A stretch of 33,923 bases of DNA from a virus: the IMG/VR virus record IMGVR_UViG_3300047550_000707, positions 1 through 33,923 of that record; one strand, written 5' to 3'. Below are positions 1 to 33,923 of the stretch, one piece after another; position 1 is the first letter of the stretch, and the number at the start of each line of letters is the position of its first letter. Below the pieces are notes generated by a model. That model saw only the letters and a program-made list of their open reading frames with translations. It searched no databases and was not told where the DNA came from. A program made the translations under genes and the position numbers.

Positions 1-554
1 CCGTCGATGAAATAAGTTTCTGCAAGATAACCATCAACATAGTTGGCGGCAGAAAAGTATCTATAAATCTGATGTGCATTTGCCGTGTTAATTCTTGACG
101 CAGTATTTTGAGCGAGATAAGAAGCAGTGCCAAATGCTGTGATTAAAGAACCATTGATATACATTTGCAACCGGTTTGCAGATGTTGCTTGAGTCGTATC
201 AAACACAACAACGATGTGATACCAAGCTGAAGGATCACGGAATACTTGAGTAGTGGTAACAGTTGATGTAACTGATCCCGCATCTGCTTGGCTAAATGTC
301 AACGTATCGCCGGACAAAAAACCGAAATATCCCCAGTTGTTGACATCACTGCTTCCGCTAAAAATAGTTTGAGCAGAACCCAACGATCCACGCTTTACCC
401 AGCCACTCCAAGTCCATTTAGTCGTTCCTGTTGGCGTAGTCAAAGTTCGATTGAAATACGCACTAGCACTAGCGCGAGTACGCACACTGCGGCTGATCTG
501 ATAGCCGTCATCTCCACCCATCAGTAGCGGGTTAGCGCTGCCAGGGATAATCAT
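1..554 (-). CDS. Lectin-like tail adhesin, N-terminal part (cut by window start)
   Basis: The start is ATG at 554, which overlaps the TGA of the fibre gene upstream in an ATGA junction. The frame stays open to base 1, giving about 184 residues. The start MIIPGSANPLLMGG, the block WTWSGWVKR, then DPSAWYHIVVVFD and MYINGSLITAFG, and the end ETYFIDG follow the LamG/concanavalin-A-like lectin pattern of phage host-recognition proteins. Homologues I recall continue for roughly 90-110 residues and then enter an SPRY-like domain beginning RGNYC.LNPL. That is exactly what opens at the other end of the window (33923 to 32338), so this is probably the N-terminus of that protein. It should sit on the tail fibre or tail tip and bind surface glycans. 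Two tandem paralogues are the alternative. Confidence 0.8.
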   Translation of the reverse strand, partial: MIIPGSANPLLMGGDDGYQISRSVRTRASASAYFNRTLTTPTGTTKWTWSGWVKRGSLGSAQTIFSGSSDVNNWGYFGFLSGDTLTFSQADAGSVTSTVTTTQVFRDPSAWYHIVVVFDTTQATSANRLQMYINGSLITAFGTASYLAQNTASRINTANAHQIYRYFSAANYVDGYLAETYFID

Positions 555-2143
555 TTGACATCTCCAAGCAACCGAGCCGTTATCCTGGTGCTGCTCTCCA
601 CATAGTACGCAAGCGTGTCAACAGCGCTATTGGTTGCAGTCACAGTAGGCGCAGTGCCGCCTGGGAATTTCCAGTAGCTGCCAAAGGCCAGAGTCTTTGG
701 GCTGCTTGCATGCTGCGTGAACACAATCACTCCAGACTGACCGGCCACAATGTTCGTCGGGTTAGCCAGCGTGGTGTTCTCGGTGAAGGTATGCGTGAAG
801 TTGTTTGCCAGCGCCAGGTTTACAGCAATCGATGCCGAGGTGCTGGTCAGTGCCGTGGCCGTGCCGCGTTGCGCCACCGTGAAGCTTTGCACCACATTCA
901 GCTTTGCCGTGTTTGCGTCATACGCCTGGACATCCGTGCCAATCACAGCACCAATGGCAGTCCTGGCGGCGGCAGCATCAGCAGCAATGAACACCGCCTT
1001 GCCAACCGTAGTCCCACCAAGGTTGGTCCTAGCCGTTGCGGCGCTGGCAAGATCAGACAGGTTGTTGGCAGCTGACAGGAAGCCAGTACCAGATACATAG
1101 GCAGCAACCCAGGCGCTGCCAGTGTAGACATTCATCACGCCGCTGACGCTGTTGAAGTACAGCGCACCAGCCAGCAGAGCATTTCCGTCATTGTCTAGCG
1201 TTGGGTCGCTGGTCTTGGAACCAAGGTAGCGGTCATCAAAACTATCAAACGAAGCCAGAGTCTGATCCCGCGCCGCTTCAGCAGCAGTCTGAGCATTGCT
1301 TGCATTGGTAGCCGCTGTGGAGGCCGTAGACGCGCTGGAAGATGCTGCCGTTGCATGGTACTTGGCAGAGTACTCGCCGCCAGCAACAGTGCCAGATGTC
1401 TTGGTAGCCCAATCATTAGCCAGCGTTGCAGATGCAGCAGCATTGGTTTCGCTGGTTGCAGCAGCCGCAGCGCTTGCAGCAGCAGCAGCCGCATTGACCA
1501 CCAGGCTCCACTTGGCAGAGTCCGTATTGGTGCTGATCGGCTGTGATCCGCTGGATGTATGCTCGACAAGACACTGGTAGATGTTGCTGTTGCTGGTGTC
1601 TTTCACCAGATCGCGCACATAGTAAACCGTCGATGTGGCCCAGTTGCCGCGGTTCGTTCCAATATGCTCATCAGCAATCGGATTGCCGTCAGCGTCGAAT
1701 GCCAGCAGCTTGTAGGCGCGAGTGGCCTTGGCTGGCAGCGTCATGTCAATCGTGGTCGGATCGGTGACAGGAGCCTTGATCGCACGATCATTAGATTCTG
1801 CCACCTGCTGGATCAGGATCACCTCACTGTCCAGTTCCTCGTTGATGGTATTGGCAAACAGATCGCCACCAGTCGAGAAGTCAGTGGTGCGCTCTACTGC
1901 CCTGGCCCCGACAATCGTGATGTTGTCAGCGCTGGTGGCTGCGCTTACCAGAGTGACCGAGCCAGTGCCATTGGCATTTATTGTCACCGTGTAGTTGGTG
2001 GTCAGTGTCAGCAGCACATCATTCTTGTACACGGCAATATCCGTGTTCTCGATGATCTCAAAGCTGAACGCATACGGACCAACACCGGCAGAGCCAGTGT
2101 AGACAACGCGCCGCGTTACATTGCTTATTGGATAGTTTGCCAT
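551..2143 (-). CDS. Tail fibre protein with T7 gp17-like N-terminal domain
   Basis: This 530-residue protein has an N-terminal region (about residues 1-150) matching the T7 tail-fibre attachment domain: a YTGSAGVGPYAFSF-type start, IAVYKNDVLL, and the RTTDFSTGGDLFANTINEEL block. In T7 that domain docks the fibre on the tail. A carbohydrate-module-like stretch (NWATSTVYYVRDLV) follows, then an Ala/Ser/Thr-rich, presumably coiled-coil shaft (about 215-290). Next is a short head-like segment (ALYFNSVSGVMNVYTGSAWV) and a beta-rich C-terminus. AGGGAATTGAC precedes the ATG as a ribosome site. It lies between the large ejection protein and the lectin adhesin and probably forms the trimeric fibre that carries or precedes that adhesin. 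There is no obvious intramolecular chaperone at the C-terminus. Confidence 0.88.
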   Translation of the reverse strand: MANYPISNVTRRVVYTGSAGVGPYAFSFEIIENTDIAVYKNDVLLTLTTNYTVTINANGTGSVTLVSAATSADNITIVGARAVERTTDFSTGGDLFANTINEELDSEVILIQQVAESNDRAIKAPVTDPTTIDMTLPAKATRAYKLLAFDADGNPIADEHIGTNRGNWATSTVYYVRDLVKDTSNSNIYQCLVEHTSSGSQPISTNTDSAKWSLVVNAAAAAASAAAAATSETNAAASATLANDWATKTSGTVAGGEYSAKYHATAASSSASTASTAATNASNAQTAAEAARDQTLASFDSFDDRYLGSKTSDPTLDNDGNALLAGALYFNSVSGVMNVYTGSAWVAAYVSGTGFLSAANNLSDLASAATARTNLGGTTVGKAVFIAADAAAARTAIGAVIGTDVQAYDANTAKLNVVQSFTVAQRGTATALTSTSASIAVNLALANNFTHTFTENTTLANPTNIVAGQSGVIVFTQHASSPKTLAFGSYWKFPGGTAPTVTATNSAVDTLAYYVESSTRITARLLGDVK

Positions 2144-2159
2144 GTCAATTCCCTAAAAA

Positions 2160-5100
2160 TTACTTGCCAAAAACTCTGGTAGTTTCTTGCTTCTTTTTGA
2201 TAGCTGTCGCAAGGTCTTCAAACTCAAGGCGAATATCAGGCATGCCGACATCTACAGGAAGACCTTCTTTGTCACCGATCATCCTGGCCTTGGCAAGGCT
2301 TCGATACCGCTCAACAACTTGAGAAATTATTTTTTGCTTGTCTCCAATGAGCAAAGGCTCTCCAGCGGCATCAGAGTCTGCTTCTGCTCGACGGACCTCG
2401 ATGGGAATCCTTTGCTCAAGGTTCATGCCGTCATCAAGGATTTCCTGGCCGTACAGTTTCTTGAATCGGTTGTACTGGTCAGCAGAAAGCCGAACTCCAT
2501 CCCAGACCTTGCTCGGTTCCGCTATGCCAAAGTTCAACTCGGCTAGCAGCGCGTCAGTCTCTGAGAACTTGCCCTCTGTCGCTTGAATGATTGGAGCCCA
2601 GTTGACCCAATAATCAAGTCCACGATTCTTGACCTTCACCTCGCGGCCAAGGCTATCCAGCAGCGGAGGCACATCCTTGGACAAGCCAGGGATGCGAGAC
2701 ATCACCTTCTGCCGCGCCTCGTAGAACGCACGGATGAATGGCGGCTGATCCATCACCGGAGACATGATGTTTGATTTCGTCGGATCGGTCATGCGCTCAA
2801 TGTGGCCCATCAAAGTGCTGTTTGACAGGCCAGCACCAGGTGTGCCGGTGTAGACGAAGTTGGCGAACTGGCGCGATATGCCGCCCATGATCTCCACCAT
2901 CTTGTCACCAGTGTCAGTGCTGCGTGACCGAGCGATCGCCAGCAACTCGCCAACGCCCTGCATGAATGGCAGATTGCCAATGTACTCGCCAACGCCAACC
3001 ATGCCAGCCATCGCCATGTTGGTGAACTCGTCGCGCTCTGGGTGGCGGTCAAACTTGGCCGCATCAGCCATGTCAGCGCCCATTGCAAGGACCATCGATA
3101 CAGGGTCAAACCTTGCAAATGACACATAGACCTTGTCCGGTCCAACGCCAACCTTGGTGATGTTCTGAAGTGCGGCGATGTTTTTCTCGGAGATTTCCCC
3201 GCGGTCAAAGACCAGCGAATACGGTTGCCAGCCCATCTCTTCAAGCGCCTTCCTGTCCTCTGTCTGTGACGGCCCTGACCCTGTGAGTCTGTTGTCCAGG
3301 GAAAGCCACGCTGCTCCTGTGACGGCGCTGCCGCCCATAGCCAAGCGCGCAATGGCCGCATCGCGCTGTTTGCCGCCCTGCTCCCACATGTTATAAAAGC
3401 GTGGACTCAGCATGTTCAAAACAGGGATGTAGCTTGAACCTTCAATGAACAGGTTGGTCACCGTCTTTGAGAATGGCACGAACACCTTGGCCGGGGCCAG
3501 GTTCAGAATCTGATTTGACCACCAGTATGTCTCGCCAAGCGCGCCATGTTTGTCAATCTTTTCTTGCAGCGTAACCATGTTCCGCATGCCTTCGATTGAT
3601 TCTTGAATCTGCGCTGGACGCTCGGTCAGGAACTGAGCAAGCTTTGCATCGATCTCTGTTCTTGCTGCGTCAGGTGTCAAGCCAGCTTTGACAAGCCTAT
3701 CGTACTCAGTGTTTGCAAAGCGCCATGCCTCTTGATGCAGTTGATACCTTGCGACGATTGCACCAACCAGTTCATCGCCAGCCTTCAGCCCACGGAATGA
3801 GATGTCATGCACAAGCCCGAGGCCGTCAATCACCTTGCCAATGAATGAGTCGGTCAGATCAGGGGTGCGCCACACTTCCTTGCCAAACAACCGCAAAGGC
3901 GTATCTGACAGGTTTTCTGCTGACAGTGGATTGGCAACGGCCTTGCCTGAGTCTGTGAACTTAGAATCACCGCCGCGCCGCATGGCATCGACAGCAAGTT
4001 CCCAGCCGTCAAGGAATCCGTTCTTGACCCCGGTCAATCCAGCCAAGACATCAGACAGGTGATAGCGCTCTGCTTCCGCGCCAGGCACAAGCTGCCTTGC
4101 AAGGCCGAGGCCAGACGCAAGCGTCCTCTCTATCGGAGCCATCGCGCCAAACACCGCAGTGCCAACAATGTTGTAGGCATGCGTCACAGGATCATTGAGC
4201 AAATTGCTCTGGTAAACATGAAACCAGACATCGCGCATTTTTGCGCCAAGGCCAGCCTCAAGCAGCCTGTTTTTGCCAGCGCGTGTCGGAGACTCAAGGT
4301 AGTCAACGGCCAACTGGTACAGAACGGCATCGGATTGCTGCGCGCCAAGTTCATCAAGCGCTTTCCTGGTAGCAGTTGCATCAAGCCCAGGTCCAGCGTC
4401 TTGAACGCGCTTGAACACATTCAGTGACCGAGCGACATCTGTCTGCATGCCTTTCAACTGCTTGACCAAGATGTCATGCTGGGCAAGGCGCATCCGCAAG
4501 TCCAACTTTCCTACATCGCTCAGAGTGCCAGTTGCCATCTTCTCCATCAGATCATCAAGCACCTTCGCGCTTTCATCATGCGCGAATACGGCTCCAGCAA
4601 TCTGCTTTGCAAGCTGGCTGCTGCCAACGGTGACATCCATGCTTTCACCGGCCAGCGTCCTCTTGAGGAATGACTCAGGTACGCCAGCGTTGATCGCCTG
4701 CATGTAGATGCTACGCAGTGACATTGTCGGCTCTTGCTGCGCGGCCCTGGTTCCGGCTGCGTTGATGGTCGCAGCGAGTCCGTCATTGTCAGTCCACATG
4801 CTGGAGATCGGAACCTCCGGCGGTCTTGCCTGCGGCTCTCCTTCAGCGATCCTGGTGTCAATGTCCAGCATCCGCTCACGCTCTTTCACAACCGCGTTGA
4901 CATCGGTGATGTCTACAGGCCGGGTCGGCTGAACAGTCACAGTCTTGGCCTGTGTGGCCGTAGGAGCAGCTGCTGCGGCTGGCGCTGCCGCAGGCGGGGC
5001 AATCGGATCAGGGCGGGTAATGACAGGTTCTTTCGCAGCCCGAGCGCCCTTTTTCGTCAGCGGGGCAAGAACTTTACCGATAGAGCCAACACCAGCAACC

Positions 5101-5243
5101 TGGATCAGCTCTTCTTGCGTGTCATCTTGCGGTGCAGCAAGATTCTCCATGTCCGGCGTATTCGGCATGGTGGTTGGAATCTTGTCCACATCCGCGCTGA
5201 CAGTCATGCTGTCAAGGCGCTGTTCAATCGGTTGAATTGCCAT
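2160..5243 (-). CDS. Large internal virion / DNA ejection protein
   Basis: This 1027-residue protein is the largest in the window. Its N-terminus (1-110) is Pro/Ala-rich and probably disordered. The centre has long amphipathic and hydrophobic segments (for example around VYQSNLLNDPVTHAYNIVG and WSNQILNLAPAKVFVPFSKT). A conserved-looking block WQPYSLVF...KVYVSFARFDPVSMVLAMGADM resembles large podoviral ejection proteins and polyvalent-protein modules. Such proteins are stored in the capsid and leave with the DNA to form a channel across the envelope. Its place after the nozzle gene and two other internal proteins, immediately before the fibre, equals that of T7 gp16. I see no lytic transglycosylase motif, unlike T7 gp16. 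The start lies 2 bases after the upstream TAA. Confidence 0.7.
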   Translation of the reverse strand: MAIQPIEQRLDSMTVSADVDKIPTTMPNTPDMENLAAPQDDTQEELIQVAGVGSIGKVLAPLTKKGARAAKEPVITRPDPIAPPAAAPAAAAAPTATQAKTVTVQPTRPVDITDVNAVVKERERMLDIDTRIAEGEPQARPPEVPISSMWTDNDGLAATINAAGTRAAQQEPTMSLRSIYMQAINAGVPESFLKRTLAGESMDVTVGSSQLAKQIAGAVFAHDESAKVLDDLMEKMATGTLSDVGKLDLRMRLAQHDILVKQLKGMQTDVARSLNVFKRVQDAGPGLDATATRKALDELGAQQSDAVLYQLAVDYLESPTRAGKNRLLEAGLGAKMRDVWFHVYQSNLLNDPVTHAYNIVGTAVFGAMAPIERTLASGLGLARQLVPGAEAERYHLSDVLAGLTGVKNGFLDGWELAVDAMRRGGDSKFTDSGKAVANPLSAENLSDTPLRLFGKEVWRTPDLTDSFIGKVIDGLGLVHDISFRGLKAGDELVGAIVARYQLHQEAWRFANTEYDRLVKAGLTPDAARTEIDAKLAQFLTERPAQIQESIEGMRNMVTLQEKIDKHGALGETYWWSNQILNLAPAKVFVPFSKTVTNLFIEGSSYIPVLNMLSPRFYNMWEQGGKQRDAAIARLAMGGSAVTGAAWLSLDNRLTGSGPSQTEDRKALEEMGWQPYSLVFDRGEISEKNIAALQNITKVGVGPDKVYVSFARFDPVSMVLAMGADMADAAKFDRHPERDEFTNMAMAGMVGVGEYIGNLPFMQGVGELLAIARSRSTDTGDKMVEIMGGISRQFANFVYTGTPGAGLSNSTLMGHIERMTDPTKSNIMSPVMDQPPFIRAFYEARQKVMSRIPGLSKDVPPLLDSLGREVKVKNRGLDYWVNWAPIIQATEGKFSETDALLAELNFGIAEPSKVWDGVRLSADQYNRFKKLYGQEILDDGMNLEQRIPIEVRRAEADSDAAGEPLLIGDKQKIISQVVERYRSLAKARMIGDKEGLPVDVGMPDIRLEFEDLATAIKKKQETTRVFGK

Positions 5244-5245
5244 CG

Positions 5246-5809
5246 TTATTGTCCAGAAGTGAGGGCGCGCTTTGCTGATCGCGCAGCAGATTTCGCCACT
5301 TTACCCGCTGCCGGTGACAGCGCTAAATTCAAAGGGTCAAGCGCCACATTGGCCGCGGTAGCCGCCAGCGGAGAGCCGGTCATTTCCAGCACCTTGTCAC
5401 CAACCCACTCTGCCGGGATGCCGAGCAGCTGCAATGACTGTGCAAGCGCTTCAGCCTGCCTCTGGCCTTCTGGAGTCCTGGGGATATAGGTGAACGCCTG
5501 CATCAGGTCTTCAATTGCTGCTACGGCCTTATTTGGGTCTTGCGTGGCAATCAGTTTGGCAATGCCGCCCAGACCAGCAGGCAATGCGCCAGCAAGCGCG
5601 CTGCCAACGGTCATGGTGGCTTCAGCCGCGGCTTCCCCAGTTTTGGGCCGATCGGCCTGTTTTCCGAACATGGGAGACACGCCATAGCCAGCCGCGCCAG
5701 CATCGGTCATGGTTTGCGCCGGAGCCTCGGCCAACAGCATAGGCTCTTGCTGAACAGCCGGATACTCGCGCTCCAGCATGCGGTTGATGTAGAGATCGTT
5801 GAAGTCCAT
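5246..5809 (-). CDS. Putative internal virion protein, small
   Basis: This 187-residue protein has no family I can name with certainty. It starts at an ATG sharing one base with the upstream TAA (TAATG). A glycine/alanine-rich, membrane-active-looking segment (VGSALAGALPAGLGGIAKLI, about 67-86) is followed by LLGIPAEWVGDKVLEMTGSP and a basic helical C-terminus (GKVAKSAARSAKRA). The same motif order occurs at the N-terminus of longer podoviral ejection proteins. This gene and the 1027-residue gene downstream may therefore be two parts of what is one protein elsewhere. A role in the ejected core is inferred from position and composition only. Confidence 0.5.
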   Translation of the reverse strand: MDFNDLYINRMLEREYPAVQQEPMLLAEAPAQTMTDAGAAGYGVSPMFGKQADRPKTGEAAAEATMTVGSALAGALPAGLGGIAKLIATQDPNKAVAAIEDLMQAFTYIPRTPEGQRQAEALAQSLQLLGIPAEWVGDKVLEMTGSPLAATAANVALDPLNLALSPAAGKVAKSAARSAKRALTSGQ

Positions 5810-7545
5810 TATTCAGCATCCCGCTGTTTTCGCAGTTTTTCAATGGTTTCAAAAGTTGTTTCAATCGCTATAACTTCCTCGTCCTTTAATTTCAGCGCAT
5901 TTTTTCTTGCCCTGATGTCAGCAGGATTTGTTTCTTCAGAAAATGTAATGTTTTTTTTGCTATAGCTTCTGTTAAGACCATCAAGCAGCGCATTGATCTG
6001 CGTTGTTTTTGCGGAAGTTGTTCTTTCCTTAATGACTTGTGCGGCAATAGATTTCCGAGAAGGCAAAGGGTTCTTGATCGGGTCTTCTCTGTTTCTGTCT
6101 AGTGCTTCGTTCCAACGCCTCTCAACTTTCATTGTCATTGCCGAATATGCCTCGGCAGACTTTTGAGAAATGTTGAATTGACCAGGGACGATCTTTGCCT
6201 CATTACGCAGTGTGCGATCAACATCACGCTCATCCTCATTGTTTCTAGCAATGAAGAATGGGAACATGCTATTTGAGATGGCCTTCATGCCAACGCCAAG
6301 TTCTTTTGCCCTGGCAATCATGGCCTCTGGCGTTTGAATTCTTCCAGACAGCATCTCTGTTTTCAGAACAATCTCGCCTTTCGGGTTTGCAACCTCTGCA
6401 TTCAAAACCTCAGAGCGCTCTTTCGGCAACTCAAAAACAGTCTTGGGAGAAATCACCTTTGGACTGCGGATTGAGATTTGATTCAGTATCCGCAAAGATT
6501 CAGCAGAGCCTGTCTTGAAATAGTCAGACATCGCTGTTGCAGCGGCCAGAGAATCATCCTCTTCAAGTTTTTTCTTTGCCTTTTCATCGACATCCCAGCG
6601 CTGTCCAGCAACAGTACGAAGGTTGCTCCGCACCTTTGCCTGGTCCTCAAAGTTGAGTACGGACCATAGCGATGTCATTTTTCCAGCGTCATTCTTGTCA
6701 AGCCTTGACACAGCGGTCAGCGGGTCAGCGGAGAAGTCAGGACTGGTGACATACTTTGACACGGCATCGACGCGAAGCTTGGCAACGCCTTCTTCAAACT
6801 TCGCCATTGTCGAATTGATGAACGCTGCATCAGCTGTCGGCAGCAAAGACTTGAGCAGCGTGTCTCTGTATACGGAAATCTGATCTTTTTGCTTATTGAT
6901 GTCTGGCTCTGTATCGTACAACCTAGAGACAAAATCAAGCGTGGTAGGAACAGACTCGGCAAGCCTTGAGCGCAGCGCTGCATTCTGTACGCTCAACACT
7001 TTGTCATAGGCGCTTTTGAGAACCGTGTTTCCAGCAGCAGCCATCGACGCACGGAAGCGAACTGACTCCTCTGGATCGATCCCAGCAAGCAGCTTTGCAA
7101 AGCCATCAATCGGTCCGTTGATCTGCGTCCTGATCTCTTGAATGTCCAACAGTCTGCCAGCATCAACTTCTGCCGCAGTCCTTGCCATTTTGCTTCTGGC
7201 ATCATTTTCAAGTTCAAGCCGCAGCTGTGCTGATTGCGCTTGCAATGCGGCCTCACCAAAGATAGTGCCGCGCTTTGCAAACAACTCTGCTGGTTTTTTG
7301 CCAGTGCCAAGCGCAACTTCGATCTGATCTTTTGTGACAGGGTTTTCAGCGCCGTATTGCAGACCTTGGCGCTTTGCTTCCTCACCAGCTTCCTTGAACG
7401 CAAACTGTGAGATACGGTCAAGGCTGGACTGAAGACCTTGTGTTTGGCGAATTTGCTCTTGCAGGGCAATAGGCTCTACATTCGGCAATCCAGGAAGGGA
7501 TGCCAATCCAAGACCAACCGGCGTGTAGCGTTGAAGTTCAGCCAT
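5809..7545 (-). CDS. Putative internal virion protein, helical
   Basis: The best start is ATG at 7545, one base after the upstream TAG, giving 578 residues (MAELQRYTPVG). An upstream in-frame start at 7626 would intrude on the neighbouring gene and lacks the typical start motif. The protein is almost wholly alpha-helical by composition, with long charged stretches (residues about 40-330) and repeated KxxE/AxxL patterns, and no cysteine-rich or enzymatic motif. It lies between the gp14-position protein and the two ejection proteins, where T7 has gp15, so it probably belongs to the internal core that is released with the genome. Assignment is by position. Confidence 0.6.
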   Translation of the reverse strand: MAELQRYTPVGLGLASLPGLPNVEPIALQEQIRQTQGLQSSLDRISQFAFKEAGEEAKRQGLQYGAENPVTKDQIEVALGTGKKPAELFAKRGTIFGEAALQAQSAQLRLELENDARSKMARTAAEVDAGRLLDIQEIRTQINGPIDGFAKLLAGIDPEESVRFRASMAAAGNTVLKSAYDKVLSVQNAALRSRLAESVPTTLDFVSRLYDTEPDINKQKDQISVYRDTLLKSLLPTADAAFINSTMAKFEEGVAKLRVDAVSKYVTSPDFSADPLTAVSRLDKNDAGKMTSLWSVLNFEDQAKVRSNLRTVAGQRWDVDEKAKKKLEEDDSLAAATAMSDYFKTGSAESLRILNQISIRSPKVISPKTVFELPKERSEVLNAEVANPKGEIVLKTEMLSGRIQTPEAMIARAKELGVGMKAISNSMFPFFIARNNEDERDVDRTLRNEAKIVPGQFNISQKSAEAYSAMTMKVERRWNEALDRNREDPIKNPLPSRKSIAAQVIKERTTSAKTTQINALLDGLNRSYSKKNITFSEETNPADIRARKNALKLKDEEVIAIETTFETIEKLRKQRDAE

Positions 7546-7546
7546 G

Positions 7547-8074
7547 CTACATATCTTCCCAAACAGTTCTATACGGTTGTTGCGATGGGCCACCAAGCTT
7601 CCCATAGCTGAAAGCAGCCATGCCAAGCTTTCCGGCAGCGCTCATCCATCCAGACTCGACTGCGGTGTCTGCCGCCTGCGTGTACTGATCGGCCTTCAAC
7701 TCACCAAGCTTTGCTGCAACAAGCCCCATGCGCCTGGTAGCACCAGCACCTTCAGTGGCGTAACCATACTCACGGCCACCGGCCTTCTCGCTCATGGTGG
7801 CAACCAGAGCAGCAGAACCCTCAAACGGCATCACACCGCCAGCGGCGGCTCTCGCGGATGCAGCGGCATTCGCCATGTTGATCCGGCGCAGAATGGCAGT
7901 GCCTTGCTGTTCGTACTGAATTGCCCTGCGCTCAGACTCCAAGCGCTGCGCCTCGGTCTGAATGCGAGTCATTGCCGCCTGCTGCTGCAATGCTGCCTGC
8001 CGCTGGTATCCTTCGCGGACAGAGCCTACGGCGCTGGCAATCGATGCAATGGACGCAATTGTCGAGAGTTCCAT
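7547..8074 (-). CDS. Putative internal virion protein, gp14 position
   Basis: This 175-residue protein has a short hydrophobic N-terminus (IASIASIASAVGSV) followed by a Gln/Ala/Arg-rich helix (REGYQRQAALQQQAAMTRIQ to about residue 70), then a Gly/Ala-rich region with SGWMSAAGKLGMAAFSYGK near the end. This is the usual build of small podoviral internal proteins that insert in the outer membrane during ejection (T7 gp14-like). Its ATG shares one base with the stop of the nozzle gene (TAATG) and is preceded by AGGGGACAT, a good ribosome site. The gp14 role is inferred from order and composition. Confidence 0.6.
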   Translation of the reverse strand: MELSTIASIASIASAVGSVREGYQRQAALQQQAAMTRIQTEAQRLESERRAIQYEQQGTAILRRINMANAAASARAAAGGVMPFEGSAALVATMSEKAGGREYGYATEGAGATRRMGLVAAKLGELKADQYTQAADTAVESGWMSAAGKLGMAAFSYGKLGGPSQQPYRTVWEDM

Positions 8075-10071
8075 TATGTCCCCTGGTGCGTTGCTACTTT
8101 GTACTCCAGCCCAAGCAGCGTCATCTTGAGCGGGAGGTCTTGTTCAATCGTGATCTTGCTTTCTTGCGAGTAGCCGCGGATTCCGTTCAGCGTCTTGGTT
8201 CCGGTGTACTCAGGCACTGCGCTGTCAAGAATGTTGATCGTGTCGAAGGTGCGGAACGGTATCTCAATGTCGTTGATCTTCATGTGCTGCGTTTCATAGA
8301 CCAGCGCATTCACCTCAACGATCCGCTTCTTGAATCCAATTCGCGTTCCAGTTTGCAACTTGATGTCAACCGGCATTGTCACAGCGCGCACCGTGTATTG
8401 CAGGCCGCATTCGTAGGATGATGCTGATGCCCGTGGGAATGTCACCGTTCCACCGCCAGGCACAACCTCATCCTCTTGCACAGCGCCATCCAGCACAAGT
8501 TCACAGGTCTTGGCAACCAGATGCGACATCGATACGGTGGAAGCAACGCCACCAGATTTGGCGCAGTCCGTCGATAGCGTGTCATCGAACCACTCGACAT
8601 AGTACTGAGCCGTACCATTGACTGTGCGCTTGACCACGGTGTAGATGGTGCTGATGTCAATGCCAACATCAAGGAACTCGCCATCGGTAATGAACTGCGA
8701 TGGCGCAATGATGTTCTGCACACGCAGCAGCGAGAAGACAGCCATAGAGCCGTCATCGCCGTTTGTGATCAGCAGCAGATCGTTCTCGTCCGTGTTCACG
8801 GATCGACGCAGCGCCATGCGCTTTGGGGTCTTCAGCAGGTGTCCAGCCAGCAGGCTGATCTTGCTGGTGACATAGGTCAGCTGCGTGTCCGTGTAGGCGA
8901 ACTCGTTCAGACTCTTGCCCTGGCGCTGGATGAACAGCGTCCCGGACTCGAGCGTCTGCACCCGCGCGCCTTCCTTGGCCCCGTTTCGCGTTGCCGTCTT
9001 GATGAAGAAGTTGGTCGGGGTGATCGGATCAAGACCAGACTGCGGCACATAAAACTCACCGCCGGAGGTGAACACCTGCAAGTCGCGGCCAGATAGGATG
9101 TCTACGATCGCGCTGTAGTTGTTGGTGTCCAGCGTGGCCTCGACGCTATCGTCATCCAACCCTTCGTCAGGATCGAATTCAAAGAACAGGCCAACCTTGC
9201 TGCCCCAGACTGTGGATGGCCGAGACTTGCTGCCACCGAAGTACAGCCGTCCTTCATGGAAGGTGACGCTGCGCGGCCAACCTTTGGTCGATGACCAGAC
9301 AGCCTCGTAGCCAGACTCATAGGTCCAAGAACCACTGGCAACTGCGGAGGTGCTGAAGAACGGGAACTCCGTCACAGCGCTGACCACCGTGCCGCTGGTG
9401 TACGCCACGATCCTGGCGCGCCCCTGCGGCTGGGCTGTCACATACTGGCCTACAGAGCCAGCGGTAAAGACAGAGCTGGAAGCAGTCAGTGTGATGTTGC
9501 CGCTCACCGCGCTGGGCGTTAGCGTCCCGGCTGGATTCGATGAGGCAGGGGTGTAAGCATATTTGGGAATGCTGACAAAACTGATGGCGCTGGCCGTCCA
9601 GGTCGCATCAGTGCCACCGCGGACAATCTTGACGGGAGCCAGGTCAGGATGCACCAAAATCAGCGTATCAGCGCTTTGCGTCCAGCAGATGCTACTGAGC
9701 ATTGCCCCAGTAACGCCAACGCCTGAGAGGTCCAAATAATCATTCCCAGATGCGTTTATGTTAGTGATCACTGACCCAGCCTTGATGACAACGGCTCGAT
9801 TGTGAGTAAGCACTAACATATACGAATCGGTGGTGCTGAACTCAAACGGAATCAGTCGCACCCCGTTCGCTGCCGAGGTGGTGCTGCTGTTTGGCAGGCT
9901 GGTCAGGTAGCGCAGTCCGGCGCGGCGGCGAATCCCGCCCTGTGGCTGGCAGACCACATTGGTGGCCTCCTCCAGCGCGTTGGCATAAGCAGCAAGATCA
10001 ACCCTTGACCGCAGCAACGGATCAAGTTCACCGCTGCCAAAGTTGGTCTGGATCGAAACGAACCGGGTCAT
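8074..10071 (-). CDS. Tail nozzle protein (T7 gp12 / tubular protein B-like)
   Basis: This 665-residue protein has an N-terminus (FVSIQTNFGSGELDPLL, RVDLAAYANALEEATNVVC, PQGGIRRRAGLRYL) that is the hallmark of podoviral nozzle proteins. It is followed by long beta-rich domains including VTFHEGRLYFGGSKSRPSTVWGSK (about 268-291), another conserved nozzle block. It forms the lower tail tube below the adaptor ring and carries the fibres. It is close to the family's usual size. The ATG overlaps the TGA of the adaptor gene (TGATG), with GAGGTACTG as ribosome site, so adaptor and nozzle should be translationally coupled. Confidence 0.9.
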   Translation of the reverse strand: MTRFVSIQTNFGSGELDPLLRSRVDLAAYANALEEATNVVCQPQGGIRRRAGLRYLTSLPNSSTTSAANGVRLIPFEFSTTDSYMLVLTHNRAVVIKAGSVITNINASGNDYLDLSGVGVTGAMLSSICWTQSADTLILVHPDLAPVKIVRGGTDATWTASAISFVSIPKYAYTPASSNPAGTLTPSAVSGNITLTASSSVFTAGSVGQYVTAQPQGRARIVAYTSGTVVSAVTEFPFFSTSAVASGSWTYESGYEAVWSSTKGWPRSVTFHEGRLYFGGSKSRPSTVWGSKVGLFFEFDPDEGLDDDSVEATLDTNNYSAIVDILSGRDLQVFTSGGEFYVPQSGLDPITPTNFFIKTATRNGAKEGARVQTLESGTLFIQRQGKSLNEFAYTDTQLTYVTSKISLLAGHLLKTPKRMALRRSVNTDENDLLLITNGDDGSMAVFSLLRVQNIIAPSQFITDGEFLDVGIDISTIYTVVKRTVNGTAQYYVEWFDDTLSTDCAKSGGVASTVSMSHLVAKTCELVLDGAVQEDEVVPGGGTVTFPRASASSYECGLQYTVRAVTMPVDIKLQTGTRIGFKKRIVEVNALVYETQHMKINDIEIPFRTFDTINILDSAVPEYTGTKTLNGIRGYSQESKITIEQDLPLKMTLLGLEYKVATHQGT

Positions 10072-10685
10072 CAGTACCTCACCGCAATGAGGCTGAAATC
10101 ATTGATGCTGTTGATCGGCTGGCCTGCGCCGTCGATCTGCATGGCGGTCCGCATGTAGCCGCCACGGCCATTCTCTGCCGGTGATCCAACAGCCACGCCT
10201 TGCCAGTAGCTGGCCTTGTCACCTTGGTCGGTGATCGGCATGGCGAGATGCCAAGCCATCAGGTATTTGAGCAACTGGACAAAGTAGACCGGCATGGAGT
10301 ATTCCGGCACAGAGTACGGATAGTCAATCCAGACCGCCGTGTAGTCGGTCAGTATCTTGTCACCGAAAATGCGGTATTCCTTGCGCGGGAAGTCTCCCGG
10401 TGATGCGCTGGTAAAGAGCGCCCGTGGCGGTCCGATCTTGTCACCAGGCATTGCGTATTCGTAGGTGTACTCGGTTTCTGGCGTGGTCACCAATTGGGCC
10501 AGAGCAACCTTCTTGAAGCTGAAGGACCAAGGATAGATCAACAGCGCTTGGTCGCGGATGTCGCTGTACAGCCGGTCACAGGTATTGGCCTCGTCCGTCC
10601 CATCATTGAACGAAGAGATAGGCTTTGCGCCGAGCATGATCAGCGCATCAGAACAGATCGAAAGGGCTGAATCACCTGCTGCCAT
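10071..10685 (-). CDS. Tail adaptor protein (T7 gp11 / tubular protein A-like)
   Basis: This 204-residue protein follows the gp11 pattern: SICSDALIMLGAKPISSFND at the N-terminus, CDRLYSDIRDQALLIYPWSF in the first helical bundle, and RIFGDKILTDYTAVWIDYPY then YLMAWHLAMPITDQ later. Twelve copies form the ring joining the portal to the nozzle in T7. The ATG lies within the last codons of the upstream gene (overlap about 14 bases), with GGGAGCGCCAA just before it. The position directly before the nozzle gene agrees. Confidence 0.88.
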   Translation of the reverse strand: MAAGDSALSICSDALIMLGAKPISSFNDGTDEANTCDRLYSDIRDQALLIYPWSFSFKKVALAQLVTTPETEYTYEYAMPGDKIGPPRALFTSASPGDFPRKEYRIFGDKILTDYTAVWIDYPYSVPEYSMPVYFVQLLKYLMAWHLAMPITDQGDKASYWQGVAVGSPAENGRGGYMRTAMQIDGAGQPINSINDFSLIAVRY

Positions 10686-11274
10686 TTGGCGCTCCCAGTA
10701 CTTGTCTTGTCCATCCGCTCATTGAACGGATGTTGGTAGCTAACCCAGCAGAAATGTCTTTTTGAATTGCAGCATGCCATTCATCAAGATTTGATTTGCT
10801 TTTCCACGGAGCGCCACGCGGATTTGATGCACCAACCTTTGAGGCATCATGTTTAACTTGAGTATCGAAAAACTGCTCATCATCAGGAACCAGGTCAATT
10901 GGGCATCCACAAAGGATCACCTCATCATAACCAAGCAGGCTTGCGATACGCGCCGCTCCCCAGCCGGAAGTGCCACGAACACCAGCAAGGCACGGCCAAA
11001 CACAATCAATCGACTTCAGATCATCAGGCTTGATACTTGACTTGTACGGAGTGTGAATAACAACCTCGTCACCCCATTTTTCTCGGTGCAGTTTTTTCAT
11101 CCTGACAGCATGTTCTGGATGATGCGTCACAGCATGTTTTGCCTTAACGATAGACACCGAAAACTTTACAGCAATCACATCAGCGTTCGGCCTGATTTGC
11201 AATGCATAAGACAGGTCAGACGAAACGCAAGTGGCAGAGCCGACAACAAGGACGGCCCTGCCACCCCACTGCAT
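10672..11274 (-). CDS. Rossmann-like protein resembling DUF115/sialyltransferase-type enzymes
   Basis: This 200-residue protein sits between the capsid and tail adaptor genes, where a structural protein would be expected, yet its sequence looks enzymatic. It has a nucleotide-binding-like start (AVLVVGSATCVSSDL), a strand ending DVIAVKFSV, THHPEHA (about residue 50), HTPY, and GTSGWGAARIASLLGYDEVI followed by LCGCPID. The last block has the same build as the TSG...A..LGY.EI.L.G.D block of GT42 sialyltransferases and DUF115/MptE-like proteins. It may modify a virion protein or a host glycan, but substrate and activity are unknown. TAATG coupling joins it to the upstream gene. A virion-associated enzyme or a recently inserted cargo gene are both possible. 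Confidence 0.5.
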   Translation of the reverse strand: MQWGGRAVLVVGSATCVSSDLSYALQIRPNADVIAVKFSVSIVKAKHAVTHHPEHAVRMKKLHREKWGDEVVIHTPYKSSIKPDDLKSIDCVWPCLAGVRGTSGWGAARIASLLGYDEVILCGCPIDLVPDDEQFFDTQVKHDASKVGASNPRGAPWKSKSNLDEWHAAIQKDISAGLATNIRSMSGWTRQVLGAPNGSR

Positions 11275-11555
11275 TAGTCCGTATCCGTTGCAGTCACAGT
11301 CACGCCGTCAGTGATGTCCACCACCGAGCCGGTGTTGGAGTTCACATAGGCGGTAGACATCACCGGAGTGCCACCCGTTGCCGAGTAGCAGAAGATCAGA
11401 TCGCCAACCTTGAGGATGGAAGCAATGCTATTGAAATACCCCGAAGCGCGGATGACCGATTGGGCATCAGTGCTGCTGTAGGTATAGATAGCCGGTGCAT
11501 TGCCAGCCTTCGATTGACCACCAATGGCATTGAAGCCAGCTGCGGAAAAAGCCAT
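11274..11555 (-). CDS. Small head decoration-like protein
   Basis: This 93-residue protein starts MAFSAAGFNAIGGQSKAGNA and continues YSSTDAQSVIRASGYFN, then VGDLIFCY and a threonine-rich C-terminus. I recognise this pattern from short beta-rich proteins encoded directly downstream of many podo- and siphoviral capsid genes and usually labelled capsid decoration or spike proteins. AAGGAGCAATAATC before the ATG is a strong ribosome site, as expected for a high-copy head protein. It probably coats the capsid surface. The evidence is order, size and motif; no enzymatic features are seen. Confidence 0.65.
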   Translation of the reverse strand: MAFSAAGFNAIGGQSKAGNAPAIYTYSSTDAQSVIRASGYFNSIASILKVGDLIFCYSATGGTPVMSTAYVNSNTGSVVDITDGVTVTATDTD

Positions 11556-11573
11556 GATTATTGCTCCTTACTC

Positions 11574-12416
11574 TCAGGTTTCGCGGCAGGTGAGTTGGAC
11601 GATACCCTCGGCATCGATGGCAATCGCACCCGCCGAGAATACTTCGTTGACCAGCCAACTGGTCTTCTCAGGGATGTAATTGATCTCGGTACGCATGCTG
11701 ATGCCTTCCGCGTAGCCAACGGCCATCTGGTGGAAAGCAAAGCAGGTACGATCCAACGAACCGTCGATGGCCAGGCCACCCTCGGAACGATCACCCAGCG
11801 TGTGGAAGGTGAAGCCCAGGAACGAATTGATATCGCCCTGCACCAGCGCCTTCACGCTGTTGAAGTCGCTCGAAGTGACGGAGGTTTCCGACAGCAGCGA
11901 AGCCAGACCATTGCCGTGAATGACAATGTGACGGCCTTCCGGCGGCACATTGTACTTGTCCATCAGGCGCTTGGCCTCTCGCAGCTTTGCCACATTGAGG
12001 TTGCTGTCCGTGCCGCCAATGTCATTGCTGACAGTCAGCGAGGTAGACGAAGCAGCCAGCGCATCCAGAATCATCTGGTCTTGACGGCGGCCCATTGCGG
12101 AAGCAACAACTTGCACCAGTTCCTGGCGCTCGTCGAAGTTCACCTTGGCTTGGTTGAAAATGTCGCTGTATTCTGCCGCGTTGTAGTCGGTCAGGGTACA
12201 GGTGACTTGGGAGAAAGAGACATTCAGCGGAGTGACATCGGTCTGCGGAACGCGAACCGTTGCAACGCCCTTGCCCACTTTCGGGAACTTCACAGTGCTG
12301 CCTTCAACCCCTCGACGCTGGCGAACCGCCGGAACCAGCATGGCCTTACCTTGGTAAGCCTGCTTGACTTCCGCATCGAAGAGGGTAACGAAGGCGTTCG
12401 AGAGAGACACGCTCAT
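11574..12416 (-). CDS. Major capsid protein
   Basis: This 280-residue protein lies directly downstream of the scaffold gene. Features fitting the HK97-fold coats of podoviruses are the N-terminal helix (FVTLFDAEVKQAYQ), the strand VKFPKVGKGVATVRVPQ, the long spine-helix-like region NFDERQELVQVVASAMGRR, and the C-terminal GYAEGISMRTEINYIPEKTSW. No N-terminal delta domain is present, so a separate scaffold is needed, and one is encoded next door. A terminator (12596-12624) and a promoter-like sequence (12558-12585) separate it from the scaffold gene, which suggests that capsid expression is set independently. Confidence 0.9.
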   Translation of the reverse strand: MSVSLSNAFVTLFDAEVKQAYQGKAMLVPAVRQRRGVEGSTVKFPKVGKGVATVRVPQTDVTPLNVSFSQVTCTLTDYNAAEYSDIFNQAKVNFDERQELVQVVASAMGRRQDQMILDALAASSTSLTVSNDIGGTDSNLNVAKLREAKRLMDKYNVPPEGRHIVIHGNGLASLLSETSVTSSDFNSVKALVQGDINSFLGFTFHTLGDRSEGGLAIDGSLDRTCFAFHQMAVGYAEGISMRTEINYIPEKTSWLVNEVFSAGAIAIDAEGIVQLTCRET

Positions 12417-12557
12417 GGTATTACCTCATTCAAAAATTTAGGATTGGGTTCTCGCGCCGGTATGCCAAGAATCTGGGCCGAATGCTTGTTGGTTACGCCA
12501 ACCACACGACAGCGCCTGCTGTGGGAAGGGCCGGAAATCCGGTATGCCTTGGCCTGG

Positions 12558-12585
12558 ATGATACACACTGTTTTTAGAAAAGCAA
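12558..12585 (-). promoter_or_regulatory. Putative sigma-70 promoter for the capsid gene
   Basis: On the minus strand TTGCTT (12585-12580) and TATCAT (12563-12558) are separated by 16 bases. It lies in the gene-free gap directly after the terminator and would give the capsid messenger a leader of about 135 bases. The -10 element is good and the -35 element weak. It is inferred from sequence only, but its position after a terminator inside an otherwise coupled operon supports it. Confidence 0.4.
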
Positions 12586-12595
12586 GCACTTACAT

Positions 12596-12624
12596 AAAAA
12601 AAATCCCCCGGTGGGAGCCGGGGG
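12596..12624 (-). terminator. Rho-independent terminator between scaffold and capsid genes
   Basis: On the minus strand CCCCCGG (12624-12618), a six-base loop, and CCGGGGG (12611-12605) are followed by A and eight T residues (12603-12596). The stem is seven perfect G/C pairs, so this should be efficient. It ends transcription from the terminase/portal/scaffold block 31 bases after the scaffold stop codon. The whole gap 12417-12654 contains no gene. Confidence 0.85.
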
Positions 12625-12654
12625 TAAGGTGGCGCGAAGAAACTGACAAATAGC

Positions 12655-13449
12655 TTACTGAAAGCTGGCGGCGAACATCCGCTCCACTTTCTGCCGGAAG
12701 GCCGGATCGGACTTGTATTTGGGGTCGGCAACCATTTGGTATAGCTCTTCCTTGCTGGGCGCGCCGGAGGGTGGCAATGAGTTGGTGGGAATTCTAGTCC
12801 CCTCGTAGGCTTCGCGCAACTTCATCAGCGCTTTAATGCCATTGGCCGTCCCACCCATGACCTTGAATTCCTCAAAGTCATCTTTGCCCCAAATTCCCTT
12901 GCGAACCAACCCTGATGCCCAGTCAACCATCCCTTTGACAACCGCATCCGCGTTCGGGCCAAGAGCAGCCTTTTCCTGTTGGAGCGATTTAACCTGGGCC
13001 TCAACTTGACCAGCCCCCATCTTGACCACTTCCCCAACAAGGTCATCTAGCGCCCCTTGGCTGAGTCCGTATTTCTGCGCCCAGCCCATGACATGACTGC
13101 GGAGAGGATCGTCTTCAGGGATAGCACCGAAGGCGCTGGTGTCGTACTTTCCATCGGCTGGGGCTTTGTGCTTTCCTTGGCTGATTTGCTTGCGGAGGTC
13201 GCTCCAGCTTTTGGCAATGCCCTCGAGGTCCGGCTCGCTGGTGTCTTTCTTCCAGAAGTTTTCCGGCCAGAAGTCCGGTCTTTCGAGAGGCTCTTCATCT
13301 GTAGACGGCTCCTCTGCCTTGTGTGCGATGACAACATTTTGGGTATCCGGCTGGGCCGCGCTGTCATCAGTTACCTGCGCTGAATCGAGTAGGCCAACTT
13401 CACCGCCAGACGGCTCGGTGCTGCTAGGCTCGTTTCCTTGCGTTTCCAT
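12655..13449 (-). CDS. Capsid assembly scaffold protein
   Basis: This 264-residue acidic protein is located just before the capsid gene. The N-terminus (1-60) is low-complexity and acidic. PDFWPENFWKKDTSEPDLEGIAKSW is a typical podoviral scaffold block, as is KAPADGKYD. The C-terminal third has a short basic helical end (DPAFRQKVERMFAASFQ) suited to binding the coat. No protease is encoded nearby, so it probably leaves the procapsid intact, as T7 gp9 and P22 gp8 do. Its ATG shares a base with the upstream TAA. Confidence 0.85.
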   Translation of the reverse strand: METQGNEPSSTEPSGGEVGLLDSAQVTDDSAAQPDTQNVVIAHKAEEPSTDEEPLERPDFWPENFWKKDTSEPDLEGIAKSWSDLRKQISQGKHKAPADGKYDTSAFGAIPEDDPLRSHVMGWAQKYGLSQGALDDLVGEVVKMGAGQVEAQVKSLQQEKAALGPNADAVVKGMVDWASGLVRKGIWGKDDFEEFKVMGGTANGIKALMKLREAYEGTRIPTNSLPPSGAPSKEELYQMVADPKYKSDPAFRQKVERMFAASFQ

Positions 13450-13721
13450 TAAGTGTTCCCTTGGTTAAGTGCTCTTTTGATCCGTGCTTCAATGTCCCGC
13501 ACTACGCTGTTCTGGCCTTCACGGTAGAACGCATGCGCGGAATCGCTGCCAGGCACGGCTACCGGCTGCTCCAGGTAGATAGCACGAAGCCATTCGGCCA
13601 GCTTCTTGCCATCCTCGTTCGAGAAAACACGGAAGGTCAGGCGGTCCAGATCATCCCTGGCATCCGAAACAGTCCGCGCGTCCTTGGGTGCTGCGGCCTC
13701 TAGATCATCCCAGCCTGCCAT
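13449..13721 (-). CDS. Bbp19-like small structural protein
   Basis: This 90-residue protein follows the pattern of Bordetella phage Bbp19 and relatives: an acidic N-terminus, FRVFSNEDGKKLAEWLRAIY in the middle, and AFYREGQNSVVRDIEARIKR near the C-terminus. Members are found between portal and scaffold genes, as here. The exact role in the head is not known to me. TGATG couples it to the portal stop and TAATG couples it to the scaffold start. Confidence 0.7.
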   Translation of the reverse strand: MAGWDDLEAAAPKDARTVSDARDDLDRLTFRVFSNEDGKKLAEWLRAIYLEQPVAVPGSDSAHAFYREGQNSVVRDIEARIKRALNQGNT

Positions 13722-15292
13722 CAGATACCCATTGCTTGTTGCACTGCACCAGCCGCGGCCTCTGGATTGGCCTGCGCCGCCTGCTGCGCCATCTGCGCCA
13801 TGTCATTCATGCGCTGCGCCCTCTCTGCTGGGCTGGTTCTGAGTCGCGCTGGGATACCAAGCTTCTCGCCCACATAGTCGAGCATCTCGCCAATCTTCAG
13901 CGACATCTGACCTTCCGGACCAGCGCCCTGGGCGATCTGCGCGAATTGCAGCACCTTGTTGATCTCGTCCATCGACTGCGCCATTGCCAGCGGAGCCACC
14001 GGAGAAATGCGTACCTCAAGGCCATTGACCTTCAGCGGCAGATCAATCAGGCCGCGGTCATCCATGACCTCCAGCGTTTTGGAAACCAGCGGAATCATTG
14101 TCTCGTTGATCAACCGGCCAAAGGCGCTTCCCAAATTCTGGGACAGTTCCTTCATGCGCTCGACAACCTCGGTCGCAGACCTGGCGCTCATGTTGTCAGG
14201 CGGCAGCGACTCGTCCAGTAGCACTCGCTTGATCGACATTCGCAGGTCATTGATCACGATCTGGCTGACATTGAAGTCACCAGCGCGCGGCAACGCCTTG
14301 AGCGCTTCGCCCTGCGGACCGCCATTTCTGGCAACCGGGATGATTGCACCGGGGATGATCTTGACCGTGTTCGGGTTCAGCACACCGTCATCCGCTGCCG
14401 TGTAGACCCCAGATATTGCAAGGCTGGCATTCTTGAGCAGCAACTCCAGCGTCTTGTTCAGCGTCTTGATGTCAGGCAGCGCGGTGATGAGCGGTCCACG
14501 ACCATAGATTTCACCGGCAACTTTCATGTAGCGAGACACCACCCACGGGCTGTACGGCATCACCCGATAGACAACCTCTGTCTTGGTTTCCTTGTGGATG
14601 ACATGGTAGCCATACTTGCCTGACTTGTAATCGAAGACCGTGGCCTCGATCAGTTCAACATCATCAGTCGGCTTTTCATTGATGCGCTTTTGCAACTCAG
14701 GATCGATCTGCGCGTCTTTCCATTGCTGCTGAATAGACTCGCCCTTGATCCGCATGCGCCGGTAGACATTGTCTACCTGACCGTTCGCACCCTCTTCAAA
14801 CGATACAAGGTATTGCGGCACTGGCACAAAGTTGATCGGATTGACATCATCACCAGGCTGCACAATCATCACTGCCGTGCCAACAGCCAGGTCAAGCAGA
14901 AACTCGCCCATTGCAATGTCGAAGTTCGATTGCTTGAGCGTTGCAAACAGCTTCTCGGTGTAGACATCCAAAGCAGCCTGCGCTTCGCTACGGCGGTCAT
15001 TGGGAATGTCCGGGCCAGGCTCCAGCCTGCACCACGCGCGCTGGGGCGGGAAGATGCCAGATTGCAGTCGGTTGGCAAAACGCTGCGTCGAGTTGATGGC
15101 CGTCGAGTCGAAGACCCGCGCCATCTTCTTGCTGCCACCAACCTTGCCTTCCCAGTAGCCGTCATACAGGTTGCGCTGCGGTAGAGCAAACTCATACGCC
15201 TCGTCATACAGGTCGCGGAAATCGTCCTTCTTCCGCATGGCGATGTCATGCCGCTTGAGCAAGTCTTCCGGCGATAGTTTCGATTCAGCCAT
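13721..15292 (-). CDS. Portal (head-tail connector) protein, T7 gp8-like
   Basis: The protein is 523 residues from the ATG at 15292 (MAESKLSPEDLLKRH). A TTG at 15298 also opens the frame, but it sits too close to the purine-rich ribosome site AGAAAGAAAAGAG. Typical blocks of the one-piece podoviral portal are FRDLYDEAYEFALPQRN, the VFDSTAINSTQRFANRLQSG region (about 60-80), FPPQRAWCRLEP, and the long C-terminal helices ending in a Gln/Ala-rich tail. Twelve copies form the DNA entry channel and the base for the adaptor ring. The length is normal for the family. Confidence 0.92.
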   Translation of the reverse strand: MAESKLSPEDLLKRHDIAMRKKDDFRDLYDEAYEFALPQRNLYDGYWEGKVGGSKKMARVFDSTAINSTQRFANRLQSGIFPPQRAWCRLEPGPDIPNDRRSEAQAALDVYTEKLFATLKQSNFDIAMGEFLLDLAVGTAVMIVQPGDDVNPINFVPVPQYLVSFEEGANGQVDNVYRRMRIKGESIQQQWKDAQIDPELQKRINEKPTDDVELIEATVFDYKSGKYGYHVIHKETKTEVVYRVMPYSPWVVSRYMKVAGEIYGRGPLITALPDIKTLNKTLELLLKNASLAISGVYTAADDGVLNPNTVKIIPGAIIPVARNGGPQGEALKALPRAGDFNVSQIVINDLRMSIKRVLLDESLPPDNMSARSATEVVERMKELSQNLGSAFGRLINETMIPLVSKTLEVMDDRGLIDLPLKVNGLEVRISPVAPLAMAQSMDEINKVLQFAQIAQGAGPEGQMSLKIGEMLDYVGEKLGIPARLRTSPAERAQRMNDMAQMAQQAAQANPEAAAGAVQQAMGI

Positions 15293-15294
15293 GA

Positions 15295-15618
15295 TCAACT
15301 CTTTTCTTTCTGGTATTTGCGTAGCAAGCTTCGTCCCTTTGCAGCAAGCCTTGCCGCTGCATCTCTTGTGCGTGGTACTGGTTCACCCCATGCGTTTGCA
15401 GTCAGCGCCAATCTTGTCGGCTTTCCTTTATCGTTCACCAACGGCCCACTTGGGTTGGTGTAGAACCGTGTCAGGAAAGACCCCTTGCGCCTTGCTTTCT
15501 GTCCTGTCGGGCTTGACTCCTTGACACCAGGCTGAAGGTTCTTGCTCTCACCAGAGCGCTCAAACTTGCGCCTTCCGGCCTCCGTCAGCCCACCCTCTGG
15601 GTCTTTGTACTTGCTCAT
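15295..15618 (-). CDS. DUF6321-like small phage protein
   Basis: This 107-residue basic protein starts at ATG 15618, overlapping the upstream TGA (ATGA). An upstream in-frame GTG at 15627 is less likely. Motifs are YKDPEGGLTEAGRRKFE, GSFLTRFYTNPSGPLV, and PTRLALTANAWGEPVPRT, which I recognise as the DUF6321 pattern, common in phage head operons. The function is unknown. The high Arg/Lys content would suit DNA or RNA binding in the head, but this is a guess. It lies directly before the portal gene. Confidence 0.7.
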   Translation of the reverse strand: MSKYKDPEGGLTEAGRRKFERSGESKNLQPGVKESSPTGQKARRKGSFLTRFYTNPSGPLVNDKGKPTRLALTANAWGEPVPRTRDAAARLAAKGRSLLRKYQKEKS

Positions 15619-16202
15619 TCGTACCACTCCAATTCAAGTAGCGCCGTATGAGATGTGCCATTGACATTGGTCAATCGGAACAGGTAATTGGTGAGCGGTG
15701 TCAGCACATACTCAAGACTTCCTGATGAGCCACCCGATGATTTCTTTCCTGTGCCGCCAGTGATGAACTGCCTGTTGATCAGTGTCCCAAGTGATGTCAC
15801 TGTTGGATCAGTTACCATCGCAACATTGCTGGTTGTGACGATGTTTCTGTTTCGTCGCACCGGCGTGAATGCAGTGCCACCAGTTGTGCTTGTGCCTTCA
15901 TAAACGAAGAAGTCACAATCACCAGATGATTCCATCGCAATCGTCACATGCGGAACTGTTCCAGGCCCAGCAGCCAAGACAATGTCAGCACTTGACCCAG
16001 ACGCAAGTTTTGCAGAGTCTGGGTAAATGTTCCATGCAATGAATGCGCGGCCCTCATGCAGTCGATGATGATTGGTATCAACGACAATGAGTCCATTGTC
16101 AGAGCCAGCAACCATCTGGTTGCCGTCCTTGTCCTTCTGTGTCAGCGCGACAAACTGAGCCTTTTGCGGCTGCGATTCGCGCTCAACATACAGAATTGCC
16201 AT
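15615..16202 (-). CDS. Predicted beta-rich virion protein (head fibre-like)
   Basis: This 195-residue protein contains NHHRLHEGRAFIAWNIYPD (about 44-62), then CDFFVYEGTSTTGGTAFTPV, RRNRNIVTTSNVAMV, and at the end LTPLTNYLFRLTNVNG and LLELEWYE. Proteins with this series of motifs occur in many tailed phages and are usually called hypothetical or head-fibre/structural proteins. A surface or decoration role is likely but unproven here. TGATG joins it to the upstream cysteine-rich gene. Confidence 0.55.
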   Translation of the reverse strand: MAILYVERESQPQKAQFVALTQKDKDGNQMVAGSDNGLIVVDTNHHRLHEGRAFIAWNIYPDSAKLASGSSADIVLAAGPGTVPHVTIAMESSGDCDFFVYEGTSTTGGTAFTPVRRNRNIVTTSNVAMVTDPTVTSLGTLINRQFITGGTGKKSSGGSSGSLEYVLTPLTNYLFRLTNVNGTSHTALLELEWYE

Positions 16203-16651
16203 CAGTCATCTTCCTTCTCATCAGAGATAGGACCGCCAACTAGCCACGCATCACAGGTGCGCGTGTCAGCGCACTTGAAGTGAAACAACTCGCAGAATCC
16301 AAGACCAGCAGACTCGATGACATCCTCGTCATAGCCTGATTCCTCTGCCGGATTTTTTGCTTCGATGCCCTGCTTGATGCATTCGATCATCTGGCTGGTT
16401 ACAATGAATGCAGAACAATTCCCGCAGCGCATGCCCTTGGCTTCAGCCTCGCTCGTATTCCAGATCACCGCCTTTCGTAGCCAGAACACCTGGTTGTTCT
16501 TCTCGTCCAGCGGATTCGCTGGGCCGTAGCCGACATTCTCAAACGCCCAGTTCCTGTTTTTGAGATTGACCATGATGTCGCGGGTAGCCAACGGACAAGA
16601 GTATTGCTCTTCGTCCTCCATGCTGCTCTCAATCAGTGGGCGCGTAGCCAT
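16202..16651 (-). CDS. Cysteine-rich phage protein, possible metal or Fe-S binder
   Basis: This 149-residue protein has seven cysteines: C19, C76 and C79 (RCGNC), C91, C120 (GFCELFHFKC), C127 and C133 (RTCDAW). The CxxC...C...C...C spacing and the GFCELFHFKC..TRTCDAW block are conserved in a phage family found near terminase and portal genes and sometimes described as HiPIP-like iron-sulfur or zinc proteins. Which metal, and what role in the virion or in assembly, is unknown. Its ATG shares one base with the TAA of the upstream small gene. Confidence 0.6.
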   Translation of the reverse strand: MATRPLIESSMEDEEQYSCPLATRDIMVNLKNRNWAFENVGYGPANPLDEKNNQVFWLRKAVIWNTSEAEAKGMRCGNCSAFIVTSQMIECIKQGIEAKNPAEESGYDEDVIESAGLGFCELFHFKCADTRTCDAWLVGGPISDEKEDD

Positions 16652-16809
16652 TACTTGCCTTTCTTCGCCATGCCAGCCTCGGACATGGCAATCGCCACGG
16701 CCTGCTTCTGGCTCTTGACTTTGTCACCGCTGGATGACTTCAACTTGCCAGCCTTCCACTCGCGCATGACTTTCTTGACCTTGGCCTGCATCTTGTCTTT
16801 GGCTTCCAT
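16651..16809 (-). CDS. DUF6496-like 52-residue basic protein
   Basis: A short gene of 52 residues with start ATG 16809 preceded by GAGGTGATC. It reads MEAKDKMQAKVKKVMREWKA, then GKLKSSSGDKVKSQKQAVAI and ends AGMAKKGK. The pattern KV..VM.E.K.GKL.S..G..VK...QA.AIA.SEA matches DUF6496, found in phages and bacteria, usually as tiny Lys-rich proteins. Function is unknown; nucleic-acid binding is plausible from charge. It is tightly packed between two head-operon genes, which supports it being real. Confidence 0.8.
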   Translation of the reverse strand: MEAKDKMQAKVKKVMREWKAGKLKSSSGDKVKSQKQAVAIAMSEAGMAKKGK

Positions 16810-16817
16810 GATCACCT

Positions 16818-17105
16818 CTACGATTTCATTTCACTGGAACCAAGCGTCTGCTGCAACCCTGTCTCAGGTGTCAGACGCGCTTCAGACAACAACATGCGAG
16901 AGCCACCACGCAGTCGAGCGCTGCGCCGTGCTGCCAACTTCTCAGCTTCTTCTCGACGCTGCTCTTCGTTTTGAGCGCGCATGCGTTCATTCTCTTTTTT
17001 TTGCTCTTCTAGTTGTTGACTTATGCCACTGTCATTTGCCAAAGGCTTAAGTTCTTCCCCAGCCAATCCAAATGTTTTTGCAATTGATTGAACTGCTCCA
17101 CCCAT
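16818..17105 (-). CDS. Small coiled-coil phage protein
   Basis: This 95-residue protein starts MGGAVQSIAKTFGLAG and has a strongly charged helix (QLEEQKKENERMRAQNEEQR, about 31-50) followed by an Arg/Leu-rich tail. The short glycine-rich N-terminus plus coiled coil is common in small genes after the terminase of podoviruses. No function can be assigned. GAGGTGAATC precedes the ATG, three bases after the upstream stop. Confidence 0.6.
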   Translation of the reverse strand: MGGAVQSIAKTFGLAGEELKPLANDSGISQQLEEQKKENERMRAQNEEQRREEAEKLAARRSARLRGGSRMLLSEARLTPETGLQQTLGSSEMKS

Positions 17106-17108
17106 GAT

Positions 17109-17597
17109 TCACCTCGCCATTAAGTAGAAATCCGATTGGTCAGGCCCGTACTTGAGCATGAGTCCCTCGGCGTTGAAACCGAGCCTTTGTGCCCAACGCA
17201 CAGCCCGTCTGTCATCCTTTCTAACAGTAATTTGCAGTCGATGCAAGTGTAGGTATATCTCAAAGATATCGCACAATCGCAATGCGCTTTTTGTCAGGGC
17301 AATCGGCACGGTCCTGGCGCGCTCGTCAATGATCATCCACATCTCGCCAACACCTTCCCAGCACAGGACGCACCCAAAGATTGCCACGGGTGCGCCATAC
17401 ATGAACGCCGTGATGGCCACGCCCATCTCGGCCTGCGCTTGGATCATGGTTCGCATGTTGACGGCCTTGGACAGGGCCAGCACCTCCGGCTGGGTCACCT
17501 TGATCCTGTTGAGGTGTTCCATGTGGAACGGGAGGAAGACAACTCCGGGGTGATATACCGCTTCGCGGTTGATCAGTTCAACTGGCAGCAAAGACAT
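17109..17597 (-). CDS. GNAT-like protein, T7 gp13 (DUF2833)-like
   Basis: The likely start is ATG 17597, inside the last codons of the terminase gene (20-base overlap), giving 162 residues. A longer frame to 17678 would only read antiparallel-free shadow of the terminase. Features: FHMEHLNRIKVTQPEVLAL, then beta strands GAPVAIFGCVLCWEGVGEMW and LQITVRKDDRRAVRWAQRLG followed by FNAEG, the usual end of an acetyltransferase fold. Podoviruses have such proteins near the head genes (T7 gp13 family). It may be a virion or assembly protein rather than an active enzyme. Confidence 0.68.
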   Translation of the reverse strand: MSLLPVELINREAVYHPGVVFLPFHMEHLNRIKVTQPEVLALSKAVNMRTMIQAQAEMGVAITAFMYGAPVAIFGCVLCWEGVGEMWMIIDERARTVPIALTKSALRLCDIFEIYLHLHRLQITVRKDDRRAVRWAQRLGFNAEGLMLKYGPDQSDFYLMAR

Positions 17598-19137
17598 CGA
17601 AGTCCGTTTTCGCAACCGCTGCGCCAATGGGAGCCGCGTTGTAGCTGGGCTTTCGCACCATGCGGTTGTACTCGCCACCGCCCAGCATCAGGTAGCCAAA
17701 AGAATCGCCAATATGCGAGTGTTCGTTCTTGTTCGGCGCATCCTTGAACCGTTCTTGCCCAGCGCCAACCGCAATGCGCTTGAAGTGATATCCACCGGAT
17801 AGCGCTTTTCGCAACAGCTTGCAGGTTTTGCTGACGATCAGGCCAGGCTTGCCGCCGATCAGTCGCTGCATGGGAGCGGCCGCGGCTTCCCGGCGCACCT
17901 TGAAATCGTTGCTGGCAGTGGGCTGTGCCTTCAGTCCCAGGGTTCGCAGGTGGTCAAAGGCTGTCACCTCGTAGATGGCATCGCGCGCCATGCCGGCCGG
18001 ATCGCCCCAGATCATCAGATCAAATCCCGGATAGCGCTGGTTCATTTCAGCCAGCAGTTGTTGGCCGAAGCGCTCGAGTCCCATGTCGAAGGTGACGATT
18101 TCATGCAGCACAATCCAGCGGCCGTTGGGCAATCGCTGTCCCACGGTAGCCGCGGGTGTCAGACCGAAGTCCAGGCCAATCTGAATTGGGATTCCCTGCT
18201 CCGGCTCGACATCGCCTGACATGCTGCCGTCCTCGTACTCGGGCCAGACAGGTCTGCCTTCCTGGACATAGGTGTATTCGCCGCCGGCGTAGCACTTGAT
18301 CCAGTCCAGATTCTTGCCGCCCAGCATCTGCAAGTAGTAGCCGGGTGGCAGGTTGTTCAAGTTCTCGGCCTTGGGATTGACCTTCCACCACTTGCTGGCA
18401 GAGTAGATGTGGTCATTGGCCTCTGGCATCTCGGGCAGATCGTCGGAACTGACGGGGATCACGCCGCCTGGCTGACGGAAGAACTTCCACGCATACGGTC
18501 CGGTCAGCTTTTCAGTCTCGGCCAGCTTGAACCACCAGTGATCGTCATCCATCGGGTTGGTGTCCATCCAGATGCCGGACCAAGTCGCGCCGCCGTCCCG
18601 TTTGGTGGGGTAGCGGCCAACGCGGTGGGTCAGACCATCGATCACTGCCTTGGGCAACTCGCGCGCCTCGTTCACCCAGGCCCCGGTCAACTCGAGAGAC
18701 AGCAGTTTTCGGACATCTTTTGGCTGGTCAAGGGCCAGAAAGATGACTTCGCAGTCAATTCCGGCCGCATCGCCCCTGGCTGGCAGGCGAATATGGTGGG
18801 TAATGGGCGGCGTGTAGTGAATCGGCCCGAATGTGGCCTCCGGAAAGAGATCAATCCAGGTCTTGAGCGTGGTGGTTCGCAGCATGGGGTAGCTGTTTCG
18901 CACGATTGCCCAGCGGCTGTACCGGATTCCGTCAATCGGTGACGGTTTCTGGCGCACGGCGCGCATCATTATCTCGGCAGCGCAGGCGTATGACTTGCCA
19001 GACCCCACCGGCCCCATCATCCCGCGGACAAAAGCGTTGCTTTGTAGGAATTCCCAGACCTTGGGAGAGCGTCTGAAGTCCAGATTCAGACCCATGCCGC
19101 CGATTGACTTCTCTGATTTGTCTGCCGTCTTAGCCAT
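17578..19137 (-). CDS. Terminase large subunit
   Basis: This 519-residue protein has Walker A GPVGSGKS at residues 42-49 and the Walker B-like strand LTGAWVNEARE (150-160, catalytic Glu near 157). It has the coupling-like segment SGIWMDTNPMDDDHWW, and the nuclease domain starts with IQIGLDFGLTPAATVGQ (Asp in LDFG) and has MIWGDPAGMARD later. It is the packaging motor and cuts the concatemer. Length and motifs are normal. The ATG overlaps the small terminase stop by 8 bases, and the 3' end overlaps the next gene by 20. The packaging type (cos, pac, or direct terminal repeats) cannot be read from the motif set. Confidence 0.94.
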   Translation of the reverse strand: MAKTADKSEKSIGGMGLNLDFRRSPKVWEFLQSNAFVRGMMGPVGSGKSYACAAEIMMRAVRQKPSPIDGIRYSRWAIVRNSYPMLRTTTLKTWIDLFPEATFGPIHYTPPITHHIRLPARGDAAGIDCEVIFLALDQPKDVRKLLSLELTGAWVNEARELPKAVIDGLTHRVGRYPTKRDGGATWSGIWMDTNPMDDDHWWFKLAETEKLTGPYAWKFFRQPGGVIPVSSDDLPEMPEANDHIYSASKWWKVNPKAENLNNLPPGYYLQMLGGKNLDWIKCYAGGEYTYVQEGRPVWPEYEDGSMSGDVEPEQGIPIQIGLDFGLTPAATVGQRLPNGRWIVLHEIVTFDMGLERFGQQLLAEMNQRYPGFDLMIWGDPAGMARDAIYEVTAFDHLRTLGLKAQPTASNDFKVRREAAAAPMQRLIGGKPGLIVSKTCKLLRKALSGGYHFKRIAVGAGQERFKDAPNKNEHSHIGDSFGYLMLGGGEYNRMVRKPSYNAAPIGAAVAKTDFDVFAAS

Positions 19138-19570
19138 TGTTGCTTTCTACATCGATGACTTCCGGCGCTTGGACATGGATGCCAATGACAGACGGCTTTT
19201 CGTCATCATTGTTGTTGTCCAGCAGGCCGGATGCCTTTGCCAGCAGCCGCAACACGCCCACCTTGTCGAACAGTTCGATGTCCAGCGTTCGCTGCACCTC
19301 CCCATTCTTGTCGGTGCGCTCGTTGACCTTGATGCTTTTGATGGCATGCAGGGCATGCTCTGGTATCTGATCGGATGGCTTGACCTGAATATTGCCCTGC
19401 TCATCCCAGGACATGATGTCCGTCAGCTTGGTATTCGCCATGCTGAGTAGGGCGTAGCTGACCGCCTCCCGGTTCTGGATCAGAGTCTCGGACCGTTTGA
19501 GTCTCTGATGCACAGACCGGACACCGCCCCACCCCTCCAGGCTTGGCAGTACCTGCTTTGGCCTTACCAA
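19130..19570 (-). CDS. Terminase small subunit
   Basis: The protein is 146 residues if the start is the TTG at 19570. The in-frame codon three upstream of it is a TGA, no ATG lies nearby, and GAAGGATGAC is 9-10 bases upstream, so TTG is the best start; a GTG 21 codons later is the alternative. Blocks AVSYALLSMANTKLTDIMSW, IPEHALHAIKSIKVNER and LFDKVGVLRLLAKASGLLD match small terminases of this phage group. It binds the packaging site and recruits the large subunit encoded directly after it. Confidence 0.8.
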   Translation of the reverse strand: MVRPKQVLPSLEGWGGVRSVHQRLKRSETLIQNREAVSYALLSMANTKLTDIMSWDEQGNIQVKPSDQIPEHALHAIKSIKVNERTDKNGEVQRTLDIELFDKVGVLRLLAKASGLLDNNNDDEKPSVIGIHVQAPEVIDVESNNG

Positions 19571-19839
19571 GGGATGTCATCCTTCAGATCATCCATTGAC
19601 CCCGGCTGGTAGCCATTGGCCTTGGCCTGGCTATGCTCAGTCGGCTTTGGCATCTTGGGCTTGCCGATCTTGACCGAGTACCAATCATCGCCAGCTTTGG
19701 TCTTTCCAGGCCGCACATCCATGTAGCACAGCGTCCCGTCCGGAAGCAGAATCTCCCCCCGGAAATCCGCATGCCACTCCTCGCGCTTGTCCTTGTTCAT
19801 AAAGGCAGTGCCCTGCCCTGGCCGCAACTCATAAGCCAT
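19564..19839 (-). CDS. Small SSB-like protein with DDIPW C-terminal tip
   Basis: This 91-residue protein is the first gene of the late operon. Short beta-type motifs EWHADFRGEILLPDGTLCYM and DDWYSVKIGKPK suggest an OB-like or DUF736-like fold. A flexible region (KPTEHSQAKANGYQPGS) follows, and the last residues are DLKDDIPW. Bacterial SSB ends DDDIPF, the tip that binds many repair and replication proteins, so the resemblance is notable. CAGGAGAG lies six bases before the ATG. A single-stranded DNA-binding role or a host-protein bait role is my inference; the fold is not certain. Confidence 0.6.
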   Translation of the reverse strand: MAYELRPGQGTAFMNKDKREEWHADFRGEILLPDGTLCYMDVRPGKTKAGDDWYSVKIGKPKMPKPTEHSQAKANGYQPGSMDDLKDDIPW

Positions 19840-19879
19840 TCAAACTCTCCTGTAGTTGTTGTCTCCGTACTGCCCAATC

Positions 19880-19908
19880 AGTCTACCCGGTTGGTATATC
19901 ACATGCAA
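19880..19908 (-). promoter_or_regulatory. Putative late promoter
   Basis: On the minus strand TTGCAT (19908-19903), a 17-base spacer, and TAGACT (19885-19880) precede the first late gene by about 40 bases. Both elements are moderate, as expected of an activated promoter. No other candidate of equal quality lies between this gene and the regulator gene upstream. Since no phage RNA polymerase is encoded, the host enzyme must transcribe the late operon. Confidence 0.5.
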
Positions 19909-20127
19909 CTCAAAAAAAGCTTGCACGAAACTGGAGATCGGTTACACTGTGGTCATTCGGGGGCCATAACCCAGCCCTTGAGAATGTAGGCGCGACAGAC
20001 TCAGATAAACGCAGCGCATGGGGCAAGTGGTTCCTTCCACACAGGATCGGGCCAGCGAAAAACCCAGCTGGGCAAAGAAGCCAGTAGCAAGCGATAAACC
20101 AGAGCGCCACCTCATTCGAGGAAACAC

Positions 20128-20141
20128 CCCGTATATACGGG
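20128..20141. promoter_or_regulatory. Perfect 14-base palindrome, possible operator or terminator stem
   Basis: CCCGTATATACGGG is a perfect palindrome. Flanking CA and TG extend it, with one extra C on the left. On the plus strand it is followed by AGGTTCTTTTTG, so a plus transcript could form a stem with a short T tract. Alternatively, it is a dimeric repressor site in the control region between the late operon and the regulator gene. Confidence 0.45.
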
Positions 20142-20248
20142 TGAGGTTCTTTTTGCTTCAACGAAGCTCGGTCCCTCGTAAGCACACAGCGCAACGCGCT
20201 CACAACTCATACCTCGGCTACCTCAAGACAGTGCCAATAGCAAGCACC

Positions 20249-20284
20249 AAAAACCTAATATTTATAAATAAGGTTTTAAAAACC
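20249..20284. repeat. AT-rich patch with nested palindromes
   Basis: A strongly AT-rich stretch in otherwise GC-rich DNA includes TTTATAAA and the 13-base inverted repeat GGTTTTAAAAACC (20272-20284). Such patches serve as melting elements of replication origins. There is no direct evidence that this one does. Confidence 0.4.
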
Positions 20285-20389
20285 CTGCACCTAGGAAAAC
20301 TGGGGAAAAATTCAGTCAAGCACCCACCGCACAGGCGGGACCGGGGGAGGGGTAAGGGTGGGTCGTGCTGCGCTGCGGAATCGGCGAGT

Positions 20390-20423
20390 CCTAACGCGTG
20401 TGCGCGCACCCGCGCGCGTTAGG
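20390..20423. repeat. Long GC-rich hairpin
   Basis: CCTAACGCG (20390-20398) pairs perfectly with CGCGTTAGG (20415-20423). The loop region holds the 10-base palindrome GTGCGCGCAC (20400-20409). On the plus strand TTTTC follows, so it could act as a terminator of plus transcripts. No plus gene ends nearby, so an origin or packaging structure is also possible. Confidence 0.5.
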
Positions 20424-20453
20424 TTTTCGATGCACCACCGGCGCTGCGGCAGG

Positions 20454-20478
20454 GTGAAAACAAGGCCACCGGCGTGGC
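20454..20478 (-). terminator. Weak terminator of the winged-helix gene
   Basis: On the minus strand, GCCAC (20478-20474), a four-base loop and GTGGC (20469-20465) are followed by a T-rich tract with interruptions (TTGTTTTC). It lies about 37 bases past the stop codon of the winged-helix gene. The stem is short, so efficiency is doubtful. Confidence 0.35.
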
Positions 20479-20514
20479 ATCCAGCAGCATACGAAGGTAT
20501 GAAACCGGAACAGA

Positions 20515-21111
20515 CTACCTGTTACCCTGTACCTCGGCCAGCAGGCGCTCGGCGCTCGGCACTGGCAGGCCTTCCGCCCGGTACTGCGCGGCCAGCGCGT
20601 CGATCGCAGACTGTTGATTGATTGTCGAATCAACAAGTTCAATCCCGGATTGTGAAACAGCAGTTTGCATTACGGAATGGCTGTTATCGGCCTTGCGCTT
20701 GCGCTTGCTCATGCTTTCCCCTTTGTTCTGTAGGTGAATCGGTGTTTCCCCTGCGATCGCGGTCGCATCTTCGGCCTGTAATTCCGGCGCATACAGAATG
20801 CGGATTGTCTCGGCCTTGACCCCCTTTTTGCTGTGGCTGATTCGCTCAAGATATCCCCAAGCTTTCAGCCTGGCAATCTGCCGATGCACTGCTGGCTGCG
20901 ATATCCCGATGTCTTGGCCGATGCGCTTTTGCGACACCCAGACAATGCCGCCTTTGCTGGAATAAGCGCAAAGCGCCAGCAGGGTGCGCCATGTCCCGGC
21001 CGTCAGCCTGCGGTCGTTTGCCGCGCGGATCGGCACAATCGAAAACCTGCGCCGATCTTGGAATTCATGCTCTGCCAGCGCTTGCTGTTCGGGTATTTGA
21101 AAGGCCGTCAT
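20515..21111 (-). CDS. Winged-helix DNA-binding protein (regulator or replication initiator)
   Basis: This 198-residue protein has RFSIVPIRAANDRRLTAGTW (22-41) leading a clear winged helix: WRTLLALCAYSSKGGIVWVS, QKRIGQDIGISQPAVHRQIA as helix-turn-helix (61-80), and RLKAWGYLERI as wing. The C-terminal half is less ordered, with a KRKRK basic patch near 135. Similar proteins in Burkholderiales-type phages are called helix-turn-helix or replication proteins. It stands alone, divergent from the plus-strand early genes and next to the gene-free control region. It could bind the TTGATCCAGATCAA element upstream of its own start, or initiate replication. It has no CI-type peptidase or dimerisation domain. 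Confidence 0.75.
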   Translation of the reverse strand: MTAFQIPEQQALAEHEFQDRRRFSIVPIRAANDRRLTAGTWRTLLALCAYSSKGGIVWVSQKRIGQDIGISQPAVHRQIARLKAWGYLERISHSKKGVKAETIRILYAPELQAEDATAIAGETPIHLQNKGESMSKRKRKADNSHSVMQTAVSQSGIELVDSTINQQSAIDALAAQYRAEGLPVPSAERLLAEVQGNR

Positions 21112-21122
21112 TTCAGGATTCT

Positions 21123-21152
21123 ATGTTAGTGGCCACTCTTGATCCAGATCAA
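21123..21152 (-). promoter_or_regulatory. Putative promoter of the winged-helix gene overlapping the palindrome
   Basis: On the minus strand TTGATC (21152-21147), 18 bases, and TAACAT (21128-21123). The -35 element is half of the TTGATCCAGATCAA palindrome, so a protein bound there would block it. The predicted transcript start leaves a leader of only about five bases, and there is no ribosome site before the ATG. Leaderless translation or another promoter further upstream are both possible. Confidence 0.35.
21139..21152. promoter_or_regulatory. FNR-box-like palindrome, site 1
   Basis: TTGATCCAGATCAA fits the consensus TTGATnnnnATCAA of the anaerobic regulator FNR/Anr exactly and is a perfect inverted repeat around CA. 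It lies between the divergent winged-helix gene and the first plus-strand early gene. A closely related copy lies at 24123-24136 in the other divergent control region. It may be read by host FNR or by a phage-coded repressor. Confidence 0.6.
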
Positions 21153-21170
21153 TGTTCCAGTAAATATCTT

Positions 21171-21198
21171 TTGCACAGGGAACAAAGTCTGCTATTGT
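21171..21198 (+). promoter_or_regulatory. Putative early promoter
   Basis: TTGCAC (21171-21176), 16 bases, and TATTGT (21193-21198) point to the first plus-strand early gene at 21251. A second -10-like sequence with an extended TG (TGCTATCC, 21198-21205) follows. The leader then carries a small hairpin, GCACT (21208-21212) with AGTGC (21222-21226). This is sequence inference only. Confidence 0.4.
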
Positions 21199-21250
21199 GC
21201 TATCCATGCACTGCACCCTGTAGTGCGCTAACCCATGAAGAGGATAGACC

Positions 21251-21445
21251 ATGCAGATCACAATCACCATGCGGAACCAATACGGCGCGACTGTTTACCA
21301 CCCGGCCTGCGCCGATTCTCTGCTGTTCGCGCGTATCGCAGGCACGAAGACTCTTACGCCAGCAGCACTGTCAGCGATTAAATGCCTCGGTTATTTGATC
21401 GTGCTACAGCAGGAAAACCCGGCCATTATCGACACTGTGATTTAA
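21251..21445 (+). CDS. Small early protein, ITITMRNQYG family
   Basis: This 64-residue protein starts MQITITMRNQYGATVYHPAC and continues FARIAGTKTLTPAALSAIKC. I recognise this from small genes of proteobacterial phages and plasmids; the function is not known. GAAGAGGATAGACC before the ATG is the ribosome site. It opens the plus-strand early operon behind the FNR-like site. Its leader motif CACCCTGTAGTGC recurs in altered form before the third gene of the operon. Confidence 0.7.
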   Translation: MQITITMRNQYGATVYHPACADSLLFARIAGTKTLTPAALSAIKCLGYLIVLQQENPAIIDTVI

Positions 21446-21468
21446 TTCTCCCATATAAAGGAAACGAC

Positions 21469-21621
21469 ATGTCCTATATTCTCAAAAAAAGCTTGTCCGG
21501 TCTTACCTTTGAAGATATCAAGCGCATTTTCGACAACAATCCGAACATGACATTGCGTGAATTGTCGAATCTCACCGGATATGCTATCCCCTTCCTGAAA
21601 AAGATACTGCTAGAAAAATAG
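21469..21621 (+). CDS. 50-residue HTH-like early protein
   Basis: The start is ATG 21469, with AAAGGAAACGAC before it; the open frame extends upstream but no ribosome site is seen there. After MSYILKKSLSGLTFEDIKRI comes NMTLRELSNLTGYAIPFLKK, which looks like a helix-turn-helix (TLRELSNLTG then recognition helix AIPFLKKIL). It may be a tiny DNA-binding regulator of the early operon. There is no family name that I know. Confidence 0.6.
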   Translation: MSYILKKSLSGLTFEDIKRIFDNNPNMTLRELSNLTGYAIPFLKKILLEK

Positions 21622-21710
21622 TGCCACCCAGTAGCGCATTCTCGCCAGTGCGCTGCTGGATTGTCATTATCGGCAATCATTCACCCATTCACCCATAAAG
21701 AGGGAATGTC

Positions 21711-22397
21711 ATGCAAGTACATCTCACACTGAAAAGCGCTAACGCGAAAACCGGCGCGATACCTGTCAGCACCAGCAGCAGAGAATCATGTCCGGACACT
21801 TGCCCATTACGAAAGGCCGGATGCTATGCCGATGCCGGGCCGCTGGCGCTGCACTGGAATGCCGTCACGGAACAGCAGCGCGGCACTGACTGGCAAAGTT
21901 TTTGCGACAGTATCGCAGCACTGCCGGAAGGTCAATTGTGGCGGCACAATCAGGCCGGTGATCTGCCGCATCGTGCTGGCCGCATTGATAGCGCAGCGCT
22001 CGATCTGTTGGTGGCCGCGAATCACGGGAAACGCGGATTCACCTACACGCACCACGATGCAAGCTTGAATGCCGATCTGCTGGCCGCTGCTAACATCGAC
22101 GGATTCACGGTCAATCTGTCAGCGAATGACCTGCACCACGCCGATCTGCTGGCCGATTCCGGCCTGCCAGTAGTGGCAGTGTTGCCGATTGAACAGACCA
22201 CGAACACAAAAACCCCAGCAGGGCGCGCCGTGGTCGTGTGCCCGGCCACTGTTCGCGACGATGTCTCATGCGCCACTTGCCAGCTATGCGCGCGCGCCGA
22301 TCGCGCCGTAATTATCGGATTTCCGGCGCATGGAACCAGCGCCAAAAAGGCCGATTCAGTAGCGCGCCGTGTGATCAATCTGAAGGTGGCCGCATGA
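21711..22397 (+). CDS. Cysteine-rich early protein, Gp88/DUF7227-like
   Basis: This 228-residue protein begins LTLKSANAKTGAIPVSTSSR followed by SCPDTCPLRKAGCYADAGPL with C27, C31 and C38. Later it has HNQAGDLPHRAG and GFTYTHHD, then C177 and the cluster C187xxC190xxC193, ending GFPAHG. NxKTGxIPVSTTSxxSCPxxCP...GCYA and GDLP blocks occur in a family of phage and plasmid proteins (DUF7227; similar in style to mycobacteriophage Gp88). The cysteine clusters plus an apparent barrel-type alternation suggest an Fe-S or zinc enzyme; a radical-SAM-like fold is only a suggestion. AGAGGGAATGTC is the ribosome site. An ATGA junction couples it to the next gene. Confidence 0.65.
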   Translation: MQVHLTLKSANAKTGAIPVSTSSRESCPDTCPLRKAGCYADAGPLALHWNAVTEQQRGTDWQSFCDSIAALPEGQLWRHNQAGDLPHRAGRIDSAALDLLVAANHGKRGFTYTHHDASLNADLLAAANIDGFTVNLSANDLHHADLLADSGLPVVAVLPIEQTTNTKTPAGRAVVVCPATVRDDVSCATCQLCARADRAVIIGFPAHGTSAKKADSVARRVINLKVAA

Positions 22398-22501
22398 ACA
22401 GCAACGGAGATCTTGCAGTGGCATTCTTTTGCGCGGCCGTGGCCGTGGTGGCCGTGCTGCTGGCCGTTTATGAGACATTCAACAGAATAGGTGCATTATG
22501 A
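22394..22501 (+). CDS. 35-residue membrane protein
   Basis: ATG at 22394 overlaps the TGA of the cysteine-rich gene (ATGA), and its own TGA overlaps the next ATG (ATGA). MNSNGDLAVAFFCAAVAVVA followed by VLLAVYETFNRIGAL gives one transmembrane helix (about residues 7-26). The double coupling supports translation. Function unknown; in such position it could be a regulator of a host membrane complex. Confidence 0.65.
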   Translation: MNSNGDLAVAFFCAAVAVVAVLLAVYETFNRIGAL

Positions 22502-22626
22502 CGAATTGGACACAATCACAATGGCATTGTTGGTGCGTGGTATGGAATTCAGCGCTGGCCGCTGGCCTGTCAGGGGCAGAAGCTGACAGAATCGCAATGA
22601 TGGCAGCAGAGAATTACAGACTGTAA
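22498..22626 (+). CDS. 42-residue Trp-rich small protein
   Basis: ATG at 22498 overlaps the preceding stop. The protein starts MTNWTQSQWHCWCVVWNSAL, with five tryptophans in the first 16 residues, and ends with a helix LSGAEADRIAMMAAENYRL. No family is known to me. It is the last gene before the strong terminator at 22642-22668, which fits the end of a four- or five-gene early operon. Confidence 0.6.
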   Translation: MTNWTQSQWHCWCVVWNSALAAGLSGAEADRIAMMAAENYRL

Positions 22627-22641
22627 AACCTAACAGAATCC

Positions 22642-22668
22642 GGCCAGCCAAGCGCTGGCCTTTTTTTT
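22642..22668 (+). terminator. Rho-independent terminator of the first early operon
   Basis: GGCCAGC (22642-22648), five-base loop, GCTGGCC (22654-22660), then eight T residues (22661-22668). It is a textbook terminator, 15 bases after the last stop codon. On the minus strand there is no T tract, so it works one way. Confidence 0.92.
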
Positions 22669-23133
22669 GGCCTGCTGCCGCACTGGTGGCCGGTCTGTTG
22701 CCGCTCGGCCTTTTCCGGCCGGTGGCCTGCTGCTGCGCGCCTGCTGAAAATCAGGCCGCTGGCGCTGTTCGTCCGTGCGCTGGTAGTGGTGTACCGGCGC
22801 GCTGCTGTTCGCGCCGTGGTGGCCGTATTTAAGGCCTTGCTGCTGGCCTGCTGATTCTGCTGGCCTGCGGCCTGCTGCTGGTGGCCGTGCGCTGGCGGTG
22901 CGCTGGTGGCCTGCTGGTGGCCTGCTGGCCGTGGTGGCGTGGCCGGTGGCGCTGGCCTGCTGCTGGCGCATGATGCCGGAGCGCTGGCCGGTGGCCGGTT
23001 TACGGCCGCGCAATTCAGCAAAGCGCTGCTGTTTATCGCGCTGCAACACGGGCGCGCTGCCAGGGATCACGCTGCCTGGGGCAACAGATGGGACGCGATC
23101 AATTTCATCCTGGCCTGGCTTTCAGTTTGGATT
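22669..23133. repeat. GC-rich low-complexity region with GGCCTGCTG-type repeats
   Basis: These 465 bases lie between the terminator of the plus operon and the end of the minus operon. They consist largely of degenerate GGCCTGCTG / CTGGTGGCC units, especially 22669-22985. Open frames exist on both strands: on plus, hydrophobic Leu/Val/Ala-rich frames that shift into each other around 22850; on minus, a Gln/Arg/Pro-rich frame from a GTG at 23070. None has a convincing start and composition, so I call no gene. From about 22985 to 23133 the DNA is less repetitive. Confidence 0.6.
22877..22920 (+). repeat. Three Chi-like octamers GCTGGTGG
   Basis: Exact copies of the E. coli Chi octamer are at 22877-22884, 22902-22909 and 22913-22920, all in the same orientation, inside the GC-rich repeat. 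Chi redirects RecBCD from degradation to recombination in enteric bacteria. Whether the host of this phage reads the same octamer is unknown. The low complexity of the region makes chance clustering likely. Confidence 0.5.
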
Positions 23134-23424
23134 TCAGCCAGCATCACCCTGCTGCTCTGCTTTCATCGCGCGATGCACCGCAACCATCGCCCCCCGCAGC
23201 GCGTTGTACCCGGACATGCCACGCGCAGCCTTGACCCCAGCGAGATAATCGGCCTTGCTGGGCTTGATCTTGGTCTTGCCCTTCCAGATCGGCTCGTCAG
23301 GATAGTCGCGCAGCACCCGGCGCGCCTCGCACTCGGTCATCCATTCGGGGCACTCGTTGCAGACCTGCTGGCCTGACACCAAGGTGACCGCGGTCTGTCT
23401 GAAACAGCGATTCGCGCAGGTCAT
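23134..23424 (-). CDS. Zinc-finger-like protein, DUF7696-type
   Basis: This 96-residue protein has cysteines at 3, 7, 22, 25 and 32 in MTCANRC...VCNECPEWMTECEARRVL, a pattern I know from phage and plasmid DUF7696-type proteins (CxxxC then CxEC...EC.AR.VL). The rest is basic and helical (KGKTKIKPSKADYLAGVKAA). Its ATG overlaps the TGA of the resolvase gene (ATGA). It is the last of a three-gene minus-strand unit and probably binds nucleic acid together with, or next to, the resolvase. Confidence 0.7.
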   Translation of the reverse strand: MTCANRCFRQTAVTLVSGQQVCNECPEWMTECEARRVLRDYPDEPIWKGKTKIKPSKADYLAGVKAARGMSGYNALRGAMVAVHRAMKAEQQGDAG

Positions 23425-23885
23425 GGTTGTAGCTGGGTGTCGAGCGCCCAGTGCAAGATGGCAATGGCATCGGCCTCGTTGTCGTTCTCCGCGGGATGGC
23501 CCTTGGCTTTAGCCGCGGCAATCATCTCATCCTTGCCAGCGTTTCCCTTGCCAGTTGCATGCTTCTTGATCGTGCCAACCGGAACGCCCTGATACGCGAT
23601 GCGATGATGTTCACACCACGCAGTCAGCACGGCCAGGAAGCCACCGTAGACATGAGCGGCATCCGTGCCAGCATGACGGCGCACCTCTTCAAAGTAGACG
23701 GCATCCACTTGGCCCAGCTGATTCTTGATCTCCGTCAGCCAGGTCTTGAAGCGTAGGTAGCGCATGCCGCCGCCTTCATAGCGCCCAGGCTTGAAAGTCA
23801 CCCAGCCGTGCGAGATCGACCCATCACTGGATGCTGCCCAGCCGCTGGTCGTGCCAAGGTCCAACGCCAGGATGACCTCTCTCAT
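23421..23885 (-). CDS. RuvC-like Holliday junction resolvase
   Basis: This 154-residue RNase H-fold protein has LALDLGTTSGWA with D9, VYFEEV with E66/E67, and NDNEADAIAI with D139 near the C-terminus. These are the positions of the acidic metal ligands in RuvC-type nucleases, and the length is normal. It should cut branched DNA before packaging or resolve recombination intermediates made by the exonuclease/RecT pair of the plus operon. ATGA junctions couple it on both sides, to the ribbon-helix-helix gene and to the zinc-finger gene. Confidence 0.85.
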   Translation of the reverse strand: MREVILALDLGTTSGWAASSDGSISHGWVTFKPGRYEGGGMRYLRFKTWLTEIKNQLGQVDAVYFEEVRRHAGTDAAHVYGGFLAVLTAWCEHHRIAYQGVPVGTIKKHATGKGNAGKDEMIAAAKAKGHPAENDNEADAIAILHWALDTQLQP

Positions 23886-24061
23886 TTCGGCCCCAGCAGT
23901 TGATTCAGCCGCGAGTGCATGTCACTGTAGCGTGGCGTGAGCGCCTGCCGGATGCACTCCTCGATGATGCTGGCGCGGGAGCGGCGTTGATCCTCGGCGG
24001 CTTTGTCCAGCAGAGCGCGACTCTCCGGCCGCAGCCGCAGGGTGAAGACTTTCTGTCGCAT
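23882..24061 (-). CDS. Ribbon-helix-helix DNA-binding protein
   Basis: This 59-residue protein starts at ATG 24061 (AAAGGCATGTT before it); an upstream in-frame start at 24136 would lie in the control region. VFTLRLRPESRALLDKAAED forms strand and helix 1, and RSRASIIEECIRQAL helix 2, the Arc/CopG/MetJ fold. It is the first gene of the resolvase unit and lies 102 bases from the FNR-like site 2 centre region shared with the recombinase. Autoregulation of the divergent promoters is likely but unproven. Confidence 0.8.
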   Translation of the reverse strand: MRQKVFTLRLRPESRALLDKAAEDQRRSRASIIEECIRQALTPRYSDMHSRLNQLLGPK

Positions 24062-24122
24062 AACATGCCTTTCTGTATAGCGGGAAGACAGACCAATCCT
24101 ACCCTCTGAGGCCACAAAAAAC

Positions 24123-24136
24123 TTGACCAAGATCAA
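24123..24136. promoter_or_regulatory. FNR-box-like palindrome, site 2
   Basis: TTGACCAAGATCAA differs from the FNR consensus TTGATnnnnATCAA by one base. With its flanks, CTTGACCAAGATCAAGATTC matches site 1 (CTTGATCCAGATCAATGTTC) at 16 of 20 positions. It lies 62 bases from the ribbon-helix-helix start and 102 bases from the recombinase start, about the same distance as site 1 from its plus-strand gene. Confidence 0.55.
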
Positions 24137-24182
24137 GATTCTGGAAGATTGCTGTTGCCAGCCTGCCGCCGATCGGTTACAG

Positions 24183-24212
24183 TTCGCTCATGGTGTAGCG
24201 CAATGCTATACC
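24183..24212 (+). promoter_or_regulatory. Putative promoter of the recombinase operon
   Basis: An extended -10 element TGCTATACC (24204-24212 including the TG) lies 25 bases before the recombinase start. A weak -35 (TTCGCT, 24183-24188) is 18 bases upstream of the hexamer. GAGGAGTTGAC before the ATG is a strong ribosome site. The weak -35 fits an activator-dependent promoter. Confidence 0.4.
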
Positions 24213-24237
24213 CAACCACCCAGATTGAGGAGTTGAC

Positions 24238-24897
24238 ATGGACTACATCGCATACTATCGAGTCAGCACGGATCGCCAAGGCAACAGCGGCCTTGGACTC
24301 GAGGCGCAGCAGGCCGCGGTCAAGCAGCACGGCGGCAACATCATTGCCGAGTTCACCGAGGTCGAGAGCGGTGGCAAGTCATGCCGCCCCCAGTTGCTGG
24401 CCGCACTGGCCGAGTGCAAGCGCACCGGCGCAACCCTGATCGTTGCCAAGCTGGACCGGCTTGCGCGTGATGCCAAGCTGATCCTGACCCTGGTCGATGA
24501 GGGCGCGAAGGTCAAGTTCCTGGACTTGCCGGAGATCGACACAGAAGGTCCGATCGGCAGGCTGATGCTGACCATCATCGCTGGCGTGGCCGAGTTCGAG
24601 CGCCGTATCATCTCCAAGCGTACCAAGGAAGCGCTGGCCGTCAAGAAGGCGCGCGGCGTGAAGCTTGGCTGTCCGTGCCCGGAGCGCGGTGGCGCAATCA
24701 CCGGCAGTCGGCGCGCCGCCAAGGCATTGGCCGCAGCCAGGCCGCTGGCCGGGGTGCTGGCCGACATCCGGCAATCCGGCTTCACCACCATCCGGGAAAT
24801 CCAGCAGGAACTCATGGCGCGTGGCATTGCCACGCCATCAGGCAGCAAGTCGTGGTCTACAAGCGCGGTTCAACGGTTGATAGGGAGGGTCGGGTGA
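24238..24897 (+). CDS. Small serine recombinase (resolvase/invertase family)
   Basis: This 219-residue protein has the catalytic motif YYRVSTDRQ with Ser10. The catalytic domain blocks AKLDRLARDAKLILTLVDEG and GPIGRLMLTIIAGVAEFERR then IISKRTKEAL are intact. The C-terminal DNA-binding part (TTIREIQQELMARGIATPSG, then WSTSAVQRLIGR) is a helix-turn-helix. It is a small resolvase/invertase, not a large serine integrase. It may resolve multimers, invert a segment, or integrate the phage. No inverted-repeat pair of crossover sites is visible to me. It heads the second plus-strand operon and overlaps the next microgene (GTGA). Confidence 0.88.
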   Translation: MDYIAYYRVSTDRQGNSGLGLEAQQAAVKQHGGNIIAEFTEVESGGKSCRPQLLAALAECKRTGATLIVAKLDRLARDAKLILTLVDEGAKVKFLDLPEIDTEGPIGRLMLTIIAGVAEFERRIISKRTKEALAVKKARGVKLGCPCPERGGAITGSRRAAKALAAARPLAGVLADIRQSGFTTIREIQQELMARGIATPSGSKSWSTSAVQRLIGRVG

Positions 24898-24959
24898 GCG
24901 AGATCATCGCGTGGTACTTGGTATTCCTGTTGCTGGTCATTCTAATTTACGGAGGCTGA
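24894..24959 (+). CDS. 21-residue membrane micropeptide
   Basis: The start is GTG 24894, overlapping the recombinase TGA (GTGA), and it reads MSEIIAWYLVFLLLVILIYG plus one more glycine. It is a single hydrophobic helix with an acidic N-terminus. Its last codons (GGAGGCTGA) contain the ribosome site of the following gene, so translation of one may assist the other. It is too short for a family match; real status is probable but not certain. Confidence 0.5.
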   Translation: MSEIIAWYLVFLLLVILIYGG

Positions 24960-24960
24960 T

Positions 24961-25230
24961 ATGAAACTGATGGACATTTTCTTCTCGCTGATGGATGGGT
25001 ATGACCCGCCGATCATGCTGCCGCATGAGGCGATCATGGCCTGGAGGCCGACTGATCCCCGGCGCTATGACTCGGTCCGTGCCGAGTGCATCAAGACCCT
25101 GCGCGAGAGTAACCGCTACATCCTGGACGGCCACTTCACTCCGACGAAGGCGGCGAACACGGATATCACGGTCACATTCAATCGCGCGCGTCAGCAACAT
25201 GGCGAGAAACTTATCCAGGTGGCGCAATGA
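24961..25230 (+). CDS. Hypothetical early protein, 89 residues
   Basis: I do not recognise a family. ATG is preceded by GGAGGCTGAT. MKLMDIFFSLMDGYDPPIML at the N-terminus is followed by HEAIMAWRPTDPRRYDSVRA and a basic C-terminal part (TVTFNRARQQHGEKLIQVAQ). It has no membrane segment and no cysteine cluster. ATGA couples it to the lipoprotein gene. Confidence 0.6.
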   Translation: MKLMDIFFSLMDGYDPPIMLPHEAIMAWRPTDPRRYDSVRAECIKTLRESNRYILDGHFTPTKAANTDITVTFNRARQQHGEKLIQVAQ

Positions 25231-25472
25231 AGACCATGCTGGCGTTCGTGTGGATCATCTTGGGCGGCTGCACAACCGTGCAGGAGGCGGTCACCACGCT
25301 ACAGGTGGACAAAGAAATCCAAGCCATGAGTCGAGCGGAGGTCATCGCAGGCATCAACGAATGCGAGAGCGCTGGGCAACGGGCTGTGGTGTTAAGCGCC
25401 AAGCGGCGCATCAATGGGCAAGTGATCCCGGCTCCAGTCGAGGTGACCTGTCTTCCGAAAATCAAATGGTGA
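25227..25472 (+). CDS. Predicted small lipoprotein
   Basis: This 81-residue protein has an N-terminus MKTMLAFVWIILGGC that is a lipoprotein signal: Lys2, hydrophobic core, and lipobox L-G-G-C with Cys15. The mature part (MSRAEVIAGINECESAGQRA, then AKRRINGQVI and VEVTCLP) is a small domain with two further cysteines. Threonine after Cys15 would allow sorting to the outer membrane. Phage lipoproteins of this size often block superinfecting phages or act as Rz1 spanins. Its place in the early operon, far from the lysis genes, favours exclusion, but that is an inference. Confidence 0.65.
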   Translation: MKTMLAFVWIILGGCTTVQEAVTTLQVDKEIQAMSRAEVIAGINECESAGQRAVVLSAKRRINGQVIPAPVEVTCLPKIKW

Positions 25473-25479
25473 GGTGGCT

Positions 25480-25701
25480 ATGAGTCAGAAACTTGAAGTC
25501 TTAACTTATATTCAGAAACGCAAGGGTATCACTGCCATGCAAGCGTTCGTTGACCTGGGCATAACCAGGCTGGCAAGCCGAGTCTACGAACTGCGCGGCG
25601 ATGGGCATCTGATCCTCGACTACTGGATTAGGGTCAAGGATCGGGCGGGGCGTGAGGTGAAGGTCAAGCGCTATGTTTTGCAACCGAAAGGGAAAAAATA
25701 A
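25480..25701 (+). CDS. HTH_39-type helix-turn-helix protein
   Basis: The start is ATG 25480, with GAGGTGGCT before it; a GTG two codons earlier lies inside that ribosome site. The 73 residues KLEVLTYIQKRKGITAMQAF, VDLGITRLASRVYELRGDGH and a C-terminal strand fit the winged helix-turn-helix HTH_39 pattern (VL.YL...G.IT..EA....GI.RLA.RI.ELR..G). Such proteins are common in proteobacterial phages next to recombination genes and probably control them. It shares one base with the exonuclease start (TAATG). Confidence 0.78.
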   Translation: MSQKLEVLTYIQKRKGITAMQAFVDLGITRLASRVYELRGDGHLILDYWIRVKDRAGREVKVKRYVLQPKGKK

Positions 25702-26654
25702 TGGTCAGCAAAGTTACACCGGACACCATGATGTCGGCCAGCAGGTTGCCGTCACTTATGGGATACAGCAAGTACAACACCCCCAATGATGAGTTGCAGT
25801 ACAGCATCCGCGCCTTGCAAGACATGGAGCGTCCAGACATTGGTAATGAAGCGATGGCCTGGGGCAATCAGATGGAGCCACTGATTCTGTCCGAGGCAGC
25901 GCGCAGGCTGGAACTCAGCGATGTTGTGCTGGACTATCCGGAGGCCAAGTTCCATCCGGCGATCCCGCTGTGCTGCTCTCTTGATGGTACTGGTGACGGC
26001 CGCGGTCAGGTCTTTCGTACTGATCCAGATAATGGCATCTATGTAGTCGGCCAGGACAGCATCACGCTGCACGGGGTCGGCGTACTCGAGGCCAAGCTGA
26101 CAAGCACCAGGCCAGAGGAAGTGCCAGCACTGTACCGTGGTCCTATCCAGCTGCAAGGACAGATGGACATCATCCAGGCGCAGTGGGGCGCGGTCTGTGT
26201 TCTGTACGGTGGCACTGAACTTCGCATCTTCCTGTTCGCACCGCATATTGGAACGGTCACCCGGATAGTGGAAGCGGTCAAGGATTTTCAGTGGCGGCTT
26301 GACAATTGGAAAGTTAATGGCGAGATCGATTTTTACCCGCCGTCCAGTAGCAAGGATGCGGATCGCATGTATCCCGAGGCCGAGGACATCGAAGTCATGT
26401 TGCCGCCAACAGCCGAGCAGCTGGTAAAAAAAATCTGGGCAGCACAAGCCGCGGCATTGCAGGCAGAAGCTGATCGCAGCAAAGCCGAGGCCGATCTGAA
26501 GGTGCTGATGGGTAAGGCAACCACCGGTCTGATCGGTGACTGGAAAGTGTCCTGGCCCATGCGGCACTACACCGCGAAGCCAGCCAAGGTCACACCGGCC
26601 AAGGAAGCGTACAGCATTCGTCAATCTAATCTCTCAATCAAGGAACGCAAATGA
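25701..26654 (+). CDS. YqaJ/lambda-Exo-type exonuclease
   Basis: This 317-residue protein has the YqaJ nuclease signature: ASRLPSLMGYSKYNTPNDEL at the N-terminus, GNEAMAWGNQMEPLILSEAA (48-67) with E50, LDG with D95, and the metal-binding ExK in GVLEAKLTS (E130, K132). It should digest one strand of double-stranded DNA ends to make 3' tails for the annealing protein encoded next (ATGA junction). The C-terminal third (about 240-280) is a charged, Ala-rich helix that could contact that partner. Confidence 0.85.
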   Translation: MVSKVTPDTMMSASRLPSLMGYSKYNTPNDELQYSIRALQDMERPDIGNEAMAWGNQMEPLILSEAARRLELSDVVLDYPEAKFHPAIPLCCSLDGTGDGRGQVFRTDPDNGIYVVGQDSITLHGVGVLEAKLTSTRPEEVPALYRGPIQLQGQMDIIQAQWGAVCVLYGGTELRIFLFAPHIGTVTRIVEAVKDFQWRLDNWKVNGEIDFYPPSSSKDADRMYPEAEDIEVMLPPTAEQLVKKIWAAQAAALQAEADRSKAEADLKVLMGKATTGLIGDWKVSWPMRHYTAKPAKVTPAKEAYSIRQSNLSIKERK

Positions 26655-27697
26655 GTAACATCACTACCCGCCAGGGGTTCGCGCCCCAGACATTCACCGA
26701 GTGCCGACAGTTTGCCGAGGAGTTGGCCTCATCCAGCCTGGTCCCGAAACAGTACCAGGGCAAGAGTCAGGACATTCTGGTCTGTGTTCAGTGGGGCATG
26801 GAACTGGGCCTCGCTCCCATGCAGGCACTCCAGAACATCGCCGTGATCAACGGCAAGCCGTCAGTCTATGGTGACGCAGCGCTGGCGCTGGTCCAGGCCA
26901 GCCCGTTGTGCGAGGGTGTCGAGGAGACAATCGAGGGCGAAGGCACTCCCAACCCGGTGGCCGTCTGCACCTGTCACCGCAAGAACCGCCAGCCTGTGTC
27001 CGCGCGGTTCAGCGTCGAGGACGCAAAGCGCGCTGGCCTCTGGGGCAAGCAAGGCCCGTGGCAGGCATACCCCAAGCGCATGCTCCAGATGCGCGCCAGG
27101 GGCTTCGCGCTGCGCGATGCCTTCCCAGATGTGCTGAAGGGACTGATCACCGCCGAGGAAGCGCATGACTACCCGGCAGAGCGCGATGTCTCGCCAGTCA
27201 AGGCCAACCCGCTGGATGCCATTGCACCGCCAGTAGCGCCAACAGAATTGATCTACAACATCCCGGCTGAGACAATTACGGCTGAGATGCTGGAGCAGGT
27301 AGTCGAGCCGGTGGAGGTAGCGCAGACAGCAGAGGAACTCAAGGCCGAGTTTGAGGAGGCTGGCATCGAGGTGGTCGAGGTAGAGACAGTGCAGGAACTG
27401 CCGTCAGCAGCGCCGCGGATGTACCGACTGATGGTCCCAGGCAAGGCCGAGCCGCTGAAGGAATTCGATGAGCCGCTGGATTTCATCAAAGCATACGAAG
27501 ACATGGCCGAGCGCACTGCCCGTGCTGGCAAAGCGGCGCACCGTGACCGCATGACAAAGCTGCGAGAGTTGCGCGAGGCCAATGAGGAAACCTTGAAAAA
27601 GATGCCGGTAGTTCAGAGGACGATGCAAAGCGCGGCCTACAGCCACCGTCTTGCTGCCCTTGGCGCTGCGATGAAGGAGGCTGACAATGCAGGTTAG
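26651..27697 (+). CDS. RecT-family single-strand annealing protein
   Basis: This 348-residue protein has an N-terminal part (TECRQFAEELASSSLVPKQY, QDILVCVQWGMELGLAPMQA, LQNIAVINGKPSVYGDAALA, then KQGPWQAYPKRMLQMRARGF and ALRDAFPDVLKGL) following the RecT family closely. The C-terminal half is acidic (repeated VE/EE from about 215 to 250) and then basic-helical. It anneals complementary strands and pairs with the upstream exonuclease. It may help genome circularisation or concatemer formation, since no replication genes are seen. Confidence 0.88.
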   Translation: MSNITTRQGFAPQTFTECRQFAEELASSSLVPKQYQGKSQDILVCVQWGMELGLAPMQALQNIAVINGKPSVYGDAALALVQASPLCEGVEETIEGEGTPNPVAVCTCHRKNRQPVSARFSVEDAKRAGLWGKQGPWQAYPKRMLQMRARGFALRDAFPDVLKGLITAEEAHDYPAERDVSPVKANPLDAIAPPVAPTELIYNIPAETITAEMLEQVVEPVEVAQTAEELKAEFEEAGIEVVEVETVQELPSAAPRMYRLMVPGKAEPLKEFDEPLDFIKAYEDMAERTARAGKAAHRDRMTKLRELREANEETLKKMPVVQRTMQSAAYSHRLAALGAAMKEADNAG

Positions 27698-27863
27698 ACA
27701 CACAATCGAAGCGCTGACGCTGGAGCAGCTGGAGGAACTCATTGCTCACTACCATAAGCGCTGGCCGTCCACCGGCTACGGCACAAGCACCGGCACTATC
27801 AGCTATCGGCATGGCGATGATGTTTGGGTTTGCACCATGACACGCGAGGATAGCTGCGACTGA
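27687..27863 (+). CDS. Hypothetical protein, 58 residues
   Basis: ATG 27687 lies 8 bases inside the end of the RecT-type gene, with GAAGGAGGCTGACA before it. It starts MQVRHTIEALTLEQLEELIA and contains GTSTGTISYRHGDDVWVCTM near the C-terminus. There is no known family. A strong ribosome site and tight packing support it. Confidence 0.6.
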   Translation: MQVRHTIEALTLEQLEELIAHYHKRWPSTGYGTSTGTISYRHGDDVWVCTMTREDSCD

Positions 27864-27880
27864 TCAACGGGGGAAAGCGG

Positions 27881-27958
27881 ATGCTGAAGAAGTTAGCGTT
27901 GCGACTACGCGGCGGATCAGTGCAGCGAGTACCCCACCCTTTTGAGGTGCGCAAATGA
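27881..27958 (+). CDS. 25-residue basic peptide
   Basis: ATG 27881, with GGGGGAAAGCGG before it. It reads MLKKLALRLRGGSVQRVPHP and ends FEVRK; it is very basic. Its TGA overlaps the next ATG (ATGA). The chain of overlaps to both following genes is the main reason to call it. Function unknown. Confidence 0.4.
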   Translation: MLKKLALRLRGGSVQRVPHPFEVRK

Positions 27959-28047
27959 GAATCTTGCCTGATTTTTTGTATACGCCTGTTGCTGCATATC
28001 TGCTCGGTTTATTTATGGGGTATTTGATTTGGGGGATAAAAATATGA
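27955..28047 (+). CDS. 30-residue membrane protein
   Basis: ATG 27955 overlaps the preceding stop, and its TGA overlaps the next start (ATGA at both ends). MRILPDFLYTPVAAYLLGLF then MGYLIWGIKI is one transmembrane helix with a short basic end. It belongs to a set of four very small membrane proteins in the early operons. Confidence 0.55.
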   Translation: MRILPDFLYTPVAAYLLGLFMGYLIWGIKI

Positions 28048-28325
28048 GCCGCATCACACAACAAGACATGATCCGCATGGCGCGTGAGGCTGGAGCGTAT
28101 TCAATCTTTGAAAAAGACAATGACTGCGCATTTGAACTTCCAGCACTTAAACGCTTTGCTCAACTGGTCGAGCAACACATTCTGCGTGGCTACCCTGATG
28201 ATAAAGGCAATACTGATATTTATGTCATGGGTGAATACGCTGGTCGAGGAAAATGCAGCACCATCACTTTTCCCAAAGACCTATTCTCGAAAGAACGAAT
28301 CAACGGCATGAAGGGGGAAGCATGA
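28044..28325 (+). CDS. Hypothetical early protein, 93 residues
   Basis: The start is ATG 28044, in the ATGA overlap; an in-frame ATG at 28029 lies inside the preceding gene without a ribosome site. SRITQQDMIRMAREAGAYSI and LKRFAQLVEQHIL follow a pattern seen in many uncharacterised phage early proteins (I.MAREAG...L..FA.LVE). Function unknown. ATGA couples it to the following gene. Confidence 0.65.
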   Translation: MSRITQQDMIRMAREAGAYSIFEKDNDCAFELPALKRFAQLVEQHILRGYPDDKGNTDIYVMGEYAGRGKCSTITFPKDLFSKERINGMKGEA

Positions 28326-28738
28326 CGTACAAGGAAGAACAAGCATACGAGGTGGCAGACTATTTGCCCTTGCTGTCAATAGACGGCGTCAACTTGTCCG
28401 GCGCAGTGATTGATCAGATCATGGCGTGGGGGCGGAAATGCGCTGTGCAAGCGCGAGAGCGCGAGCAGAATCAGACGAAGCAAAAGCCGGTGGTGTGGTT
28501 TGATTCCAATGCTTGCGAGGGCGATGAAAATCAAGTTTGTGGTATGAAAACCAAGCGTCATACAACCCCCCTTTACACCCACCCACCCAAGCGCGAATGG
28601 GTAGGGCTGACGGACGAAGATATGCGGCTATGTTTAGCTGCAGCTGATTACAACCAAGCTCGATACAAACGAACACAATACTGGGCGCATTTAGCAACAG
28701 CCATCGAAGCCAAGCTGCGGGAGAAGAACGGATGCTAA
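28322..28738 (+). CDS. Hypothetical early protein, 138 residues
   Basis: The start is ATG 28322, overlapping the preceding TGA. The central segment TTPLYTHPPKREWVGLTDED is a common block in phage early proteins that otherwise differ from each other. The C-terminus is helical (AHLATAIEAKLREKNGC). The N-terminal half is YKEEQAYEVADYLPLLSIDG. I cannot assign a function. Confidence 0.65.
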   Translation: MTYKEEQAYEVADYLPLLSIDGVNLSGAVIDQIMAWGRKCAVQAREREQNQTKQKPVVWFDSNACEGDENQVCGMKTKRHTTPLYTHPPKREWVGLTDEDMRLCLAAADYNQARYKRTQYWAHLATAIEAKLREKNGC

Positions 28739-29139
28739 TCCAACTACTTCAACCCGACCCGATCTTGCGTGATGACCCTGTTCGACCTAGCATTAGCCCA
28801 GAACAACGCATTGGACGGAGCCGCGAAGTGCTGATGTGGTTAGAGGACCGGCAGATCGGCGCGGTACTGTGCGTTAGTTTCCAAGGCATTGTGCCTGTAA
28901 CAGAGGAGGAACTATTTTCAGTCGGCCCTCGCATTGATATTGCGGTGCTGTATTCGATCTGGTCTTACAAGTCGGGATGCGGTAGCAAGCTGGTCAGGGC
29001 ATTCCAAGACAGCCAGCCAGCGATAGTCAAACGCATTGTCACTATGTCTCCCAAAACAGAGATGGCTAGGCAATTTCACTTGAAGAACGGAGCGCGACTT
29101 TTGCAGACCAACGAGGAGACGGTGAACTATGAATACTGA
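28732..29139 (+). CDS. GNAT-fold-like phage protein
   Basis: This 135-residue protein starts MLIQLLQPDPILRDDPVRPS and has the blocks IGAVLCVSFQGIVPVTEEEL, IAVLYSIWSYKSGCGSKLVR, and VTMSPKTEMARQFHLKNGAR, ending ETVNYEY. The strand, the G-x-G-x-K-L loop (GCGSKLV) and the late helix A.QFHLKNGA fit the GNAT acetyltransferase fold. I recall this exact series in proteins from many marine and freshwater phages. Whether it still binds acetyl-CoA is unknown. It overlaps the preceding gene by 7 bases. Confidence 0.65.
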   Translation: MLIQLLQPDPILRDDPVRPSISPEQRIGRSREVLMWLEDRQIGAVLCVSFQGIVPVTEEELFSVGPRIDIAVLYSIWSYKSGCGSKLVRAFQDSQPAIVKRIVTMSPKTEMARQFHLKNGARLLQTNEETVNYEY

Positions 29140-29152
29140 ACGGAGGAAATGA

Positions 29153-29488
29153 ATGAGCGCCAAGCCAAAATCATTCAGAGTAATTGCAGCAATGCAAGAA
29201 TTGAAAAAAGATTACATGGAACTGACAACAGGAAACATTGCGGCCAGGATGAATGAATCAACAGAGGTGATCGGCCATTACTTGCAATCGATGGCGAAAC
29301 AAGGGGTCATCAAGCGCAATGGCATGATTCTGGATTGGTCCAACAACACGCGAGTCAAGCAGATGAGGTGGAAAATTGCAAACAAGCAGAACGAAGCGTC
29401 CGCACAATCAGTCAGCGCGATGCACAATGTGCCTGGAGATCAAGCCGCCAAGCATGTATTACAAGACCAAGTACAACACGCTCAATAG
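29153..29488 (+). CDS. Winged-helix-like early protein
   Basis: This 111-residue protein has CGGAGGAAATGA before the ATG. The first 60 residues look like a winged helix: FRVIAAMQELKKDYMELTTG, NIAARMNESTEVIGHYLQSM, AKQGVIKRNGMILDW. The C-terminal 40 residues are less typical and overlap, in another frame, the zinc-finger gene that follows. It probably regulates transcription or binds DNA. Confidence 0.6.
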   Translation: MSAKPKSFRVIAAMQELKKDYMELTTGNIAARMNESTEVIGHYLQSMAKQGVIKRNGMILDWSNNTRVKQMRWKIANKQNEASAQSVSAMHNVPGDQAAKHVLQDQVQHAQ

Positions 29489-29564
29489 TTGGTGCAAATT
29501 GTGCGTGAGAGAAGACAGCAAGTTTCGATACCACGCATACAAGGAGAAGAAAGATGCCAGCTAA
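29376..29564 (+). CDS. Zinc-finger protein nested in the end of the previous gene
   Basis: This 62-residue frame starts with TTG at 29376. GAGGTGG lies seven bases upstream, a good ribosome site. C16xxC19 (CTMCLEIKPPSMYYKTKY) and C40xxC43 (WCKLCVRE) form a zinc-ribbon pair typical of small phage HNH-like or recombination-related proteins. It overlaps the winged-helix gene by 113 bases in the +1 frame. Either it is a separate nested gene, or the two are joined by a +1 frameshift into one winged-helix plus zinc-finger protein. Confidence 0.55.
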   Translation: MQTSRTKRPHNQSARCTMCLEIKPPSMYYKTKYNTLNSWCKLCVREDSKFRYHAYKEKKDAS

Positions 29565-29754
29565 CGGGTGGAGAAAGCGACAAATCATGGACGCTAACTA
29601 CATCAAGACTCTGACCCCAGAGAATACCGCATCACTCATGGACAGGCACATAGAAGCTGCCTACCAGACCGGCCTTGTCGCTGGGTTTGCATGGGCCTGC
29701 ATTGCGATGCTAATCGGCATCGCTGCAATTGTCATTACGAAAGGACTGCTATGA
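29554..29754 (+). CDS. Small membrane protein, 66 residues
   Basis: The start is ATG 29554, with AAGGAGAAGAAAG before it; ATG 29587 is a weaker alternative. The N-terminal half is soluble (MDANYIKTLTPENTASLMDR), and the C-terminus is one transmembrane helix (GFAWACIAMLIGIAAIVITK). Its TGA overlaps the next ATG. Function unknown. Confidence 0.6.
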   Translation: MPANGWRKRQIMDANYIKTLTPENTASLMDRHIEAAYQTGLVAGFAWACIAMLIGIAAIVITKGLL

Positions 29755-29924
29755 TTATTGACTACGCTGAAACGCTACAGAAAATCAAGGCACTGGAGCG
29801 CACCGCATACAAACATGCGATCTCAGGAGATACCGAGGAACTGAAGAGGTGCGCTGATCTGTTTATCGAATACGCGACTGATCTTCATCTCTACTGCCTG
29901 TCACAAACAGTCAAGCAAGCATAG
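29751..29924 (+). CDS. Hypothetical helical protein, 57 residues
   Basis: The start is ATG 29751, in an ATGA overlap. MIIDYAETLQKIKALERTAY then GDTEELKRCADLFIEYATDL is all-helical. It is the last gene of the plus operon, and its 3' end overlaps the endolysin 3' end on the other strand by 14 bases. No terminator is visible after it. Confidence 0.6.
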   Translation: MIIDYAETLQKIKALERTAYKHAISGDTEELKRCADLFIEYATDLHLYCLSQTVKQA

Positions 29925-30423
29925 ACTCTGCGGCCTTCTCAACCTCTGCCACCCTGCGGCCCCAGCCTTTGCCAAAGGTTCCCCAGGTTGGCAGTGCCTC
30001 GAGGAACTTGAGGCGCTTGGCCTGGTACATGTCCACGATCTCAGCCGCGTCATGGGCCGCTACAGCCGCAAGCGTACCCTTGCCGATAGCACCATCAGCC
30101 GCAACGCCAACAACCTCCTGTAGCCACTTTGCAGCCCGTCCTGGACCGCTGTTGATGGCAGCGTCGAACACCACATAGTCCACGCCGGCAGGCAGGTCAT
30201 CGCCATGCACCTTGTCCCAGTAGTTGCGCTTGTACAGTGGGCCGACATCAGCCGGTGTCAGGGCGCGCATCGCCTTCTCATCCACCGCATGGCCGACGAA
30301 CTCCTCCCAGACTTTCTTGGTGCAGCCCAGGTTGGTCATGCCGCCGGGGTCAGACGGGTGGTTCACAAAGCCGCCCTCATGGTGCAGCACCGCGGCCAAT
30401 GCCTTCTCAAAGTTCTCCTTCAC
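29911..30423 (-). CDS. Endolysin, glycoside hydrolase family 108-like
   Basis: This 170-residue protein has an N-terminus with the GH108 catalytic block HHEGGFVNHPSDPGGMTNLG: the catalytic Glu is E16, followed by DPGG (25-28). The middle YWDKVHGDDLPAGVDYVVFD and NSGPGRAAKWLQEVVG fit the GH108 domain and its C-terminal peptidoglycan-binding part. It cleaves the glycan strand of peptidoglycan. There is no signal peptide, so it depends on a holin, encoded just upstream with a 17-base overlap. Confidence 0.88.
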   Translation of the reverse strand: MKENFEKALAAVLHHEGGFVNHPSDPGGMTNLGCTKKVWEEFVGHAVDEKAMRALTPADVGPLYKRNYWDKVHGDDLPAGVDYVVFDAAINSGPGRAAKWLQEVVGVAADGAIGKGTLAAVAAHDAAEIVDMYQAKRLKFLEALPTWGTFGKGWGRRVAEVEKAAESMLA

Positions 30424-30652
30424 TTTGCTTCCTTTCCTCAGTTTCGTTCATCTTGATACCAGCCAGCAGCCCAATGAAGCCGCCGACAATGGTCTGGAAT
30501 GCCGGCCCGATCAGCGGGAAGATATCATCATTATCAATGATTTCATTCGACACGAACATACCGAACATCATTGCCGTCACCATAGACAAGAGGATCACGC
30601 ACAGCGTGAAACTTACCATCAGCGTGACATAGAAGGTCAGCTTGTCTTTCAT
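30407..30652 (-). CDS. Putative holin or antiholin, two transmembrane helices
   Basis: This 81-residue protein has two hydrophobic segments, about 8-34 (YVTLMVSFTLCVILLSMVTA) and 46-66 (LIGPAFQTIVGGFIGLLAGI), separated by an acidic loop (NEIIDNDD). The C-terminus is charged (EERKQSEGEL). It overlaps the upstream membrane protein (ATGA) and the endolysin. Size, topology and place fit a class II holin or a holin regulator. Confidence 0.6.
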   Translation of the reverse strand: MKDKLTFYVTLMVSFTLCVILLSMVTAMMFGMFVSNEIIDNDDIFPLIGPAFQTIVGGFIGLLAGIKMNETEERKQSEGEL

Positions 30653-31143
30653 TTCAACCTCACGGGTGGCTTGTCCTTGTCCTTGCTGCCTTGGCTCGAT
30701 CCGAAGTAGAAACTCAGAACCTGCGTTGCTGCCGAGGTGATGAAGCCCAGGGCGAAGATGATGATGTTCTCCTGGCTGTCAGGAATGTCACGAAAGATCA
30801 ACACCCCGATAAGGATGAACGACAGGCCGACAGTACCAAGGGCGAGGATAGGCATGGTCAGTTTGTCCAGCAGCGGAACATTCGCGTTGGTAGCCAGTTC
30901 GACATGCGCTTTCCTGGCGCTGTCGCGGTCCTGCACCTCAAGCTTGAATGCCTCCAGATCAATCTCGGCCAGCTTCTGTGCCGCCTGCGGATCGGACTGG
31001 ATGGCCTGAGTCACAGCCTCCACGGTGTCAGACACACCAAGCTTCTCGGCCATTGCCTTGACGGCCATGCCACCCATAGGGCCGGCCACCACGGTAGCCA
31101 GCGCTGGCGCTGCGCCTTTGAGTAAATCAATGAGAGAGTCCAT
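30649..31143 (-). CDS. Holin, 3TM/gene-transfer-agent release type
   Basis: The start is ATG 31143 with GGGGTGAT before it (a longer frame to 31188 invades the neighbour), giving 164 residues. SLIDLLKGAAPALATVVAGP with MGGMAVKAMAEKLG is followed by KLAEIDLEAFKLEVQDRDSA, then two hydrophobic helices (LTMPILALGTVGLSFILIGV; NIIIFALGFITSAATQVLSF) and the basic end FYFGSSQGSKDK. This matches the holin_3TMs family. It makes the membrane lesion that releases the endolysin. Confidence 0.8.
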   Translation of the reverse strand: MDSLIDLLKGAAPALATVVAGPMGGMAVKAMAEKLGVSDTVEAVTQAIQSDPQAAQKLAEIDLEAFKLEVQDRDSARKAHVELATNANVPLLDKLTMPILALGTVGLSFILIGVLIFRDIPDSQENIIIFALGFITSAATQVLSFYFGSSQGSKDKDKPPVRLK

Positions 31144-31144
31144 A

Positions 31145-31678
31145 TCACCCCGAGTAGTAAATGACAACGCCAACCGTAATTGCACCAATCAGAACAAAAA
31201 CCACGATTCCTACAATCATCAACATCTCTTGCTGCTCTTGCTTCTTGCGCTCGGCCTTGTCTTTAGCCAGCCGTGCCTTGCGAATCTTCTCCCGTGCCGC
31301 TTCGTCCTGCTCGCCGCTGATCCGGTCACGCTCGGCGCACAGTTCCCGGTACAGGTCCATCTCGCCTTTCATGGCGAACATGTCTCTGAGTTCCTGCTCA
31401 AACTCCCGCATCTGCTTTCGCTGCATCACGATTGTGAATGCTTGCGAAAGTGCGGATTCCTGTTTCTCTGCTTCCTTTGGATCGTCTGGCTTGGGTTGAT
31501 TCTTTAGTGTCTCAACCTCTTTAGCCGCCTTCTCGATCTGACCTTGTGCATTGAAGAACTTGCTGAGATCGTCGTAGCAGTCCTTGATCTCATGGCCAAG
31601 ATTGATTGCCTCTTTGACGAAGCCGACAGATGTCTTAGCTAGGGCAAATGCGGCTCCTATAGTAATCGGATCGATCAT
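31145..31678 (-). CDS. Coiled-coil protein with C-terminal membrane anchor
   Basis: This 177-residue protein has an amphipathic/hydrophobic N-terminus MIDPITIGAAFALAKTSVGF. A long charged coiled coil follows (about 45-150, including QRKQMREFEQELRDMFAMKG), and one C-terminal transmembrane helix (LMIVGIVVFVLIGAITVGVV). Similar proteins occur next to lysis genes in several podoviruses without a known role. A spanin-like role is conceivable, but the anchor is at the wrong end for a classical i-spanin, so I leave it open. Confidence 0.55.
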   Translation of the reverse strand: MIDPITIGAAFALAKTSVGFVKEAINLGHEIKDCYDDLSKFFNAQGQIEKAAKEVETLKNQPKPDDPKEAEKQESALSQAFTIVMQRKQMREFEQELRDMFAMKGEMDLYRELCAERDRISGEQDEAAREKIRKARLAKDKAERKKQEQQEMLMIVGIVVFVLIGAITVGVVIYYSG

Positions 31679-31689
31679 TCATAAAGCCC

Positions 31690-31848
31690 CTATGTCTTTG
31701 TGACTAAGTGAAGAAGCAGAAGGATGATGGCCCCAGCGCAGGCGATCCCAATAGACTCGATGCGCTTGATTCGCAGGATCGTTTCTTTCCAACGCTCCGC
31801 ACAGACAGCCTCATGCGTCATAAACCGTGCCGCGATATCAGGTTCCAC
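31690..31848 (-). CDS. Small membrane protein, XhlA-like
   Basis: The gene has 52 residues with a GTG start at 31848 preceded by GGAGATGAGCA. It reads MEPDIAARFMTHEAVCAERW, then KETILRIKRIESIGIACAGA and ends IILLLLHLVTKT: a charged helix followed by one C-terminal transmembrane helix. This is the architecture of XhlA-type haemolysin/holin accessory proteins. It overlaps the tail accessory gene by 11 bases and stops 11 bases before the next gene. It is easily missed because of the GTG start and short length. Confidence 0.65.
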   Translation of the reverse strand: MEPDIAARFMTHEAVCAERWKETILRIKRIESIGIACAGAIILLLLHLVTKT

Positions 31849-32335
31849 TGCTCATCTCCACATGGTCAGGATTGTTCGGCCAGGTCACTTGAACCGCCGC
31901 TTGCAGGGCCGGAACATCAGCAGCAGAATTGATTGCAGCGACAGCAGTTGCGGCGGCAGAGCGAACCGCGGCGCGATAAGCAGACCATGCAGCAGGCACG
32001 GTGGTGGATGTCTCCAGCGCCTTGGTAACCATCCAGTCGCTAGGCAGCAACATGGTGTAGGCGATTTGGTTGATCTGCTTTACCCACTGCGCTTTCAGAC
32101 TATCAAGGTCTTTCGGTGTGCTGGTGATGGTAAGAACATTGCCAGATAAGCTTTCGCTCACCCAATAGAATCTGTCATCCTGGCGCAGGCCAGAGGTCAC
32201 AACCTCAACAAGTCCGACGGAAGACTTCTCTTCTGCTGATGTTAGGTTCAACCAATTCTGCGGGTATTGAACGCCATCAATCTCAAAGGCCGCGCCTTGA
32301 TTGATGTACTGATTCGATGCTGCGTGATAAAACAT
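31838..32335 (-). CDS. Tail-fibre accessory (assembly-like) protein
   Basis: This 165-residue protein has a short N-terminal domain (MFYHAASNQYINQGAAFEID, QYPQNWLNLTSAEEKSSVGL) followed by a helical C-terminal part: LDSLKAQWVKQINQIAYTML, LPSDWMVTKALETSTTVPAA and WSAYRAAVRSAAATA. The pattern, small and directly behind the adhesin gene, is that of tail-fibre assembly chaperones or DUF4376-like proteins. It starts two bases after the adhesin stop codon. Confidence 0.62.
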   Translation of the reverse strand: MFYHAASNQYINQGAAFEIDGVQYPQNWLNLTSAEEKSSVGLVEVVTSGLRQDDRFYWVSESLSGNVLTITSTPKDLDSLKAQWVKQINQIAYTMLLPSDWMVTKALETSTTVPAAWSAYRAAVRSAAATAVAAINSAADVPALQAAVQVTWPNNPDHVEMSSGT

Positions 32336-32337
32336 GA

Positions 32338-33923
32338 TTACCTCGCTCGGGAAAGGGTGAAGGGGTTTTCTGCAAAGGCGGCGTAAATGTATGTGCCAGA
32401 AGCCCCCGGTTCTAAAGTTCCAGTACGAATCTTGAACCCGTTAGCCGTGAAATCTAGAAGTGTGAAGGAGCCTGCGGCGCTACTTGAATCTGGTAGCAAT
32501 TCTTCACCAATTACGTTGTAGGTGTTTCTAGATGAATCGACCAAAATCCAATTGCCTCCAGCAGTGGAGTTCTTAGCCATTAGCCATCTTGGGCGGAAGC
32601 CGCAATACACGAATGCATTATCCGTTGTAGCATTAGAAACGTAACTACCAAAGGCTGAGTAGCCTGAGATGGGGGCAAAGCAGTAGGCGACATAGTTGTT
32701 TCCATTTGTGTTTATTTCAACATTAGAGCCAATACTGAAGACTGATGATGTTGGAGCGGTATTGTTCCAAATTGTTGAATCGGTTGCCAAAGCGCCAGTT
32801 GTATTTAACTTGAGCGTGTAGTTTGCAGGATTAACCCCACCATTGACTGAAGATTGGTACACCCTCCAATCAGTCACAGCACTTCTTGATTTCAAAATAA
32901 TCATTGCTGGCGCAACACCTAGCCCATGCCCCACCGTGGCATTAGCACCAGTGCCCGTATAAGTCACCACGCTAAAGCCAGCAGTCGTGTTTGCACTTAC
33001 TGATGAAGTAATTGTGCCGCTAGTGTTTGATGCCGCAGTGCCGCCACCTTTCCAGTTCCAGCCGACATAAGTTGCGCCTGAGTTGTTGTAGACGGTGTCT
33101 GCGCCAACAGTAAAGCCCGACGCACCGAATGCAGTCAAACCATTGGTGTCGGTTGTTTCAGCGCCGGTCGTATTAGATATGAGTGCTTTGGTAGTACCAC
33201 GAACAGAATCCGTCAGCTTGTTATTGGTAGCAGCAGAGCGCGACTTGATCCATACCATGTCAGGCTGGAACGAAATGCTATTGACCGCATTGCTTACCGT
33301 TTGACTTGCGCCTGTTCCGGTATACAGACTAGCCGCCATGTAGTTCGCGCCGTTGCTGATTGTTGGCGTGGGCAGGTTCTGTGTGCAGAGGGCTTTGTAA
33401 CCTGACGGGGCGGTGTAGGCAAATGGGCGCTGACCAAAGTTATGGTACATGCCAGACCCGTTATATGCACTAGTTCCAGCAACCATTGCGCCACTCAATC
33501 CAGTAAATGCAGTACCTTGGCTTACTCCATTTTTATAAAACGCAAGAGTTCCAGCCCCAGCATCATAAGCAATACCAATTACATCATTGGTTGTGTAACT
33601 TGCGCCATAGGCAGCGGAGGAGCTATTGTTATATTTTGTTCCATTGTTTCCATAATAACTCCAAGAATCTGTTGTGCTTCCTAAAAATACATTGTCTGTT
33701 AAAGCATTAAAACTTGTAGACGCAATGCCAACAAAATAATGATTCCCAGCCCCAGTAGCTCCAGCAGTTGCCTCCCAATACCATTTACCCGATGTCATTG
33801 CTACCGTTGAAACTACTGACCTCCATGTTCCAACGGCGGGGCTTGATGTGTCTAAGTTTGCACTTGATAAGGTTAGGTTACTTTGTTTATTTAAAGGATT
33901 AAGTACGCAATAATTCCCGCGCA
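32338..33923 (-). CDS. Lectin/SPRY-like tail adhesin, C-terminal part (cut by window end)
   Basis: The frame is open from the window end: GNYCVLNPLNKQSNLTLSSA leads into an SPRY-like domain (SGKWYWEATAG, NHYFVGIAS, YTTNDVIGIAYDAGAGTLAF, FGQRPFAYTAPSGYKALCTQ), so ATG 33798 is not the true start. At least 527 residues are present. Two or more beta domains follow, with FQPDMVWIKSRSA, TYVGWNWKGG, FRPRWLMAKNS and YAAFAENPF, of the DUF7483 type found in phage receptor-binding proteins. It is probably the C-terminal part of the gene starting at 554. Expected role: host recognition at the fibre tip. Confidence 0.82.
   Translation of the reverse strand, partial: RGNYCVLNPLNKQSNLTLSSANLDTSSPAVGTWRSVVSTVAMTSGKWYWEATAGATGAGNHYFVGIASTSFNALTDNVFLGSTTDSWSYYGNNGTKYNNSSSAAYGASYTTNDVIGIAYDAGAGTLAFYKNGVSQGTAFTGLSGAMVAGTSAYNGSGMYHNFGQRPFAYTAPSGYKALCTQNLPTPTISNGANYMAASLYTGTGASQTVSNAVNSISFQPDMVWIKSRSAATNNKLTDSVRGTTKALISNTTGAETTDTNGLTAFGASGFTVGADTVYNNSGATYVGWNWKGGGTAASNTSGTITSSVSANTTAGFSVVTYTGTGANATVGHGLGVAPAMIILKSRSAVTDWRVYQSSVNGGVNPANYTLKLNTTGALATDSTIWNNTAPTSSVFSIGSNVEINTNGNNYVAYCFAPISGYSAFGSYVSNATTDNAFVYCGFRPRWLMAKNSTAGGNWILVDSSRNTYNVIGEELLPDSSSAAGSFTLLDFTANGFKIRTGTLEPGASGTYIYAAFAENPFTLSRAR

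Follow-up and report, generated by a model that had tools for sequence, protein, structure and literature searches.

Genes and features around the two boxes

The window analyzed here is the whole of an IMG/VR viral record, IMGVR_UViG_3300047550_000707, with a length of 33,923 bases and a G+C content of 54.9%. In the phage collection, its large terminase is closest to that of Methylophilales phage MEP301 (75% identical), while a megablast search of the same collection returned no close DNA relative of the region among phage records. Ten close relatives were obtained with the recombinase as query. Terminase matches in the genome collection came only from metagenome bins labelled Chloroflexi, Flavobacteriaceae, Hyphomicrobiales, and Clostridiales; as these phyla conflict, the bins cannot be trusted as hosts, and hence no host is claimed. 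MEP301, a related phage, has no RNA polymerase gene of its own and presumably relies on transcription by its host (PMC8024684). No integrase was seen among the phage proteins searched, and the recombinase, being small and of the resolvase type, is unlike a typical integrase; the lineage is therefore apparently virulent.

Two box-like elements were studied, each lying between a minus-strand gene and a plus-strand gene, as the initial annotation had described (Table 1). The minus-strand protein next to box 1 matches PHROG 391 (E 2e-11) and also the HTH_36 and MarR_2 profiles. The start of the minus-strand gene next to box 2 probably needs revision. Coordinate 24136, where the annotation of the region had ended, coincides with a TTG-started open frame that runs through box 2. 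The true start is more likely the ATG at 24061, which has AGAAAGG ahead of it, because relatives place this ATG 59, 60, or 61 bases from the box, so that the frame of the TTG-started version is not kept.

Table 1 Positions of the genes and predicted features at the two sites of the window.
Feature	Position	Strand	Remarks
Winged-helix protein, replication-initiation O-like	20515..21111	-	starts 27 bases left of box 1
Box 1, TTGATCCAGATCAA	21139..21152	no strand	13/14 columns invariant in 7 distinct sequences
Predicted promoter 1	21170..21198	+	TTTGCA (17 bp) or TTGCAC (16 bp), extended -10 TGCTATTGT; best-scoring sigma-70 site in 105 bp
Hairpin, predicted 5' end of transcript 1	21208..21226	+	GCACTGCA ccc TGTAGTGC; leader z -3.16
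Rightward cassette 1: orf64, small orfs, DUF7227 protein (21711-22397)	21251..22626	+	variable cargo in relatives
Terminator-like hairpin with T-run, after cassette 1	22642..22660	+	
Arc-like ribbon-helix-helix (RHH) protein	23882..24061	-	starts 61 bases left of box 2
Box 2, TTGACCAAGATCAA	24123..24136	no strand	exact in 7/8 distinct aligned sequences; L004 differs at one base, and the box is deleted in L001
Predicted promoter 2	24155..24183	+	TTGCCA, 17 bp, TACAGT
Hairpin, predicted 5' end of transcript 2	24192..24212	+	GGTGTAGC gcaat GCTATACC; leader z -3.04
Serine recombinase, resolvase/invertase type	24238..24897	+	first gene of operon 2

On the plus strand, the first genes of cassette 1 vary among relatives (orf64, a DUF7249 protein, or unassigned proteins), and further along lies either the DUF7227 protein or, in relative L001, a protein matching the beta clamp. 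In contig L093, orf96 (22-261) is followed directly by the winged-helix gene (270-935), whereas in the window cassette 1 sits between them. As extra DNA between genes that adjoin elsewhere, with its own predicted promoter, a terminator-like hairpin, and variable first genes, cassette 1 is moron-like, and operon 1 resembles an accessory unit more than it does a core early region. The clamp-like protein of L001 (2869-3555, 229 aa) matches the central domain of the DNA polymerase III beta clamp (PF02767, E 5e-10). Past the cassette terminator, the stretch at 22670-23000 is rich in repeated gcgctggtggcctgctg-like words, and the long open frames there look spurious.

The serine recombinase of operon 2 is followed by YqaJ-like and RecT-like genes. 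A search for a segment that it might invert gave no convincing inverted pair of at least 20 bases.

Two boxes resembling the FNR consensus

Both of the 20-mers reported by the initial annotation were found where it had placed them, at 21138-21157 and 24122-24141, and they agree at 16 of 20 bases. Box 1 contains the only exact fit (10/10) in the window to TTGATnnnnATCAA, and box 2 is one base off (9/10). This sequence is the consensus of E. coli FNR (PMC3688515). The plus-strand start codons (ATGs at 21251 and 24238) follow the cores after gaps of 98 and 101 bases, also as first described.

With at most one mismatch allowed, the consensus occurs at five sites in the window, against 1.14 expected from shuffles. 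The joint 20-base pattern, which was derived from the two sites themselves, is found twice with up to three mismatches, against an expectation of 0.04. The looser form TTGAYnnnnRTCAA also matches within genes, at 4024 and 15661, so the short core is by itself not strong evidence. These genic matches are what one would cite for a chance similarity without function; this explanation is nevertheless scarcely credible given the rarity of the joint match, and the conservation and constant geometry described below already contradict it.

Other short sequences were noted at promoter 1. GGAAC (21179-21183), between the -35 and -10 hexamers, is invariant in all seven sequences, and TGTTCC (21153-21158), right after box 1, is kept in six of the seven and reads TGTCCC in L002. 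Together they form a possible second inverted pair.

Predicted promoters downstream of the boxes

A sigma-70 weight matrix, its hexamer weights taken from general knowledge, was applied blindly to the 105 bp that follow each box. In each of the 15 distinct sequences, the top rightward promoter is placed so that the box center precedes its -35 by 24.5-25.5 bp and its -10 by 47.5-48.5 bp; these sequences are related, so they do not represent 15 independent events, and the two sites count as two. With the -10 taken to begin at position -12, the box centers lie at predicted -59.5 and -60.5, and transcription is predicted to start near 21205 and near 24190. The boxes would thus stand at about -60 of the predicted starts, the class I position of Crp/Fnr activators; FNR activates sigma-70 promoters from sites centered at -41.5 or near -61.5. 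In L005, the -10 hexamer is TAGAAT instead of TATTGT, at an unchanged position. Promoter 2 matches the consensus at 9 of 12 positions and may do without an activator; relatives retain its -35 and -10 but differ in the intervening spacer.

Both predicted RNAs carry a strong hairpin within a few bases of their start. Because their sequences differ, the two hairpins are not duplicates of a single operator; they may serve to stabilize the 5' ends.

On the minus strand, the winged-helix gene has a predicted -35 that overlaps box 1, so that an activator bound there might also restrain this gene. A class II use of box 2 by a leftward promoter of the RHH gene was considered and set aside, as such a promoter was not consistently predicted.

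Conservation of the boxes in relatives

Conservation of the element in related phages, which the initial annotation had proposed to look for, was found at both sites: the boxes are conserved where the surrounding sequence has changed. Box 1 is present in seven of seven distinct versions. In L001, L002, L003, L005, L008, and L010 its distance to the winged-helix gene is unchanged and it forms a perfect dyad, TTGATCTAGATCAA; one more contig, 3300008107_002124 (L083), also carries it. In the site 1 alignment, only 9 of 227 14-base windows vary as little as box 1, and all nine overlap it. The flanking bases are also well conserved, and the constraint at this site may be wider than the 14-mer.

In nine of the ten close relatives, box 2 keeps its distance to the recombinase ATG (exact in eight, with one change in L004). 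A single one of its 14 alignment columns varies, but the transcribed leader and the beginning of the gene are as well conserved as the box. From the box to the -10, a large part of the DNA has been altered, while the box, both hexamers, and their spacing were kept. In five longer relatives, the dyad TTGAYCnnGATCAA occurs only at sites of the box 1 and box 2 types.

The loss of a site beside retained flanking genes, named at the outset as the observation that would speak against regulation, occurred once among the close relatives. In L001, around 5070-5100, a deletion takes the region upstream of the RHH gene together with box 2 and spares the core of the recombinase promoter. This contig offers a natural test case for the need of box 2. 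Neither box was found in more distant relatives or in MEP301; hence, the boxes are not essential to this phage family.

The boxes could also have been kept for a reason other than a regulator: their GATC sites might act as a pair in methylation, they might form a hairpin in RNA, or they might hitchhike with a promoter that is itself conserved. Box 1 does hold two GATC sites and its flanks are conserved too, but box 2 has only one GATC, and the phage shows neither a deficit nor an excess of GATC (202 seen against 212.5 expected). The RNA of box 1 has a folding energy of only -0.7 kcal/mol, and the box lies ahead of the predicted start. The methylation and hairpin readings were rejected as weak on the GATC count and the folding energy, and the unchanged box 2 within altered DNA counts against this group of readings. 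Taken together, such explanations appear quite improbable.

Candidate readers of the boxes

The initial annotation had proposed that one regulator sets both operons and had offered host FNR or a phage DNA-binding protein as this regulator. The shared geometry and the common control were supported by the conservation and by the identical promoter spacing in the 15 sequences. As for the reader, motif and position fit host FNR or a Crp/Fnr relative, while the winged-helix protein is an unlikely candidate.

This protein is encoded beside box 1 and divergently from it, and its DNA-binding fold resembles, weakly and below threshold, a Crp-type helix-turn-helix, so that the boxes might be its operators. 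However, its recognition helix exists in three versions (SQPAVHRQ, SGVAVHYQ, and SAPAVNRQ), all beside an unchanged box 1. In addition, it resembles phage replication-initiation O proteins, and its distant homologs have no such box upstream. We therefore regard this assignment as highly unlikely.

The RHH protein is a more serious rival, the boxes being in that case operators through which it acts on its own gene at box 2 and on the cassette and replication-gene region at box 1. Autoregulation is common among RHH proteins, and the N-terminal strand is the DNA-contacting part of their fold. Here, this strand (MRQKVFTLRLRPE) does not vary within the box-bearing group and is different in box-less relatives (for example, NKPFMVRLRPS), which keeps the protein as a rival reader, and the 59-61 base spacing between gene start and box 2 holds in every box-bearing copy. 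On the other hand, the dyad fits the Crp/Fnr consensus rather than any RHH operator known to us, a position near -60 is poor for repressing the rightward promoters, and L001 retains the RHH gene and box 1, yet the box beside the RHH gene is gone. Control by the RHH protein thus seems rather unlikely.

No cNMP-binding domain and no Crp-type helix-turn-helix above the family cut-off was found among the phage proteins, giving no indication of a phage-encoded Crp/Fnr system. With no such gene detected, with box 1 unchanged beside a varying winged-helix protein, and with the motif and position described, a Crp/Fnr activator fits best. Probably, a host activator of this family, possibly FNR, drives both rightward operons through the boxes. 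FNR, a protein marked by four Fe-S cysteines and an ETxSR recognition helix, or a relative reading the same TTGAT half-site, would, if the host has it, bind both boxes at about -60 and, as a class I activator, contact the alpha subunit of the host RNA polymerase. This would raise rightward transcription from the two sigma-70 promoters, and thereby of the moron-like cassette and of the recombination operon (serine recombinase, YqaJ, and RecT). The phage would in this way tie both operons to the physiological state of its host, and to low oxygen if the reader is FNR itself. In this scheme we infer the start sites, binding, activation, identity of the regulator, and signal. Points against it are that L001 has lost box 2 while the recombinase promoter remains, and that E. 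coli FNR seldom acts from class I sites.

Boxes of this kind can also be read by Crp/Fnr relatives whose signal is nitric oxide or something else. As FNR is only one member of the family, low oxygen is a possibility, not a finding. We put forward only tentatively the more specific proposal that an apparently virulent lineage uses host FNR as an oxygen switch, with two class I promoters turned on at low oxygen, for the accessory cassette and the recombination operon, and possibly a restraint on the divergent replication gene.

Similar boxes in other viral contigs

Viral contigs were scanned widely for such boxes at class I spacing. Among the matches listed, those with the exact spacing were few, and the ones from one scan all lay inside open frames; an excess at a gap of 15, also among the matches listed, came mostly from one unrelated phage group. 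For these reasons, and because the matches listed are a part of the whole, no general claim about phages is made.

Three sets of contigs are recorded as separate observations. The unrelated group (L198, L210, L219, L245, L262, L273, L279, L283, and L299) carries TTGATCTAGATCAA and, 15 bp later, TTGACATTATAAATG or a near variant, mostly with the same gene start (MQKKVLTEQ...); the TATAAATG found there resembles a T4-type late promoter. In L259, a 41 kb viral contig, a sigma-70-like promoter has an FNR-like dyad on either side, TTGATCTAGATCAA and TTGATCTAGGTCAA (about 1411-1530). Another phage contig, L221, has TTGATCTAGATCAA exactly 18 bp before TTGCAG, a 17 bp spacer, and TATAAT (about 11417-11480). 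This promoter-like site precedes a small open frame (MRKIHKDQ) and has the same class I spacing as the phage boxes.

Comparison with known systems

NtcA, the nitrogen regulator of cyanobacterial hosts discussed below, belongs to the Crp/Fnr family. Class I activation by E. coli FNR is rare, with one of 23 activated promoters, at -60.5 (PMC3688515). Such promoters share with the present sites a TTGATnnnnATCAA-type dyad centered near -60 of a sigma-70 start, in our case a predicted one; they are bacterial, whereas here the promoters are those of a phage. At the cld promoter of Ideonella dechloratans, a functional FNR box, TTGACTTAAATCAA, lies upstream and has the same TTGAC half-site, with 9 of 10 bases (PMC7349173). 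That promoter is class II, unlike the predicted class I position of the phage boxes.

Host regulators acting on phage promoters are already known. PhoB binds promoters of Synechococcus cyanophage S-PM2d, genes of which are under the control of host PhoBR (PMC10976474). There, as is proposed here, sites for a host stress regulator lie on phage promoters, but in that case binding and induction were measured, the regulator responds to phosphate, and the hosts differ. Sites for NtcA were predicted in T4-like cyanophages (PMC3037559), likewise as host-regulator sites on phage promoters, with the difference that they have the half-site GTA-N8-TAC, are numerous in each genome, and respond to nitrogen. 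The gonococcal prophage NgoPhi1 is induced anaerobically, and its gene NGO0472 is listed in the FNR regulon (PMC3032703). Phage genes are linked to FNR in both cases, here through putative sites; NgoPhi1 is a prophage in a lysogen, whereas the present phage has no integrase among the proteins examined and carries two conserved paired sites. No report of FNR boxes on the promoters of virulent phages was found in the open-access literature.

If a host Crp/Fnr protein reads the boxes, a small phage without a Crp/Fnr sensor of its own would have its gene expression set by the respiratory state of its host. The strategy of relying on host regulators, known for phosphate through PhoB and proposed for nitrogen through NtcA in cyanophages, would then extend to redox state or oxygen, and the boxes would provide a testable handle on the responses of phages to oxygen gradients.
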